Shown in pieces: positions 1-59,588 of a stretch of DNA of 59,588 nt. Below the pieces are notes generated by a model. That model worked only from the letters and a program-made list of their open reading frames with translations, was not told the origin of the DNA and did no database searches. The position numbers and the translations under genes were made by a program. Every line of letters starts with the position of its first letter. The first letter of the stretch is position 1. Source of the DNA: a virus; the IMG/VR virus record IMGVR_UViG_3300035195_000305, positions 1 to 59,588 of that record; one strand, given 5' to 3'.

Positions 1-148
1 GGTTACAGAGGTAAATTTTTTGTGTTTTCTTGGTGTTTTGTTTATGTTTTGGGGGGTTCGTGGGGGTGTTAAGGTGAACCTCTTCACCTCTTAATGATCT
101 TTTTTAGTTCTTTAAGTGGGGGAAGGTGTGCGAGTATTGGGGGAAGGT
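1..148. repeat. Terminal direct repeat, left copy
   Basis: Bases 1-148 recur at 59441-59588 with a single difference (T at 127, G at 59567). The repeat either reflects true direct terminal repeats of a linear phage genome or is the overlap of a circularly permuted assembly. Either way the genome appears complete. The mismatch falls inside a 13-bp motif that is itself duplicated (117-129 and 138-150). Confidence 0.93.
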
Positions 149-371
149 GTCAAGATCCGGAGACAATAACAACGAACAACGAACGAGAGCAGGGGGGCAG
201 GGGGGCGACTGGTAGAGAGTAAGGGGGCGACCAGTAAAAACGGCAAAAATTCCCCATAAAAAAAATAAAAACGAGAGGGGGGGGGTAAGATTTTGTTTTC
301 GTTTCCTGAGAGGGATGCCGAGCGTATGACCGAGGGGAACCCTCAACCCCCAGACATCTAAAAAAATTTTA

Positions 372-379
372 TATCTTTG
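372..379 (+). promoter_or_regulatory. Bacteroidota -7 promoter element
   Basis: TATCTTTG matches TAnnTTTG, 14 nt before the ATG at 394. It probably starts the two-gene unit 394-818 that ends at the hairpin at 851-884. Confidence 0.6.
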
Positions 380-393
380 TAAAAAATAAAACA

Positions 394-585
394 ATGAAAA
401 CAAAAAAACCATCCATGACAAAATTAGCTGTAAAGGGAGCAAAGAACGCAGCAAAAAATGTTAGAAAAGTTACTAAAATTCAAAAGCTAAATAAAAAAGC
501 AACGACAAACAACAAGACTGGTAAAGTTACTATTGGTAAGACTCCAATAAAACGAATGACAACTATTAAAAAGAAAAAATATTAA
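394..585 (+). CDS. Small lysine-rich basic protein
   Basis: A 63-aa protein with 20 Lys and 2 Arg and no Asp or Glu, ending in four Lys and a Tyr. No known domain is recognised. The charge suggests binding to DNA, RNA or an acidic surface. It is first in a two-gene unit with its own promoter and is joined to the next gene by a TAATTATG stop-start junction. It is one of a dozen very basic mini-proteins on this strand; a role in DNA condensation or virion binding is only inference. Confidence 0.72.
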   Translation: MKTKKPSMTKLAVKGAKNAAKNVRKVTKIQKLNKKATTNNKTGKVTIGKTPIKRMTTIKKKKY

Positions 586-587
586 TT

Positions 588-818
588 ATGAAAAAAATGA
601 TAAACCCTTTTGAAAAGCCTTCTGGAGCTTCTGACTATGTTGACGGACTTTATGTGAAGGATGGTAGATTAAGAAATGACCGGAGAGACGGAGAGACTGG
701 TATAGCTCAAATGTCTCGTATGAAGACTGCTGCTGATCGTCAGAAAAAAATAAATGAGATCGCTGATGGTATTGAAAGAGCAGAAGATAATAAAAGATTT
801 AGAAATTTAGATTTTTAA
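588..818 (+). CDS. Small hypothetical protein
   Basis: A 76-aa charged protein. The N-terminus (MKKMINPFEKPSGASDYVDG) is followed by an Arg/Lys/Asp-rich helical stretch. It starts 2 nt after the preceding stop and is followed by a hairpin with a T run. No family is recognised. Its position with the basic proteins suggests a late, perhaps virion-linked role, but nothing in the sequence proves it. Confidence 0.7.
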   Translation: MKKMINPFEKPSGASDYVDGLYVKDGRLRNDRRDGETGIAQMSRMKTAADRQKKINEIADGIERAEDNKRFRNLDF

Positions 819-850
819 AAGACATCCCATTGATGTTCTGTTGTGAGAAA

Positions 851-884
851 AAGGAGGTAAGACATTCAGTCTGCCTCTTTTTTT
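851..884 (+). terminator. Probable intrinsic terminator
   Basis: An imperfect hairpin (GAGG and GAC arms pairing with GTC and CCTC around ATTCA) is followed by seven T. It lies just after the stop at 818 and before the AT-rich leader of groEL. Confidence 0.6.
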
Positions 885-1105
885 ATATCTATATGTTAAT
901 CTTCAACATATTTATGTTATCTTTTTTTTAACTCAACATTTTATAACTTACTGATTTATAATCTATTATATTAAAATATGTTAATATGTTAACTTTAACT
1001 CTATTTTTATTAATAAATAAATAATAATAATAAGAGAATATATATATATATAAATACAAATTTAAAAATAAACATACTGACATATATTATCTATATATAT
1101 TTTAT
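885..1105. other. AT-rich intergenic tract upstream of groEL
   Basis: Between the terminator and the groEL promoter lies an extremely AT-rich tract with no gene. It contains the 16-mer TATGTTAATATGTTAA (977-992), found again at 50797-50812 upstream of the primase-helicase, plus TA-dinucleotide and TAA runs around 1011-1054. It could be an origin, a protein-binding region or simply flexible promoter-upstream DNA. Confidence 0.55.
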
Positions 1106-1113
1106 TATCTTTG
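1106..1113 (+). promoter_or_regulatory. groEL promoter -7 element
   Basis: TATCTTTG matches TAnnTTTG, 32 nt before the groEL ATG. It gives the chaperonin genes a separate transcription start. Confidence 0.65.
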
Positions 1114-1145
1114 CATCAAATTAAATTTAATTAAATCACAACAAC

Positions 1146-2795
1146 ATGCAAGATCAAGGGTACATTCCAAAAGACCTGTCATTTGATGACGAGGCAAGAG
1201 AAAAGCTAATATCGGGAATCTCTAAAATTTCAAAAGCAGTTAAGAGTACTCTGGGCCCAAGGGGCAACACAGTTATTATAGAGTCGACTGAACACTTACA
1301 AGGATTAACAATAACTAAGGACGGTGTTACTGTAGCTAAGTCTATTCATCTTGATGATCCTATAGAGAATCTTGCTGTTAGAATGTTAAAGCAAGCTTCT
1401 GAGAAAACCGCTAACGTAGCGGGCGATGGAACAACAACAGCTATTGTGCTTACTGAGGCTTTAGTAAAGGCTGGTCAAAAGTGGATACAGCCACATCACA
1501 ATATATTTGATATTATAAATGGGATACGATATGACTCTGATGTTATTTTAAAGAACATTAAAGAAAGATCTGTTGAGGTTACTGATGATATGTTGGATAG
1601 CATTGCTTCTATATCTGCTAATAATGACAATGACTTAGGTAAAATTATAGCTGAGGCATATAAGAAAGTAGGTAAAGATGGTATAGTTACGGTTGAGAGA
1701 TCTCAAACTGACCAAACTTATTCTGAGGTTACTAATGGTATAAAGATTGATAGAGGATATACCTCTCCAATGTTTATTAATGACCAAAGAAAAGATGAGT
1801 GTATTATGGAGAATGTTAAAGTATTAGTATGTGATACTGAGATTAACAACATACTTCAAATTGAGAATATACTTAAACCGATTATTAATGCTGGAGAAAA
1901 ACTTTTAATTATAGGGAATTGTTCTGGCAATGTAATAAATACATTGGCTGCTAACGTACAGCGTAATGGATTAAAGTTCTGTAATATTTTACCTCCTTCA
2001 TTTGGTTATAAAACTCACGAGCTTATGCAAGATATTTCGTTTGCAACTGGAGCTAAATACTTTTCTGAGAAAACTGGGGATGACTTATCTATTATAACTA
2101 TGGCTGACTTAGGTCATGCTGATAAAATAATGGTAGGCAAATCATCTACTGTTATTGTTAAAGGTGGAAATATTAGCGAAGAAACTAAAGCAAGAGTAGA
2201 AGAGCTTAAAGAGCAGCAAAAAAGTTTAAAGGCTAAACATGAGCGTGACTTTATTAATGAGCGTATAGCGTCTTTAGTTGGAGGGATAGCTTGTATATAT
2301 GTAGGGGCTAATTCTGATATAGAGCAAAAAGAAAAATTCGACAGAGTCGATGACTCTGTCTGTGCAGTGCGTTCCGCACTACAGGAAGGGATAGTTCCTG
2401 GTGGAGGATTGTTATTATATGATTTTGCAAGACACTTTGGATGCAGTTGTGAAGATAACGCTCACGAGATGATAGACGAGGATATAGCCGGAGAGATGAT
2501 GTTAAGAGAGGCTTTAAGAGCACCGCTACAGCAAATACTTGCTAATGCTGGTCTGGATGAAAAAGAAATCATGTCAGAGATATATACGCCAGAGATGTTG
2601 GGTACAGCAGACGAAGAGCCTGAGCAACCAATAAATAATAGGGGTTATGATGTAGTTGGAAAAGAATATGGAGATATGTTTGAGATGGGTATAGTAGATC
2701 CTGCTAAAGTAACTAAAGAAGCATTGTTAAATGCTATTAGTGTTGCTACGACTATACTTACTACTAATGCTATTGTAACGCATAAAAGAGCGTGA
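1146..2795 (+). CDS. groEL: Phage-encoded chaperonin GroEL (Hsp60)
   Basis: A 549-aa group I chaperonin of normal length. The nucleotide-binding signatures are present: LGPRG near residue 37, TKDG with Asp59, AGDGTTTA with Asp94 (equivalents of E. coli Asp52 and Asp87), and RVDD near 400 followed by PGGG near 418 (region of the catalytic Asp398). It should therefore be an ATPase. The usual C-terminal Gly-Gly-Met tail is missing, and there is an acidic insertion after PGGG (about 430-450) and another near 480-505. It lies upstream of groES, the reverse of the usual bacterial order, and has its own promoter. The likely role is folding phage capsid or tail proteins; client identity is inference. 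Confidence 0.97.
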   Translation: MQDQGYIPKDLSFDDEAREKLISGISKISKAVKSTLGPRGNTVIIESTEHLQGLTITKDGVTVAKSIHLDDPIENLAVRMLKQASEKTANVAGDGTTTAIVLTEALVKAGQKWIQPHHNIFDIINGIRYDSDVILKNIKERSVEVTDDMLDSIASISANNDNDLGKIIAEAYKKVGKDGIVTVERSQTDQTYSEVTNGIKIDRGYTSPMFINDQRKDECIMENVKVLVCDTEINNILQIENILKPIINAGEKLLIIGNCSGNVINTLAANVQRNGLKFCNILPPSFGYKTHELMQDISFATGAKYFSEKTGDDLSIITMADLGHADKIMVGKSSTVIVKGGNISEETKARVEELKEQQKSLKAKHERDFINERIASLVGGIACIYVGANSDIEQKEKFDRVDDSVCAVRSALQEGIVPGGGLLLYDFARHFGCSCEDNAHEMIDEDIAGEMMLREALRAPLQQILANAGLDEKEIMSEIYTPEMLGTADEEPEQPINNRGYDVVGKEYGDMFEMGIVDPAKVTKEALLNAISVATTILTTNAIVTHKRA

Positions 2796-2899
2796 AACGG
2801 TTCTTAAGATGGTTATTTAAAACAGAAGAGCCTAATAAAAAACTTTTAGAAAACATAAAACAATATGAAACCAATAGGAAAATACATCGTAATAAATAA
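2792..2899 (+). CDS. Putative 35-aa basic peptide bridging groEL and groES
   Basis: A GTG-start reading frame overlaps the groEL stop as GTGA and runs 35 codons, ending 35 nt inside groES. The predicted peptide begins MKRFLRWLFK, an amphipathic basic-hydrophobic start, followed by a charged helix. The overlap could couple groES translation to groEL. It is supported only by the overlap and protein-like composition; it may be non-coding spacer. Confidence 0.35.
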   Translation: MKRFLRWLFKTEEPNKKLLENIKQYETNRKIHRNK

Positions 2900-3122
2900 A
2901 ATAAACGAAGAGTTAAAGACAGAGTCTGGACTTTTACTATCAGCTCAAGACGCTTCAGACTTTAGATATCGTAAAGGAGAAGTTGTAAAGGCTGGTACAG
3001 ATGTTAATGTTATTAACGAAGGTGATCTTATTTATTATGATAAGTCAGCAGGACACGAAATGTTAATTGAAGATAATCCTTATACGGTTATTACTGAGAG
3101 AGATGTCGTTGTTGTTTTATAA
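2865..3122 (+). CDS. groES: Phage-encoded co-chaperonin GroES (Hsp10)
   Basis: An 85-aa protein, shorter than the roughly 97 aa of bacterial GroES. The order of elements fits: N-terminal strand (KPIGKYIVINK), a mobile-loop-like segment with the hydrophobic GLLL at about 22-25 that would dock on the GroEL apical domain, then a KGEVVKAG strand, an EGDLIYYDK strand and a C-terminal strand ending VVVVL. It lies 69 bp after groEL in the same unit and presumably forms the lid of the phage GroEL ring. Its 3' end overlaps the opposite-strand gene by 32 bp. Confidence 0.93.
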   Translation: MKPIGKYIVINKINEELKTESGLLLSAQDASDFRYRKGEVVKAGTDVNVINEGDLIYYDKSAGHEMLIEDNPYTVITERDVVVVL

Positions 3123-3561
3123 ACTGATTCATTTCTATAATCATATTTCTATAAACCTTATCTGTATAAGAAGCATCGTATCTAAATAAAGGGTTAGTCT
3201 TAGGGCTTTCTCCTATCTCTTCTCCATTTAACTTTTTATATATAGTGTTTATCATACGCTTACCTTTATAAGAAAGCTCGTACAAAGCAGCCTCTCCATT
3301 TTCTTTTTTACGCCATATATGAATCCATTCTTGATTTAAAAGTCTGTAAAATCTGGGTTCGTCCCAAGACATACATTCTTCAAATTCTTTAAACTTTGTT
3401 TTATTAAATAGTTGCTCACTATAAAGGAATAAAAGCATCTCTATATCGGGAGTTCCGACTTTGTATTTGGCTTTAGCCCAATACCTTATCACCCTCCAGT
3501 ACTTCATGTAGTCATGAGAGGGTTGAACCCTGTCGTAGTTTTTTCTTACTATATTTGACAT
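3091..3561 (-). CDS. Winged-helix-like DNA-binding protein, opposite strand
   Basis: A 156-aa protein, the only minus-strand gene in the left two-thirds of the genome. It has a helical N-terminal half (YMKYWRVIRYW, then TPDIEMLLFLYSE) followed by a helix-turn-helix/wing-like stretch (SWDEPRFYRLLNQEWI, then an ALYELSYKGKRMI strand-helix) reminiscent of MarR-type winged helices. The wHTH assignment is by pattern, not a database hit. It lies divergent from the gene cluster starting at 3605, so a regulator of the late programme or of groES read-through is plausible. Confidence 0.75.
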   Translation of the reverse strand: MSNIVRKNYDRVQPSHDYMKYWRVIRYWAKAKYKVGTPDIEMLLFLYSEQLFNKTKFKEFEECMSWDEPRFYRLLNQEWIHIWRKKENGEAALYELSYKGKRMINTIYKKLNGEEIGESPKTNPLFRYDASYTDKVYRNMIIEMNQFIKQQRHLSQ

Positions 3562-3582
3562 TCAATTAAATTTGTATCTTTG
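3554..3582 (+). promoter_or_regulatory. Promoter TTTG-N17-TATCTTTG
   Basis: A -33-like TTTG (3554-3557) and a -7 TATCTTTG (3575-3582), spaced 17 nt, precede the ATG at 3605. It overlaps the start of the divergent minus-strand gene, so the two transcription units share a short control region. A minus-strand TAGTTTTG in the same region could serve the divergent gene. Confidence 0.65.
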
Positions 3583-3604
3583 CAAGAACAAAACTAATAA
3601 AATT

Positions 3605-3916
3605 ATGCCAACTGTAACTCTGCCTAACGGTAAAAAAAGAACATTCGCTTACAATGCGGTAGGAAAAGCTCAAGCATCTTCTTACGCTAATATGAATGGA
3701 GGGAAACTAAAAATGAACCCTAATTATGGAGATGAAAAATCAACCGAGACTGGAACTAAAATGAAAGTAGAAAAGAAACAAAAGATTGATTTCGATACTA
3801 CTGATAAAAATAAGGGGCCTAAAGGTCCATCAGCAGAACTTCAAAAAGCACAAATGGTTGGCTCATTAGGTAGTATGGTGGGACAGGCAATAGGTGCTTT
3901 AGGGGGAAAAAAATAA
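3605..3916 (+). CDS. Small basic conserved-type phage protein
   Basis: A 103-aa protein from the ATG at 3605. An in-frame earlier start at 3572 overlaps the -7 element and is therefore unlikely. The N-terminus (MPTVTLPNGKKRTFAYN) looks like a short beta hairpin; the middle is Lys-rich and the C-terminus is a Gly/Ala helix (SLGSMVGQAIGALGG) that could be amphipathic. Function unknown; probably virion-associated given the late-strand context. Confidence 0.72.
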   Translation: MPTVTLPNGKKRTFAYNAVGKAQASSYANMNGGKLKMNPNYGDEKSTETGTKMKVEKKQKIDFDTTDKNKGPKGPSAELQKAQMVGSLGSMVGQAIGALGGKK

Positions 3917-3921
3917 TAATT

Positions 3922-4686
3922 ATGGCAAAGAAAACAAAAACATTAGGGGTATCAGTTAAACTTTCTGACAAGACTAAGGATGCGATTAACAAATTTAATG
4001 CAATAAAAGCAAGCAATAAAGTCAATAAAGATTTAAGTATTTCTACGAAAAAAGGAACTCCTAATAATGAGCCCGGGGGAGATGATACAAAGAAGAATAG
4101 TCCTGGAGGAAATAAAAAAAGAGTTAAAGCAAACACTCCTCCTTCTGTTGATATGGAGAGATACCAGAAAAAACAAGGAAGGAAAGCAAGAATAAATAAA
4201 AGAAAGCTCAAGAAAGACATTAAAGAAGATAAGAAGTTTATTAAAAAACTAAGTAAAAATTCAAGTAAAACAGCTAAGACTGCAGCTATTGTTGAAAAAA
4301 GAAACGAAAGAACAAAAAAGAGAGGAGAGAAGACTGCAGCCAGAATGGAGAAAAAGGCTCAAAAAAATACTGGCAAGTTATTTAAGTTAAAAGAAAGAAT
4401 TAAAAATGCTTCCCCTGAAGACAAGGAAAAATTAAAAAATACTTTAAAAAATCTAACTACCAAAGGAGCGAACATACAGGAAAAAGCAAAAAAGAAAGCG
4501 AAGCTTGTTGACACAAAAATAGAATACAGATCAACAAGAGCTAAAAGCAGAGCGGAAAAGAGAGCCTCAGGAACACAGTCAAGATATGACAAAGGAAATG
4601 CTCGAAGAAAGAAAAACAGACAAAAAGCTTTAGATAGACAAAACTCTGAAGCTGGAGGAATTCGAATTGGAAAAGAATGGAATTAG
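3922..4686 (+). CDS. Highly basic coiled-coil protein
   Basis: A 254-aa protein extremely rich in Lys, Arg and Glu, with long predicted helices (about 80-240) and almost no hydrophobic core. It is preceded by a low-complexity Gly/Pro/Asn segment near 45-75. No family is recognised. The composition resembles nucleic-acid-binding or DNA-condensing proteins. It follows the previous gene by 5 nt. Packaging or internal-head roles are inference. Confidence 0.75.
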   Translation: MAKKTKTLGVSVKLSDKTKDAINKFNAIKASNKVNKDLSISTKKGTPNNEPGGDDTKKNSPGGNKKRVKANTPPSVDMERYQKKQGRKARINKRKLKKDIKEDKKFIKKLSKNSSKTAKTAAIVEKRNERTKKRGEKTAARMEKKAQKNTGKLFKLKERIKNASPEDKEKLKNTLKNLTTKGANIQEKAKKKAKLVDTKIEYRSTRAKSRAEKRASGTQSRYDKGNARRKKNRQKALDRQNSEAGGIRIGKEWN

Positions 4687-4701
4687 ATAAATAAATATTA
4701 T

Positions 4702-4709
4702 TATCTTTG
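4702..4709 (+). promoter_or_regulatory. Bacteroidota -7 promoter element
   Basis: TATCTTTG, 25 nt before the ATG at 4735, in the gap after the basic coiled-coil gene. It probably begins the unit of small genes from 4735. Confidence 0.6.
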
Positions 4710-4734
4710 TAAATAAATAAACAAATAAATTATT

Positions 4735-4953
4735 ATGTACGGAAAATCAAAAAAACAAGGTTACAACTCAAGACTTGATGAGTCATTGGGAGCTAAGAAC
4801 GGAAAGAAATCTCAATCTATGAAATCAAGAAGAGACGAATCTAAAGCAATGTCTAAAAAAGATTACGGTCATGCGTATGGTGGAGATCACAATATGTCTT
4901 ACGAATGTATCAACAACGTAAAGAAAAAGATCGGATCTGCAATACGTAAGTAA
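4735..4953 (+). CDS. Small basic protein with SRLDESLG motif
   Basis: A 72-aa protein. The N-terminal part holds YNSRLDESLGAKNGKKSQSM and a repeated SRRDES-type motif, then a His/Gly-rich middle and a basic C-terminus. The RLDESLG/SQSMKxRRDES pattern resembles small unnamed proteins of marine phages (recalled, not searched). It overlaps the next start by one base pair of codons (TAATGG). Role unknown; likely late. Confidence 0.75.
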   Translation: MYGKSKKQGYNSRLDESLGAKNGKKSQSMKSRRDESKAMSKKDYGHAYGGDHNMSYECINNVKKKIGSAIRK

Positions 4954-5153
4954 TGGCTGGTAGAACTAAAAAGAAAAAATTTCCAGCGATTAAAAAATCA
5001 AACGAAGGAGATTTTACCAAGTGGGCAATGAATAACGGATTCAAAGATGCGTGTAGTGGAGCCTCTGCTGTAATGAAGAATACTAAAGAGTATTCTCCTA
5101 AAGTGGTAAAGATGGCTAACTACGCTAACAACTTTGGATGTAAAGCAAAATAA
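4953..5153 (+). CDS. Small basic hypothetical protein
   Basis: A 66-aa protein starting at the ATG that overlaps the previous stop. It begins with a Lys block (RTKKKKFP) and has two Cys (near 33 and 64). No family is recognised. The overlap implies translational coupling with 4735-4953. Confidence 0.7.
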   Translation: MAGRTKKKKFPAIKKSNEGDFTKWAMNNGFKDACSGASAVMKNTKEYSPKVVKMANYANNFGCKAK

Positions 5154-5154
5154 A

Positions 5155-5253
5155 ATGATTAAAGCAATTAAATGTAAGTGGAATTGGTTATTAAGTATGT
5201 TATTATTTAGTGCAGAAGAATGCCCTTATAAAACATGTACTTGTAAAAAATAA
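5155..5253 (+). CDS. 32-aa cysteine-containing mini-protein
   Basis: The ATG lies one base after the previous stop. The peptide has a hydrophobic core (WNWLLSMLLF) flanked by Lys and four Cys (7, 23, 28, 30). This pattern fits a small membrane-associated or metal-binding peptide. Supported by tight spacing on both sides (next ATG 2 nt after the stop). Confidence 0.55.
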   Translation: MIKAIKCKWNWLLSMLLFSAEECPYKTCTCKK

Positions 5254-5255
5254 TT

Positions 5256-5435
5256 ATGAAAAGAACTCCAGTAAGTCAAATTAAATCAAGAGGATTCGGA
5301 GATAGTATAGAAAAATTTACTAAATCAACAGGAATAAAAAAAGTAGTTGATACTGTAGCTAAGGCAACAGGAAAGGACTGCGGATGTGGAAAACGAAGAG
5401 ACGCTTTAAATAGAGCGTTTCCTTATAATAAATAA
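5256..5435 (+). CDS. 59-aa basic protein with C-terminal CGCGKRR...FPY motif
   Basis: It starts 2 nt after the previous stop through a TAATTATG junction. The C-terminus holds DCGCGKRRDALNRAFPYNK: a Cys pair followed by a basic-aromatic tail. This pattern recurs in small phage proteins I recall but cannot name. Probably virion-associated or DNA-binding; function unknown. Confidence 0.7.
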   Translation: MKRTPVSQIKSRGFGDSIEKFTKSTGIKKVVDTVAKATGKDCGCGKRRDALNRAFPYNK

Positions 5436-5441
5436 AAAAAA

Positions 5442-5957
5442 ATGGCATATCAAAAACTACAAGTAAGTCTTAGCTTACCAATAATACCAAGTGACTCTGT
5501 TAGAATACCTAATCCAGATACATTAGTAACTTCAAACACAGACGGAAACGGGGCAGTTTCAGGAACTTTTTCTTCAGCTGCATCTACTTTTATAACAGAT
5601 AGAGTTATACCAGGGGCAATCATATACGCTACAACTAAAGCTTATGAAGTTTTATCTGTAGATAGTGAAACATCTTTAACCGTAACTGTTGCTGATGGAG
5701 CTTTACCAGCAGGAGCTACAGTGTTTCAAATATATAATGAGGCTACTCCTGGTTGCATTTTATTTGTAGGAATTGCGGGTAATGTTTCTATGCAGTTAGC
5801 CCAGCAAAACGGACAGCAAAAAATTGAGTACTTATTTAAAAATATAGCAGACGCATCTTTTTTACCTACTCAAGTAGTAAGAGTTGGTAGTGGCCTTGGT
5901 ACAGGTGCAGGAGGTCAAGCAACAACTACAGCTGAGAACATTATAGGACTCTGGTAA
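5442..5957 (+). CDS. Probable virion surface protein
   Basis: A 171-aa, Ser/Thr/Val/Gly-rich protein with alternating hydrophobic beta-strand pattern throughout and few charged residues, typical of phage decoration or fibre-associated beta-sandwich proteins. It ends in a Gly/Thr-rich tail (GTGAGGQATTTAENIIGLW). It directly precedes the lectin-like gene, so a head or tail surface role is likely. No specific family is recognised. Confidence 0.75.
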   Translation: MAYQKLQVSLSLPIIPSDSVRIPNPDTLVTSNTDGNGAVSGTFSSAASTFITDRVIPGAIIYATTKAYEVLSVDSETSLTVTVADGALPAGATVFQIYNEATPGCILFVGIAGNVSMQLAQQNGQQKIEYLFKNIADASFLPTQVVRVGSGLGTGAGGQATTTAENIIGLW

Positions 5958-5958
5958 T

Positions 5959-6744
5959 ATGGCTACAGGAATAGGAGCAGGCATAAGTCCTGTATTTGAT
6001 TTAAAACCTGGAACACCAGCCCCAGCTCCAGCATGTACTACTGATTATTCATTGGCTTTTGATGGCCTTACAGAGTACGGGGATATAACATCTGGAGGGC
6101 CTGTTTTAGGCACAAATGGGTCTGGGAGTTTTACTATTACACTCTGGCTAAAGGCAGTTACAGGAGGTTCTTTTTGGATAATAAATGCTGCTGGAGCTAC
6201 TGGTTCTTTGCAAGGAAATTACGCTCTTAGAGTTCTTCCAAATTCGGTTTTAAGTTTTAGAAGTGCAGGTGGTACTGGAGTTTCTGGTAATGTAAACGTA
6301 GGAGGAGTTTCAATATCAAATAATACTTGGGAGTTAGTTTCTTTAGTGATAGATACGCCTAACAAAACTGGTGTATTTTATAATAACATTACTCCTGGAC
6401 CTGTTTCTAATCTGGGACTAAGAGATGTTATATTTGTAGCAAACCCTGATTGGGAGCTTGGAAGATCCTCCGTTGGAGGCTACCTGAAAGGTAATATTTG
6501 TCATTTCGCAATTTGGAATGATGCCCTGACTGCATCTCAGATAGGTGAACTTTATGGCAATACTGGAGCAAAATGTTATGCTTCTGATTTTTCTTTTTCT
6601 TCTAAACTACAAAATTATTACCCTACGTTTAATCCGACAGGAACTTATACAGATCCTTTAACTGATATTGTATCGGGATTAAATATTAAGTTAGTCAATA
6701 TGTCTGCAACTAATGTATCAACTGATCATCCATCACAATTATAA
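5959..6744 (+). CDS. LamG/concanavalin A-like lectin-domain protein
   Basis: A 261-aa protein. Residues about 28-210 fit a LamG_3-type jelly roll: YSLAFDG...Y, then SFTITLWLK, then WELVSLVIDT, GVFYNN, and finally GNICHFAIWNDALTASQIGELY, the usual closing strand-helix of this family. The N-terminal 27 residues are Pro/Ala-rich and probably a linker. It likely binds polysaccharide on the host surface or capsule as part of the virion. It sits 1 nt after the preceding gene. Confidence 0.85.
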   Translation: MATGIGAGISPVFDLKPGTPAPAPACTTDYSLAFDGLTEYGDITSGGPVLGTNGSGSFTITLWLKAVTGGSFWIINAAGATGSLQGNYALRVLPNSVLSFRSAGGTGVSGNVNVGGVSISNNTWELVSLVIDTPNKTGVFYNNITPGPVSNLGLRDVIFVANPDWELGRSSVGGYLKGNICHFAIWNDALTASQIGELYGNTGAKCYASDFSFSSKLQNYYPTFNPTGTYTDPLTDIVSGLNIKLVNMSATNVSTDHPSQL

Positions 6745-6746
6745 TT

Positions 6747-7031
6747 ATGGCAAGAAATTTAAGTTATTTACAAATAAGTCAAGCTAACCTAAGAGTTGGG
6801 TTTGATTTTTCATGGGTATTAGAAGATAGCTGGGACACAGCAAGGTGGAGTAATGATACGTCTACAGCTATAGTTCATTGGGATGGCACTATAAATAGAG
6901 ATATGAGTGCATGGATGACAGCTCAAAGAATTAGACCTACTGATATTAGAACGCAAACACAAGAATTAAATGATGTAGATAATACAAGTAGAAGCGCTTG
7001 GGATAGGCAGCCAGCTCCACCAAGACAATAA
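6747..7031 (+). CDS. Hypothetical protein, possibly virion-associated
   Basis: A 94-aa protein rich in Trp and Asp (FDFSWVLEDSWDTARWSND), ending Pro/Arg-rich. It is joined to the lectin gene by a TAATTATG junction. No family is recognised. Context suggests a tail or capsid-associated component. Confidence 0.7.
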   Translation: MARNLSYLQISQANLRVGFDFSWVLEDSWDTARWSNDTSTAIVHWDGTINRDMSAWMTAQRIRPTDIRTQTQELNDVDNTSRSAWDRQPAPPRQ

Positions 7032-7042
7032 AAAATAAAACT

Positions 7043-7438
7043 ATGCCAGATAATAAAAAAACAAACGCTGTTAAGCTTACTACTGTAGAAAAAAATAAAG
7101 CTCTTATGGCAAAGTATAAGAGGGAAAGAAATAATAAGACTAAAACCAAGAGTTCTAAAAGTAATCGTACTGCACTTAAGAATAAAAAAAGAATGGTTGA
7201 TAAGTGGGGTAATCCTACAAAACACAATAAAGCTACTAATCCTAATTTAGCTCTTGTTAAAAAGACTGGTAATCAAGTATTAGCAGGGAAGGATCCTATT
7301 AGTAAAGTATTCAGTATAGTTGCTGGAGGTGCTTTAACAGGGGGATTGTCTGCTGCAGCAAAAGCAAAAGGATTAATCAAGACTGCTAAAACAATTAAAG
7401 CTGCAGGTAAACTTAAGAAAGCAAACTCATTAGGATAA
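7043..7438 (+). CDS. Lysine-rich basic protein
   Basis: A 131-aa protein: residues 1-65 are dominated by Lys/Arg/Asn/Thr, residues about 85-131 form an Ala/Gly/Lys helix (GALTGGLSAAAKAKGLIKTA). The combination of disordered basic arm and small-residue helix fits nucleic-acid binding or membrane interaction. Same style as the next gene, suggesting duplication. Function unknown. Confidence 0.68.
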   Translation: MPDNKKTNAVKLTTVEKNKALMAKYKRERNNKTKTKSSKSNRTALKNKKRMVDKWGNPTKHNKATNPNLALVKKTGNQVLAGKDPISKVFSIVAGGALTGGLSAAAKAKGLIKTAKTIKAAGKLKKANSLG

Positions 7439-7452
7439 ATTCATATAAAACT

Positions 7453-7710
7453 ATGCCAGCAAACGGAAACAATAAAACTAATAAGAAGCACCGTAATAAG
7501 AATAAGAATAAAAGCAGAGTAAAAAATGCTGCAAAAACTGCTCTTAAATTCGTAAAGCCTCTTGCTAAGGGTGTGTTAAAAAGAGGGTTAGGAGTTGCGG
7601 GATTGGTTTTAGGAGCAACTAAGACAGCAACTGCAGATACAGTTAATACTGTAAAGGATGGGGTTACAACAAACAAGTATACCGGTAAAAAATCTAAGTC
7701 TTTATTCTAA
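7453..7710 (+). CDS. Lysine-rich basic protein
   Basis: An 85-aa protein with a Lys/Asn/Arg-rich first 30 residues, then an amphipathic helix (ALKFVKPLAKGVLKRGLGVA) and a short Thr-rich tail. The helix has the cationic amphipathic look of membrane-active peptides, and the gene directly precedes the lysis genes, so a lysis accessory role is possible but unproven. Confidence 0.68.
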   Translation: MPANGNNKTNKKHRNKNKNKSRVKNAAKTALKFVKPLAKGVLKRGLGVAGLVLGATKTATADTVNTVKDGVTTNKYTGKKSKSLF

Positions 7711-7721
7711 AATAAATTTTA

Positions 7722-7729
7722 TATCTTTG
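7722..7729 (+). promoter_or_regulatory. Promoter element before the lysis genes
   Basis: TATCTTTG lies only 4 nt before an ATG at 7734, so transcription would start at or next to that codon. It gives the lysis cluster its own late promoter. Confidence 0.6.
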
Positions 7730-7733
7730 CGAA

Positions 7734-7811
7734 ATGAATTGGATACAAACATCAACCTCAACAGGAAAAATAGTGTACGTAAAAACATGTACTTATAATT
7801 TAAAAAAATGA
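7734..7811 (+). CDS. Putative 25-aa leader peptide
   Basis: A 25-codon reading frame starting right at the expected transcription start and overlapping the holin ATG as ATGA. If translated, it would be a leaderless peptide whose end is coupled to holin translation, which could set lysis timing. The alternative is that it is only the untranslated leader of the holin mRNA. Confidence 0.3.
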   Translation: MNWIQTSTSTGKIVYVKTCTYNLKK

Positions 7812-7963
7812 ATGTAGAAATGAAAGATACGGTAGAAGTAGTAGTTGCCAATGGGGGAGCTTTAGGATTAACATTAATGCAAGCTAACGAAATACTTCAG
7901 TTTGTTTCCCTTTCACTTGCTATAGCATTTACAATTTATAAGTTTATAAAAAAGAAAAAGTAA
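7808..7963 (+). CDS. Putative single-TM holin
   Basis: A 51-aa protein with an acidic N-terminus, one strongly hydrophobic segment (about residues 27-46, ILQFVSLSLAIAFTIYKF) and a Lys-rich C-terminus (KKKK). This size, topology and position 2 nt before an M15 endolysin fit a small holin that lets the endolysin reach the cell wall. Residues GALGLTLMQANEILQ before the TM segment resemble small unnamed flavophage membrane proteins I recall. Confidence 0.72.
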   Translation: MNVEMKDTVEVVVANGGALGLTLMQANEILQFVSLSLAIAFTIYKFIKKKK

Positions 7964-7965
7964 TT

Positions 7966-8334
7966 ATGAAATATTTTACCCACAGCGAGTTTGACTCTCC
8001 TGATGAACCTGGTTCAGGGAAAAATATGAGACATGACTTTTTAGAAATGTTAGATTTTGCAAGAGAAGAATCTGGCATACCCTTTAAGATAACATCAGGA
8101 TTCAGAACACAAGCATACAATAAAGATTTAATAAAAAGAGGATATCAAGCAAGTCCTAATAGTGCGCATTTAAAAGGATGTGCTGCTGATATTGCTTGTG
8201 GAAACTCAGCAAAAAGATCTATAATGGTTAGAGCATTAGTTAATGTCGGGTTCACTCGTTTGGGGATTTCAAAGACCTTCATACATGTGGACAACGATCA
8301 GGCTAAATCTGATGCAATTTGGTTATACTCATAA
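7966..8334 (+). CDS. Endolysin, peptidase M15 (zinc D,D/L,D-peptidase)
   Basis: A 122-aa M15A-type peptidase. The zinc site is visible: SAHLKGCAADI (His65 and Asp72 region, the SxHxxGxAxD motif) and FIHVD near residue 105 with the third ligand His. It starts with the family's typical YFTHSEFDSPDEPGSG. There is no signal peptide, so export would depend on a holin. It cleaves peptidoglycan stem peptides. It lies between the single-TM holin candidate and the small basic genes before the 3TM holin-like gene. Confidence 0.93.
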   Translation: MKYFTHSEFDSPDEPGSGKNMRHDFLEMLDFAREESGIPFKITSGFRTQAYNKDLIKRGYQASPNSAHLKGCAADIACGNSAKRSIMVRALVNVGFTRLGISKTFIHVDNDQAKSDAIWLYS

Positions 8335-8489
8335 TGGCAAAAAAAGGAAGAACAGGGGAAAAAGTATGTTGGGAATACGGTAAAGGAAAATACTGCGGCA
8401 CACTAATACCAAGTAAAGAAACTAAAACTCACAGATACGCAAGAACAGAAAACGGAAAGATTAAGTCTTTACCTAAAAATAAAAAATAA
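8334..8489 (+). CDS. 51-aa basic protein
   Basis: Its ATG overlaps the endolysin stop by one base. Lys/Gly/Thr-rich with two Cys (12, 21) around WEYGKGKYCG. No family is recognised. Supported by one-base overlaps at both ends, the same spacing as the neighbouring genes. Confidence 0.62.
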   Translation: MAKKGRTGEKVCWEYGKGKYCGTLIPSKETKTHRYARTENGKIKSLPKNKK

Positions 8490-8617
8490 TGGCTAAGAAA
8501 TTCAAAATACATAATATGTATAGTAAGACTGGAATTAAGAAAGTTGCTAAAACTATGAAAGACCATTTAGCTTTAAAGAAAAAAGGTTACAATCATACTC
8601 CAAAGAAAAAGAAGTAA
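8489..8617 (+). CDS. 42-aa basic protein
   Basis: One-base overlap with the genes on both sides (TAATGG). Lys-rich with little acidic content, with HNMYSKTGIKKVAKTMKDH as the only distinctive stretch. Function unknown; part of the run of coupled small basic genes. Confidence 0.6.
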   Translation: MAKKFKIHNMYSKTGIKKVAKTMKDHLALKKKGYNHTPKKKK

Positions 8618-8871
8618 TGGCAACACCCAGAAAAGGAAAGGCAAAGGTGAAGGTAACTGCTTCTGGGAAGAAAGTAAGTTATGGTCAGGCAGGAAAAGCT
8701 AAGGGTGGCGGTCCGAGAGTTAAACCAGGAACGTCAAAAGGAGATGCTTATTGTGCAAGAAGCTATGGAATTAAAATGGGATTACCTATAGGTAAACGAA
8801 ATGATCCTAATACTCCAAACAATTTATCTCGTAAGAGATGGAAATGTGTAGGTAAAAAATCAAGACGATGA
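8617..8871 (+). CDS. Small conserved-type phage protein, Cys/Arg-rich C-terminus
   Basis: An 84-aa protein with a Gly/Lys-rich first half (VSYGQAGKAKGGG) and a distinctive second half (KPGTSKGDAYCARSYGI, then NDPNTPNNLSRKRWKC). The pattern is one I recall from unnamed phage proteins. The two Cys and several basic residues could make a small metal- or nucleic-acid-binding fold. Overlaps the next gene by 4 bp. Confidence 0.75.
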   Translation: MATPRKGKAKVKVTASGKKVSYGQAGKAKGGGPRVKPGTSKGDAYCARSYGIKMGLPIGKRNDPNTPNNLSRKRWKCVGKKSRR

Positions 8872-9275
8872 TAAAAAATTTATTAGGAGGATTGTTTAGT
8901 AAGGTTGTTGAGAATGCTGAGGGAATATTAGATGAAATCATTACAACAGATGAAGAGCGTGATCAAGCTAAACTTGCTATAAAAAAAATAATGTTGGATG
9001 CCGAAAGAGAGGCTTTCAATAAAGAAGTAGAAGATCGTAAAGACGCAAGATCATTATACAAAGACGATGCTTTCATTCAGAAAATATTAGCTGGTCTATT
9101 TACTATAGCTTATTTTCTACTTACATACACTATGTTTAAATACTTCGTTCTGCACGAAGTTGTTTTATCTGAATATGAGATAGGTTTTATATCTACGGTA
9201 TTTGGAGCAATGTCAGCTAAAGTAAACACTATAGTTGACTTTTTCTTTGGAGGAAGCAGTAAGCAAAACAAATGA
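8868..9275 (+). CDS. 3TM-holin-like membrane protein
   Basis: A 135-aa protein. The first 70 residues are an amphipathic, charged helix region (LDEIITTDEERDQAKLAIKK...EREAFNKEVEDRKDAR) followed by two clear membrane segments (about 72-92, ILAGLFTIAYFLLTYTMF; and 103-125, ending FFFGGSSKQ). This matches the layout of the gene-transfer-agent-type 3TM holin family (PF11351), assigned by pattern. As a second holin-type candidate after the endolysin it could be the true holin, an antiholin or a spanin-like factor. Confidence 0.8.
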   Translation: MIKNLLGGLFSKVVENAEGILDEIITTDEERDQAKLAIKKIMLDAEREAFNKEVEDRKDARSLYKDDAFIQKILAGLFTIAYFLLTYTMFKYFVLHEVVLSEYEIGFISTVFGAMSAKVNTIVDFFFGGSSKQNK

Positions 9276-9823
9276 TTAATCAAGAATCATCACAAAGACT
9301 TAAATCTTGGATTTTAAAAAACATAGATTTAATAAGATCTCAGAAACAATCACCAAGAGGACATAAGGGAGTGGTGTTTGGTCTTAGGGATTTACAAAGT
9401 CAAGACTTAAAAGAACTTTTAACCGCTCACTCATTTCCTTATAATGATTTAAAACACATTGAAGAGGAATTAATTAATACTTATAAAATTCCTTCAAAAA
9501 AGTATGCTGAGTCAGGCATAATGATGGTGTATTCTGAAAAAGGATATAAGTGTAAGTGGCACACCGATACTACAGATAATTTAGACGAATACACTACTCG
9601 CTTAAATGTATTGATTAGCAAACCAAAAGAAGGAGGAGAACCAATTATTAAAAAAAATAATGTAAAAGAAATTATTCCAGTAACTAAAAATAAACCCTGG
9701 ATATGTGTGGGGGGAAAATATGAGCATTCTACTGTAAAAACAGAAAGTGATGAGCCTCGAATTTTACTATCATTTGGATACGATGTCAATAAAAAAATAT
9801 TAGAAAATTTAGAATACATATAA
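9272..9823 (+). CDS. 2OG-Fe(II) oxygenase-like protein
   Basis: A 183-aa protein with a double-stranded beta-helix signature: HxD as His97/Asp99 (CKWHTDT), distal His152 (KYEHST), and Arg163 (EPRILLSFGYD) where the 2-oxoglutarate carboxylate would bind. It should hydroxylate or otherwise oxidise a protein, nucleic acid or small molecule using O2 and 2OG. The ATG overlaps the 3TM gene by 4 bp. It is unlike the second oxygenase (15386-15967) outside the catalytic motifs. Substrate unknown. Confidence 0.8.
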   Translation: MINQESSQRLKSWILKNIDLIRSQKQSPRGHKGVVFGLRDLQSQDLKELLTAHSFPYNDLKHIEEELINTYKIPSKKYAESGIMMVYSEKGYKCKWHTDTTDNLDEYTTRLNVLISKPKEGGEPIIKKNNVKEIIPVTKNKPWICVGGKYEHSTVKTESDEPRILLSFGYDVNKKILENLEYI

Positions 9824-9848
9824 TTAAAATGTGTTAGATAACTTTTAT

Positions 9849-9856
9849 TATATTTG
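9849..9856 (+). promoter_or_regulatory. Bacteroidota -7 promoter element
   Basis: TATATTTG lies 33 nt before the ATG at 9890, in the only gap of this stretch. It probably drives the fibre region from 9890. Confidence 0.6.
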
Positions 9857-9889
9857 CACTAAGAAATAATTAACTAAAATCAAATAAAA

Positions 9890-10138
9890 ATGGAAAACAA
9901 GATTGACGAAAAAACATTAAAGAATTTACAAGAGTTAAATTCACAGTTTAACACTATTAAAACTCAATTAGGAGATTTAGAACTTCAAAAACATGGACTA
10001 TGTTTAAAGGTAGAATCTTTAAGAGGTGAATTCTCAACACTGGAAGCAGAACTTGCAGAAAAGCATGGTAAGAATTCGATTATAAACTTAGAGACAGGAG
10101 AAGTAACTCAAAAAGAAGAAGAAAAAGAAAATGGCTAA
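9890..10138 (+). CDS. Small coiled-coil protein
   Basis: An 82-aa protein predicted as a near-continuous coiled coil (residues 3-60), ending in a conserved-looking KNSIINLETGEVTQ and an acidic tail. Similar small coiled-coil proteins occur in marine phages (recalled). It overlaps the next gene by 8 bp. Possibly a fibre or scaffold accessory. Confidence 0.72.
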   Translation: MENKIDEKTLKNLQELNSQFNTIKTQLGDLELQKHGLCLKVESLRGEFSTLEAELAEKHGKNSIINLETGEVTQKEEEKENG

Positions 10139-10679
10139 AATAAAAGACACCATAACGTATCCTATAAAGAGCGTTGCTAATACCAGAGACATGGTAATCA
10201 TCACTGACGCTTATGATGGGTCTACCAAAAATATGCTTTTAGGTACGGTGTCTGCATTAAACACAGGATTAGTAGGGTTTAAAGAAGTTAGTTTAGAATT
10301 AACTTCAGCACAAGTTTTAGGATTAATTACAACTCCCTTTACAATAGTTCCAGCTTCAGCTGTTGCTAATACCTTTATTGTTCCTGTAAGTATTTTGTTA
10401 ACATTAAATACTGTTACTACTGCTTATGCCTTTAATGGTGCTGATGTTTTTTCAGTTAACTATACAACTCCTACAACAGGAGGGGTATTAGCAAGTTTTA
10501 CAGGATCGTTTTTAAATTCAGTATCACAAACTTCTATAGCAGGGTCTGTAGGAACTCTCGTTACTCTACCTGTTGTTAATCAAGATTTAGTTTTAACTGG
10601 AGTAGGAAATACTGCAAGCGGAACGGGTGATGGTACTTTAAAAGTGACGGTTCAATATACAGAAATGTCAATAATATAA
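10131..10679 (+). CDS. Fibre-associated virion protein
   Basis: A 182-aa, beta-rich, Thr/Val/Gly-rich protein. Its first 45 residues (MAKIKDTITYPIKSV... through GTVSALNTG) resemble the N-terminus of the large fibre that follows (MAKIENITVYPTVTPADDD), so both probably dock on the same virion site through a shared anchor. The rest, about 50-182, is a beta-sandwich-like domain with no recognised family. Confidence 0.75.
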   Translation: MAKIKDTITYPIKSVANTRDMVIITDAYDGSTKNMLLGTVSALNTGLVGFKEVSLELTSAQVLGLITTPFTIVPASAVANTFIVPVSILLTLNTVTTAYAFNGADVFSVNYTTPTTGGVLASFTGSFLNSVSQTSIAGSVGTLVTLPVVNQDLVLTGVGNTASGTGDGTLKVTVQYTEMSII

Positions 10680-10690
10680 CAAAATAAGAT

Positions 10691-13600
10691 ATGGCTAAAA
10701 TTGAAAACATCACAGTATATCCTACGGTAACTCCAGCGGATGATGATTTACTAATCGGAACTGACGTTAGTAATAATAATAAAACAGTCACATTTACAGT
10801 TGCTTCTATAGGGGCAGGTGGCCCTGGAATTCTTCAGGGTTTACAGTCAGTATTAGATACAAGTAATTTTGCTACACAAAGTATTGTTTTAACAGGTGGC
10901 CCTGGTCCGAATGGATATATAGATTTAAACCAAATACTACTAACAGGATCAGCAGGTGCTGCTGGTCAAGTTCTTACTTCTGGCGGTGGCGGTGGATTAG
11001 CAACATGGACAACTCCATCTCCAGGTGGCGGTGGAGAAAATATACAGCAAACTTTAGCTATCGGAAACACAACATCATTATCAATGATAATGAATGGTGC
11101 AGGTCAGCAGTTAAGTTTATCTGGGGGCACTGATCTTAACATAGCGGGCGCAGGTTCTAATATAAATGTAGGAGCATCTTCTAATCTTATTTTATCTGAT
11201 ACTTCTACTTTAAACTTTTCAACACTAACAACAATAAGTGATTATTCTGGTAACACAGGGGTGGCTGGACAAATACTATCTATAAATACTGCGGGTACAG
11301 GTGTAGAGTGGGGCACTTTACCTCCTCCTTCTACTCCAAGTTTACAACAAGTTTTAAACGTAGGTAATACAGCTATAGGTATAGGTATAAACCTAACAGC
11401 AGGATCTCCTTTAACTTTAGATGCAACTTCTAATATTGTTTCAAACGGAACTAATACGTTTAATGGAACTAATACTTTTACTTCTAATGTAGATCTTGAT
11501 GGTTGTTTAGAGGATGTAAATGGATCATGTGGAGTAGCTGGTCAAATACTAAGTTCTACTGTATCGGGAGTTCAGTGGGTTAATGCAGCGTCTTCTGTAG
11601 TGCCAACTTTACAAGTAGTATTAACTAATGGAGATACAGCTACTGAAGATATAAACCTTACAGGGAATATTGATCTTACAGGAAGCTTAGTGTTAGGGTC
11701 AAACACAACTATAAGCGCAAACTCTTCGGTTGGTACTCCAGGACAATATTTAACAGCTACAGCAACGGGCGTGGAGTGGACAACTAATGCAGCTGCAAAT
11801 CCTAATTTAGATCAGGTTTTAAGTGCAGGAAATACTTCAACACAAAATATTCTTCTTACAGGTACTGCTAATATAACAACACCAACAATTAGCCCTGGAG
11901 CTATAGCTGTGACCAATGGTACAGGTGGTGCTAATCAGATATTACAATCTAACGCAGGTGTTCTTTCTTGGGTAAATAATACTACTACAGGAATGACGAA
12001 CTTTCAGTTGAGTGCTGACGCTGGTCCTACTCAAACAGTAAATGATAGTGATATAGTTCAATTTCTTGGCGGTACAGGATTAAGCACTGTAACTTCTAAT
12101 ATAGATATTGTTACTGTTAATTTAGATAATACAACGGTAGTTCCAGGATCATATACATATACTGATCTTACTGTAAATGCTCAAGGTCAGATTACATCGG
12201 TTACTTCTAATCCGTCTCCTCCATCAGACACAACTTATGTTTTAGACTCAGTTCAAAATGGAACAGATTCAGATATAAAATTAACATCTTCTATTGGAGT
12301 TGTTGATACAGTAAAATTAGTAGCGGGAACTAATATCACACTTACAGATACGGGTAGTAATATAACAATAGCCGCAGCAGCAGGAGGTACGGGAATGACA
12401 AGCTTTACCGCTGCTGGAGATAGTGGATCTCAAACAATTACAGATGGTAATACTTTAACTATTGCGGGAGGAACGGGTATAGGAACAGCTGCATCTGCGG
12501 TTGATACAGTTACAGTAGGGCTTACTGCTTCAGGGGTTACAGCTGGTAGTTATACCAACACAGATCTTACTGTAGATATATACGGAAGAATAACAGCAGC
12601 TTCTAACGGGGCTTCTGGTGGTGGTGGCGTAACTTCAGTAACATTACAATCAGCAACAACTTCAGTAGGACCTTCTATGACTATAGCTCCAACAACAGGA
12701 GTAGTTTTAGTTACTCCTCACGCTTATAATGGAGGTAGTAACACAGGATTTGTTCCTGTAGGAGGAACATCAGCTAATGTTTTAGGTGGAGACGGAAATT
12801 GGAAAGGATTTATAGCTGGAAATGGAAATATTTCAACAGGCGCTGCAATTTCGGTAGTTGTAAACCCTAATAATATATTACTCTCGTCTCATGTTTATGC
12901 TGGTGGTGGATTTGTAGGGCATGTACCAGGAAATGGTACTGCAGGCACATACTTAGAGGGAGACGGTACATGGTCTACCCCATCTTCTTCATCTTACTCT
13001 TGGAATATAGCAGGTGGTGCTATATCATCAGGAAATGTAACTAATGGAACAATTGTAAAGTTTATTGGTGGTACTGGAATGACAGTAAGTATCGCTAATT
13101 CTTTTGATGTAACTCTTGATACTACTGCGGTTCTTACGGAATCAGTTAGTACAGCAGTTTCTACAGGTACTCCTTTAACCGCTACAATAGCTGCTAATAA
13201 TATTTCACTTGTATCTCATTCTTATGCTGGAGGATCTAATGTAGGGTACGTGCCATTAGGAGGTACAGCTGGTACTGTCCTTGATGGTACTGGAAACTGG
13301 ATTTCTCAAACTGCGGCAGGAGTAACTTCTGTAACAATACAGTCGGGCACGAATTCTACAGGAGCACCTATTTCACAAAATACAACAACAGGCGCTATAA
13401 CATGGACGCCTCATCAATATAATGGAGGGACTAATGTAGGTTATGTTCCTACAGGTTCAGGAGGAACAGCTACCTTATATTTAGACGGATCAGGAAACTG
13501 GAGTGCTCCAACAGGAACATTAACAAGCTTTATATTAGCGGGTAATGCCGGTACATCTACTGTAGATAACGGGGATAACGTTGGTCTTGTAGGAACAAAT

Positions 13601-14581
13601 GCTTCTGGAGGATTAAGTTTTTCGGTATCATCTGCTGGAACAAGTATAGCAATATTAGGAACAATAGTTCCAACTGGCGTAACTCCTGGTTCTTATACTA
13701 ATTCTGATATTACTGTAAATTCTGAAGGTCAAATTACCACTATAAGTAATGGTACGGGAGGAGGAATTACAAATGTACAACTTTCAGCAACAGGAACATC
13801 TACAGGGTTAAATGATTCTTTAGAAGTAAGTATTGTTGGTACTACAGCTTTTCTGACTCCTAATGTATTTGCTGGAGGAGTTAATGTTGGGAATGTTCCA
13901 AGTTCTGCTGCAGTACCAGCTTCAGCAGAAAGAATCCACATGTTAGCAGCTGATGGAACTTGGCAAACAACTGCAGCAACCTCAATGATAAGAGAAAGGT
14001 TCTCTGTAGCAGAGCAAAAGTATCAGGCTAATCAATATTGGGTTGCCAGAAGTCCTGAAAGCGGTGGGTTAGGAACTAATGATGTTAATATAACTCGTTT
14101 TTATCAATTTACAAACTCCTCTCCAGCAACAGCTGCAACCACATGGACTTCATTGCAATACGGTTCTGGTCAGATACTTCAACAGCCAAGCCTGCAATTT
14201 TCAAAACCAGGGACAGAAGAAAATATGATTACCGCAGCAACAGGAATATGTACTTATCACAGTAATGGTGCAACTCAATCAAATCCAATAGCCCATGTTT
14301 TTGAATTATGGCATGTAAATAATTATTGCACACTTACAAACGCTACAAAAGTAGGAGAGTTTAAATTTACCGTTACTGGAGGCCCTATGCCTATTAATGA
14401 TGATGGTGTTATACAATGTCAAGATATGGATTGGGGTGTTGCTACTGACGGACAAAAACTTGATCCAGGAGATGGTCTTATTTTAACTTATAAATTTGAT
14501 CCTCTTGCAAGCGGACAAACCCAAAATAGTGCTGATCTGTGGTTTGATTTAACCATGAAGTATCAGACAGCAATACTTTAA
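10691..14581 (+). CDS. Large tail fibre/spike protein
   Basis: A 1296-aa protein, Gly/Thr/Ser/Asn-rich. An N-terminal anchor (1-45) is shared with the preceding gene. The body contains several repeat types: VP-G-rich units ending LDGxGNW or LEGDGTW (five copies between about 680 and 1100) and longer units ending PGSYTxxDxTVxxxGQIT (three copies). Such repeats form trimeric beta-fibres. The last ~180 residues differ (AEQKYQANQYWVARSPESGG... to the end) and are probably the receptor-binding head. No reverse transcriptase is present, so no sign of diversity-generating retroelement action. Confidence 0.88.
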   Translation: MAKIENITVYPTVTPADDDLLIGTDVSNNNKTVTFTVASIGAGGPGILQGLQSVLDTSNFATQSIVLTGGPGPNGYIDLNQILLTGSAGAAGQVLTSGGGGGLATWTTPSPGGGGENIQQTLAIGNTTSLSMIMNGAGQQLSLSGGTDLNIAGAGSNINVGASSNLILSDTSTLNFSTLTTISDYSGNTGVAGQILSINTAGTGVEWGTLPPPSTPSLQQVLNVGNTAIGIGINLTAGSPLTLDATSNIVSNGTNTFNGTNTFTSNVDLDGCLEDVNGSCGVAGQILSSTVSGVQWVNAASSVVPTLQVVLTNGDTATEDINLTGNIDLTGSLVLGSNTTISANSSVGTPGQYLTATATGVEWTTNAAANPNLDQVLSAGNTSTQNILLTGTANITTPTISPGAIAVTNGTGGANQILQSNAGVLSWVNNTTTGMTNFQLSADAGPTQTVNDSDIVQFLGGTGLSTVTSNIDIVTVNLDNTTVVPGSYTYTDLTVNAQGQITSVTSNPSPPSDTTYVLDSVQNGTDSDIKLTSSIGVVDTVKLVAGTNITLTDTGSNITIAAAAGGTGMTSFTAAGDSGSQTITDGNTLTIAGGTGIGTAASAVDTVTVGLTASGVTAGSYTNTDLTVDIYGRITAASNGASGGGGVTSVTLQSATTSVGPSMTIAPTTGVVLVTPHAYNGGSNTGFVPVGGTSANVLGGDGNWKGFIAGNGNISTGAAISVVVNPNNILLSSHVYAGGGFVGHVPGNGTAGTYLEGDGTWSTPSSSSYSWNIAGGAISSGNVTNGTIVKFIGGTGMTVSIANSFDVTLDTTAVLTESVSTAVSTGTPLTATIAANNISLVSHSYAGGSNVGYVPLGGTAGTVLDGTGNWISQTAAGVTSVTIQSGTNSTGAPISQNTTTGAITWTPHQYNGGTNVGYVPTGSGGTATLYLDGSGNWSAPTGTLTSFILAGNAGTSTVDNGDNVGLVGTNASGGLSFSVSSAGTSIAILGTIVPTGVTPGSYTNSDITVNSEGQITTISNGTGGGITNVQLSATGTSTGLNDSLEVSIVGTTAFLTPNVFAGGVNVGNVPSSAAVPASAERIHMLAADGTWQTTAATSMIRERFSVAEQKYQANQYWVARSPESGGLGTNDVNITRFYQFTNSSPATAATTWTSLQYGSGQILQQPSLQFSKPGTEENMITAATGICTYHSNGATQSNPIAHVFELWHVNNYCTLTNATKVGEFKFTVTGGPMPINDDGVIQCQDMDWGVATDGQKLDPGDGLILTYKFDPLASGQTQNSADLWFDLTMKYQTAIL

Positions 14582-14607
14582 AATTAAATAAAATAAAATA
14601 AAATGAA

Positions 14608-14826
14608 ATGGACATTAGAAAAATATCAATCGGCTCAGACTATAAGTCTGGAGCTATGCACTATATAGTAGGTCAAGAAGTATTAGGAGGTTCTCATAAA
14701 ATACATCTTATTCAAGGAGACAGTCTTTCTTATAAAATATGGATTCAAAGAGGTGATGAAATATATATGTGGAAAGAATTTCTCAGTACTCTTCCTATAT
14801 CATTAGAATATAATATAAACTTTTAG
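14608..14826 (+). CDS. Small conserved-type protein next to the fibre
   Basis: A 72-aa protein (MDIRKISIGSDYKSGAMHYI...) with a strand-rich pattern and no recognised domain. I recall near-identical motifs (KISIG-DYK-AMHY-VGQ-VLGGSH) in unnamed proteins of marine phages. Its stop overlaps the start of the GroES-like gene by one base, so the two are probably co-translated. Confidence 0.75.
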   Translation: MDIRKISIGSDYKSGAMHYIVGQEVLGGSHKIHLIQGDSLSYKIWIQRGDEIYMWKEFLSTLPISLEYNINF

Positions 14827-15389
14827 TGAGGTCGCCTGACTCTTTTATTGTAACCCCTGTCAATGATAGGCGATACGATAACCTTAAAGAAATATCTGGA
14901 GTAAAATTTATTACCAGTGTTTCTGAGGAAGACCATACAGCCTCTAATCGTTTTGCAACAGTAATAGAAACTCCTATAGGTTATAACGGGCATGTTAAAA
15001 AAGGAGATACGTTATTGGTTCATCATAATGTTTTTAAATTTTATAATGACATGCAAGGTCGTAGAAAAAGCGGCAGGAGTCATTTAAAAGATAATTTGTT
15101 TTTAGTAGATTATGATCAATTTTTTATGTATAAAAATAAAGACAAATGGAAAGCTTGGGGTAAATATTGTTTTATAAAACCTATTGAGTTAGAAGATTCG
15201 TATATTTTTAAAGGAGGAAGTGAAGAGCCTTTGTTTGGTATTGTAAAATATATTAATCAAGAATTGTTAGATTTAGGAGTACAAGAAGGGGATAAAATAT
15301 CTTACACTCCTGACAGCGATTATCCTTTTAATATTGAGGGAGAAAAATTGTACCGAATGTTTACAAACAATATAACTATGACATTATGA
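14826..15389 (+). CDS. Tandem GroES-like beta-barrel protein
   Basis: A 187-aa protein from a GTG start that overlaps the previous stop. The two halves each show a GroES-like order of strands: residues about 6-103 (FIVTPVNDR, then VKKGDTLLVHHN, ending DQFFMYK) and about 113-185 (YCFIKPIELED, then FGIVKYIN, VQEGDKISYTP, ending KLYRMFTNNI). The GDxLxVHHN and EGDKISY strands match GroES's VGDIVIF. I infer a double Hsp10-fold protein that might work with the phage GroEL or host GroEL; an unrelated beta-barrel is the alternative. It overlaps the oxygenase gene by 4 bp. Confidence 0.6.
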   Translation: MRSPDSFIVTPVNDRRYDNLKEISGVKFITSVSEEDHTASNRFATVIETPIGYNGHVKKGDTLLVHHNVFKFYNDMQGRRKSGRSHLKDNLFLVDYDQFFMYKNKDKWKAWGKYCFIKPIELEDSYIFKGGSEEPLFGIVKYINQELLDLGVQEGDKISYTPDSDYPFNIEGEKLYRMFTNNITMTL

Positions 15390-15967
15390 TACATATTATA
15401 GATAATTTTATAGATAAAGATTTATTTAAAATAGCTGAAAAATATTTAAAAAAAGGAGAGTTTATAAAACATACAGCAGGAGATAAAAATTTTTACATTC
15501 AAGAATCACCCACAACTTTTGACGATTATGTTTTAAGAAAATTAGGAATGATAGAAGGGAAGCCTGTTGAAAATATATTAAGTTTTTTTAGAGTTTCAAA
15601 TGAAGATCTTGATAATAAATGGCGTATACATTCAGATTTAAACATAGATGGTAAAAAACCTGATAGAGCTGCTGTTCTTTATATGTCTAATAGAAAAGTA
15701 GAGGAGCTTCATGGAACAGCTTTTTGGGAGCATGAAGTTTACGGAAAAAATCTTCCTGATCATATAACAGATAAAGAATACAATAGATTAATAGAAGTGG
15801 ACTCTGAAGAATTAGATATGTGGAGATTAGTTTCTGTAGCGGGTTATGAGCAAAACAGATTAGTATCATATCCTGCTAATTATTTTCACAGTAAATATCC
15901 TAATAAATCTTGGAAGGAGGGAAGAGAAGTATATGTTATATTTTATAAATATAAAAACATTAAATGA
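15386..15967 (+). CDS. 2OG-Fe(II) oxygenase
   Basis: A 193-aa protein with a facial triad His82-x-Asp84 (RIHSDLN) and His168 (YFHSKYP), plus Arg180 (GREVYVIFY) for 2-oxoglutarate. It starts with the family-typical MIHIIDNFIDKDLF. GTAFWEHEVYG at about 110-120 resembles oxygenases in cyanophages. It overlaps the GroES-like gene and the halogenase gene (ATGA) by 4 bp each, so the three are probably translated together. Substrate unknown. Confidence 0.85.
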   Translation: MIHIIDNFIDKDLFKIAEKYLKKGEFIKHTAGDKNFYIQESPTTFDDYVLRKLGMIEGKPVENILSFFRVSNEDLDNKWRIHSDLNIDGKKPDRAAVLYMSNRKVEELHGTAFWEHEVYGKNLPDHITDKEYNRLIEVDSEELDMWRLVSVAGYEQNRLVSYPANYFHSKYPNKSWKEGREVYVIFYKYKNIK

Positions 15968-17001
15968 AAAGAATTGCCATTATAGGGGCAGGTAATGCTG
16001 GATGTATAACCGCATTAGAATTATCAAAGACAGAATGTAGTTCTTCTAAAAGTGATATCACTATATATCATGACTCGAATAATTACCCTATAGAAAAAGT
16101 TGGGCAAGGTTCATTGCCTTCTTTTACTGAGCTGTTGTATGATACTTTGAATTTGAATTGGTATGATAAAAATGTTATTGATGGAACTATTAAGATGGGT
16201 ATATTATATAAAGGGTGGGAAAAAAATAAAAAAGAAATTTTTCATTCTTTTGCGATGCATCAAGCTGCAGTACATTTTACTCCCAATAAATTATCTAAAG
16301 CAGTTTTAGAATCTGGGTTATTTAATGTAAAAGAAAAAAACATTAAAAATCCTGAGAGTGAAATAGATGCTGATTTTATATTTGACTGTAGAGGAAAGGG
16401 TAATAGGGATAAAAATAACTATGAGAAAATAAGTAGTCCTATAAATGCTGTGCTTCTTGCTGCCAACTATAAACAAGGAAAAGATAGGGATTTAACATAC
16501 ACCCAAGCAGTGGCTACCCCTAATGGGTGGACATTTGTTATACCCAACAAGGATACTATATCGTATGGATATCTTTATAATAGTAAAATAACATCTACTG
16601 AAGAAGCAAGAGAAGATTTTATGAGTAGGTTTGGTATAGTGAAAATTAATAACGAACTTCCGTTTGAGAATTATGTAGCTAAAAATATGTTTGTAGGAGA
16701 AAGAACTATATTGCAAGGTAATGCGTATGGATTTATAGAGCCTTTAGAGGCAACCTCTCTTAATTTTTATCATCAATTATGTATCGAGGCTAAAAAAACT
16801 ATTTTTAACGGGGTTAATGCCAAAGAAAGTAATAGTAAGGTTAAAGCACTAATGCATAGGATTGAATCGTTTTTATTGTTGCATTATCAATTTGGATCTA
16901 AGTATAATACACCTTTTTGGAAGTATGCAAAAACATTGACTTTTAACTCTACTTTTAGTGCCGATAATTTAAGTGAATTATGGGAAAAAATAGAACCTTA
17001 A
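15964..17001 (+). CDS. Flavin-dependent halogenase (tryptophan-halogenase type)
   Basis: A 345-aa protein (most characterised members are over 500 aa). FAD-binding GAGNAG at residues 8-13; GQGSLPS at 47-53 matches the GEATIPP motif; GTIK with Lys77 corresponds to the catalytic Lys79 of PrnA; WTFVIP at 189-194 matches the WxWxIP motif with the second Trp replaced by Phe; EPLEATS at 259-265 matches the catalytic-Glu motif EPLESTS. The reduced length points to a small substrate-binding domain. It would chlorinate or brominate an aromatic compound using FADH2, O2 and halide, from an external flavin reductase not seen here. Directly follows a 2OG oxygenase gene. Confidence 0.9.
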   Translation: MKRIAIIGAGNAGCITALELSKTECSSSKSDITIYHDSNNYPIEKVGQGSLPSFTELLYDTLNLNWYDKNVIDGTIKMGILYKGWEKNKKEIFHSFAMHQAAVHFTPNKLSKAVLESGLFNVKEKNIKNPESEIDADFIFDCRGKGNRDKNNYEKISSPINAVLLAANYKQGKDRDLTYTQAVATPNGWTFVIPNKDTISYGYLYNSKITSTEEAREDFMSRFGIVKINNELPFENYVAKNMFVGERTILQGNAYGFIEPLEATSLNFYHQLCIEAKKTIFNGVNAKESNSKVKALMHRIESFLLLHYQFGSKYNTPFWKYAKTLTFNSTFSADNLSELWEKIEP

Positions 17002-17009
17002 TATAAAAA

Positions 17010-17288
17010 ATGGATAGCAAAGAGATTAAATTAGAAATAATAAAAGCTGGAGAAAAAGCAGTTAGGCAATTAATTAAAGTAGCTAAAGAGGATATTATAA
17101 AATATGAAGCAGAAGATCCTTTAGCCGCAGACAGATTAAAAAATGCAGCAGCTACAAAAAAACTTTGTATTATGGATGCATTTGAAATATTAAAACGTAT
17201 AGAAGAAGAGAGAGCGATGTTGGATGGTAATTTTACCGAAAAGAAAACTAATATTCCTAAAGGATTTGCAGAGTCAAGATCAAAATAA
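17010..17288 (+). CDS. Probable small terminase subunit
   Basis: A 92-aa, largely helical, charged protein immediately upstream of the large terminase and overlapping it by 65 bp in another frame. Size, helical content and position fit a small terminase subunit, which recognises the packaging site; no sequence motif proves it. A general DNA-binding role is the alternative. Confidence 0.6.
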   Translation: MDSKEIKLEIIKAGEKAVRQLIKVAKEDIIKYEAEDPLAADRLKNAAATKKLCIMDAFEILKRIEEERAMLDGNFTEKKTNIPKGFAESRSK

Positions 17289-19512
17289 ATTATATAAAGA
17301 ACTAAAAGGAGTTATCCCTAAATCTGTTTTGTCTAATAAAAACAGAGGCAGGTCTTGGTTGTATGGTTATAATGAAAAATATGACATAGTTGTTATATCT
17401 AAGGACGGTCAAATAGGTAGTGTTATAGAAATAAATGGATTAAAAATAGGCATACCTAAGGCTCCTGAAAAAGTCTTTAAAAGATCAGAAGAAAAAAAAG
17501 ATCAATACTGGCAACCCGCACCTTTAGCTAAAGAGTTAAGCAGAATAAAATCTATATTTCAGTGGCATGAAACTCCTGATAACTTTAAATCTCAATGGGT
17601 AGACTATATAGAAAAAGAATTTGACAGAAGAGAGCAGGGTTTTTGGTTTATGAATAATGGGACTCCTACTTACATAACAGGTACTCATTATATGTATTTG
17701 CAGTGGACAAAAATTGATGTAGGGAATCCTGACTTTAGAGAGGCTAATAGGATTTTTTATATATTTTGGGAAGCCTGCAAAGCTGATAAGAGAAGTTTTG
17801 GTATGTGCTATTTAAAAATAAGGCGTTCAGGATTTTCATTTATGAGTTCATGTGAGGGTGTTAATCAAGCTACTATTACTAAGGACTCAAGAATAGGAAT
17901 ACTATCTAAAAGTGGATCTGATGCTAAAAAAATGTTTACCGACAAAGTAGTTCCTATATCTAATAATTACCCTTTCTTTTTTAAACCCATACAGGATGGT
18001 ATGGATAAACCTAAAACAGAATTAGCATATAGAGTTCCTGCTTCTAAAATTACAAAAAAGAACATGTATCATTTGGCTGACGATGAACTCGAAGGATTAG
18101 ATACTACTATTGACTGGAAAAACACTGGAGACAATAGTTATGATGGTGAAAAATTACAATTATTACTTCATGATGAGAGTGGCAAATGGGAAAAGCCTGA
18201 TAATATTTTAAACAACTGGAGGGTAACTAAAACTTGCTTGAGGTTAGGTAGTAAAGTTATTGGTAAATGCATGATGGGGTCTACTTCTAATGCGTTAGAT
18301 AAAGGTGGTAGAAATTTTAAAGATCTTTATGAAGATTCTTTCCCCTCTAAAAGAAATGCAAATGGTCAAACAAAAAGCGGATTGTATTGTTTATTTGTTC
18401 CTATGGAATGGAATTTTGAAGGATATATTGATAAGTATGGAATGCCTGTATTTAAAACGCCTGTTAAGCCTATTATAGGTATAGATGGTGAAGATATTAA
18501 TATAGGTGCAATAGATTATTGGGAAAATGAAGTGGCTTCTTTAACTCAAGATCCCGATGCTTTAAATGAGTTTTATAGACAATTTCCCAGAACAGAATCT
18601 CATGCGTTTAGAGATGAAAGCAAACAATCTTTATTTAATTTAACAAAAATATATCAACAAGTAGATTATAATGATTCTTTAATTATAGAGCATCATACAA
18701 CACAGGGATCTTTTCAGTGGAAAAATGGAATTAAAGATACTGAAGTAATATGGTCTCCTAATAAAAACGGAAGATTTTTAGTAACATGGACTCCAGGTAA
18801 AGGATTGATGAATAAGGTTATAACAACCAGAGGTATAAAAAAACCAGGGAATGAGCATTTAGGTTCTTTTGGTTGTGATTCTTATGATATATCTGGTGTG
18901 GTTGTGGGTAAAGGATCTAATGGAGCACTACATGGGCTTACAAAATTTAATATGGATAGTGCACCAAGTAATGAGTTTTTTTTAGAATATATAGCTCGGC
19001 CACAAACTGCTGAAATATTTTTTGAAGAAGTATTGATGGCTTGTGTATTTTACGGAATGCCTATACTTTGTGAAAATAATAAACCTCGTTTATTGTATCA
19101 CTTTAAAAACAGAGGGTATAGAGGATATTGTTTAAATCGTCCTGACAAAACATATAATAAATTATCTAAAACAGAAAAAGAATTAGGAGGAATACCTAAC
19201 ACTTCTGAAGACGTAAAACAATCTCATGCTTCAGCAATAGAATCATATATTGAAAAACATGTAGGTATTGATTTATTAGGGGATTACAGGGATCAAGATG
19301 ATATGGGAAGGATGTATTTTCAAAGAACTTTAGAAGACTGGGCTAAGTTTGATATTAGTAATAGAACTAAGTTTGATGCAGCTATTAGTTCAGGATTAGC
19401 TATTATGGCCAACCAAAAACACTTATACACCCCATCTAAAGAAAAATCAAAAATAAGTATTAACTTTGCAAGATATAATAATAAGAATACACTAAGTAAA
19501 ATAATTACATGA
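17224..19512 (+). CDS. terL: Large terminase subunit (packaging ATPase-nuclease)
   Basis: A 762-aa protein. A deviant Walker A lies near residue 204 (KIRRSGFSFMSS), followed by a Walker B-like LLLHDES near 315. The nuclease half shows GSFGCDSYDIS near 547 (first Asp) and DVKQSHASAIESYI near 662. It packages DNA through the portal. The ATG at 17224 overlaps the previous gene; no other Met lies in the first ~100 residues, so an alternative non-ATG start around 17260 is possible. The downstream portal overlaps by 4 bp. Confidence 0.9.
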   Translation: MVILPKRKLIFLKDLQSQDQNKLYKELKGVIPKSVLSNKNRGRSWLYGYNEKYDIVVISKDGQIGSVIEINGLKIGIPKAPEKVFKRSEEKKDQYWQPAPLAKELSRIKSIFQWHETPDNFKSQWVDYIEKEFDRREQGFWFMNNGTPTYITGTHYMYLQWTKIDVGNPDFREANRIFYIFWEACKADKRSFGMCYLKIRRSGFSFMSSCEGVNQATITKDSRIGILSKSGSDAKKMFTDKVVPISNNYPFFFKPIQDGMDKPKTELAYRVPASKITKKNMYHLADDELEGLDTTIDWKNTGDNSYDGEKLQLLLHDESGKWEKPDNILNNWRVTKTCLRLGSKVIGKCMMGSTSNALDKGGRNFKDLYEDSFPSKRNANGQTKSGLYCLFVPMEWNFEGYIDKYGMPVFKTPVKPIIGIDGEDINIGAIDYWENEVASLTQDPDALNEFYRQFPRTESHAFRDESKQSLFNLTKIYQQVDYNDSLIIEHHTTQGSFQWKNGIKDTEVIWSPNKNGRFLVTWTPGKGLMNKVITTRGIKKPGNEHLGSFGCDSYDISGVVVGKGSNGALHGLTKFNMDSAPSNEFFLEYIARPQTAEIFFEEVLMACVFYGMPILCENNKPRLLYHFKNRGYRGYCLNRPDKTYNKLSKTEKELGGIPNTSEDVKQSHASAIESYIEKHVGIDLLGDYRDQDDMGRMYFQRTLEDWAKFDISNRTKFDAAISSGLAIMANQKHLYTPSKEKSKISINFARYNNKNTLSKIIT

Positions 19513-21944
19513 AAGCAGTCACTATAAATATACAATCAGCTGCCTTCCCAGATCAATTTGTGTCCGATGCAGATAAAAAGAAAAAAACTTTTGGATTACA
19601 GGTAGGTCAAGCAATACAATATGAGTGGTTTAGAAAGGATGGCATGAATTGTAGATTCTACAATCAGTGGGCAGATTTTAACCGATTAAGGCTGTATGCA
19701 AGAGGAGAGCAATCAGTTGCAAAATATAAAAACGAATTAGCGGTAGACGGAGATTTATCTTACCTTAACTTAGACTGGTCCCCCATTCCTATTATACCTA
19801 AGTTTGTTGATATAGTAGTAAACGGAATGGCTGATAGATTATTTAAAGTGAACTGTCAGGCTCAAGACGCTATGTCTGCAGAAAAGAGAAGTGAATTTCA
19901 AAAAATGATTGAGGTAAATGTAGCTGCTCAAGATTTATTTCATCAAGTTGAAAAAGATTTCCAAATGAATGTTTTTCAAGTAGATCCTAAAACACTTCCT
20001 CAAAGCGATTCTGAAATGGAGTTGTATATGCAGTTAAATTATAAGCCAGGGATAGAGATAGCTAATGAAATAGCTATTAATACAATGCTTGAAGAAAATC
20101 ACTATATTGATATTAGAAAAAGAGTAGATTATGATTTAACAACTATAGGCATAGGTATTAGTAAGCACATGTTTCAAAAAGGAGATGGTATTCGTGTAGA
20201 GTATGTAGACCCTGCAAATGTAGTTTATAGTTATACTGAAGATCCTTACTTTAAAGATTGTTTTTACTGGGGTGAACTTAAAACTGTTCCTATTTCAGAA
20301 GTGTTAAAAATTAATCCAGATTTAACAACAGAAGATTTAGAAGAGATATCTAAATATAGTCAAGCGTGGTATGACTATTATAATACTGCCGCTATTTATG
20401 AGAACAGCATGTTTGCAAGAGACACCTGTACGTTGTTATTTTTTAATTACAAAACAACTAATAGTTTTGTTTATAAGAAAAAACAAACTGCAGAAGGAAC
20501 TTTTAAAACAGTAGAGAAAGATGATCAATTTAACCCTCCTGAAGAAATGATGGAAGAAGGTAATTTTGAAAGAGTAGAAAAAAGAATTGATGTATGGTAT
20601 GACGGGGTCATGGTAATGGGAAGTAATATGTTGCTTAAGTGGGAAATGATGGAGAATATGGTTCGCCCTAATTCTGCTAATCAACACGCTATGTCTAATT
20701 ATGTAGCATGTGCTCCAAGAATGTATAAAGGAATTTTAGATTCTTTAGTTAAAAGAATGATTCCTTTTGCAGATTTAATTCAAATAAGTCATTTAAAATT
20801 ACAACAAGTTGTTTCTAAAGTAGTTCCTGATGGTGTTTTTATTGATGCTGACGGTTTAAGTGAAGTAGATTTAGGAACAGGTAATGCTTATGATCCTTCA
20901 GATGCTTTACGATTATATTTTCAAACAGGTAGTGTGGTAGGGAGAAGTTATACTCAAGATGGAGAATATAATAATGCAAAAGTTCCAATTACTCAATTAA
21001 CATCTAATAGTGGTAGCAGTAAGATGCAAATGCTTATAGGTAATTATAACCACTATTTAGGAATGATAAGACAAGTAACGGGATTAAATGAAGCCAGAGA
21101 TGCCTCTACTCCTGACCCTAACTCTTTAGTAGGTGTTCAGAAATTAGCAGCGTTAAATTCTAATGTAGCTACCAGGCATATTCTTAATTCAAGTTTATAT
21201 ATAACCAGAACTTTAGCCGAAGCTCTTTCAATAAGGACTGCAGATGTGTTAGAATACGCTGATTTTAAAGATGAGTTTGCTATGCAAATTGGTAAATATA
21301 ATTTAGGAATTATAGAGGAAATTAGAAATTTATATTTATATGACTTTGGTGTGTTTATTGAAATGAGTCCTGATGAAGAAGAAAAAGCTCAGTTAGAATC
21401 TAACATTCAAGTGGCATTAAAAATGGGAGGAATTGACTTAGAGGATGCTATTGATATTAGAACTATTAATAATTTAAAAATGGCTAATCAATTATTAAAA
21501 GTTAAACGTAAACAAAGTGCTGCTGAAAAGAAAGAATCAGAAATGCAAAAGCAGGCTATGCAGGGACAGCAACAACAAGCTCTTCAGAAACAAGCGGCTC
21601 AGGCTAAAATGCAACAAAGTCAACAAGAGATGCAGGCGAAAATTCAAATTAAAAAAGCGGAAATTGCTTTTGAAATTGAAAAGCAAACTAACGAGGCTGA
21701 TTTAAAAAGAAGACTAATGGATGTTGAATTTAACTACAACATGCAATTACGAGGCCTGGAGCAACAACAAGTAGACGTTCGGGAAGAAAAGAAAGAAGAA
21801 GGTAAGTCTCAAAGAATAGCTGAGGGTAACACTCAACAATCTAAAATGATTGAGCAAAGAAAAAACAATTTACCAGCTATGAATTTTGAGTCTAATGAAG
21901 ATAGTTTAGATGGGTTTGATTTAGCAGAATTTAATCCCCGATAG
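19509..21944 (+). CDS. Portal protein
   Basis: An 811-aa protein of typical large-portal size right after terL. Residues about 180-660 carry the helical/beta pattern of a portal, with an acidic helix region; the C-terminal ~150 residues are a Gln-rich coiled coil (QKQAMQGQQQQALQKQ...) ending acidic. It forms the dodecameric channel at one capsid vertex and docks the connector proteins. Assigned by position, size and pattern. Confidence 0.85.
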   Translation: MKAVTINIQSAAFPDQFVSDADKKKKTFGLQVGQAIQYEWFRKDGMNCRFYNQWADFNRLRLYARGEQSVAKYKNELAVDGDLSYLNLDWSPIPIIPKFVDIVVNGMADRLFKVNCQAQDAMSAEKRSEFQKMIEVNVAAQDLFHQVEKDFQMNVFQVDPKTLPQSDSEMELYMQLNYKPGIEIANEIAINTMLEENHYIDIRKRVDYDLTTIGIGISKHMFQKGDGIRVEYVDPANVVYSYTEDPYFKDCFYWGELKTVPISEVLKINPDLTTEDLEEISKYSQAWYDYYNTAAIYENSMFARDTCTLLFFNYKTTNSFVYKKKQTAEGTFKTVEKDDQFNPPEEMMEEGNFERVEKRIDVWYDGVMVMGSNMLLKWEMMENMVRPNSANQHAMSNYVACAPRMYKGILDSLVKRMIPFADLIQISHLKLQQVVSKVVPDGVFIDADGLSEVDLGTGNAYDPSDALRLYFQTGSVVGRSYTQDGEYNNAKVPITQLTSNSGSSKMQMLIGNYNHYLGMIRQVTGLNEARDASTPDPNSLVGVQKLAALNSNVATRHILNSSLYITRTLAEALSIRTADVLEYADFKDEFAMQIGKYNLGIIEEIRNLYLYDFGVFIEMSPDEEEKAQLESNIQVALKMGGIDLEDAIDIRTINNLKMANQLLKVKRKQSAAEKKESEMQKQAMQGQQQQALQKQAAQAKMQQSQQEMQAKIQIKKAEIAFEIEKQTNEADLKRRLMDVEFNYNMQLRGLEQQQVDVREEKKEEGKSQRIAEGNTQQSKMIEQRKNNLPAMNFESNEDSLDGFDLAEFNPR

Positions 21945-21971
21945 TGCTTGAAAAAATAATTAAATAAATAT

Positions 21972-21979
21972 TAACTTTG
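21972..21979 (+). promoter_or_regulatory. Promoter element before the scaffold-capsid genes
   Basis: TAACTTTG, 26 nt before the ATG at 22005, in the gap after the portal. It gives the capsid region a separate start, in line with high capsid demand. Confidence 0.6.
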
Positions 21980-22004
21980 CATAAATTAAATTAAATCAAA
22001 TAAA

Positions 22005-23150
22005 ATGGAAGAAAATAAAAATGAAACAATGGAACAGCCAAAGTTCATTGTTAAAGAAGTAACAGGTATTGAACAAAAATCAACTCAAGAAATAGAAAAA
22101 GAATTGCTTGAGAGGCATGAGGAAAAGTTTTCAGATAAAAAAGAGGAAACTGTAATTCCAGCTGCTGAAGAAAAAATAGAGGATTCATCACCTGAAAAAC
22201 CTAATTCTGACGGGTTAAATGATGAAAGTATTATTTCTTATATAAAAGAAAGATATGATAAAGATATATCTTCAGTAGACGAGTTGTTTTCTACAACAAA
22301 AACTAATGAAGAATTACCTGAAGATGTTTCGGCATACTTTAAGTATAAAAAAGAAACTGGACGTGGAATTAATGATTTTGTAAAATTACAACAAAATTAT
22401 GATGACATGGACAGCGATAAGGTGTTGTCTCAATATTATTCTCAAACTGAAGAAGGTTTAGATAGTGAGGATATTAAAGATTTAATGTTAGATAAGTTTG
22501 GTTATGATAAAGATTTAGATGAACCAAGTGATATTAAAAAAATTGAGAGAGCAAAAAAGAAAGAACTTGTAAAAGCTAAAAAGTTTTTTAATGAACAAAA
22601 AGATAAATACAACACTCCTCTTGAGTCAAGCGGGAGTGGATTATCTGACGAGGACAGAGAAAAATTTAACAGCTATAAAAGTTATATAGAAGAATCTACC
22701 AATGCTCAAGATGCACAAAAGAAAAGGTACGATTATTTTTTAGATAAGACCAATCAGGTCTTTAACGATGAATTCAAAGGTTTTGAGTTCTCTGTCGGAG
22801 AAAATAATTTTACGTTTAAACCTGGGGATGCTAATGAACTAAAGAGTAAGCAATCAGACGTTAACACGTTCGTAAACAAATTTATGGACAAGGAGACGGG
22901 TTTGATGAATGATGCTCAAGGATATCATAGAGCAATGTCAGTAGCTATGAATATTGATAAGTTTGCTGAATTTTTCTACAATCAAGGGGTGACTCAGACT
23001 GTAGATAGTGTAAGTAAAAAGTCTAAAAATATTAATATGGATATGCGTAAAACGCCTGTTTCATTAAATAAAAATGGATTACAAATCAAAGCTGTAGGTG
23101 ATACAAGTAGTGGTAGAGGACTCAAAATTAAAAGTATTAAAAAATTATAA
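22005..23150 (+). CDS. Probable scaffolding protein
   Basis: A 381-aa, strongly acidic, helix-rich protein without Cys, between the portal and capsid genes. The first 75 residues are Glu/Lys low-complexity; the middle is rich in Asp/Ser; the C-terminus is basic (LKIKSIKKL), a common capsid-docking arrangement. Scaffold function is inferred from place and composition; no protease motif was seen. Confidence 0.75.
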   Translation: MEENKNETMEQPKFIVKEVTGIEQKSTQEIEKELLERHEEKFSDKKEETVIPAAEEKIEDSSPEKPNSDGLNDESIISYIKERYDKDISSVDELFSTTKTNEELPEDVSAYFKYKKETGRGINDFVKLQQNYDDMDSDKVLSQYYSQTEEGLDSEDIKDLMLDKFGYDKDLDEPSDIKKIERAKKKELVKAKKFFNEQKDKYNTPLESSGSGLSDEDREKFNSYKSYIEESTNAQDAQKKRYDYFLDKTNQVFNDEFKGFEFSVGENNFTFKPGDANELKSKQSDVNTFVNKFMDKETGLMNDAQGYHRAMSVAMNIDKFAEFFYNQGVTQTVDSVSKKSKNINMDMRKTPVSLNKNGLQIKAVGDTSSGRGLKIKSIKKL

Positions 23151-23167
23151 ACTAAAAAATTAAAACA

Positions 23168-24586
23168 ATGCCAGTAAATGCAACACCAGGGTTTGATCTT
23201 CAGCCAAGTGCGGAGAGAGTAGCCCTACCAAGTAATTACATTACCAACTTTGATTTCTTAAATCAGTATCTTCCAGATACATACGAGAAAGAATTTGAAA
23301 GATATGGTAATAGAACAGTAGCTTCATTCTTAAGAATGGTAGGTGCTGAAATGCCTTCCAACTCAGATATGATCAAGTGGGCTGAGCAAGGAAGACTACA
23401 CACTAAATACACTAACGTAACATTAGCAGTAACAGGTGCTACTGTAGGTGTGTTAACTGTAGCAGATGTATTGAATCCAGTAGGATCTAACATTGCAGTA
23501 AGAATAGGTCAAACTATTTTTATATCTGATAACACTCCAGGATCTGTATTACAAAATAAAGCAGTTGTAACAGGCGTAACAGCTACTACAATTACTGTAG
23601 CATTCTACGAAGCTTTATCTGTAGTACCAGCAACTCCAACAACACTAACTGTAATGATTTACGGTTCGGAATTTGCTAAAGGAACTCCAGGAATGGTTGA
23701 TTCATTAGAAGCAAACGATGTGTTCTTTGACAACAAACCAATTATCATTAAAGATACTTACGAAGTAAGTGGTTCTGAAATGGCACAAATTGGATGGGTT
23801 GAAATTTCTACTGAAAATGGTGGATCTGGATACTTATGGTACATGAAGTCTGAGCACGAAACAAGATTAAGATTTGAGGACTACCTTGAAACTGCAATGA
23901 TTGAAGCTGTTCCAGCTGCAACAGGTTCTGGTGCAGAGGCTGCTCTTTCTACTGCAGCTCCTGCAGCTGGTGTGATCAACGCTGGTTCTGAAGGTGTATT
24001 CTTTGTAGTAGGAAACAGAGGAAATGTATGGGGTGGTGGTAACCCAACTACATTAGCTGGTTTCGATACAGTTATTCAAAGACTTGACAGACAAGGAGCT
24101 ATTGAAGAAAATGTTATTTTCTGTAACAGACAATTCTCATTTGATATTGACGATATGTTAGCTGCTCAAAACTCTTACGGAGCGGGTGGTACTTCATACG
24201 GATTATTTGATAATGACGAAGACATGGCTTTAAACTTAGGTTTCACAGGATTCCGTAGAGGATATGACTTCTACAAGTCTGACTGGAAATACTTAAACGA
24301 TGCTACAATGAGAGGTGATATTGTAGGTGGAAACATTAACGGACTTTTAGTTCCTGCTGGTTCTACTTCTGTATATGACCAAGTATTAGGAAAAAACGCT
24401 AAGCGTCCATTCTTACATGTTCGTTATAGAGCTTCTGAAACTGAAGACAGACGTTACAAAACTTGGATTACTGGTTCTGCTGGTGGTGCAAGAACATCTT
24501 CTTTAGATGCTATGCAAGTTAACTTCTTAAGTGAAAGAGCTTGTTGTACTTTAGGGGCAAACAACTTCTTCTTATTTCAAGACTAA
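23168..24586 (+). CDS. Major capsid protein
   Basis: A 472-aa protein with the HK97-fold type pattern: helical N-terminal arm (DFLNQYLPDTYEKEFERYGN), beta-rich centre and DEDMALNLGFTGFRRGYDFY near 360. It is followed by a strong terminator and encoded with noticeably more C-ending codons (TTC, TAC, AAC) than its neighbours, as expected for the most-made virion protein. Capsid identity rests on position after the scaffold gene, size and codon bias. Confidence 0.85.
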   Translation: MPVNATPGFDLQPSAERVALPSNYITNFDFLNQYLPDTYEKEFERYGNRTVASFLRMVGAEMPSNSDMIKWAEQGRLHTKYTNVTLAVTGATVGVLTVADVLNPVGSNIAVRIGQTIFISDNTPGSVLQNKAVVTGVTATTITVAFYEALSVVPATPTTLTVMIYGSEFAKGTPGMVDSLEANDVFFDNKPIIIKDTYEVSGSEMAQIGWVEISTENGGSGYLWYMKSEHETRLRFEDYLETAMIEAVPAATGSGAEAALSTAAPAAGVINAGSEGVFFVVGNRGNVWGGGNPTTLAGFDTVIQRLDRQGAIEENVIFCNRQFSFDIDDMLAAQNSYGAGGTSYGLFDNDEDMALNLGFTGFRRGYDFYKSDWKYLNDATMRGDIVGGNINGLLVPAGSTSVYDQVLGKNAKRPFLHVRYRASETEDRRYKTWITGSAGGARTSSLDAMQVNFLSERACCTLGANNFFLFQD

Positions 24587-24600
24587 GTAACACTAATTTA

Positions 24601-24629
24601 GGGGGGGATTAATTTCCTCCCCTTTTTTT
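24601..24629 (+). terminator. Strong intrinsic terminator after the capsid gene
   Basis: An 8-bp stem (GGGGGGGA with TCCTCCCC, one G-U pair) and loop TTAATT is followed by seven T. It lies 14 nt after the capsid stop. Confidence 0.88.
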
Positions 24630-24651
24630 AACTTTAATTAAATTATATAAA

Positions 24652-25395
24652 ATGAAAACAAAAAAAACACTGGTAGCTAAGAGCTATAAACTAAAAAACA
24701 ACAGAACTCCTTTGGCATATATGCTTTCTTCTCATCACTCTAAAAGAACTAATCTTTTACATTTTGACGAAGATACAGGAGTTAATAGACCACTTCGTTA
24801 TGCAAGAAACCAAAAATCTCCTTTTGAGGATGAGCAAGATGGTAATGCAATAATGGAGCCTATTGTATTTGAGGATGGACTTCTTCATGTTCAAAAAACA
24901 AACCAAGTACTTCAACACTTTCTTTCTTTACATCCTGGTAATGGAAATTTATTTGAAGAAATAAATGACGCAAAAGATGCTGCTGAAGAAATGGAAATGG
25001 AAAACATAATTTTAGACGCTCAACTTTTAGCTCGTGATTTATCTATAGAAAAAATGGCTACTATAGGTAGGGTTCTTATGGGGTCTCAGGTAGATAGCAT
25101 GAGTACAGCTGAATTAAAAAGAGATATATTAGTTTTTTCAAGAAACTATCCTATTGAATTTTTAGATGTTTTAAACGATCCAACTTTACAAGTTCAAGAT
25201 GATGTAGTTATTTTCTTTCAAAAAGGTGTGCTTACTTTAAGAAATAAACAAAGAGACGTGTACTTTAATTTACCTCAAAATAAAAAGAAACTATTAACTG
25301 TTCCTTTTGGGGAAGATCATTATGATATAGTTGCTTCTTACATGCAAAGAGATGAAGGTATAGAGACTTATAAGCTTTTAAAGAAAAGTTTATAA
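24652..25395 (+). CDS. Conserved-type structural protein after the capsid
   Basis: A 247-aa protein. The N-terminus (MKTKKTLVAKSYKLKNNRTP then LAYMLSSHHSKRTNLLHFDE) and RPLRYARNQKSPFEDEQDG resemble a protein always found next to the capsid in flavobacterial phages (recalled). The C-terminal half is acidic-helical followed by short beta strands. Probably a head completion or neck protein; exact role unknown. Flanked by terminators on both sides. Confidence 0.78.
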   Translation: MKTKKTLVAKSYKLKNNRTPLAYMLSSHHSKRTNLLHFDEDTGVNRPLRYARNQKSPFEDEQDGNAIMEPIVFEDGLLHVQKTNQVLQHFLSLHPGNGNLFEEINDAKDAAEEMEMENIILDAQLLARDLSIEKMATIGRVLMGSQVDSMSTAELKRDILVFSRNYPIEFLDVLNDPTLQVQDDVVIFFQKGVLTLRNKQRDVYFNLPQNKKKLLTVPFGEDHYDIVASYMQRDEGIETYKLLKKSL

Positions 25396-25419
25396 AAGAA
25401 TATAAGAACAATAAAAGAG

Positions 25420-25445
25420 ACACCCTAAAAAGGGTGTTTTTTTTT
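25420..25445 (+). terminator. Intrinsic terminator
   Basis: Perfect 7-bp stem ACACCCT/AGGGTGT with an AAAA loop, followed by nine T, 24 nt after the stop at 25395. Confidence 0.9.
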
Positions 25446-25448
25446 ATG

Positions 25449-25456
25449 TATATTTG
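25449..25456 (+). promoter_or_regulatory. Bacteroidota -7 promoter element
   Basis: TATATTTG begins three bases after the preceding terminator's T run and 34 nt before the ATG at 25490: a terminator-promoter junction insulating one gene from the next. Confidence 0.62.
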
Positions 25457-25489
25457 CACTTTATTAACCCATTAAAAACTTTTTATAAA

Positions 25490-25768
25490 ATGGTAAAATT
25501 TCTTAAAATTACGAATGCTCCTATCACTGGTCAGTTGATCAGCCTTGATGGAGTTAAAGCACTTGCTACAGCAACTGCTACAGCAACAACAGTTACAATC
25601 GACTATGTTGATGGTACAACTACTACGGTAACAACTGCGGCACAAGTTGCTCATGATGTTTACACAGCTATCTTAGACGCACAGGAAACAGCTTTAGCTA
25701 CTTCTTGGCAAAAATCTTATTTTGAGATAACTCTACCGAAAGCTGTAACGAGTATTGTAAATGCTTAA
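25490..25768 (+). CDS. Small beta-rich virion protein
   Basis: A 92-aa protein from the ATG at 25490 (a TTG codon at 25454 lies within the promoter, so the longer form is unlikely). Thr/Ala/Val-rich with alternating strands (TATATATTVTIDYVDGTTTT) and a Lys-rich edge. The single-gene transcription unit between two strong terminators suggests a separately tuned, perhaps abundant protein such as a capsid decoration. Function is inference. Confidence 0.7.
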   Translation: MVKFLKITNAPITGQLISLDGVKALATATATATTVTIDYVDGTTTTVTTAAQVAHDVYTAILDAQETALATSWQKSYFEITLPKAVTSIVNA

Positions 25769-25795
25769 TTAGCTTAAGTATATTGGTAAGTAAAG

Positions 25796-25830
25796 AGAGG
25801 TCTACAAAAAAAGTAGACCTCTTTTTTTTT
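25796..25830 (+). terminator. Strong intrinsic terminator
   Basis: Perfect 10-bp stem AGAGGTCTAC/GTAGACCTCT around a seven-A loop, with the stem running into a nine-T tract. It directly abuts the next promoter (25833-25840). Confidence 0.92.
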
Positions 25831-25832
25831 AC

Positions 25833-25840
25833 TATCTTTG
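25833..25840 (+). promoter_or_regulatory. Bacteroidota -7 promoter element
   Basis: TATCTTTG lies 2 nt after the terminator T run and 18 nt before the ATG at 25859. It starts the tail-connector operon. Confidence 0.65.
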
Positions 25841-25858
25841 TGAAAACATTTAAAGTTT

Positions 25859-26845
25859 ATGGCAGCATCAATAAATGAGGTACGAAATACGGTATTAGCA
25901 ATAGCTAATAAAAATAACTACGGATACATATCTCCTCAAGATTTTAATCTTTATGCTAAACAAGCACAAATGGATATGTTTGAAGATTATTTCTATCAAT
26001 ATAATAATTGGATAACTAAAGAAAATCAAAGAGTTTCGGGCACAGGATATGCTAATATCGTAAAAGGCATAGTAGAAGTTATAGATAGTTTTTCTGCTTC
26101 AGTATTTTTAGGTCAAACGAACGCTAACACTTTTGCATTACCAAACGATTATTATTTAATAAATAAATTATTTTATTATTCTAAGCCTTTGTTTACGGGT
26201 ACAAACACATCTGTAACAGTAGGACAGCTTGATGATGCTGCTGCAGTAGGGTGGACGACTATACCTGTATCAGCTCCAACACCTCCTATTGGGAGTTTAG
26301 TGGTTAACACTACAACTTTAACACAAGCTTTTGTTACTGGAGTTGTAAATGCAAATGCTTTATCTTTAAGTGCTGATATATTTTTAGCAGTAGGAGATAG
26401 TTATGTTATATATTCAAATACAGATATTAAAGAAGTAGAAAGAGTAAACCAAAATAAAATATTTTTACTAACAAGTTCTATGCTAACAGCTCCAACAAAA
26501 ACTTATCCTGCTTATGTATTAGGTGGAGCAAGTTCTAATACCGCTATTGGAACTTTAGGAAATACAGTTACAATTTATCCTACAACTATACTTAATGCGG
26601 GAGATATACAAGCTCAATACATTAGATACCCGGCTGATCCTCAATGGACCTGGCAATTTTTAACAGGAGGCGAGCCTCAGTTTAATCCAGGTGCTGCAGA
26701 TTTTCAAGAGTTTGAATTACCAGATTCTGATGAGCCAAGTTTAGTTGCTAAAATTTGTCAATACATAGGTGTTGAAATTAGAGAAGATATGGTGTATAAA
26801 TTTGGACAAGATGAAGAAACTTTAGATAACCAAGAAACAGCTTAA
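25859..26845 (+). CDS. Probable head-tail connector / tail adaptor protein
   Basis: A 328-aa protein at the start of the tail operon. The N-terminal helix region (INEVRNTVLAIANKNNYGYISPQDFNLYAKQAQMD) is followed by mixed beta structure. In podovirus-like phages this position and size fit the tail-tube or adaptor protein that binds the portal. No definitive motif; assigned by context. Confidence 0.7.
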   Translation: MAASINEVRNTVLAIANKNNYGYISPQDFNLYAKQAQMDMFEDYFYQYNNWITKENQRVSGTGYANIVKGIVEVIDSFSASVFLGQTNANTFALPNDYYLINKLFYYSKPLFTGTNTSVTVGQLDDAAAVGWTTIPVSAPTPPIGSLVVNTTTLTQAFVTGVVNANALSLSADIFLAVGDSYVIYSNTDIKEVERVNQNKIFLLTSSMLTAPTKTYPAYVLGGASSNTAIGTLGNTVTIYPTTILNAGDIQAQYIRYPADPQWTWQFLTGGEPQFNPGAADFQEFELPDSDEPSLVAKICQYIGVEIREDMVYKFGQDEETLDNQETA

Positions 26846-26847
26846 TT

Positions 26848-27783
26848 ATGGCATATATTACAGATTATCAATATTACGAAAACAATATAGTACCTCCAGG
26901 TTCGAGTCCTGAATCTGAAGCAAATTGGGGGTCGTACCAATATATTACTTTAGAAAATATAGTTAATAATTTTATGTTAATGTATCAAGGTAATCATGAA
27001 ATTATTAACAACATAAATAGATATCAAGTTTTATTTCACGCAAAAAGAGGAATTCAAGAATTGAATTATGATGCGATGAAAGAAATAAAAATATTAGAAT
27101 TAGAGGTTTGTGAAGAATTAAGATTTGTTCTCCCTCCCGATTATGTAAATTGGGTAAGAGTTTCTTTAATGGAAGGGGGAATGCTTTTCCCTATGACTGA
27201 AAATATTCAGACTAATTGGAGTGGAGCTTATTTGCAGGATAATGACTGTCGTATTTTATTTGATATAGACGGAAATGTATTGAAGCCAGCTGATTCTTTC
27301 TTTGATATAAAAAGATTAAATGGAACTCAAAAAAACATGTATATGGGTACAGGTCCTTATCATGGTTCATTGGGTTATAATATAGATGGAACTTGGTATT
27401 TTGACTATGCAGTTGGCGGTAGATTTGGAATGAATACAGAAACTGCAAATGTAAATCCTACTTTTAGTATAAATAAAAAAGCAGGTGTAATTAATTTTAA
27501 TTCAGGAATGATGGGTAAATTTGTAGTTTTAGAATACGTATCAGATGGATTAGAAAAAGGAGATGATTCTTTGGTTAGTGTTAATAAATTATTTGAAGAG
27601 TTTATATATGCGTATATAAGGTACTCTATCGTAAACAGTAAGTTTGGAGTTCAAGAATATATAGTTAATAGAGCAAGAAAAGATAAATCTTCTTTATTAA
27701 GAAACGCTAAACTAAGATTAAGTAATATACACCCTGGAAGGCTTTTGCAAAACTTAAGAGGTCAGAATAAATGGATAAAATAG
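26848..27783 (+). CDS. Probable second connector / tail protein
   Basis: A 311-aa protein joined to the preceding gene by a TAATTATG junction. Residues 60-115 (NRYQVLFHAKRGIQELNYDA... then ELRFVLPPDYVNWVRVSL) carry a pattern I associate with tail connector proteins of Bacteroidota podoviruses. Overlap with the next gene is absent (1-nt gap). Likely part of the neck between portal and tail hub. Confidence 0.72.
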   Translation: MAYITDYQYYENNIVPPGSSPESEANWGSYQYITLENIVNNFMLMYQGNHEIINNINRYQVLFHAKRGIQELNYDAMKEIKILELEVCEELRFVLPPDYVNWVRVSLMEGGMLFPMTENIQTNWSGAYLQDNDCRILFDIDGNVLKPADSFFDIKRLNGTQKNMYMGTGPYHGSLGYNIDGTWYFDYAVGGRFGMNTETANVNPTFSINKKAGVINFNSGMMGKFVVLEYVSDGLEKGDDSLVSVNKLFEEFIYAYIRYSIVNSKFGVQEYIVNRARKDKSSLLRNAKLRLSNIHPGRLLQNLRGQNKWIK

Positions 27784-27784
27784 A

Positions 27785-30700
27785 ATGGCAGATATTAGAT
27801 CAAATTTTATAGCAGGGAAAATGAATAAAAGCGTTGATGAGCGCTTAGTTCCACTTGGAGAATATGTAGATGCGTTAAATGTTAGATTAGGTTCTACTGA
27901 GTCTACTGAAATAGGTGCTGTAGAAAACTCAAAAGGCAACACTCAATTAACTTTTTTAGCTTACGACAGTAATCCTTTAAATCCTTTATCTACTTCTTGC
28001 ATAGGGGTTTATGAAGACGGAATGGAAGAAACTATATATTGGTTTGTTCATGACTCTGCTAACGCTGCATCTCCTACAGGAAAGTGTGATATGGTAGTTT
28101 CGTTTAATACTAATAGTAATGTAGTTACTTATCATGTGGTTTCAGTGTGGGACGGGGAGCCTGGTAATGTTAACACAACTTTAAATTTTGATCCTAAATT
28201 CTTAGTTACTGGAGTAAGTAAAATTGAAAATCAATTATTTTTTACAGACGATAAAAACCCTCCAAGATATATAAATGTAAAAAGAAATTATGATGATCCA
28301 GCAGCTACAAATGTTCCTGCAGGTTCTGACGGTATACGTGAAGAAGATATAGGTGTGATAGTAAAACCTCCAGGATTTGAGGACTCTACCCTTACATACA
28401 CTCCTTTACCTGTTCCTGATGTAACATTAGAAGATTTTCCAGGTGATGAAAATTATATGGAAACAAGATTTTTATGTTTTGCTTACAGATATAGATATCA
28501 AGATGGTGGTTATAGTGCTACGTCTTTATTTAGTATGCCAGCTTTTCAGCCTGGTTCTTTTAGGTTTAATTTAGATACCTACAATAATGCGGGTATGTTA
28601 AATCGTTTTAATGGCGCTACTATTGGTTTTTCTACAGGATCTAAAAGAGTTGTCCAAATAGACTTGCTTTATAAAGAAAGTGGTAGTAATGTTATTTATG
28701 TAATAGAAAGATACAATAAAAAAGATTTAGGGTGGGCTGATGAAATACAACAAAATTTAACTTTTAGTAATAGTAAAATATTTACAACTTTAGGTTCAGA
28801 TGAATTACTAAGACAATATGATAATGTACCAAGAATCGCTAAAGCTCAAACCATTCAAGGTAATAGATTGATATATGGAAATTATGTAGACGGTTACGAT
28901 ATTGTTAATGAAAACGGTCAAAAAATACCTATAAATTATAGCACTGAGCATATAGTAGAAGAAATAGGCGGTGTAGGGTTAGATGCTCCTATAGCATCTA
29001 ATGGTATTGATTATCAAATCGGACAGCAAGCTGTACCAGGGAAGCCTCCTTCTGTTAGTGTTACTGATTCACAAATGACCTTTGATTTATCAGCATTAGT
29101 CTTACCAATTAACGCAGGATTAACATTGACTTTTGATCTAAATATGCAGTCCGCTCCTAACGCTCAAGTTACTGGTGGTAATCCACAGGCTTACGGTCCT
29201 GATTCAAAACCTTCTTTTCAGCAGCCAAGTCCTTTTAATATAAGCTGGACTTTTACCTGTCCAGTAGCTTATGCTTCTGTAAGTGATCTTGTTAACTCTA
29301 CTGAGTTTCAGACACCTATAGGAACTACTGCTATAGGTAATTATCAACCATTACTTCCTAATGACCTTTCGGGTCAAGGGGGTACGGTAACTGATAAGTT
29401 TAATAATTATGTCAATCCTCCAGCAGGAACTGCTATGGAGATTATAAATAGCTCTATAACTACATCGTGTTCTACAGCGGCTCCAGCGTCAACTGCAGTA
29501 TGTACTATGGAAGGTTTTAATTACACAGCTACAGCAACTGGATTTACTATTCAGTGTCCTGCAGTAAGGTTTTATTCTGAAGACGCTCCTGCTGCTGGAG
29601 ATGTTAGTGAGCAGTTTGAGTTTTTTAGTTTTATAGATTTTAGTAGTACTGTTGGATATCTTTTAACTGCTGATACTTATAGTTTGCATAGTAATAGAGA
29701 TTATGAAACAGGTATTGTTTACATGGATGATTATGGTAGAGCCTCTACAGTATTGGTTGCTAATGATAACACTATTTATGTACCTCCAATTTACTCAAGA
29801 GATAAAAATACATGTAAGGTAACATTATTTAATTTACCTCCTTACTGGGCTTCTAAATATAAATTTGTAATGAAGCCAAGTGAAGGTACTTATTTTACTG
29901 TTTTTTCAAGCTTATACTTTCCAGATTGTAGAGATGCCTCTGTATTTTGGTTTAAGTTAGAGGGAGATAATACTAATATTGTTACTCAAGGAATGAATCT
30001 TGTCGTTAAGGCGGATACTATAGGCCCTGTAAGCACCAATGTAGTGTGTAAGGTTTTAGAAATAAAAGCGTTTAGTAGTGATTCACCTGATTTAGGTGTA
30101 GATGCATGTCAGGATACCAATAATCCAGCCGGATTATATATGTGTATAAAACCAGGGGGGTTTAGCACTGAGATTGCAGATGATGCTGTTATTGCAATTG
30201 GAAATAGAACAGCTAAATCTGATAGTACAAGTTGTAATCTTTCACTTAACTATTCTTTAAACTTTCCTACAGGAGCAAATGCAACCTTACCTTATGATTT
30301 ACCAGCAGGATCAAGTATTAGAGTTAAAATTAATAACTGGAGAGGAAGTAAAGGTAGTAATTGTACATCAAAGCATTATAGGTTTGATCAAGATTTTAAA
30401 GCATCTCAAGATTACCCTAATTTCTTATTATGGTGGTATGGAGATGGTGCTGATTTTACAACTGGAAGTAGTAATGGTGTGACCTGTCAACAATATAAAA
30501 ACTCAGGGGTTCCTTATGCTAATGATGGTTCAGTTGTAGCTGCTTGTTTTAAAACCAGATTATTTGTTTATACTTCAGGTCCTGGCTTGCAGTTTAGAAA
30601 TAGATGTGGAATACCAAGATGTTCAAGTTTTTGGGGAGACAAAAGACCAGGGCATGTTGGTACTTTAATAGAAGTTTTAAGAGGAGGTCAATTAATTATA

Positions 30701-32656
30701 TGGGAAACGGAGCCAGCGGAAGTAGATCCTAATTTATTTTATGATGCTTCACGAATGATGGATATATACACAGACCCTGCAGATGGATTAAGATACCATC
30801 AGTCTCCAGGAGGTGCAAACGATAAAGATCAAGATGCTACTAACAATTTAGAAGTAACATTGCCTTTTGCAAATTGTTATACATTTGGAAACGGGGTAGA
30901 AAGTTTTAGAATTACAGACTCTCCAGGAACCAAGTCGTTTAATATGGGACAAAGAGTATTGGCTGTTTCTAATCAAGACTATAAAGAAGCAAATAGATTT
31001 GCAGGCATGACTTATAGTGGGGTTTATAGTGGAGCTGCTAACTCTAATAATCTTAATGAATTTAATTTAGGATTAGTAAACTATAAAGATTGCGAGACTT
31101 CTTTTGGTCCTATACAGCTTATGTACTCCAGAGAAACAGATATTCTTACTTTGCAAGAAGATAGAATATCTTATGTATTAGCAGGTAAGAATGTTATATC
31201 TGATTCTACAGGAGGCGGAGCAATAGCTTCTGTACCTCAGGTTTTAGGAACTCAGATAGCAAGAATAGAGGAGTATGGTATTAGCTTTAATCCAGAAAGT
31301 TTTGCAGCTTGGGGTTCTGATATGTTTTTTACAGACACTAAAAGAGGGGCTGTTGTAAACTTAAGAGGTACAGAAGCTAATAATGATCAAATACAAATAA
31401 TATCTCAATACGGAATGAGATCATGGTTTAGAGATCAATTTTCAGAACAGCTTATAACACAAAAATTAGGGGGATATGACCCTTATATGAATGAATATGT
31501 TTTAAGTACTAATTTAAAAACTGTTCCATTCCCAGCAGTAGGAACTCCTTGTGGAACAACATTATCACAAAACAATGCAACCAATGTATTAACTTATACG
31601 GTAAATGTAGGAGATGCTGTAGGATCTATAACTATACCTTACACTATAAGTTCAGGTTCAATAAATGTAGACGCTACTTGGAATGGAGTAACAGTTAGTT
31701 CAGGAATTACAGCAGCGAGTGGAACTATAACTGTTAATAAAACTTCAAATACCCCAAATGATATTGAGATGGTAATTACTCCAGTAACATCAAATGGAGC
31801 TTCGGCTGATTATGATATTACAGTAGACTGCCCTCCAACAACAGCACTAACGGTAATCAGAATTGTATTAAGTTCCCCAAGTACAGATGGTCAATTTATT
31901 CATTTTGATTATAACTGGGATGATGGATCTACTATTTCACCATCAGTAAATGATTTGGCTTCTTTAGGATTAATAACTCCTACTGAATATATATCTCAAA
32001 CTGGAAATAGGTCGATAGGGGTATTCCCTTATATAGGTGCTGATATTACAATGAGAGCTTTAAAGCAGGGGTTTGATGATTTTGTTTTTGATAGTGCTCA
32101 AGATAAGTTTAAATATTTATCAAGCAGTACATTGTATGCAAACACTAATACTGACATGCAATCATTATTGGCTGATGTAGATTTAATAAACCTAACTCCT
32201 ATATCAGGTGCCGCAGGATCGGAGCAAGCTTCTATTACTACAACTGCAGTAAACTTCCCATTAACCAATCAATATTTATATTTAGTTTGGGATTTAAGAG
32301 AGACTACGCAAAGTACATTATGCTTCTCTCCTATAGCGACTGGTAGTGCTGCTGATGCTTGTTGCGGATGTGTTCCTTCGTGTGGAATAACATACTTTGG
32401 TCCTGTGCAATCAACACAAGCTTTTGCTTGTCAAACAAACACTAACACTGCTGGTAATCAGCAAGGTTCTTTTAACGGAACAGGATCTATCCCTCAAGTT
32501 GGTGAGATTTGTTTTGCAAACTTAACTTGTGATCCAGCATCATTTATACTTTCAGGATTCTATGTTGTAGATCCAGCTCAACCTTCTGCAGCAAGTCCAA
32601 AACAATGGATTCAAATAGGGGCAAACGGAGCGGTAATAGCAGCAGGATCATGTTAA
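27785..32656 (+). CDS. Large tail stabilisation-type protein
   Basis: A 1623-aa protein. The N-terminus (GKMNKSVDERLVPLGEYVDALNV then RLGSTESTEIGAVENSKGN) is the hallmark I know from P22-gp10-like stabilisation proteins of short-tailed and crAss-type phages. The rest is beta-rich with an Ig-like domain near 1260-1350 (TVNVGDAVGSITIPYTIS) and a Cys-rich end (DACCGCVPSCG, many Cys to the last residue). It probably forms the tail hub or neck. Multiple disulfides or metal sites would be unusual for a cytoplasmically assembled protein. Confidence 0.82.
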   Translation: MADIRSNFIAGKMNKSVDERLVPLGEYVDALNVRLGSTESTEIGAVENSKGNTQLTFLAYDSNPLNPLSTSCIGVYEDGMEETIYWFVHDSANAASPTGKCDMVVSFNTNSNVVTYHVVSVWDGEPGNVNTTLNFDPKFLVTGVSKIENQLFFTDDKNPPRYINVKRNYDDPAATNVPAGSDGIREEDIGVIVKPPGFEDSTLTYTPLPVPDVTLEDFPGDENYMETRFLCFAYRYRYQDGGYSATSLFSMPAFQPGSFRFNLDTYNNAGMLNRFNGATIGFSTGSKRVVQIDLLYKESGSNVIYVIERYNKKDLGWADEIQQNLTFSNSKIFTTLGSDELLRQYDNVPRIAKAQTIQGNRLIYGNYVDGYDIVNENGQKIPINYSTEHIVEEIGGVGLDAPIASNGIDYQIGQQAVPGKPPSVSVTDSQMTFDLSALVLPINAGLTLTFDLNMQSAPNAQVTGGNPQAYGPDSKPSFQQPSPFNISWTFTCPVAYASVSDLVNSTEFQTPIGTTAIGNYQPLLPNDLSGQGGTVTDKFNNYVNPPAGTAMEIINSSITTSCSTAAPASTAVCTMEGFNYTATATGFTIQCPAVRFYSEDAPAAGDVSEQFEFFSFIDFSSTVGYLLTADTYSLHSNRDYETGIVYMDDYGRASTVLVANDNTIYVPPIYSRDKNTCKVTLFNLPPYWASKYKFVMKPSEGTYFTVFSSLYFPDCRDASVFWFKLEGDNTNIVTQGMNLVVKADTIGPVSTNVVCKVLEIKAFSSDSPDLGVDACQDTNNPAGLYMCIKPGGFSTEIADDAVIAIGNRTAKSDSTSCNLSLNYSLNFPTGANATLPYDLPAGSSIRVKINNWRGSKGSNCTSKHYRFDQDFKASQDYPNFLLWWYGDGADFTTGSSNGVTCQQYKNSGVPYANDGSVVAACFKTRLFVYTSGPGLQFRNRCGIPRCSSFWGDKRPGHVGTLIEVLRGGQLIIWETEPAEVDPNLFYDASRMMDIYTDPADGLRYHQSPGGANDKDQDATNNLEVTLPFANCYTFGNGVESFRITDSPGTKSFNMGQRVLAVSNQDYKEANRFAGMTYSGVYSGAANSNNLNEFNLGLVNYKDCETSFGPIQLMYSRETDILTLQEDRISYVLAGKNVISDSTGGGAIASVPQVLGTQIARIEEYGISFNPESFAAWGSDMFFTDTKRGAVVNLRGTEANNDQIQIISQYGMRSWFRDQFSEQLITQKLGGYDPYMNEYVLSTNLKTVPFPAVGTPCGTTLSQNNATNVLTYTVNVGDAVGSITIPYTISSGSINVDATWNGVTVSSGITAASGTITVNKTSNTPNDIEMVITPVTSNGASADYDITVDCPPTTALTVIRIVLSSPSTDGQFIHFDYNWDDGSTISPSVNDLASLGLITPTEYISQTGNRSIGVFPYIGADITMRALKQGFDDFVFDSAQDKFKYLSSSTLYANTNTDMQSLLADVDLINLTPISGAAGSEQASITTTAVNFPLTNQYLYLVWDLRETTQSTLCFSPIATGSAADACCGCVPSCGITYFGPVQSTQAFACQTNTNTAGNQQGSFNGTGSIPQVGEICFANLTCDPASFILSGFYVVDPAQPSAASPKQWIQIGANGAVIAAGSC

Positions 32657-32669
32657 AAAATTAAATTAT

Positions 32670-33611
32670 ATGGCAACTTTAGGAAATTATTATTATGACG
32701 GAACCAGCTTTGCTTTAGCAACAGGCTTGTTTACAAATTCATCGTTAACCACTGTGGCTCCTGACGGATGGTATAGTCAAGGAGGTATTTATAGGAAAAT
32801 GACAACAGGTGTATTGGGAGCTACTAATACGTGTGCTTCCTGTATAACTTCTTGTGGTTCAACACCAGTGTCTCAAAATGTATTTGCTAAAAGTCTTCTT
32901 ACAGTAGATGTGGGAGCAAGTGTAGGTGCGGTAATAGTAGAATTTACGGTTGGATTAGGCAATAATGCAAGAGCAACTTGGACATATAATGCAATTACAG
33001 CAAGCGAATATTCTTCTCCTAACACTCCAGGAGGAGGTTATCTGCAGGGGTTAATTGGTGATGAGAGCTGTTGTGGGGTTGATAACACTTCAGGAAGTAG
33101 TGGTGTTAATTATACAGGTGCAGAGCAATCTTATAGCGCAGGTACTTGGATTCCTAATGGTAATGTAAGCACATGGGGCCCATATTTAGATCAGTCTTTA
33201 GGGGGTGTAGATTTAGAAACTACTGGTATTGGATGGGGAACAACTATAATGGTAGTTCCTAAAACTTCTGCAGTTTTAAATACTATAGATTTTGTAATAG
33301 ACTCTCCTAATGCAGGAACTTATTCTTGGTCTATGAAAGTTTTATGTCCTGGATATTTACCATCATTTCAAGGAACTCTTGCTTCTCAAGTAGATTGTCC
33401 AGCAGCATGTTTAATAACAACTTCTCCAGATCTTTTTTATCACGCACCCGTATCAGGAACCACTGGATTGCCAGCGGTAAACGATTGGGTTTTTACTGAT
33501 GATAGCGGAGTTACAGTTGTAGCTGATGGTTACTATAGTGTATTTTTTGGAGGAGTATTTTCTTGTATGGAAACTGCAAATGGAGTAATAATTAATATAA
33601 CACCTTGTTAA
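32670..33611 (+). CDS. Cys-containing tail protein with Ig-like domain
   Basis: A 313-aa protein. Residues 5-55 (YYYDGTSFALATGLFTN then WYSQGGIYRKMTTG) and a similar C-terminal stretch (LFYHAPVSG...DGYYSVFFGGVF) look like an internal repeat. The centre holds LLTVDVGASVGAVIVEFTVG, closely resembling the Ig-like segment of the 1623-aa protein upstream, so the two probably share a domain. Likely a tail tip or spike-base protein. Confidence 0.72.
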   Translation: MATLGNYYYDGTSFALATGLFTNSSLTTVAPDGWYSQGGIYRKMTTGVLGATNTCASCITSCGSTPVSQNVFAKSLLTVDVGASVGAVIVEFTVGLGNNARATWTYNAITASEYSSPNTPGGGYLQGLIGDESCCGVDNTSGSSGVNYTGAEQSYSAGTWIPNGNVSTWGPYLDQSLGGVDLETTGIGWGTTIMVVPKTSAVLNTIDFVIDSPNAGTYSWSMKVLCPGYLPSFQGTLASQVDCPAACLITTSPDLFYHAPVSGTTGLPAVNDWVFTDDSGVTVVADGYYSVFFGGVFSCMETANGVIINITPC

Positions 33612-33612
33612 T

Positions 33613-34422
33613 ATGCCTTTAGGACCAGCAACATTATCTTACAGTGAAAGCGTAAAAGGATGGCCTTCATTTTATTCTTTTCAGCCAGACTATATGGTTG
33701 GGATGAATAGTTATTTTTATACTTTTAATGGAGGTAATTTATATAGACACAATACCAATGAGATAAGAAACAATTACTATAACACTCAGTTTAATTCTAC
33801 AATAACATCAGTGTTTAATACTGAACCTCAGACTATTAAGTTGTTTAAAACCATGTCTTACGAGAGTGATGACAGATGGAGGTGTACTGAATTATTTACA
33901 GAGTTGGGAACAGGCTCTATGTTGGCTACAGAGTTTGTGCAAAAAGAAAGAGAATGGTTTACTTTTTTAAGAGAAAATGGAGATACTATAAATTGGGCTG
34001 CCCGATCTACTAATGGCGTAGGAACTCTTCCTGCGGCAGGTGGTATAGGTGGGGCTTCTCCAGCTATTACCCTTACTTTTACTTTTGATATAGGGAGTAT
34101 TATTTCTATTGGTGATTATGTGTATGCAGCGACACCAGGTGTTTTTCCAGCACCAGCAGGCCCAGAAGTTTATGCGGGTCAAGTTACTGCGCTAAATAGA
34201 GATACTAATGTGATAACTATTAATGATACAGCTCCAGCTGTTGATGGGGTAACTTTAGGAACAGTGCCTACAAATGGTGACTTTATTATGTTTATGAAAA
34301 ACGCTATAGCAGAGTCTCATGGTGCACGTGGTTATTTTATGCAATATACGCTTGTAAATACTAATACTGCTGCAGTTGAATTGTTTTCAGTAGGGAGTAG
34401 TGTAATGAAAAGTTTTCCATAG
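33613..34422 (+). CDS. Tail protein, possible spike or fibre base
   Basis: A 269-aa protein of mixed beta pattern; SYSESVKGWPSFYSFQPDYMVGMN at the start and TFNGGNLYRHNTNE nearby resemble the receptor-domain start of large phage tail proteins I recall from this group. Ends with beta strands. No recognised enzyme motif. It is 1 nt after the preceding gene, so part of the tail operon. Confidence 0.68.
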   Translation: MPLGPATLSYSESVKGWPSFYSFQPDYMVGMNSYFYTFNGGNLYRHNTNEIRNNYYNTQFNSTITSVFNTEPQTIKLFKTMSYESDDRWRCTELFTELGTGSMLATEFVQKEREWFTFLRENGDTINWAARSTNGVGTLPAAGGIGGASPAITLTFTFDIGSIISIGDYVYAATPGVFPAPAGPEVYAGQVTALNRDTNVITINDTAPAVDGVTLGTVPTNGDFIMFMKNAIAESHGARGYFMQYTLVNTNTAAVELFSVGSSVMKSFP

Positions 34423-34429
34423 AATTTAC

Positions 34430-34437
34430 TATCTTTG
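34430..34437 (+). promoter_or_regulatory. Promoter immediately before the acetyltransferase gene
   Basis: TATCTTTG ends 5 nt before the ATG at 34443, so transcription should start at or near the start codon. That would make this mRNA leaderless. It also lies right after the stop of the previous gene. Confidence 0.6.
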
Positions 34438-34442
34438 CGATA

Positions 34443-34853
34443 ATGAAATTAAATATATTACCATTAACAGCAGAGGACTACGATAACATTCTGTGTGATT
34501 GGTGGAGAGATTGGAGATGGACACCGCCTTCTAAAGATTTTTTACCAGACAATGGTAAGGGTGGTTTTATTGTTTATGAAGAAGATAAGCCTATATGCGC
34601 TGGTTTTATGTACTTAACTAATTCAAAAGCAGCATGGTGTGATTGGATAATATCTAATAGACATTATAAAGACAGGCAAAACAGAAGAGACGCTTTAGAA
34701 CTTTTAATTAAAACAATTAGTTTGGAAGCAGAAAAAAAGGGAAACAAATATGTTTATGCATTAATAAAAAATAAACCATTGATAGAAGTTTATAAAAACA
34801 ATAATTTTGAGGAAGGCAGTACGTATACTCATGAAATGATTAAAAAAATATAA
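34443..34853 (+). CDS. GNAT-like acetyltransferase
   Basis: A 136-aa protein with a GNAT outline: beta1-helix (LNILPLTAEDYDNILCDWWRD), central strands (GFIVYEEDKPICAGFMYLTNS then AAWCDWIISN), a helix (RDALELLIKTISLEAEKKG) and a final VYALIKNKPLIEVYKNNNFEEG strand-helix. The canonical acetyl-CoA loop (R/QxxGxG/A) is not clear, so substrate binding may differ. Such enzymes often occur near tail genes of short-tailed phages. Role unknown. Confidence 0.75.
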   Translation: MKLNILPLTAEDYDNILCDWWRDWRWTPPSKDFLPDNGKGGFIVYEEDKPICAGFMYLTNSKAAWCDWIISNRHYKDRQNRRDALELLIKTISLEAEKKGNKYVYALIKNKPLIEVYKNNNFEEGSTYTHEMIKKI

Positions 34854-34854
34854 T

Positions 34855-35565
34855 ATGGCAGCAGTAACAACAGCAGTAGTAGGAATAGCTTCAGGAGTAG
34901 CAAGTACAGCAATGAGTTTTTCAGCAGCAGCAAAAGCTAAAAGAGAAGGAGAGGCGGCAGCAGCTGAAGCAAAAAAAGCAATGGAAGACGCAAGGAGAAA
35001 AGCAGAAACGGATTTTTACGAGGGGCTTAGTGTTCCTTTAGATGCTTATGATGCTGAGTTTGAAAATAATTTAGCTGTTGCTCAACAAAGCACAGAAGCT
35101 TTACAAGAAGGAGATGCAAGAGCTTTAGCTGCGGGTGTTGGTAGGGTTGGCGCACAAGCTGGTGCACAAGCTCAAGAAACACGTATTGCAATGGGAGAGC
35201 AAATATCTGATCTTCAAGCTACTAAAGCTCAGTCTAAAGATGCGGTAAATCAGCAACTTTTACAGATGGATGTAGCTAATGCTAAAGAACAAAAACAAAT
35301 TGCACGTGAATCAGAAGCTGCAAGAAGTGCTGCTATTGGTCAAGGTATACAGGGTATTGGAAGTACTTTAACTGCAGTTGCTGGAGCGGCCCCATTATTT
35401 GGGGGAGGTGGGGGAGCAGCTCCACCACCAGGGGGTATTAACACAGGTAATCCTTTAGACCCTAATATGATTGGAGGAGCAAATTACACTCGTCCTAAAC
35501 TTTCTTTAAATACTCCAAGTTCTGGGCTAACTTTAGGTGGTGCAAATAATTCAATATTTGGATAA
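34855..35565 (+). CDS. Internal virion protein, Ala-rich helical
   Basis: A 236-aa protein: the N-terminal 20 residues (AVVGIASGVASTAMSFSAAA) are small and hydrophobic, then a long Ala/Lys/Glu helix to about 165 and a Gly/Pro-rich tail ending SLNTPSSGLTLGGANNSIFG. This layout resembles the smallest of the three internal (ejected) proteins of short-tailed phages. It starts 1 nt after the acetyltransferase gene and is followed by two large internal-protein candidates. Confidence 0.75.
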   Translation: MAAVTTAVVGIASGVASTAMSFSAAAKAKREGEAAAAEAKKAMEDARRKAETDFYEGLSVPLDAYDAEFENNLAVAQQSTEALQEGDARALAAGVGRVGAQAGAQAQETRIAMGEQISDLQATKAQSKDAVNQQLLQMDVANAKEQKQIARESEAARSAAIGQGIQGIGSTLTAVAGAAPLFGGGGGAAPPPGGINTGNPLDPNMIGGANYTRPKLSLNTPSSGLTLGGANNSIFG

Positions 35566-35594
35566 TATTATGATTAAACAAAAAGAAATATAAA

Positions 35595-37568
35595 ATGGCG
35601 GTAGATCCAACTAAAGCAAAACGAGATATAAATTTTGATACGTTTGCTCCTGAAAAAGAAGGAAGTAGAATAAATTGGTTTGAGCAGGCTAATGTAATTA
35701 GTGACGCTGTTACTAAAGCTGCTAATAAACGTCAAAAACGTAAAGATGATATTGACGAAGATACAAAAACAAATTTAGATGCGTTAAATGAGTTAGAGTC
35801 TTTAGATAACAAAACATTAATGGATATGACTATTGACGGGTCTAACGATGCCGCTAATGTTATATATCAAGCTGAACAAGCAATGAAAAGGGGAGAGCTT
35901 AGACCTCAGGACTTTCAAAAACTAAAAAACAATATAAGCTCAGGCTTTACTCAGTTCCAAAAGAACGCTAAATCTTGGGATGAAGATTTTAAAAGATATA
36001 CCGAAAGAATGAATGGTAATCCAGAGTTAGGTCAGTCCAGTTCTTTAGAGCAGTATCTTGGTGAAAGAATGGAGTCATTTGGAAATCTTAAAAACTTACA
36101 GTTAGTTACTAATCCTGAGACGGGTATGTTGGCGTTTGGTAGAATAGACCCTGAGACAGGGGAGTTATTAACAGGTCCAGATGATTTAATTAGCATGAAT
36201 AGAATGACCGCTATTAGTAAGCAAGAGATTAATGAATATGATGTAGGTGAATTTATAGAGCAGGCTTCGGAAGAATTAGGAGCTTTCATTACAGCAGGTA
36301 GCGCATCAACTATGGGTAAGGATGGTGCTGGACCAAGAGCTGTTCTTACAATAGAAGACTTTATGCAAACTCCTGAGGCTGAGAAATATATATCAGAGAA
36401 AGCTGCAGCTGCAATGAGTAGTAATTATGAGATAGGTAGTATTTTAGCAGATAATGGTATTAAAAATGATGACGGAGAATTGTTTAGAGCGGGAGACCAA
36501 AGACAGTTTGATCAGTGGAATATAGATAATCCTGGTAATGAGGATAACAACCCTATTATTGTTATGGGGTATAAAGAGAATGGTGTACAGGTAGAGCCAG
36601 CTCTTACTAAAGCTCAAAGGGAAAAGGCTCAAGGTTTTATGGAGGATTCTTTAAAAGCTAAGTTAGGATATAAAGAAACATTAACAACTAAACAGGTTGT
36701 TCAGCCAAGACAGAAAAGTAATTATGAAATAGTTAAAGGAGATGAGAAAAAAACTTATAGTAACCTTGTAGATGTTGTAGATAGATTAATTAGTGGAGAT
36801 GAAAAAGCATCATCAGCTGCCGCTACAGAGCTTGCTAACTCTATTAATAGCAGAATGTCTAACAATAAAAACTTTAAACCAGTGCAGCTTATAGAAAGAG
36901 TAGGTGATAAGTTTATGGTTACAAAGAAAGGAGACCAGCCTATACCGATTGATGCTGTAGATTCTGAAGGAAATGATTTATCAGGAGATGAAATAGGAAG
37001 TAAGATATGGGATTTAGTTACAGGAGGGGGAGTTTCTTTTTCTGATGCTAAAGGAGATAAAGTATTAGGAGATAGAAATAAAACTGATGCAAGAGGAACA
37101 TTAACTAATGTAGCTCAAATTGAAAATGCAGACTATAATTCTAAGATTAGAATTGACGGTAAAGATGACGATGTGCAGACCTTTGTTGATGATATTACTG
37201 ATATAGGAGCTGGTTGGGATGAAACTGCAGAAGAAGTTGCTCCTCAATATTCAAATATCTTACAAGAGGTATTTAAAACATCTACTACTCCAGGTCTTAT
37301 TGAAGCATTTAAAGGAGAAGACATAAATGTTAAGGCAGACGGTAAGGCTCTTATATTTAAAATTGGAGAAATGACCTTTAAATATCCAAACGATATGGTT
37401 GATTGGAAGTCGACTGAGGATGCGAGTAGTGATAAGTGGGATGGAAGTGAAACTATTTGGCCAGCAATGCAGGATTTTATAGCTGAAGCTATTGCTCAGA
37501 AAAAAACTGGTAAGAAATACAAGAAAGAAACAACTAATGAAGGTGATAATATTTTAGAGGAAGAATAA
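35595..37568 (+). CDS. Internal virion protein, 657 aa
   Basis: A helical, charged 657-aa protein without membrane segments, located between the 236-aa and 2404-aa internal-protein candidates, the order expected for the middle ejection protein. Contains acidic low-complexity stretches and a C-terminal Lys/Glu-rich region. No enzymatic motif recognised. Assigned by size and context. Confidence 0.7.
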   Translation: MAVDPTKAKRDINFDTFAPEKEGSRINWFEQANVISDAVTKAANKRQKRKDDIDEDTKTNLDALNELESLDNKTLMDMTIDGSNDAANVIYQAEQAMKRGELRPQDFQKLKNNISSGFTQFQKNAKSWDEDFKRYTERMNGNPELGQSSSLEQYLGERMESFGNLKNLQLVTNPETGMLAFGRIDPETGELLTGPDDLISMNRMTAISKQEINEYDVGEFIEQASEELGAFITAGSASTMGKDGAGPRAVLTIEDFMQTPEAEKYISEKAAAAMSSNYEIGSILADNGIKNDDGELFRAGDQRQFDQWNIDNPGNEDNNPIIVMGYKENGVQVEPALTKAQREKAQGFMEDSLKAKLGYKETLTTKQVVQPRQKSNYEIVKGDEKKTYSNLVDVVDRLISGDEKASSAAATELANSINSRMSNNKNFKPVQLIERVGDKFMVTKKGDQPIPIDAVDSEGNDLSGDEIGSKIWDLVTGGGVSFSDAKGDKVLGDRNKTDARGTLTNVAQIENADYNSKIRIDGKDDDVQTFVDDITDIGAGWDETAEEVAPQYSNILQEVFKTSTTPGLIEAFKGEDINVKADGKALIFKIGEMTFKYPNDMVDWKSTEDASSDKWDGSETIWPAMQDFIAEAIAQKKTGKKYKKETTNEGDNILEEE

Positions 37569-37571
37569 AAC

Positions 37572-40500
37572 ATGGACAAGTTAGAACAAATGTACAATCT
37601 CTATGTAGAGAAAGGATTAATTTCAGAACTTAAAAGTCCATTTGAAAAGTGGTCTAAAGCTAATCCAGAGACGCAAATAAAGCTTTTTGAGTTAGGACAG
37701 AAAAAAGGGCTTTTTGGTGAAAACACCCAGATAGAATCTTTTTCCAACTTATGGAAGGTAAAAAAAAAAGACGATTCTCAGCCTATTGCAGAAGAGGAAG
37801 TTATGGAATCATCTACAGAACAAGTTCAGGATCAAGGTGGATCTTCGGATGTTTCGATATCGGAAAACGTAAGTGATTACGAAACTAAATTATTAGGAGG
37901 CGAGACTGAGACTGAGACTGAAACAGAGACAGAAGTTGTAGAAACTGATCCTGCTCGGTCTCAACAAGAGAGAGTATCAATGCCAGATATTCCTGAAGAC
38001 AACACTATACTTGAAGATGTTGTTGGAAAAAATTATTTAACAAATTTTATTGGAGATATATATCGTGCTGGAAAGCAAGGTTTTGTACAGGGTAATACTT
38101 CAGATGAAGGGTGGGAGCTTATGTATAAAGGAGCTGATTCAAACCCTGAAGATATAATGGAATTTTTACAAGCTCAAGAAGAAATTGCTGCGTTAGGTGA
38201 AAGTGATGAAATGCAAGAATTTAATAGGGTTTATGAAGATGCTGGTGGAGGTGCTTTGGGTTTTTTAAAAGGATTAGCTTATGCTGGACCTTTAAATGTT
38301 GTTGCTCAATTAGGCGCTCAAACTATGATGCAAATGCTTAACACTTCCTCAGCTACTGCGGCAGGAACTGTTGTTGCTGGTGGGGCCGGAGTTGGATCTT
38401 TAGCAGGTGGAGTAGGAGCTATCCCTGGCGCTATTGCTGCATTACCAGCAGCTTATGCGGCTTCAGGAGCTGCATTAGAAACAGGCTTGTCTTTTGCAGA
38501 GTTTTTAAGAGAGGCTGTAGAAGAGAATGGAGATTCATTTGATCAAAAAGGTATATCAAAAGTATTAGCTGATGAGGATAAAATGTTTAAAATCAGAGCC
38601 AAATCAGCAGGTAGAGGGGCTATAATAGGTATTGTAGATAGGTATAGCTTAAAGATGGGTGGTAAAATTATAGCTAATCAAGTTGTTAAGGGGGCAAGCA
38701 AAGGGAAAAGAGCTTTAACAGCTATGGGAGTAGAAGCCGGTGGAGGTGGTGTAGGAGAGACTGTAGCCAGAATAGCGGTAGGTCAAGATTTAGATGCTCG
38801 TGAAATTGGTTTTGAAACTATTGGAGGTACAGGAAAAGCAGGTGTTTCTTATGCTTACGGATCGTTGTTAGCAAGACCAAACTACAAGATAAATAGCGAT
38901 ACTAAAGAAGGTGAGGTAGACGTAAAGACTATGACTGATATGATTTTGAATTCAGATGACAAAGACTTTGCCGCTATGGATATTGAAATAAAGAACGACC
39001 CTACTTTAAAAGATTTAGCTGACAAAAGAAAAAAGAAATTAAAAATACAAAATACTATTTTAAGGGAAGTAGGTGCACAAAATATTCCTAATAAAGAAAC
39101 TTTAGATGAATTAGTAACATTAGAAACAGAGAAGGAAAATTTGGGAGCTCCTACTACAGAGGGTGGTAAAAAAAGATTAAGAGAAATTCAAGATAGAATT
39201 ATAGGTATATACAAGGGAGATATAAATGTTAAAGTTACTCAAACTGATGATGGTCAAGGTAATACGACTACAGAAACTATTGAGGTATCTAAAGAGTATG
39301 CTATAGAAAAATTATTGGAAGAAGGAAACGAAAACCCTACAGAGCAAGATGTTTCTGAGAAGCAAGCCCAACTTATGGAGGAGGGACAAGAAGCTATTAA
39401 TAAACTAAAACAAGAGCAAGATGCCATTCAAGAGTCAAGCCCAGAGAGCGTGGATGTACAAGAACAAACCGAAGTTAGCAGCGAGGTGGGAGATGGAAAC
39501 ACCGAGACAGTTGTTACCGAAGAGAGCGACAGCCAAGAAGGGCCCAGTTCTGAAGAGGTTACGCAAGAGGAAATAAATGAAGAGTCAAGAGACTTAGAAA
39601 CCCTAATAGATGGGGAGCCTACTGTAGTTGAAAACACTGAGGTAGTAGAAGAGGAGAGCAGACCATTAAAAGAAAAGATAAAAAATATAGTAGATAAAAT
39701 AGCTGATGGTAAAAATGGGTTTGCTAAGAAATGGTTTAACCCTATAGTTATGGAGCGTGCTGGAATAACTAAAGATGAAGATGTTAAGGAATACTATATA
39801 CAAAGTATAGAAAACGGAGAGGTTATAAATGATGCTAATAAAGAGTTTTTAAATAGTGAGTTTGAAAGGTTAGGGATAACTCCTCCTACTACAGAAAACA
39901 CTAATGCTCAAGAGGTAGCAAGAGAGTCTGCTGTTGAGGTTAATAATGAAACAGAAGGATTAAGTATTATAAACTCTAAAACAGGAGAGGCAGTAGAAAT
40001 GAGCGGGGCAAATGTTACAACGCCTAAAATAAATCCTGATGGAACTATAGAAAACAACTCTACTAATTTATTTATTGCAGATGATACAGTGGTAGAGGTA
40101 GACCCTGTCTATGAAAACCAGAAAGCTCAAGAGAAACAAGAGTCATTAATAACAGAGATTGCTAAAAAAGCAGTTAAGTCTATTAAGCAAATACTACCTG
40201 ATGTGCAGGTGGTTTTACATAGAACAGAAGCTGCTTACAATAAAGCTACTAATCAAAATTCACAAGGATCAAAAGGTAAAGGGGGTTCAAGAGGAATGTA
40301 TTCTTCAGGAACTAACACTATACATATTAATATGCCTCATGCAACTACCAGAACTATAGCTCATGAAGTTTTTCATGCGGTAGTAATGAGTAAATTTGAT
40401 GGAGCTAACTTAAAGGCAGTAACTGATAGAATGGTAAAGTCTTTACAGTCCAGCATTAAAGATACCAAAGTAAAAGCAGAGTTAGATGCTTTTGTAAAAA

Positions 40501-43500
40501 AATATACAGGAGATAATAAAAAATTTAGAAGTGAAGAGTATTTAGCTGAGCTAACAGGGATGTTGTCAGAAAATTACACCTCTTTAAATACGGAGGAAAA
40601 AAGTCTTGTTAAAAGATTGCTACAAAAATTAGGTAATATGCTTGGTATTAAGGCAGAGGTTAGTACTCAAGATGAAGTAGTTAACTTATTAAATGTATTG
40701 TCTGGGAAGATAAGAGAAGGAGGAGAGGTTAGTATGCAGGATATAAAAGGACTTCAAGAAGTAGATAAAGTAAATACTGAAGAAAAAATAAAACAGCAGC
40801 AAGAATATGAATCAGCAATGGATGCGCAGAGGGCTGAGGTCGAAAAAAATGATAAACTACCATCCGGAATAAATGCTTGGTTGGCTGATAATTTAGGGAA
40901 GGTACATGTAGCTGATTATAAAAAATATGGAGACCCTAATTATATTGAGAAAGACGGAAGAAAAGGTTTAAATAAATTACTAAGAAAAACTGGAGAACGA
41001 GATGTTGATGTAATAAATGATCCTTTCAATGATGACGGGTTAGCTTATTTAGACCCTGAAGTTATTATAGGTTATTTAGAAGATAGGGCTGCTAATCCTG
41101 GTAAGTATAGTGCTAAAAATTTAGATAAAGCAAGAAAATTAGATAGGTTTCAGAAGTTCACTACGACCCCTAATAAATTAGCTAATTTTTATAAGATGAA
41201 TAAGAAAGGGTTTATAAAGCCTGAAAATGTATATGATTCTAATGATTTAAAACAATGGGCTTCTCGTGTAGGATTGAAAGTGGATGAGTCTCGTGGGGAT
41301 AAAGGAGAAATTACAAGCTACTACCTAAGAGATAGTGATGATAAAATATTTAAACCCTCTAAAGACAGAATGCAGGTGATATTTAATTCTCAGGACTCTG
41401 ATAGTCAAGTAATTAACAAGGCTCGTGAGATGGACTTTAGTGATGCAGCTATTAAGGATTATTTAAAAAGAATAAGAAAGGTTTCAGCTTCAGCTGCAGA
41501 CGCTATGCTTAAGGCTAAAACTGAAAGAGAGATAAGTATACCAGTTGTATTCGGAAATGTAGAGGGAGGAATGAAAGTAGGAGAAGGTATATTTAATGAT
41601 GTAAACACTAAGCTTACAGAGTTTATTACAAAGAATAGCCCTAACAATGCGGAGATAAGAGAGAAAGGTATTTCTTTATTAGAAAAAAATGAAGAGTTTC
41701 AAGCCCAGCCAAAATCAGTTCAGAATGATTTAGTAAGTGGTTTTGATAGATCTTTACAAACAACTGCTAATAGAACGGTTCAAAAGAAAATAAGTTCTAT
41801 TCGTAAAGAAATACGAACAAGAAAAGAAGGTGCTTCCAGTTTAGCAAAAAGTAAAGCAAGGTTAAAACAATTTATAAGAACTCAACTTCCTGTTTCAAAA
41901 AAATATTCTAAGTCAGATATATTAAAGCTAACGAATCTAATAGCTAACGCTTCTGAAAAAACTTTTTTAGCAGACGCAGAAAAAGCTTTGCAAGTTGTAG
42001 AAAAGCAAAGAGGTGTTTTAAAAAAATCATTATTTAAAGATATTTTAAATTTAGTAAACAAGAAGGCTTCTAAAAAAACTACAGATAGTGGTAAGGTTAG
42101 AAGTAAAGGTTTAGATGCTGCTGGTCAGCAATTTTTTAGATCAGTCAAAACTATACTTACTGCCGCTATTAAAGGAGATGTTGATGTGTTGGCTTCTATA
42201 ACTGAAAAGTTAAGAGCGGACAACGTGGAGATAGGTGGGACTGTTATAAATGTAAACGATGCTTTGACTAAAGAATTAAACGGAGAGCAGTTAACTGTAA
42301 AAGAACAAATGTTATTAGAGCAAATTTATGCTTTAGATACTTTTGGTAATATATCTAACATGAGCTTAGAGGATGTTCAATCCTTGTATGATGGTTTTAA
42401 AGATGTCAGAGCAGAGTCAATTAAAAGATTAGCAGTTAAAAGGTTATCAAGAGCAGAAAACCAAAATAAATTAAATGAAGAATCTTCGGCTCAAATTAAA
42501 GAGAACTATCCCTTCTTATATAATCCAGACGGAACATTAAAAGATAAGAATGATTTAGATAGAGATGCCAGTAGTACTTGGAATGATTTTCAAAAACTAA
42601 AAATATGGAAAGGACTACAGACTTTTGTAGACAGATATCCATTTACAACTGGTTTAGGTATATCAGACTTCTTTAGAAATAAAATTGCACACTTAGGTAC
42701 TGTCACTAATATTATGGACAATGTAGCTAAGGGTAATAATTTCTTTAGAGAGAATGTTTATGATAAGCTTAACCTGATGCACACTAAAGCTTTAGAAGGG
42801 GAGAGGGCTATTATAAAGTCTAACGATAAAGGGTTAGGAAAAATTGCCAATACTATAGAGGGAATAACTAAAGGTTATGCTGAGTGGAAAAGTAAAATAC
42901 CAAGAGGGCAAAGAATTATTTATGGTAAATTTAAAGGAGGAGCGAGAGAGAGGTCTCACACTATAGATGAGATGATGCGTATTTATGCTTTAAGTAAAAA
43001 TGATATACAAAAAGGAAAGTTAGAGAAGATGGGTTATGATGCGGAAGTGTTAGACCAGATCACCAGAGAGATAACTCCTTTGGCTACTGAGTTTATAGAT
43101 AAGACTGTAGATTACTTAAGTAATGAATATTTTGAGGAAACAAACTCTACATACCGTCAAGTAAATGACGTAAACTTAGGCTTTGTAGCTAACTACTTTC
43201 CAACACAAAGTATATCTCCTTCTGTGGATGGTTTGATTACTGAGGGCGATTTTAATGGAGTGTTTAATGCTGAGTATGATTCTGCTTTTAAATCACGTAT
43301 TGATAGAGAGTCTGATGTAAAAATAGAAAATTTATTATTTACAAATGTATTAGAGTCTCATATTAAAAGCATGGAAAGATACAAGTCTTATGCTGAGGGC
43401 ACTAAAACTTTAAATAATATATTTAAAAGTGCAGATGTAAATACTTTAGCTCAAGAACTGGGTATAAGAGGATTGATGAAAAATATGGTTAACATGGCTG

Positions 43501-44786
43501 TTAACCCTAACTCAGGACTTAAATTATCTAACACTAAGTTAGATACCTTGCAGCGTAAATTTACTTCATTTGCACTGTCATTTAAGTTTATGCAGATACC
43601 TAAGCAGGCCACTTCATTTATTAATGCTTTTGAAGACTACAACTATAGAGGTGAGGGTAAGACAAGAATACCAGGGATGGACACCTTAGGCTTCATGATG
43701 GATATGGCTAAAATAATAGCAACACTACCTAAGCAGATTAAAAAAGCTCGTAATATTTCAGCTGATTTTTCTGCTCGTTTAGATCAAGGACTGGAGGGTG
43801 ATGTGTATGGATTGGAAAGTGGTAGTAGAGTATTTAAACCATTAAGAGGAAGGTCTAAGGCGGCTAAATTTATACAAGCCCTTAAGACTGGAGCTGCTTC
43901 TCCTACTGTTATAGGAGATGTTATGGGGGTAATGGGATATATGGCTAACTACAATAGAAATATTGCAAATGGAATGTCTAAAGCTGAGGCACTACAGGCT
44001 TTTAATAACTATAATGCTACTCAGCAAAGTCGTAGAAGTACAGATAAAAACATGATGCAGCTTCAAGGAGATGGTTTAACAAGAGCGTTCACTATGTTTG
44101 GCAGCACATTGTTTCTGCAAATGAATAAAGTAATGTCCAGTACTGCTAACATAATGAGGTCTTTAAAAGAAGGAGACATAACGTCTAAACAAGGTCTTAA
44201 AAAGAAAGCAGGAGCTGTAAGAGCCAAAGACATAAGGGCTTTGAGTTTAAATTTTGCTCTTGCTAACATGTTGTTTATTGCTACAGCTAATATTTTTAAA
44301 CTATCTGAAGGAGGGGAGGATGAAGAAGAGGCTATGGAAAAAATCAAAGAGGCCGCTATGGGCTTAACACTTCTTTATCAAGTTCCTTTAATAGGTGGTG
44401 GTGCTGAAGCAGTTGTTAATGCTATTAAGGGGAAAAGAAGTTATAACAATGATGTTGTTAACCCTTACACAAGTGTATTTAGAAAAATAAGCAAAGGATT
44501 TAAAAAAGAAAGTACTTTTGATGCGTTAAGACCAGTGGCTGAAATTGCATTAGGAGCACAATTTGATCCGTTTATTGGTTTATTTAATACTTTAGGCGTG
44601 GAGATAGATGATGCGAGTGAAGAAGAAAACTTATTCAGAATGTTAGGGGTAAGTCCTTCTTATCAGCCTAACTCCGTAAAAAGTGGTTCTAAGAGTAAAG
44701 AGGGTATGGGCCCAAGAGGTGGTAGTCCAAGAGGTGGGTCTAAAAGGAAGAAAGATTCTGGGGGTAGATTGAACCAGCCAAGATAG
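37572..44786 (+). CDS. Giant internal virion protein with HExxH metalloprotease motif
   Basis: A 2404-aa protein, the largest in the genome. Residues about 110-135 are Glu/Thr low-complexity (ETETETET). Ala/Gly-rich segments about 235-300 look membrane-active. Residues 590-700 are a very acidic linker coded by unusually GC-rich codons. RTIAHEVFHAVVMSKF near residues 927-942 holds the HExxH zinc motif, with EEYLAELTG some 70 residues on as possible third ligand. The C-terminal 800 residues are helical and end RGG-rich. It probably crosses the envelope during genome ejection and may cut a cell-envelope or host protein; catalysis is inferred from the motif. Confidence 0.82.
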   Translation: MDKLEQMYNLYVEKGLISELKSPFEKWSKANPETQIKLFELGQKKGLFGENTQIESFSNLWKVKKKDDSQPIAEEEVMESSTEQVQDQGGSSDVSISENVSDYETKLLGGETETETETETEVVETDPARSQQERVSMPDIPEDNTILEDVVGKNYLTNFIGDIYRAGKQGFVQGNTSDEGWELMYKGADSNPEDIMEFLQAQEEIAALGESDEMQEFNRVYEDAGGGALGFLKGLAYAGPLNVVAQLGAQTMMQMLNTSSATAAGTVVAGGAGVGSLAGGVGAIPGAIAALPAAYAASGAALETGLSFAEFLREAVEENGDSFDQKGISKVLADEDKMFKIRAKSAGRGAIIGIVDRYSLKMGGKIIANQVVKGASKGKRALTAMGVEAGGGGVGETVARIAVGQDLDAREIGFETIGGTGKAGVSYAYGSLLARPNYKINSDTKEGEVDVKTMTDMILNSDDKDFAAMDIEIKNDPTLKDLADKRKKKLKIQNTILREVGAQNIPNKETLDELVTLETEKENLGAPTTEGGKKRLREIQDRIIGIYKGDINVKVTQTDDGQGNTTTETIEVSKEYAIEKLLEEGNENPTEQDVSEKQAQLMEEGQEAINKLKQEQDAIQESSPESVDVQEQTEVSSEVGDGNTETVVTEESDSQEGPSSEEVTQEEINEESRDLETLIDGEPTVVENTEVVEEESRPLKEKIKNIVDKIADGKNGFAKKWFNPIVMERAGITKDEDVKEYYIQSIENGEVINDANKEFLNSEFERLGITPPTTENTNAQEVARESAVEVNNETEGLSIINSKTGEAVEMSGANVTTPKINPDGTIENNSTNLFIADDTVVEVDPVYENQKAQEKQESLITEIAKKAVKSIKQILPDVQVVLHRTEAAYNKATNQNSQGSKGKGGSRGMYSSGTNTIHINMPHATTRTIAHEVFHAVVMSKFDGANLKAVTDRMVKSLQSSIKDTKVKAELDAFVKKYTGDNKKFRSEEYLAELTGMLSENYTSLNTEEKSLVKRLLQKLGNMLGIKAEVSTQDEVVNLLNVLSGKIREGGEVSMQDIKGLQEVDKVNTEEKIKQQQEYESAMDAQRAEVEKNDKLPSGINAWLADNLGKVHVADYKKYGDPNYIEKDGRKGLNKLLRKTGERDVDVINDPFNDDGLAYLDPEVIIGYLEDRAANPGKYSAKNLDKARKLDRFQKFTTTPNKLANFYKMNKKGFIKPENVYDSNDLKQWASRVGLKVDESRGDKGEITSYYLRDSDDKIFKPSKDRMQVIFNSQDSDSQVINKAREMDFSDAAIKDYLKRIRKVSASAADAMLKAKTEREISIPVVFGNVEGGMKVGEGIFNDVNTKLTEFITKNSPNNAEIREKGISLLEKNEEFQAQPKSVQNDLVSGFDRSLQTTANRTVQKKISSIRKEIRTRKEGASSLAKSKARLKQFIRTQLPVSKKYSKSDILKLTNLIANASEKTFLADAEKALQVVEKQRGVLKKSLFKDILNLVNKKASKKTTDSGKVRSKGLDAAGQQFFRSVKTILTAAIKGDVDVLASITEKLRADNVEIGGTVINVNDALTKELNGEQLTVKEQMLLEQIYALDTFGNISNMSLEDVQSLYDGFKDVRAESIKRLAVKRLSRAENQNKLNEESSAQIKENYPFLYNPDGTLKDKNDLDRDASSTWNDFQKLKIWKGLQTFVDRYPFTTGLGISDFFRNKIAHLGTVTNIMDNVAKGNNFFRENVYDKLNLMHTKALEGERAIIKSNDKGLGKIANTIEGITKGYAEWKSKIPRGQRIIYGKFKGGARERSHTIDEMMRIYALSKNDIQKGKLEKMGYDAEVLDQITREITPLATEFIDKTVDYLSNEYFEETNSTYRQVNDVNLGFVANYFPTQSISPSVDGLITEGDFNGVFNAEYDSAFKSRIDRESDVKIENLLFTNVLESHIKSMERYKSYAEGTKTLNNIFKSADVNTLAQELGIRGLMKNMVNMAVNPNSGLKLSNTKLDTLQRKFTSFALSFKFMQIPKQATSFINAFEDYNYRGEGKTRIPGMDTLGFMMDMAKIIATLPKQIKKARNISADFSARLDQGLEGDVYGLESGSRVFKPLRGRSKAAKFIQALKTGAASPTVIGDVMGVMGYMANYNRNIANGMSKAEALQAFNNYNATQQSRRSTDKNMMQLQGDGLTRAFTMFGSTLFLQMNKVMSSTANIMRSLKEGDITSKQGLKKKAGAVRAKDIRALSLNFALANMLFIATANIFKLSEGGEDEEEAMEKIKEAAMGLTLLYQVPLIGGGAEAVVNAIKGKRSYNNDVVNPYTSVFRKISKGFKKESTFDALRPVAEIALGAQFDPFIGLFNTLGVEIDDASEEENLFRMLGVSPSYQPNSVKSGSKSKEGMGPRGGSPRGGSKRKKDSGGRLNQPR

Positions 44787-44806
44787 TAATTAAAAACTAT
44801 AATAAT

Positions 44807-45040
44807 ATGAGAGGTTTTAATGAAGATAAATGTATGAGGCACAGTTATAACTTGTTGTTGGGTAAAAAAACTTTAGATGAATTGATATCTGAAACTGCTG
44901 AATTAGTTCTTATGTTTAATCCTAAGCAAAAGATCATCCCTATGGACTATGATTTGTACGATACTCTTATTGAATATTTTATTCAAACTGAAGAATACGA
45001 AAAGTGTGCTGAGCTTATGAAGGCGAAGGAGTCTCTTTAA
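44807..45040 (+). CDS. Small helical protein at the end of the late genes
   Basis: A 77-aa protein (MRGFNEDKCMRHSYNLLLGK... ending EEYEKCAELMKAKESL), all-helical with two Cys. Its pattern recalls small unnamed proteins in Bacteroidota phages. It is the last plus-strand gene and overlaps the converging minus-strand gene by 26 bp. Confidence 0.78.
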   Translation: MRGFNEDKCMRHSYNLLLGKKTLDELISETAELVLMFNPKQKIIPMDYDLYDTLIEYFIQTEEYEKCAELMKAKESL

Positions 45041-45218
45041 TTTCTTGATCTATTAGTTCTAATAGCTGAGTGGCAGTGTAGATAGGGAGTTTATCATTGT
45101 AGTTCTGATAGATTTGAGTAAAGTTTTTTTCCTCCCTATCCCACGTCCATAATGAGTTTGCTTTATTTTTAATGTTCTGCTTAAGAACCCACTTAATAGT
45201 TTTATATTTCGTGCTCAT
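45015..45218 (-). CDS. Small hypothetical protein, end of the early region
   Basis: A 67-aa basic-helical protein (KYKTIKWVLKQNIKNKANSLWTWD...). It overlaps the next minus-strand gene by 17 bp and converges on the last late gene. No family is recognised. Confidence 0.65.
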   Translation of the reverse strand: MSTKYKTIKWVLKQNIKNKANSLWTWDREEKNFTQIYQNYNDKLPIYTATQLLELIDQEIKETPSPS

Positions 45219-45585
45219 ATTTTATTTGATCATTGCTATCTCTGTTTCTATTATACTGGTCTACGATAAAGTTTTTGTTATAATTTTTACGCTCTGCTTC
45301 CAGCTTGTAATAAAGAAAAGCTTGAAATCCGTTTAGATGTGAGTCGGTAGGAAAGAAATATTTCCATCCTTTAGACATTCCTTTTGCTATATAATAACAA
45401 AATGCTACCCCTATTTTCCCAGTGTTTTTTTTAAAATTAATTACAGCTGTGTGGTCTGATGTTGGTATAACTTCTTCTACCTCGAAGCTTTCTTTAGAAA
45501 CATTACCTTCTCTGTCTGTCCGGGAAAATCTCTCTGCTATTACTTGGCTAAACTTATGCAGTTCTTTTGCTATTTGTTTATTCAT
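45202..45585 (-). CDS. Hypothetical protein
   Basis: A 127-aa protein. Residues 40-65 (PTSDHTAVINFKKNTGKIGVAFCYYI) suggest a beta core; the rest is helical and charged. Overlaps the HNH gene by 8 bp. No recognised domain. Last genes of an early operon, perhaps read-through products. Confidence 0.65.
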   Translation of the reverse strand: MNKQIAKELHKFSQVIAERFSRTDREGNVSKESFEVEEVIPTSDHTAVINFKKNTGKIGVAFCYYIAKGMSKGWKYFFPTDSHLNGFQAFLYYKLEAERKNYNKNFIVDQYNRNRDSNDQIKYEHEI

Positions 45586-45925
45586 TTTTTTTTCTTGTAT
45601 GAGTCACTACTCTATGGCAATTAGCACATCTGATTTCACACTTATCTATTTCTTTTTTTATTGTTTCTATGCTATAAGAATTTCTAACCATATTTGAAAT
45701 ACACATTATTTTTTTTCCTCTTACGTGATCAAAATCTAATACTAATGGATTGGTTTCTCCGCAGTCTATACATTTAGATATGCTTTTAATTGCATCAATA
45801 TATTCTTTAGCTTTTCTTCTTTGACTTTTATTTCTTAAATAAGATCTTTTTTTTATCTTTTTTTTATTAGCCTCATAATGACGTTTAGATGCAGCAGCCT
45901 GATCTTTTTTATCTTTATAAGCCAT
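45578..45925 (-). CDS. HNH endonuclease
   Basis: A 115-aa protein with a Lys-rich first half and a clear HNH core: CIDCG near 56-60, LVLDFDHVRGKK (the first His), IETIKKEIDKCEIRCANCH with the paired Cys and catalytic His. Two CxxC units bind zinc. It may be a homing enzyme or a nuclease aiding packaging or host DNA breakdown. It sits at the end of the early region near the convergence point. Confidence 0.88.
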   Translation of the reverse strand: MAYKDKKDQAAASKRHYEANKKKIKKRSYLRNKSQRRKAKEYIDAIKSISKCIDCGETNPLVLDFDHVRGKKIMCISNMVRNSYSIETIKKEIDKCEIRCANCHRVVTHTRKKNE

Positions 45926-45957
45926 CTCTTTATTAGCGAGGCCAAATAACTATTATA

Positions 45958-46149
45958 CTACACTTCATCAGACATGGAAATTATTAAATCGTTTAATTCT
46001 TTTATTAAATTTTGAGCTTTAACTTTAGCCTCTTCATAATTCCTGTCCATTAAATCTTCATATAAATTATCTCCAAAGTCATGAATAGAGCTACAAACAT
46101 GTTTGATGTGTGTTATTTCTCTGGTATCCTCTGTTGCTACTCCTGGCAT
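45958..46149 (-). CDS. Small helical acidic protein
   Basis: A 63-aa protein of two helices (REITHIKHVCSSIHDFGDN then YEEAKVKAQNLIKELNDLI), ending MSDEV. No family is recognised. It overlaps the DnaA-like gene by 13 bp. Confidence 0.62.
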   Translation of the reverse strand: MPGVATEDTREITHIKHVCSSIHDFGDNLYEDLMDRNYEEAKVKAQNLIKELNDLIISMSDEV

Positions 46150-46571
46150 GGAAACTTAATCGTGTTTTTTATATTTTTTAACTCTTCTTGAACATCTATT
46201 AGGGACAAATTTAACATTTTATTTTGTTCTCGCAAATCATTTAGTTCTTTTTTTAATTGTAATGGCTTGAGTTCTACGTATTCATCAGCTTGACCTTTCC
46301 ATGTAGCCAGTATAAGATGGTAGTCTCTTTTCATTTGAGGATACTGTAACAACATGTAGGGAAATTGTTTTAAAGCATTCATTACGGTAGCATGATTTTT
46401 TCTAAAACATAATCCTATTTTAGGGTAAGTCATTAAGCATTCGTCTCTTAATATTTTATAACATATTGCTCTGGCTTTTATAAACTCTTCTGTTCTGGTT
46501 GTAAGATGAATGTCTATATTGTAATGGGAGTTAACTATGTTTTTTATTGCTATTACTTTTTCTTCGTTCAT
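46137..46571 (-). CDS. DnaA domain-IV-like protein
   Basis: A 144-aa protein. Residues 20-72 (TTRTEEFIKARAICYKILRDECLMTYPKIGLCFRKNHATVMNALKQ) match the DNA-binding domain IV of DnaA: the basic helix, then the signature xNHATVxxA close to DnaA's DHATVLHA. There is no AAA+ domain; the C-terminal 50 residues form a coiled coil instead. It could bind origin or operator boxes as an initiator or a competitor of host DnaA. Confidence 0.75.
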   Translation of the reverse strand: MNEEKVIAIKNIVNSHYNIDIHLTTRTEEFIKARAICYKILRDECLMTYPKIGLCFRKNHATVMNALKQFPYMLLQYPQMKRDYHLILATWKGQADEYVELKPLQLKKELNDLREQNKMLNLSLIDVQEELKNIKNTIKFPCQE

Positions 46572-46875
46572 TTAATTTTAAATTTAATAGGTCTAAGTAC
46601 TCATCCATATCTATAAATTTTAAATCTGATAAGATAGGGTTTGAAGAATGGTCTTTTATTATTTCTACTGCAAAAGTAATAGGCTCATTATCATCACTTA
46701 TCACCATGCCTTCCATTACTGTTGACACCAATAAGTTTGGGGTTACCTTGTACTCGTTTTCTTGTATATATTTTGCTATTTTAATACCAGTTCTAATATC
46801 TATATCCTGTAGTGTTTCTACAAAGTCTTCTTCAATATCAAATCCCGCCTCGGTATACTTCGGTTTTGCATCCAT
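46531..46875 (-). CDS. Hypothetical acidic protein
   Basis: A 114-aa protein (MDAKPKYTEAGFDIEEDFV...), largely helical with a beta core near 55-95 and a basic tail. It overlaps the DnaA-like gene by 41 bp and the VRR-NUC gene by 38 bp. No recognised family; likely part of the replication cluster. Confidence 0.6.
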   Translation of the reverse strand: MDAKPKYTEAGFDIEEDFVETLQDIDIRTGIKIAKYIQENEYKVTPNLLVSTVMEGMVISDDNEPITFAVEIIKDHSSNPILSDLKFIDMDEYLDLLNLKLNERRKSNSNKKHS

Positions 46876-47083
46876 GTTTTTCTAATTCTTTTAGTCTATA
46901 TTCTTGTAGCTTGGATAATTTACCTGTTGGTTTCTTTACTTCTGAAAATAATACATCGCAGTTAGGAGGGATCGCAAGGAGATCGGGGATACCATTCTTA
47001 TTAGTCTTTATTAGCTTAAGAACATAGTATCCTTCCGACTCCAGTTGCTTAATCCTTTGCATTTGTATTTGCTGTTCAGTCAC
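46838..47083 (-). CDS. VRR-NUC-type nuclease
   Basis: An 81-aa minimal VRR-NUC fold: GIPDLLAI with Asp34, LFSEVKKPTGKLS with Glu48 and Lys50, then LQEYRLKEL with Gln60: the PD-(D/E)xK core. Such small nucleases resolve branched DNA. Directly downstream of the SNF2-type helicase (8-bp overlap), a pairing common in phages, so the two may act together. Confidence 0.85.
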   Translation of the reverse strand: MTEQQIQMQRIKQLESEGYYVLKLIKTNKNGIPDLLAIPPNCDVLFSEVKKPTGKLSKLQEYRLKELEKHGCKTEVYRGGI

Positions 47084-48317
47084 TGGACAAATTTATAAAT
47101 TTTCTTCTAAAGTGAGTAAGCGTGTAATCCTTCTTTTTAACTACAGCTTTATAAATATCTTTTTCTATACCTCCTTTACTAAATATCCAGTATACATCAT
47201 TCTTTAATCTATCTTTAGTTGTCATACGATCTCTTGATTGCCAATAAGATGTGGCACTAAAGTCAATATTATAGTACACCAACGCATTAGCTTTTCGCAA
47301 ACTAATACCTTCTCTTCCACTTACAATTTGAAGTGCTATATTTTTATTAGTGGTATTAAAACAATCTAAGTCCGTACATATTTCATCTCCAAAAACTTCT
47401 TTAATAGCATTTAATTCTTCCTTAAACTTATAAAAGATACCTATCTTAAATCCTTTGAATGTTTTATTTATAAACTCAGCCTTACTTAAGTCCAGTACCA
47501 TAGAGTTTCCGCTCTCAAATTTTATAGTTCCGCTACACATTTGATGAACCTTAGTCATTAGTTTTACTGAGGTATCCGCAAGTATTACTTCACTCTCTCC
47601 TTCTACAACTAAATCTTTTTTTAATTTATTAATTAAATTAATTGTTTCTGGTTTAATATCAACCTCTAAAATATGTTCAGTAGTTTCCACTATGAATCCA
47701 GCTTCTTTTTGGCTAAAGTTGATAGTATAAAGAGACATATCTTCTATTATTTTTTTACTTCCTTTAGAATAGTCGTTAATATAGAGTCCTCCTATTTTTT
47801 TTTGTGATACCTTAACATATTCTTTAGCAAATTTATAGAAGTTTTTATACTGACTAAAAGGGTTGTTGGGTATAAAGTATACTTGATGAAACATTTGAGA
47901 ATACGACTCAGGAGTAGGAGTTCCGCTTAGTAACATAACATAAGGTTTTGATCTCGCTATAATGTTAGATACTTTTTTTGATCTACCGCTTGGTTTTGGA
48001 AATGCTCCCATACCATGAGCCTCATCACATATTACTACGTCCCATCCAGTCTGTTTTACTTTGTGTAATGATTCATAATTAATAACCTGTAACTCAAAGT
48101 CAGGATAAAGCAATTCATAATCATTTTCTATACTGGAAATAGCTTTCTTTTTAGTTATAAATAAAACTTTTTTTATATTTAGGTTTTCACATATACCTAA
48201 GCTTGTTAAGGTTTTACCAGTTCTAACTTCCATTGCTAAATAAAGAAACTTATTCTTTTTTATTATGACTAACCCATTAGATATGATGTCTTTTTGATAG
48301 TCTCTAAACTCTATCAT
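47076..48317 (-). CDS. SNF2-family helicase/ATPase
   Basis: A 413-aa SF2 protein. Walker A EVRTGKT (30-36), DEAH box (98-101), motif III SGTP (131-134), and the helicase-C motifs SGREGISLRKA then NIDFSATSYWQSRDRMT near 340-375. Compact phage members of this family (about 400-450 aa) act as replication or recombination translocases. It overlaps the primase-helicase gene by 4 bp and the VRR-NUC gene by 8 bp. Confidence 0.93.
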   Translation of the reverse strand: MIEFRDYQKDIISNGLVIIKKNKFLYLAMEVRTGKTLTSLGICENLNIKKVLFITKKKAISSIENDYELLYPDFELQVINYESLHKVKQTGWDVVICDEAHGMGAFPKPSGRSKKVSNIIARSKPYVMLLSGTPTPESYSQMFHQVYFIPNNPFSQYKNFYKFAKEYVKVSQKKIGGLYINDYSKGSKKIIEDMSLYTINFSQKEAGFIVETTEHILEVDIKPETINLINKLKKDLVVEGESEVILADTSVKLMTKVHQMCSGTIKFESGNSMVLDLSKAEFINKTFKGFKIGIFYKFKEELNAIKEVFGDEICTDLDCFNTTNKNIALQIVSGREGISLRKANALVYYNIDFSATSYWQSRDRMTTKDRLKNDVYWIFSKGGIEKDIYKAVVKKKDYTLTHFRRKFINLSSD

Positions 48318-50716
48318 ATATCTATGGATGTTTGCTTTTCTTTCTTTATAAATTCAATCCATTTTCCTATCATATCTCTACCCTCTAAAGGATAGCACTC
48401 ATATTTATACTGAGAAAAAGATGATAGCCATTTTCCAAATCTAACTCTGCTTACAGCCATTCTTGATTTAGGAGCATAATCAGGATATTCATTAGTAAAA
48501 TCAAGATACAAATCATTTATTTTAATTCTATCTCCTGGAACTAACTTAGAGTTTGCACTTCCCCCTATTACTCCACACCACTCAATAAACTCGTGAGATG
48601 TTTCGGCAGAAAATTGTCTTGCTTTTAAGTTAACAAAATCACTTTTTAATAATCCTTTTTCTAAATATAGTTGCAGATTTTTTATCATATAATTATCAAA
48701 TTGACACCAGTCATTATCATCCCACTCTCCAAACATAAGTTTACTAAACTCTACAAGAGGTGTAAACTCTTTGGTATAAAATTGACTTAATTCTAATTCC
48801 CATTTTCTTCTTTCAAAAGAAGATCCTTTTCCTTTTATTGCGTAGTTAGTAGTTATAGCTACTTTAGGAGATTTGCTAAATGGTATTTTTATTGCATCTT
48901 TATTCTTCTTTTCAAGAGTTAATCCTTCAGTTACCACACTAAATAATCTTTCAAAGTCAAAGTGTTTCTTAACATCATCAAAACAAAGTATTTGAGTATC
49001 AGCAGAAACTAATTGATAAGCAAATGATTTTTCAAAGTTAAATGATTTACCATCTATAACAACTAACTTTTTCATGTGAGATAATCCGGTCATAAACAAT
49101 CCTTTTCCAGTACCACCTTCAGGGTTGTCTGATATAACCTCATCATTAAGTATGGTGGCTGGGCAGTAAGATAAATTTTTCCATCCATGTAGTAAATAAC
49201 CTATAGTAGATTCCATTGATTTGGTTCTTTTTTCAGTACCCCCACTAATATTATTGATAAAAGTTTTATAATCACAATCAGTAATTTCACATATATCAAA
49301 CACTCTGTTTATTACATGATCCTTCCAAACATAACCTCCTAAGTCTAAGTAATCAATAGGTATAACCTCATCTTTAGTTATTTTAACTGCACAATTTTTG
49401 TAGTATAAATAAGCAGTGCTTTTATTGTCGGCAATAAAATAAACATTAATAGAAGATAATAAAGTTAAGAACTCCTCTCTAAAATATCTAACTTGATCTG
49501 CAAAGTAATTATAAACTGATATATCATCTATATCTAACAAGTAATTTAAGATAAAATCTTTAATTTCTTTTTCTGAAGTATGGTCTATCAGGTTGTTAGT
49601 TACTTTAACAAATACGTAGTTCTTACTTCCTTCAGGGTTAAACTTGTAAAAACCATTATCTTCTAAAAACTTTTTAAAAGATATATGTACAATCTTTACT
49701 ACTCCCTTTTCTGATTTGCTCCAAAACTTTTGTTTATCCTGTTCTTCCTCCAGCCTCCTAATAACATTATCTATAACGCTGTCCTCTACTTCAGAGCTAT
49801 CTTCTATATGAGATTTTATTTCCCCTTTAGACACGCCCTTTCTTAATTTAGACTTAACCTCATTTACTCTTTCTTCATCTTCATAATATTTAGTTCCAAA
49901 ATTCTGGACTTGTTTATATGCTGAACTAATCGTTCTTTTAATTTCATTTTGAGAAAAGTCTTTACTTACAAAATTATTCATTATGTATTCAGCTAAAGTT
50001 CTATTAACTCCAAAATCATTAAACGCTGAAGCCAGTATATATACATTATTATTTCTCTCTCCACTATTTAATCCATACTTCCTTTCCCACCACTTCATTA
50101 GTATATCTACTATTTTATTTTCATCAGTTATAGGTATAGTTTGTATGTCTTTGTGTTTTACTACCTCTTGATATTCTTGCTCTATAATTTGATTAAAAAT
50201 ACTGGATTGTTCATTAATATGAATTAAAGGATCATAGCTTTCATAACATACTCTTGATATATTTTTACAAGATATATCAAAGTAATCACTATCATAATGA
50301 TGTTGTAATGAATTAAAAAATTGCTTATGAGTTTCCGCCTCAGCTGGTATCTTTACTAATACTTTTAATCCTAATCCGCTGGGTGAAATGAAACATGAAT
50401 ATGTGTATCTATCTTTTGTTATATTTTCTTTTTCTTCCAGTAATTCTTTTTCAGATGGAAAGTTGTCAAAATCCAAACATATAAGACCACTATGCTCAGT
50501 GATAGATGCATCATTTCTTTTTGTAAATTTACCACTAAAACATACTGCTGGTAATGATTGCTTTAATTTATTTCTTATTTCTTTGTCTTTCTCTCCCCTT
50601 ATTGATTTTACTATGTCTTTGGATGCTCCTACTTGAATTCTTTCTAATATCCTTGATACATCTCTATAAAAAGGTTGAGAAGTATCTTTAATGTCTTTAA
50701 ATATGGTTATTTCCAT
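48314..50716 (-). CDS. Primase-helicase (VirE-N/BT4734-type primase plus SF3-like helicase)
   Basis: An 800-aa protein. Residues 1-170 resemble the BT4734/VirE-N domain (SGLICLDFDNFPSEKEL then CFISPSGLGLKVLVKIP), an archaeo-eukaryotic-type primase fold. A middle helical PriCT-like part (about 200-300) follows, then a D5/SF3-type helicase with Walker A NPEGGTGKGLF near 532-542 and ILCFDDV near 580. It primes and unwinds DNA at the phage fork. It starts after an AT-rich, repeat-bearing gap. Replicative polymerase is absent from the window, so it must hand over to the host enzyme. Confidence 0.88.
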   Translation of the reverse strand: MEITIFKDIKDTSQPFYRDVSRILERIQVGASKDIVKSIRGEKDKEIRNKLKQSLPAVCFSGKFTKRNDASITEHSGLICLDFDNFPSEKELLEEKENITKDRYTYSCFISPSGLGLKVLVKIPAEAETHKQFFNSLQHHYDSDYFDISCKNISRVCYESYDPLIHINEQSSIFNQIIEQEYQEVVKHKDIQTIPITDENKIVDILMKWWERKYGLNSGERNNNVYILASAFNDFGVNRTLAEYIMNNFVSKDFSQNEIKRTISSAYKQVQNFGTKYYEDEERVNEVKSKLRKGVSKGEIKSHIEDSSEVEDSVIDNVIRRLEEEQDKQKFWSKSEKGVVKIVHISFKKFLEDNGFYKFNPEGSKNYVFVKVTNNLIDHTSEKEIKDFILNYLLDIDDISVYNYFADQVRYFREEFLTLLSSINVYFIADNKSTAYLYYKNCAVKITKDEVIPIDYLDLGGYVWKDHVINRVFDICEITDCDYKTFINNISGGTEKRTKSMESTIGYLLHGWKNLSYCPATILNDEVISDNPEGGTGKGLFMTGLSHMKKLVVIDGKSFNFEKSFAYQLVSADTQILCFDDVKKHFDFERLFSVVTEGLTLEKKNKDAIKIPFSKSPKVAITTNYAIKGKGSSFERRKWELELSQFYTKEFTPLVEFSKLMFGEWDDNDWCQFDNYMIKNLQLYLEKGLLKSDFVNLKARQFSAETSHEFIEWCGVIGGSANSKLVPGDRIKINDLYLDFTNEYPDYAPKSRMAVSRVRFGKWLSSFSQYKYECYPLEGRDMIGKWIEFIKKEKQTSIDI

Positions 50717-50718
50717 TG

Positions 50719-50751
50719 TTTATGTTGATTTTATGTTGATTTTATGTCAGT
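50719..50751. repeat. 11-bp direct repeats upstream of the primase gene
   Basis: Three consecutive 11-bp units: TTTATGTTGAT, TTTATGTTGAT, and TTTATGTcagt. The period is close to one helical turn, as in origin iterons. It sits 3 bp before the primase-helicase start codon (which is at 50716 reading leftward). Confidence 0.65.
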
Positions 50752-50912
50752 TTTATTTTTACTTTTTATCTAATTACTTCTTATATTCTTTTTATTTATG
50801 TTAATATGTTAATAATATATATATATAAAATAATAAAAGAATATGTATATATTAATATGTTACTAATAGTCTGTTTATAAACCTTAAACTTAACATGTCA
50901 ACATATATTAAT
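50752..50912. other. AT-rich tract, candidate replication origin
   Basis: About 160 bp of nearly pure A/T with TATGTTAATATGTTAA at 50797-50812 (also at 977-992), TA-dinucleotide runs and no gene. A TTGACA-N16-TATAAA sigma-70-like pair lies on the minus strand at 50896-50901 and 50874-50879, but no TAnnTTTG element was found. With the 11-bp repeats this is the best origin candidate. Confidence 0.45.
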
Positions 50913-50913
50913 G

Positions 50914-50939
50914 CAAAAGAAAAGGGGCGAGAAGCCCCT
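50914..50939 (-). terminator. Intrinsic terminator of the recombination operon
   Basis: On the minus strand a 6-bp stem (AGGGGC/GCCCCT) with loop TTCTC is followed by TTTTCTTTT, 22 nt after the stop at 50961. It separates the recombination operon from the primase operon. Confidence 0.85.
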
Positions 50940-50960
50940 CTTCATTGCGTTAAACTTAAT

Positions 50961-51215
50961 TTAGAAAGGTAGATCCTCTTCTTTTGGAGTTTCTTTCTTA
51001 GGTTCAGGCTTATAGGTGTCTACTGCTAAGTAATGTGTTTTACCATACTCATCAGCACCATCTTTTTTAGCCGATACATTTAGCTTGATATACTTTTTCC
51101 CGTTGTATTCAAACATGTGTTCTTGAGGTAAGTCTGTTAAACATACGCTACATGAGATTAAGTTCCCATCAAACTTGGAAACTCCGTTTCCTACATAGAT
51201 TTTTTCTTCTGCCAT
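50961..51215 (-). CDS. Small protein with SSB-like acidic C-terminal tip
   Basis: An 84-aa protein: strands with Gly/Asp turns (EKIYVGNGVSKF, ISCSVCLTDLP, then KYIKLNVSAKKDG and KTHYLAVDTYKP) followed by a Lys/Pro linker and the tip KEEDLPF. The tip closely resembles the DDDIPF tail of SSB, which recruits repair and replication proteins. It lies next to a RecE-like exonuclease and a DUF1071 annealing protein. I infer an SSB-like hub; ssDNA binding itself is unproven. Confidence 0.78.
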   Translation of the reverse strand: MAEEKIYVGNGVSKFDGNLISCSVCLTDLPQEHMFEYNGKKYIKLNVSAKKDGADEYGKTHYLAVDTYKPEPKKETPKEEDLPF

Positions 51216-51218
51216 GAT

Positions 51219-51383
51219 TTAATTTTTATAAATTATTTTTTCCAACTGATTCATTGTAGCCTCCATGAGATTATCCCTTTCGGCTTGAGTATTGAGGTCG
51301 GTTGGAATTTGCAACCACACTACTCTTTCTTTTTTATTAAAGTATTTCTTTAATGATGTAATTTTCAATATCTTCTTTAGCAT
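51219..51383 (-). CDS. 54-aa hypothetical protein
   Basis: Reading frame of 54 codons in the gap between the SSB-tail gene and the RecE-like gene; its start overlaps the RecE-like 3' end by 47 bp. Basic N-terminus (MLKKILKITSLKKYFNKKER), then VVWLQIPTDLNTQAERDNLM and a helix. The coding pattern looks genuine and fills an otherwise odd 120-bp gap. Confidence 0.6.
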   Translation of the reverse strand: MLKKILKITSLKKYFNKKERVVWLQIPTDLNTQAERDNLMEATMNQLEKIIYKN

Positions 51384-52071
51384 CTTTACTATAAAATTTG
51401 TTATACACTTCTATTGCTTTTTCTACTTTTTCCTTACCATTAGATAAGAATGTTTGTGAGGGATGATATATTCCTAACTCCAATGTACTTTTATCTACTA
51501 CATAAAATGCAACTGGCTTATCAAAGAATTGTTGATATAAGTACGCTTGACTATCATAGTTATATTTTCTTGCACTATATTTAAAGTCTTTAATATTTCC
51601 TGTTGTTTTAAGATCTATAATAAAATCTTTGGCAACAATATCAGCTTTACCTTTCCACATCATACCCATAACCTCATGTATTGCTGGTACTTCAAACTTA
51701 TTATCAGTATCATATATGTCCTCAAAAAACTCTAAATTATTTTTCATAACGCTTATAGCCTTATCAATTTCTATTTTCTCTTTTGACAACATCATAAGTG
51801 GGCGTTTATAGTGTAATAATTCCTCTTTGTATTTTTTTGTATTTCTACTGGAGGCATCTATAACCCAAAACTCTACATTATCTATTTTCTCTGGCTCTAA
51901 CATTGCAGTGTGAAAATATCTCCCAACTAACATTGGTTTTGTAAAGTCTTTAGGTTTTCTAAAACTTTTAGGATCATTCAATAGGTTTATAATATCAGAG
52001 TTAGATAAGAAGTTTCTTCCAAACTCTCCATAATAATGATCATCATCTTTTAATTTTTCTAAATCAGTCAT
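51337..52071 (-). CDS. RecE-like PD-(D/E)xK exonuclease
   Basis: A 244-aa protein with GRNFLSNSDIINLLNDPKSF at the start, GRYFHTAMLEP near 50-60 (His of the family), and the nuclease core KGKADIVAKDFIIDLKTTG near 140-158 (Asp, then Asp-x-Lys). Downstream QAYLYQQFF matches the last helix. Such enzymes chew 5' ends to leave 3' single strands for annealing. Next to a DUF1071 annealing-type gene; together they form a Red/RecET-like recombination module. Confidence 0.86.
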   Translation of the reverse strand: MTDLEKLKDDDHYYGEFGRNFLSNSDIINLLNDPKSFRKPKDFTKPMLVGRYFHTAMLEPEKIDNVEFWVIDASSRNTKKYKEELLHYKRPLMMLSKEKIEIDKAISVMKNNLEFFEDIYDTDNKFEVPAIHEVMGMMWKGKADIVAKDFIIDLKTTGNIKDFKYSARKYNYDSQAYLYQQFFDKPVAFYVVDKSTLELGIYHPSQTFLSNGKEKVEKAIEVYNKFYSKDAKEDIENYIIKEIL

Positions 52072-52073
52072 AT

Positions 52074-52682
52074 CTATTTAATGTGTTTAGATATTTCCTT
52101 TTTTACCAGTGGCTTAATTTTGTATTTAACCTCTAAGTTTTTTACAATTTTAGGTAATCCAAGATCTTTATTGTCCGCTACATATTTCAATACCTTAGTA
52201 AAGTTTTCATCTCCTATATTTAACTCAACATGAGTAGGCTTACTTGGTACTGGAGTTTTACTTACCGGTGTTGATGTATGCACTACTAATGATGTATCTT
52301 CCCCTATCCATAAACTTAAACCTAATCCATGCATAGCTATTGCCTTAGCAGTAGATCTTTGTATTGCAGTATTTACATCCATTGAGGAAACTTTTTCAAT
52401 AGAAATAGAATTATTTCTATAATCCATTACTGGCAAATAATCTATATGTTCCATATCACTAATAGTTATACCTACTTTTACATAAGCAGTTTTACCATCA
52501 GTAAAAAAGTTTAATCCAGTATGTTCACTTTCATATACTTTTCTTTGTGCATTAGGATATTCGTTTTTAATCATACTCCAAGCAGTTGCCCAAGATAGAT
52601 AGCTAAATTTCCCTTTCTTTTCAGTTTTATCCTTTACAGATATGGATGATAAATCCTTAAAGATGTTCTTCTTTTTTTCCAT
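52074..52682 (-). CDS. DUF1071-type single-strand annealing protein
   Basis: A 202-aa protein with the family signature: FSYLSWATAWSMIKNEYP near 26-43, NFFTDGKTAYVKVG, LPVMDYRNNSI, and MDVNTAIQRSTAKAIAMHGLGLSLWIGED near 98-128. DUF1071 proteins are grouped with Sak-type recombinases/annealing proteins. Paired with the RecE-like exonuclease (3-nt gap) and the SSB-tail protein. It probably carries out annealing-based recombination and replication repair. Confidence 0.88.
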   Translation of the reverse strand: MEKKKNIFKDLSSISVKDKTEKKGKFSYLSWATAWSMIKNEYPNAQRKVYESEHTGLNFFTDGKTAYVKVGITISDMEHIDYLPVMDYRNNSISIEKVSSMDVNTAIQRSTAKAIAMHGLGLSLWIGEDTSLVVHTSTPVSKTPVPSKPTHVELNIGDENFTKVLKYVADNKDLGLPKIVKNLEVKYKIKPLVKKEISKHIK

Positions 52683-53079
52683 TTGATTTAATTTTATTTA
52701 ATTTAAGTTGTTGTTGTGAATACTTTATTAGTAGCTTATCTCTACTATTTTTTAATTTTTGTATATGCTTATCGTTTTTTCTTGAGTTTACTTCCATCCT
52801 CATTTTATACTCTACAAGATCCAGTTTTCTTTTGCAATTATACATAGATAGCAGAATACATCCTCTTACCCATCCATTAATGTAAAATAGTTCATACTCT
52901 TCCTCACTACATTCTGAGAAATAATCTCCAGATTTATTGCAATTTAATATCTCTATTTTAGATGGGAATTTTTGGAGTTTAGCACCTCTATTTATTATAC
53001 TAAATCCATTTGTAAGTTTATTTTTAATTGCCCCCTGATCCTCTAAAGATTGTGTGTAAATTTCTTCTAAACTATACAC
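52657..53079 (-). CDS. Hypothetical protein of the recombination operon
   Basis: A 140-aa protein, helical with a basic C-terminal half (residues 85-140 rich in Lys and Asn). ECSEEEYELFYINGWVRGCILLSM near 55-80 is the most structured stretch. Overlaps the DUF1071 gene by 26 bp and the DnaA-like gene by 8 bp. No family recognised; perhaps a DNA-binding accessory. Confidence 0.65.
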   Translation of the reverse strand: MYSLEEIYTQSLEDQGAIKNKLTNGFSIINRGAKLQKFPSKIEILNCNKSGDYFSECSEEEYELFYINGWVRGCILLSMYNCKRKLDLVEYKMRMEVNSRKNDKHIQKLKNSRDKLLIKYSQQQLKLNKIKSNGKKEEHL

Positions 53080-53365
53080 CTTGTATGTCAGAAATAAGTT
53101 TTTTAAAATCCTTATCCGTATCTATAAGTGCTTTCGCTTTTTTATATCCATGTATAATTGTAGAATGACAAACGCTATACCCTTGTTCTTCCATAAACCT
53201 TTGTATATATGAAATTCTAATAGGGCGTTCCATACATAAATAGTAAAGCATTTGTCTTGCATCTACTATTTCTCTCTTCTTTGTTCTATCAAACATTTGA
53301 TCTAATGTTAGATGAAACTGGGTGGCAATAGCATTGGCATATTGCTCAAATATATCTTTTTTCAT
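53072..53365 (-). CDS. DnaA domain-IV-like protein
   Basis: A 97-aa protein, first gene of an early operon. Residues 28-75 (KKREIVDARQMLYYLCMERP, then YIQRFMEEQGYSVCHSTIIHGYKKAK) match DnaA domain IV (DARQM, HSTIIH close to DnaA's HTTVLH-type turn). No ATPase domain. It is a second DnaA-IV-like protein in this genome, after 46137-46571. It may bind DnaA-box-like sites or regulate host initiation. Confidence 0.75.
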   Translation of the reverse strand: MKKDIFEQYANAIATQFHLTLDQMFDRTKKREIVDARQMLYYLCMERPIRISYIQRFMEEQGYSVCHSTIIHGYKKAKALIDTDKDFKKLISDIQGV

Positions 53366-53385
53366 ATTTAATTTAATTTAGGTCG

Positions 53386-53417
53386 CTAAGATAATACTTT
53401 AGTATTACTTTACCAAA
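53386..53417 (-). promoter_or_regulatory. Early promoter with palindromic operator
   Basis: Minus strand: TTTG (-33, 53414-53417), 20-nt spacer, and TATCTTAG (-7, 53386-53393; one mismatch to TAnnTTTG). The spacer holds an inverted repeat TAATACT-TT-AGTATTA (53392-53407), whose inner arm abuts the -7 element. The same arms occur at the 57.4-kb promoter, suggesting one repressor or activator controls both. Confidence 0.68.
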
Positions 53418-53449
53418 TTATGTTTAACTTATTTTTATTTCTTTTTTTA

Positions 53450-53480
53450 CCCATTTTGGGGATTTATTCCCCATTTTGGG
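53450..53480. repeat. Paired palindromic repeat CCCATTTTGGG
   Basis: Two copies of CCCATTTTGGG (53450-53460 and 53470-53480) 20 bp apart, so on the same DNA face. One encodes the C-terminus NSQNGE of the MazG-like gene, the other lies just after its stop. They lie 35-65 bp upstream of the 53.4-kb early promoter. They could be activator sites or a weak hairpin. Confidence 0.5.
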
Positions 53481-53772
53481 AATTATGTATAGAATAATCA
53501 ATTTTTTTCCACGCATCTTTTTTAATCTGAACTCTATATAATATAAGATATCCAATTAAGTCAAGCATTGTATCCTCTGTTTGATCGTTAATTCCCACTT
53601 GCTTGATTCTGCTTAGCTTATCATCTATCCTCGCCAGTATTCCTTCCTTAGCAGATAGTTTTGAAAATATCTGTGGAGGATCATTTGCAGTATCTCCGTA
53701 TGCCTTGTTCTTTTCCAGTAATAAATCTATTACCTCTTTACCTATTTGTTTTATTAAGTAGTCTGTTTTCAT
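53464..53772 (-). CDS. DUF1599/MazG-like nucleotide pyrophosphohydrolase
   Basis: A 102-aa all-helical protein: KNKAYGDTANDPPQIFSKL near 21-38, then RIDDKLSRIKQ and EDTMLDLIGYLILYRVQIK, the ExxD-type pattern of the all-alpha NTP pyrophosphatases (DUF1599/nucleotide-modification-associated domain). It could hydrolyse non-canonical dNTPs or adjust pools. Early operon position supports a nucleotide role. Confidence 0.72.
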   Translation of the reverse strand: MKTDYLIKQIGKEVIDLLLEKNKAYGDTANDPPQIFSKLSAKEGILARIDDKLSRIKQVGINDQTEDTMLDLIGYLILYRVQIKKDAWKKIDYSIHNSQNGE

Positions 53773-53773
53773 A

Positions 53774-53923
53774 TTATTTTGTATATATTATAACCATTTC
53801 TATCTCGCACTCTTCATTAGTGCATTTATGATTTGAAACTATGCCATTACCCTCTTCTCCATAATCCTCAGCATCATGTTCGCCACCCCATAATAATTCT
53901 TTTTCACATTTTGGACATTTCAT
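53774..53923 (-). CDS. 49-aa zinc-ribbon-like protein
   Basis: Reading frame of 49 codons between the MazG-like and 65-aa genes. CPKC near 3-6 and CTNEEC near 34-39 form a CxxC/CxxxxC zinc-ribbon pair. The remainder is acidic. Fits the family of tiny early phage metal-binding proteins. Leader AAAAATATAATAATATG before the start matches other early genes. Confidence 0.65.
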   Translation of the reverse strand: MKCPKCEKELLWGGEHDAEDYGEEGNGIVSNHKCTNEECEIEMVIIYTK

Positions 53924-53927
53924 ATTA

Positions 53928-54125
53928 TTATATTTTTTTAGGTATTTGTAATATCAAAGCTATGTATAAATTTTTATACTCATCATACATCTCATTATAG
54001 AAATCTTCCGCCTCTTCAGTAAAACCCCCATCTCCATCTATATAAGCAAAGCCTCCAAAATTTATTTCAGTTATTTGAGTAGCAAGTTCATCTATAAACT
54101 CCATCTCGTTTGGTTTCATATTCAT
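53928..54125 (-). CDS. Small acidic hypothetical protein
   Basis: A 65-aa acidic protein (MNMKPNEMEFIDELATQITE then DEYKNLYIALILQIPKKI), early operon. Its strongly acidic composition resembles host-takeover proteins or DNA mimics, but no family is recognised. Confidence 0.6.
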   Translation of the reverse strand: MNMKPNEMEFIDELATQITEINFGGFAYIDGDGGFTEEAEDFYNEMYDEYKNLYIALILQIPKKI

Positions 54126-54130
54126 TTTAT

Positions 54131-54481
54131 TTAATCTATTAAGTTAATTTCACTAATTTGTTCTACATACTCATAAGGATCTCCTATCTCAGAATGTATT
54201 TCTCCATCTTCTCCTAATCCTATACAAAATACTCCTGATGGAATTATACCTCTATCATTATTTACTTTCTCTAACCAATCAACAATCTCTTTACACCAAT
54301 CATCTGACTCGTACCATTTAATATAATCAAATGTATAAAACTTCGTTGTATCTTCTACTATTTTTAGATAATCTCCATCCGGTTTATCTACTGGAAACTT
54401 GTGTTTCCTTAGTATGTTATCAAACTCATCTGATAATTCGCCATTTTTTACTCCAATAATTACTTTACTTCTGTATCCCAT
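54131..54481 (-). CDS. Hypothetical protein downstream of hammerhead A
   Basis: A 116-aa protein (MGYRSKVIIGVKNGELSDEFD... GIIPSGVFCIGLGEDGEIHSEIGDPYEY), acidic, mixed alpha/beta. It is the first gene after hammerhead A, which should cleave its mRNA 23 nt before the start codon. The start-MGYRSKV pattern recalls a small family of unnamed phage proteins. Function unknown. Confidence 0.68.
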   Translation of the reverse strand: MGYRSKVIIGVKNGELSDEFDNILRKHKFPVDKPDGDYLKIVEDTTKFYTFDYIKWYESDDWCKEIVDWLEKVNNDRGIIPSGVFCIGLGEDGEIHSEIGDPYEYVEQISEINLID

Positions 54482-54498
54482 TTTATTTAATTTAAGTT

Positions 54499-54552
54499 TA
54501 TACTGACTACTCCTAAGAGTAGTTTCGACTATTAAAGTCTCATCAGAGTATA
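54499..54552 (-). ncRNA. Type I hammerhead ribozyme A
   Basis: Minus strand 5' to 3': stem I TATACT (54552-54547), core CTGATGA (54546-54540), stem II GACT-loop TTAAT-AGTC, core GAAA (54526-54523), stem III CTACTC-loop TTAG-GAGTAG, triplet end TC, then stem I AGTATA. All three stems are perfectly complementary, both core boxes are canonical, and the cleavage triplet is GUC (cut between complements of 54505 and 54504). It begins 2 nt after the stop of the 87-aa gene and leaves a 23-nt leader on the following gene. Confidence 0.92.
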
Positions 54553-54553
54553 T

Positions 54554-54817
54554 TTATAAGTGTCCTCCATATCCATCGGGACATTGAAATCTCCATTCAC
54601 TATCGCTTTCAGACTCATTCATTCCATCATAATCATATACCCCACTTCCAAACTCATATTCTGACTTTTCAAACTTTGCATCCATTTTCGCACCCCATAA
54701 CGACTCGTGATCATTTATCCAATCCATCATGTCATCTTCTTTAATGTTATTAGGTACTTTAATTTCTATTTCAGTAAACTTGTGGTATACTGATCGTTGT
54801 TGTATTTTTACTTTCAT
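54554..54817 (-). CDS. Hypothetical acidic protein upstream of hammerhead A
   Basis: An 87-aa acidic protein (MKVKIQQRSVYHKFTEIEIK then DDMMDWINDHESLWGAKMDA), ending Gly-rich (QCPDGYGGHL). Its stop is immediately followed by the hammerhead, so cleavage would leave this mRNA with a structured 3' end. No family recognised. Confidence 0.65.
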   Translation of the reverse strand: MKVKIQQRSVYHKFTEIEIKVPNNIKEDDMMDWINDHESLWGAKMDAKFEKSEYEFGSGVYDYDGMNESESDSEWRFQCPDGYGGHL

Positions 54818-54824
54818 AATTATT

Positions 54825-55064
54825 TTATTTATTTTCTACACTACACATTACAACTACACTATCATCTAATTTAGATAGTTCGTTTTCAAATTCTTCTGCC
54901 ATCATTTCAAAGTCATAAGTTATACTACCATCTTCATTTCTTATGTAAGATGTTGTTAATACAATTTGGTTTACTGCAATTTCTCTTTCCATTTTTTTGT
55001 TTTTATTTAATTGATAATCGTGGATATACTTTATCCATTTATTGTATGTTAGTTTTCTATTCAT
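54825..55064 (-). CDS. Hypothetical protein
   Basis: A 79-aa protein (MNRKLTYNKWIKYIHDYQLN... SKLDDSVVVMCSVENK), basic at the N-terminus and acidic after about residue 50. Overlaps the zinc-binding neighbour by 8 bp. Alternative internal start near residue 26 (MEREIAVNQIV) fits the leader pattern and is possible. Confidence 0.6.
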   Translation of the reverse strand: MNRKLTYNKWIKYIHDYQLNKNKKMEREIAVNQIVLTTSYIRNEDGSITYDFEMMAEEFENELSKLDDSVVVMCSVENK

Positions 55065-55269
55065 CTCTCGTGTCTTCTAAGTGGTTTTCTCTTTGTATAG
55101 CTATATATTCGTATTCCTCAATATCTTCACAATACTCATTACATTCACTGCATAGTAATTTATCCTCATCATACATTTCACTATACACTTCCTCATATTC
55201 TGATCCACAACACTTGCTTACCATCTCAGTATAGTCGGGTGTTGCTAATTTCCAGTTATCATAATTCAT
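55057..55269 (-). CDS. Small zinc-binding-type protein
   Basis: A 70-aa acidic protein with CCGSEY near 20-25 and LCSEC near 38-42, a CC.../CxxC zinc-ribbon-like set, and an acidic linker. Comparable tiny zinc proteins occur in phage early regions. Function unknown. Confidence 0.65.
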   Translation of the reverse strand: MNYDNWKLATPDYTEMVSKCCGSEYEEVYSEMYDEDKLLCSECNEYCEDIEEYEYIAIQRENHLEDTRDE

Positions 55270-55976
55270 TACGCTATTTCTAATTGATTAGTATCTCTTA
55301 ATTCATCTTTTGCACTTTCTAATGTTTTTCCTAAAAATTCGTTAGAGTAGTCTAAATAATATCCTACTCCATCATCAAAATTAGGGTGCTTGTCAATTAG
55401 TTTTGTAATAGTATAGGTATAATTATCTTTAGTATTTATCTCTTCTATTTCCTCCCAAGATGGCTCATCATAATCACATCTATTTATCTCTTCCCCATCT
55501 TCAAAATCTCTTTCTCCTCCCCATCCAGTCTCTTCTTCAAACCAATAATGGAATGATGGAAAGTCTTTAGCAAACATTTCTATTATATCATCTCCAATAG
55601 TACTCCAAGCTGATGTAAATTTTATTACATCATCATCTATTTCAAAATCATAATCTCCCCATTTTGTATTCCAATTAGTTAAAGCCCATTCATACCAGTT
55701 ATTTGATCCCCACAATTTAATATAGTGTTCGGACATTTTTTTAGTTAGATACTTACTTCTCATAACATCTTTAGTAGCTTGTTTATTTTTTAATTCTTGC
55801 TCCTTATGTTCTTCTTCAGTTATTATTACCATAGGGCTTGAGGTGTTTTCCATTGCTACCGGCATAGGCTTATAGTATCTGCAAATCCCCCCTACTTTTT
55901 CTATTTGCTTTAATATACTTTTTTGTTTTCCAGTGGTATCAGATAATGATATCCCACAATATACGTGATTAGGCAT
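55269..55976 (-). CDS. YubB/DUF1281-like ferredoxin-fold protein
   Basis: A 235-aa protein. The start MPNHVYCGISLSD and the later GSNNWYEWALTNWNTKWGDYD then FTSAWSTIGDDIIEMFAKDFP and FHYWFEEETGWGG carry the pattern I know from the DUF1281/YubB-like family (NWxxWxxxxWGTKWD-type motif). It is acidic. Some relatives sit near anti-restriction genes in plasmids and phages; its role here is not proven. Confidence 0.78.
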   Translation of the reverse strand: MPNHVYCGISLSDTTGKQKSILKQIEKVGGICRYYKPMPVAMENTSSPMVIITEEEHKEQELKNKQATKDVMRSKYLTKKMSEHYIKLWGSNNWYEWALTNWNTKWGDYDFEIDDDVIKFTSAWSTIGDDIIEMFAKDFPSFHYWFEEETGWGGERDFEDGEEINRCDYDEPSWEEIEEINTKDNYTYTITKLIDKHPNFDDGVGYYLDYSNEFLGKTLESAKDELRDTNQLEIA

Positions 55977-55997
55977 AATTTAATTTAATTTTAGTTA

Positions 55998-56123
55998 TTA
56001 TTTATTTGATTTAGTGTATATCATCTCATCTAACCATCTCATATACATAAAGTCTTGTTTATTTAATGGCTTTCTTAATTCTATCTTTAAGCATTCTATA
56101 TAAAAGTTAGTGTCTTTTTTCAT
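55998..56123 (-). CDS. 41-aa hypothetical protein
   Basis: Reading frame of 41 codons in the gap between the YubB-like gene and the 80-aa gene, preceded by AAATTAAATAGATATG, the repeated early-gene leader. A helical basic peptide (MKKDTNFYIECLKIELRKPL...). Supported by leader, spacing and composition. Confidence 0.6.
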   Translation of the reverse strand: MKKDTNFYIECLKIELRKPLNKQDFMYMRWLDEMIYTKSNK

Positions 56124-56150
56124 ATCTATTTAATTTTATTAATTTCTATT

Positions 56151-56393
56151 TTAAACTCCTTTTGGTAAATATACTTTGCAATTAGGTTCTAATGGTATAT
56201 GGTTTTCATCTAATTCGGTTATTATACTGGTAAATAGTGTTATACTCTCATCACTATCATCCCACACCTCAATGTTATTGAAGATAATATCAAAATCCTC
56301 ATCTTCTCCATTGGTTCTATTTCCTAATAAATGTATATACTTATTTGGGTTTTCTATTTTTTTCAGTTCTGCAATTAAATCTTTTACTATCAT
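56151..56393 (-). CDS. Small acidic hypothetical protein
   Basis: An 80-aa acidic protein (MIVKDLIAELKKIENPNKYIHLLG...FDIIFNNIEVWDDSDESITLF). Alternating beta/alpha pattern. Early-gene leader before the start. No family recognised. Confidence 0.62.
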   Translation of the reverse strand: MIVKDLIAELKKIENPNKYIHLLGNRTNGEDEDFDIIFNNIEVWDDSDESITLFTSIITELDENHIPLEPNCKVYLPKGV

Positions 56394-56395
56394 AT

Positions 56396-56587
56396 CTATT
56401 TATTTTTTTTAGGTTTTACAAAATAAGTTTCAATCCATTCTTTACTTTGCTTTAAATTTTTTTCTTTTTCAGTATACCCACTATATTTAAAGTAGGTATC
56501 TAAATCTATAAGGTTTTCTAAGTAAAGTTTATCTATCAATCTCCTATCATCTATTGTCTTTATTATATTTAATATATCTTCTTTCAT
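56396..56587 (-). CDS. Small hypothetical protein
   Basis: A 63-aa helical protein (MKEDILNIIKTIDDRRLIDK... SKEWIETYFVKPKKNK). Its end and that of the next gene (…LGFDTSKKNK) share a KKNK tail, hinting at common ancestry or a sorting-type end. Role unknown. Confidence 0.6.
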   Translation of the reverse strand: MKEDILNIIKTIDDRRLIDKLYLENLIDLDTYFKYSGYTEKEKNLKQSKEWIETYFVKPKKNK

Positions 56588-56589
56588 AT

Positions 56590-56778
56590 CTATTTATTTT
56601 TTTTACTGGTATCAAATCCAAGATCTTTTTGTAATTCTAAAGTTCTCTTTTCTAAGTATTCTATATATTCCATAAACACTTTTACATAATACTTTTTATC
56701 AGTTGTTAGTTCCTCAAGAAATCCACTATTAAAATAGTTAAATCCATCATCTACTTTGTCTATTAATTTATCTTTCAT
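56590..56778 (-). CDS. Small hypothetical protein
   Basis: A 62-aa protein (MKDKLIDKVDDGFNYFNSGF...), helical and acidic-basic mixed, ending DTSKKNK as does the neighbour. Early leader pattern before the start. No recognised family. Confidence 0.6.
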   Translation of the reverse strand: MKDKLIDKVDDGFNYFNSGFLEELTTDKKYYVKVFMEYIEYLEKRTLELQKDLGFDTSKKNK

Positions 56779-56783
56779 ATTAT

Positions 56784-56930
56784 TTAATTTAATTTTTCAA
56801 ATTCTTTTATTAAGATATTTTCTTCATTATCTGATAACCTCATTAATCCCATTGTATATAAATTTTTTAATTCAAGGAGAGTAGGAGTATATCCAAACTG
56901 CTTAACATATCTTTTTACTATTGCTTTCAT
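56784..56930 (-). CDS. 48-aa hypothetical protein
   Basis: Reading frame of 48 codons (MKAIVKRYVKQFGYTPTLLE...), all-helical, filling the gap before the 62-aa gene. It is preceded by AAAATAATATG, the early leader. Tight packing and composition support it. Confidence 0.6.
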   Translation of the reverse strand: MKAIVKRYVKQFGYTPTLLELKNLYTMGLMRLSDNEENILIKEFEKLN

Positions 56931-56931
56931 A

Positions 56932-57384
56932 TTATTTTATTTTAATTGTATAAAATTCTCCAGTAGGGCTATCGTGGTGGGATATTCTTACTTTATATTC
57001 CCTATCTTTTACTTTTTCTATTTTATAAGTTAAATCACATTCAGGAGCAATTTTATAAAACATATCTTCTCCTCTTCTTAATGTAAATTGTTTATGTCCG
57101 GTTCTATTTCTCCATCCCATATTTCTACCCTCAACAAATACTTCTTCATCTACATATTCCATAAATTCATCATTTAAATCGTATAAGAATTGTTCTTTGT
57201 GTATTTCAAATACATATATATCATTATAAAAATGATCCTCAATTTCATCTTTTGTTATTGTTAAAGGGTCTCTATCCTCATCATTTAAGATACTTACTGC
57301 AAATTCTTGCTTATCTTTTTGAAAGAATTCAATCTCATCCATTAAGAATTGACCCTCATCATATTGTGTTCTCCAGTTTTCCAT
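56932..57384 (-). CDS. Acidic beta-rich hypothetical protein
   Basis: A 150-aa protein, first gene after the 57.4-kb promoter. Acidic with beta-rich end (KIEKVKDREYKVRISHHDSP then GEFYTIKIK). No family recognised; as the first gene of its operon it is probably well expressed early. Confidence 0.66.
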   Translation of the reverse strand: MENWRTQYDEGQFLMDEIEFFQKDKQEFAVSILNDEDRDPLTITKDEIEDHFYNDIYVFEIHKEQFLYDLNDEFMEYVDEEVFVEGRNMGWRNRTGHKQFTLRRGEDMFYKIAPECDLTYKIEKVKDREYKVRISHHDSPTGEFYTIKIK

Positions 57385-57419
57385 AATTTTGTTTATTTAA
57401 TTTAATTTAATTTAGGGTG

Positions 57420-57458
57420 CTAAAATAAGTAATACTTTTTAATTACACAAGTATTACT
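57420..57458 (-). promoter_or_regulatory. Early promoter with shared operator arms
   Basis: Minus strand: CTTG (-33, 57448-57451), 20-nt spacer, TATTTTAG (-7, 57420-57427). An inverted repeat AGTAATACT (57428-57436) and AGTATTACT (57450-57458) flanks the spacer, with the first arm directly adjoining -7 as at the 53.4-kb promoter. Both transcripts then read CTAAATTAAATTAAAT. Confidence 0.65.
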
Positions 57459-57480
57459 GGTTATTTATTTTTTATTACTT

Positions 57481-57714
57481 TTACATACTTGTTAAGCATT
57501 TAGGACAAAAGGCGTGTAAATCAGTATATTCTATATCTTTTTTACAATTCCAACATTGCTCCTTATGTATAATTGTTGTACCCTCAAGATCTTTTTTTGC
57601 TATCTCTAAATACATTTTATCAATATCATCAATTCCTATATTTATAAATTCATTAATATGGTTTTGGTATACATTCAGTATTCTTACTAAATCTTTCTTT
57701 TTAAAGTCTATCAT
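57481..57714 (-). CDS. Small zinc-ribbon-ended protein
   Basis: A 77-aa protein: helical first half (MIDFKKKDLVRILNVYQNHI...) and a C-terminal zinc-ribbon CWNCKKDIEYTDLHAFCPKC (CxxC...CxxC). Last gene of its operon, upstream of the 57.4-kb promoter. Role unknown. Confidence 0.66.
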   Translation of the reverse strand: MIDFKKKDLVRILNVYQNHINEFINIGIDDIDKMYLEIAKKDLEGTTIIHKEQCWNCKKDIEYTDLHAFCPKCLTSM

Positions 57715-57715
57715 C

Positions 57716-57925
57716 TTATTTAATTTTTATGTTTATCTCAAAATTATCATCTATATCTAATCCAAATACACTATTTATTTCATCTTGTATTAAATCTTGT
57801 ACTTCAAAATTATGCTCATATTCAGATAATAACTTTAAATCTATTAATTTATCTATGCATCTTATTGCAATATCTCTTGTATCATCATAGGTTATCCTCA
57901 TCTTATTTAATTTTATAGTATTCAA
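57716..57925 (-). CDS. Small hypothetical protein
   Basis: A 69-aa protein (MNTIKLNKMRITYDDTRDIA...QDLIQDEINSVFGLDIDD), helical, ending in a beta strand. It overlaps the lipoprotein candidate by 23 bp. No recognised family. Confidence 0.58.
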   Translation of the reverse strand: MNTIKLNKMRITYDDTRDIAIRCIDKLIDLKLLSEYEHNFEVQDLIQDEINSVFGLDIDDNFEINIKIK

Positions 57926-58109
57926 TAAGTAAAGAGTCGTTCTTCACTTGGTATTCGTTATACAATTTATTCATCTCATAATCAATTTTACTTCTTTGGT
58001 GTAATTGCTCATCAGATAGTTTATTCATCATTCCACAACTGGATAAACAAATTAATATCAGTATGCTGAAAATTATTTCAGCTACATTATTTTCTATTTT
58101 ATCTTTCAT
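57903..58109 (-). CDS. Putative early lipoprotein
   Basis: A 68-aa protein with a charged start (KDKIENN), a hydrophobic segment (IIFSILILICL) and the lipobox-like LSSC near 22-25, followed by a helical acidic/basic tail. If lipid-modified at the Cys it would sit in the envelope, where small phage lipoproteins often block receptors (superinfection exclusion). The signal is somewhat atypical, with acidic residues before the hydrophobic core. Confidence 0.6.
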   Translation of the reverse strand: MKDKIENNVAEIIFSILILICLSSCGMMNKLSDEQLHQRSKIDYEMNKLYNEYQVKNDSLLIEYYKIK

Positions 58110-58296
58110 AATTAAAGTATTTTATTGCTTCCGTTAAATTTAAGTAGTATGTTTCCCATCCATCAACAAAACAATTTACTTCCCATTCATTCTCATTCAA
58201 TCTTATTACTTCCTTTGTAGACAATAGCATCCTAACATTTTTATGCTCTCCCATTGTCATACTTAGTAATCTATTTTTTATTTGTTCTTCTTTCAT
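58099..58296 (-). CDS. Small hypothetical protein
   Basis: A 65-aa protein using the ATG at 58296 (MKEEQIKNRLLSMTMGEHKN...), which has the early leader AAGAAATAATT before it and starts after the neighbour's stop. A longer form from 58350 would overlap the previous gene by 52 bp and is less likely. Acidic-basic mix with a beta middle. Confidence 0.62.
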   Translation of the reverse strand: MKEEQIKNRLLSMTMGEHKNVRMLLSTKEVIRLNENEWEVNCFVDGWETYYLNLTEAIKYFNYER

Positions 58297-58298
58297 AA

Positions 58299-58571
58299 TT
58301 ATTTCTTTAGATCTTTTTTTCCCTCTATAAATTCTTTTAATATCATCCATTCACTAACTTTTAAATCATCTGTTAGTAGTTGCCCTATTGAAGTGGCAAA
58401 ATCATAACTTATACTTTCATTTGTATTCATTATTTCTCTCCTTAATTTTGGAAAGTGTTCCGACATTATCTCAAAATCTCCATATTCAATATCTTGCTCA
58501 TCTTTCATTTTTACCCTTAAATTTCTCTTTAAGTGGTTTATTTTTTCTGAAATTTCTCTTGCTTTTTGCAT
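58299..58571 (-). CDS. Hypothetical protein downstream of hammerhead B
   Basis: A 90-aa helical, charged protein (MQKAREISEKINHLKRNLRV... ILKEFIEGKKDLKK). First gene after hammerhead B; cleavage leaves a 27-nt A/T-rich leader on it. No family recognised. Confidence 0.65.
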   Translation of the reverse strand: MQKAREISEKINHLKRNLRVKMKDEQDIEYGDFEIMSEHFPKLRREIMNTNESISYDFATSIGQLLTDDLKVSEWMILKEFIEGKKDLKK

Positions 58572-58592
58572 AATATATTTATTTATTTATTT

Positions 58593-58646
58593 GTATTAGA
58601 CTGGAAATTCTTCCAGTTTCGCATATTAAATGCTCATCAGTAATAC
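58593..58646 (-). ncRNA. Type I hammerhead ribozyme B
   Basis: Minus strand 5' to 3': stem I GTATTA (58646-58641), core CTGATGA (58640-58634), stem II GCAT-loop TTAAT-ATGC, core GAAA (58620-58617), stem III CTGGAA-loop GAAT-TTCCAG, triplet end TC, then stem I TAATAC. Stems I, II and III are perfectly complementary and the cleavage triplet is GUC (cut between complements of 58599 and 58598). It starts 4 nt after the stop of the 71-aa gene and is the same length (54 nt) with the same loop II as ribozyme A, but has different stem sequences. Confidence 0.92.
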
Positions 58647-58650
58647 TATT

Positions 58651-58866
58651 CTAAAGCCAATATAAGGTCGTTTCTAAATAGTCAGGAATGCACCAGTCGT
58701 TCGCATCCTCCTCGCTGATTTGTCCGGCTTTTTGGTAGTCATCCATCAAATTATTATATTCTTCTCTTCTTGCCGGTCGGTCTGGTATTCCATCTTGTTC
58801 GTATTGTTGTGCGATTAGTGGCAAAATCTCCATTTTAAAATAATTGTTAAATTCTTTTTGTTTCAT
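58651..58866 (-). CDS. Small hypothetical protein upstream of hammerhead B
   Basis: A 71-aa acidic protein (MKQKEFNNYFKMEILPLIAQ... PDRPARREEYNNLMDDYQKA, ending IPDYLETTLYWL). Its pattern recalls unnamed phage early proteins (ARREEYNNLMD). Its stop is 4 nt before the ribozyme; a GC-rich hairpin stands 15 nt before its start. Confidence 0.68.
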   Translation of the reverse strand: MKQKEFNNYFKMEILPLIAQQYEQDGIPDRPARREEYNNLMDDYQKAGQISEEDANDWCIPDYLETTLYWL

Positions 58867-58881
58867 TTTCTTTGGTTTTGT

Positions 58882-58899
58882 GGGGGGATTTCTCCCCCC
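58882..58899 (-). other. GC hairpin with GNRA loop before the 71-aa gene
   Basis: On the minus strand an 18-nt perfect hairpin GGGGGGA-GAAA-TCCCCCC, 7-bp stem and GAAA (GNRA) tetraloop, sits between the 127-aa stop and the 71-aa start, leaving 15 nt to the ATG. There is no T tract, so it is not a normal terminator. It could protect a 3' end or block ribosome entry. Confidence 0.75.
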
Positions 58900-58920
58900 T
58901 ATTAATATTAATTTATTTTT

Positions 58921-59304
58921 TTAGTCGTTGTATTTTTGCTGAAGTTTTATGATATGTAAAGCCATAAAATTCCAGTAGTTTTTAAGTACTGCATCTTCCC
59001 AACTTTTTTTAGTCTCCCCCTCTATCTCTTGCAAATCTTTTGCGAGTGCTAAAATATCTACATTATAAAAAGGGATATCTATACAAGATGGTAAACCGGA
59101 CAACCATTCCCCGACTCTTTCCTGATAATTTGGCGTTCTTCTTCTTAAGTTCTCGCAGTCGTACTCCTTAAAAAAGCAGTCTAAAACGAATTGAAATTTT
59201 TGTTTTGAGGTCTTTACGTTTACGTTGTAGCCCTCTCCAGTAATTGCATCAGTTAAAAATGTTTCCATATTTAATAGATATTTTTTTGTGTTTGTTCTTA
59301 ACAT
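58921..59304 (-). CDS. First early protein of the right-end operon
   Basis: A 127-aa protein (or 115 aa from the Met at 59268, METFLTDAITGEG...). Core: KFQFVLDCFFKEYDCENLRR, VGEWLSGLPSCIDIPFYNVDILALA, then NYWNFMALHII. This combination recalls an unnamed protein group of flavobacterial phages. It is the first gene after the 59.35-kb promoter, so probably among the earliest made. Confidence 0.75.
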   Translation of the reverse strand: MLRTNTKKYLLNMETFLTDAITGEGYNVNVKTSKQKFQFVLDCFFKEYDCENLRRRTPNYQERVGEWLSGLPSCIDIPFYNVDILALAKDLQEIEGETKKSWEDAVLKNYWNFMALHIIKLQQKYND

Positions 59305-59440
59305 TTTTTTGTGTATTAAATTATTATTATTTGTTTATTTCTTGGGCAAAGATAGTTTAATTCTTTTTAATAATCCTAATAAAAAACAAAGTATTTTTGT
59401 CCCAATATGAAATTAATTTGTAAGTCGTTGTTATTCAGTA
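59305..59440. other. Divergent promoter region at the right end
   Basis: No gene. It contains a minus-strand -7 (59347-59354) for the early operon and, facing outwards, TATTTTTG (59392-59399) on the plus strand, which would drive a transcript into the terminal repeat and, on a circular or concatemeric genome, towards position 394. Confidence 0.55.
59347..59354 (-). promoter_or_regulatory. Early promoter -7 element
   Basis: TATCTTTG on the minus strand, a perfect TAnnTTTG match, about 42 nt before the ATG at 59304. Likely start of the rightmost early operon (59304 to about 57481). Confidence 0.7.
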
Positions 59441-59588
59441 GGTTACAGAGGTAAATTTTTTGTGTTTTCTTGGTGTTTTGTTTATGTTTTGGGGGGTTCG
59501 TGGGGGTGTTAAGGTGAACCTCTTCACCTCTTAATGATCTTTTTTAGTTCTTTAAGTGGGGGAAGGGGTGCGAGTATTGGGGGAAGGT
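59441..59588. repeat. Terminal direct repeat, right copy
   Basis: Same 148 bases as 1-148 with one difference (G at 59567 versus T at 127). Marks the genome end or the assembly overlap of a circularly permuted genome. Confidence 0.93.

Follow-up and report, generated by a model that had tools for sequence, protein, structure and literature searches.

Hammerheads at phage gene borders

The closest described systems are the hammerhead arrays of prophages. According to the main text of Perreault et al. (2011), prophages carry multiple hammerheads on either side of single genes or short blocks of genes, phage transcripts were proposed to be processed into operon- or gene-length mRNAs, and self-cleavage was demonstrated for three such arrays in vitro and for one in E. 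coli (PMC3088659). The carriers named there belong to Clostridium, Azorhizobium, Agrobacterium and Legionella, together with a few phages (PaP3, Bcep176), and the main text names neither Flavobacterium nor Cellulophaga (PMC3088659). The function of phage hammerheads is a long-standing question (PMC3088659, PMC6155905).

Here we describe two predicted hammerheads, A and B, in a 59,588-nucleotide stretch of viral DNA (IMG/VR record IMGVR_UViG_3300035195_000305; "the window" denotes this whole stretch). Both lie on the sense strand between co-directional phage genes, as in the prophage arrays, and B belongs to a known kind, since both hammerheads at prophage gene borders and the idea that they process transcripts go back to 2011 (PMC3088659). 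The initial annotation had taken intergenic processing of this sort in a Bacteroidota phage to be undescribed; the idea of processing at gene borders was in fact already published (PMC3088659), whereas a Bacteroidota phage set was not found in the open-access literature. As far as that literature shows, the new elements are the Bacteroidota set itself, its packing between stop and start codons, a rule linking loop II to the bases flanking stem I, and its presence in cultured phages. In contrast to the arrays of 2011, the hammerheads here are in Bacteroidota phages and have a stereotyped 6-bp stem I, a 4-bp stem II with a UNANU loop, and stop-to-start packing.

Two Rfam families invite comparison. 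RF00163 (Hammerhead_1) has the same core, open stem I and three-way junction, but A and B show no further stem I helix past the 6 bp. RF03152 (RAGATH-1-hammerhead) is the closest model, with the same core, a short stem I, CGAAAC and a long stem III, although A and B fall far below its gathering score and its upstream hairpin is poorly paired in both. There is also a likeness to the PeSLs of T4-type phages, which are conserved intergenic elements at the borders of exchanged genes; these are mobile regulatory cassettes consisting of a promoter and a stem-loop, with no ribozyme.

Gene setting

Relatives of the window's terminase and primase are mainly Flavobacterium, Cellulophaga, Tenacibaculum and Maribacter phages, in agreement with the initial view of the DNA as that of a Bacteroidota-type phage. 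The minus-strand block encodes a primase/helicase, a helicase, a Sak annealing protein, a PD-(D/E)XK protein, and VRR-NUC and DnaA-C-like proteins, and from this replication-gene content we infer that "early/replication block" is a fair name for it. The plus strand encodes a phage GroEL (1146-2795) and a tryptophan-halogenase-like protein (15964-17001). The features of the hammerhead regions and of the head of the block are as follows.

59347..59354, minus strand: TATCTTTG, heading the early gene block; its only minus-strand copy
58651..58866, minus strand: gene upstream of B, an ORF of 71 aa with an 85% identical homologue in locus L333
58593..58646, minus strand: hammerhead ribozyme B, type I, with a predicted cut between 58599 and 58598 (structure scan and fold)
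58641..58646, minus strand: 5' strand of B stem I, GTATTA, with its partner TAATAC at 58598-58593 (sequence; covariation at all 6 pairs)
58634..58640, minus strand: B catalytic core CTGATGA (sequence; columns near-invariant in 69 relatives)
58621..58633, minus strand: B stem II GCAT/ATGC with a UUAAU pentaloop of the UNANU class (sequence; covariation)
58620-58618, minus strand: GAA of B, with C17 at 58599 (sequence)
58600..58617, minus strand: B stem III ACTGGAA-GAAT-TTCCAGT, 7 bp with a GAAU loop (sequence; covariation)
58591..58592, minus strand: conserved AA 3' of B stem I, putative tertiary-contact nucleotides, with a partner A at 58647 on the 5' side
58572..58598, minus strand: 27-nt leader of the predicted downstream product, with its 5'-OH end at 58598 (sequence)
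58299..58571, minus strand: gene downstream of B, an ORF of 90 aa
54554..54817, minus strand: gene upstream of A, an ORF of 87 aa
54499..54552, minus strand: hammerhead ribozyme A, type I, with a predicted cut between 54505 and 54504 (scan; covariance model R1)
54131..54481, minus strand: gene downstream of A, an ORF of 116 aa that does not adjoin the hammerhead in relatives

The upstream gene of B ends in a TAG codon (58653-58651), B begins 4 nt past it, and the next ATG is at 58571, 27 nt beyond the predicted cut; both distances had been given correctly at the outset. No relatives of the downstream gene were found in viral_contigs. Hammerhead A is packed similarly, beginning 1 nt past a stop codon and leaving a 23-nt leader up to the next ATG.

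Near A and B, the minus strand shows no intrinsic terminator-like site, and the region is no richer than shuffles in sigma-70-like promoters. Classical Bacteroidota promoters with both boxes were considered and rejected because they occur at chance level. The TATCTTTG segment at 59354-59347 resembles the Bacteroidota -7 promoter box, but the promoter signal is weak since its total count in the window (8 copies versus 5.5 expected) is near chance. We also note a perfect G6/C6 hairpin, GGGGGG-AGAAAT-CCCCCC (58900-58883, minus strand), in the gap ahead of the gene upstream of B.

Structure of the two hammerheads

Read on the minus strand from 58646 to 58593, B is GTATTA CTGATGA GCAT-TTAAT-ATGC GAA ACTGGAA-GAAT-TTCCAGT C TAATAC. 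It has CUGANGA and GAA in place, an A15.1-U16.1 pair, and C rather than G at H17, and in both fold and scan its topology is that of type I, with stem I open and loops capping stems II and III. Folded in isolation, the motif adopts exactly the hammerhead structure (-13.2 kcal/mol, z -2.75). All of the elements listed in the initial annotation are thus present on the minus strand in sequence, fold and scan; the perfect pairing of stem III also holds, although its length is 7 bp when A15.1-U16.1 is counted, not 6, giving stems of 6, 4 and 7 bp for I, II and III. By every sequence test B is a type I hammerhead ribozyme, an assignment that we regard as well supported. Hammerhead A is TATACT CTGATGA GACT-TTAAT-AGTC GAA ACTACTC-TTAG-GAGTAGT C AGTATA, and has the core, stem lengths and loop II in common with B; all of the stems differ in sequence, yet are paired in each.

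In thermodynamic modelling with a 260-nt context, the probability of stem I is only 0.04 in B and 0 in A, although the energy model ignores tertiary contacts and co-transcriptional folding. The low values may be a warning that cutting is incomplete.

At gathering score, Rfam does not call B. A match to RF00163, proposed earlier as a check, failed to appear even at E 10 in a local search, and this reflects the model, since at gathering score only one of several dozen clear hammerheads matched across 15 array-bearing sister loci. The best sub-threshold Rfam match of both B and A is RF03152, and it is better for A (34.3 bits) than for B (27.1 bits), against a gathering score of 56.3 bits. The Rfam models therefore overlook most of the Bacteroidota phage hammerhead set. 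A twister-P3 ribozyme in L119 (6669-6747, plus strand), a contig that also has hammerheads, does score above Rfam gathering.

Occurrence beyond chance

Chance resemblance in AT-rich DNA was considered as a source of the motif, and loose hammerhead patterns do arise, with 13 matches to CTGANGA-N-GAAA in the window where about 4 are expected. However, a strict structural scan of the 59.6-kb window returns exactly two type I hammerheads, A and B, with a score of 17 each, whereas 150 dinucleotide shuffles of the window give two stray matches scoring 12 or less. A non-circular control used the pattern CTGATGA-N4-TTAAT-N4-GAAA in IMG/VR, with pairing not required, and compared it with the scrambled core CTGTAGA; among the IMG/VR matches listed, all three stems pair in 74 of 115 with the true core and in 0 of 83 with the scrambled one. 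These controls and the covariation among 69 sequences count against chance resemblance; the compensatory changes at homologous sites in L333 and L105 (below) refute it and leave it a negligible probability.

Homologous sites and covariation

B is one of a large, mostly unannotated set of hammerheads at gene boundaries in related phages, and a structural scan of the fetched loci yields about 162-166 unique examples. In L333, a hammerhead, GTAATA CTGATGA GGGC-TAATT-GTCC GAA ACAGGAGA-AATT-TCTCCTGT C TATTAC, occupies the corresponding position after the homologue of B's upstream gene, and the gene downstream of it is a different one. Between B and L333, stem I changes from GTATTA/TAATAC to GTAATA/TATTAC, stem II from GCAT/ATGC to GGGC/GTCC, and stem III is replaced altogether but still paired. 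A hammerhead likewise follows homologues of A's upstream gene in L105, L128, L129/L076, L135 and L137, and the gene beyond it differs each time except in the L135/L137 pair. In L105 the one difference from A is an exchange of paired bases in stem II (GACT/AGTC to GGAT/ATCC), in otherwise nearly identical DNA, and L128 is 100% identical to A over about 91 bp, flanked by an upstream gene with 69% nucleotide identity and an unrelated downstream gene.

In an alignment of 69 sequences, 13 of the 15 pairs vary on both sides, stem I covaries at all six of its pairs, and RNAalifold arrives at the same fold without guidance; the 100% pairing in this alignment is by construction, because its members were picked by a scan that requires pairing. 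The paired changes in all stems imply selection on RNA structure and not on DNA identity.

A covariance model (R1) built on these sequences scores B at 70.8 bits and A at 68.3 bits, both being among its 69 training sequences, and finds 14 hammerhead copies in one 22-kb record (G020), one of several contigs with many copies. R1 matches 10 of the 14 near records that were picked for their primase identity; among the four without a match, L137 has a hammerhead variant visible by eye. The hammerhead is also absent from the junction homologous to A's in L125, L126 and L198, and together with the four near records lacking a match this indicates that it is not essential.

A signature in loop II

Where loop II is of the UNANU type, the 6-bp stem I has an A on both sides in 123 of 123 hammerheads, versus 17 of 39 with other loops (p 6e-17). 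Taking one hammerhead per locus and class gives 83 of 83 versus 12 of 25 (p 2.5e-10), and leaving out TTAAT gives 36 of 36 versus 17 of 39 (p 1e-8); the bases flanking stem I played no part in selecting the hammerheads. This coupling suggests a tertiary contact between loop II and stem I, which we propose from the sequence pattern. The main text of Perreault et al. notes that contacts of this kind speed hammerheads at low Mg2+ (PMC3088659); the one proposed here would involve an open-ended stem I, and no loop closing stem I was seen. Neither a distal stem I helix past an internal loop nor a pseudoknot between loop II and the stem I flanks occurs in excess, and both were rejected. The R1 model and the UNANU-loop/A-flank rule together offer a means of finding the overlooked set.

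Placement and proposed role

With genes called crudely, 115 of the 150 hammerheads fall in intergenic space, compared to 17.5% for random sites, and in 100 of those 115 cases both neighbouring genes are on the same strand. Median distances are about 0 to -1 nt to the preceding stop codon and about 19-20 nt to the next start. Among 19 homologous pairs, 12 have only the upstream gene in common, four only the downstream gene and three both, a comparison of few pairs that are not independent; the hammerhead keeps its upstream gene more often than its downstream gene, as A and B do in their homologous sites, which fits a function at the 3' end.

We consider it probable that B is a type I hammerhead that cuts a polycistronic early mRNA after C17, between the two ORFs, and the earlier proposal of an intergenic processing site between co-directional genes is well supported as a prediction. 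B would fold while the polycistronic RNA of the early (replication) gene block is being made, its open-ended 6-bp stem I probably being stabilised by contact between the UNANU pentaloop and the flanking A and AA, and hammerhead biochemistry predicts cleavage after C17. The upstream mRNA would then have a defined 3' end right past its stop codon, made of hairpins II and III and a 2',3'-cyclic phosphate, and the downstream mRNA would have a 5'-OH end and a short, A-rich and unstructured leader of 27 nt. The likely consequence would be separate stability or decay, and separate translation, of the two mRNAs.

More tentatively, hammerheads that combine an open 6-bp stem I, bordered by A and AA, with a 4-bp stem II whose UNANU loop would bind it could form a distinct subclass, serving Bacteroidota phages as a standard device at gene borders instead of internal terminators and promoters and linked to the upstream gene as a 3'-end cassette; we consider this possible but doubtful. 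If it were true, the subclass would cut each early mRNA free right past its stop codon, and the ribozyme would tend to travel with the upstream gene during gene exchange.

Other roles for the conserved sites have to be weighed against processing of the transcript. The hammerhead could be mainly a conserved patch of DNA for recombination at gene borders, with RNA cutting secondary, and several of the observations above are of the kind this predicts: the short identity between A and L128 amid diverged or unrelated flanking genes, the varied genes that follow A's upstream gene and hammerhead in L105, L128, L129 and others (and likewise with B and L333), and the homologous pairs that have just one neighbour in common. 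However, the downstream neighbour is kept in 1 of 16 pairs where both members have a hammerhead and in about 3% where one does, and the same upstream families keep it in just 9% of cases (n=210) when the hammerhead is absent. Since retention is low in the matched control too, gene shuffling is general at these borders, and we make no claim that it is specific to hammerheads. The paired changes in all stems point instead to selection on RNA structure, and we judge a primary role in recombination unlikely. A degenerate or inactive relic, retained as a stable pair of hairpins forming a terminator-like 3' end or without function at all, would account for the weakness of stem I in longer context and for a cultured relative, elemoF, with two mismatches in stem II. 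It is disfavoured because a function of the hairpins alone would not require the (nearly) invariant core and A/AA flanks or the covarying stem I seen across the 69 sequences, and its probability is very low.

It is just as improbable that the released gene-length RNAs undergo re-ligation to circular or spliced mRNAs, whether through the ribozyme itself or through an RtcB-type ligase of the host. Stem I is common to 31 of 93 within-locus pairs that differ in stems II and III, compared to 2.8% between loci, and this counts in favour of re-ligation since joining different cut ends in the reverse reaction would depend on a common stem I. But recombination between copies can also yield a shared stem I, the stem I sequences of A and B in this window differ, and the main text of Perreault et al. 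reports that circular or spliced products were sought and none found (PMC3088659). Processing of the early transcript thus remains our preferred reading.

Sharing of stem I within a contig (33%) is seen in L002, L007, L104, L123 and others. A 5' hairpin formed after cleavage by the freed stem I strand was rejected as a general feature, with 23 cases of 5-6 bp seen and 19 expected from shuffles. Such a hairpin is striking in a few groups (L002/L120 and L011/L066/L069/L089), and in L011, L066, L069 and L089 its loop holds a Shine-Dalgarno-like AGGAG (TATAGC-aataggag-GCTAT).

Hammerheads in cultured phages

Two groups of cultured phages carry the element. The Flavobacterium "elemo" phages score 58.2 bits with R1, in a segment common to 68 records, and Cellulophaga phage phi18:3 scores 36.6 bits, both independent of training; phi19:3 is also a carrier. 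Stem II is GGTT/AACC in elemoB and GACT/AGTC in elemoA_7-9A, a paired change, and elemoF_6-3D (L340, MT497071, ~744-805) has GACT/AACC with two mismatches, a natural broken form. The elemoF_6-3D sequence has the look of a recombination product of the other two elemo types, with the exchange inside loop II. The stem III sequences of phi18:3 and phi19:3 are wholly different, and each is paired. Since the carriers are cultured phages with cultured hosts, and include the elemo variant with a broken stem II, function can be tested by RNA end mapping.

The phi18:3 hammerhead (L342, 1003-1061, minus strand) lies between gp050 and gp049, a few genes ahead of ArdA. Hammerheads adjoining ardA are likewise noted in the main text of Perreault et al. 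(PMC3088659).

Variants of loop III and stem II

About 15% of the relatives have inserts of 22-96 nt in loop III, as in L008, L138 (366-461), L156 (1125-1214), L114 (3351-3437), L035, L152 and L129 (5455-5555). Some of these are alike across distant phages, with TAACGAATAAG...GGTAAA in one form and ACAAACCACGTTGGTAGAT in another. They are possibly extra structured or ligand-binding domains; the one aptamer-like insert examined (L138) has no Rfam match. A stem II variant with an AA bulge, GTA-aaGGTttaaacACC-TAC, recurs in distant phages (L094, L114, L140, L148, L154, L161 and L173), and a similar bulged form is present in L137 at ~576-700.
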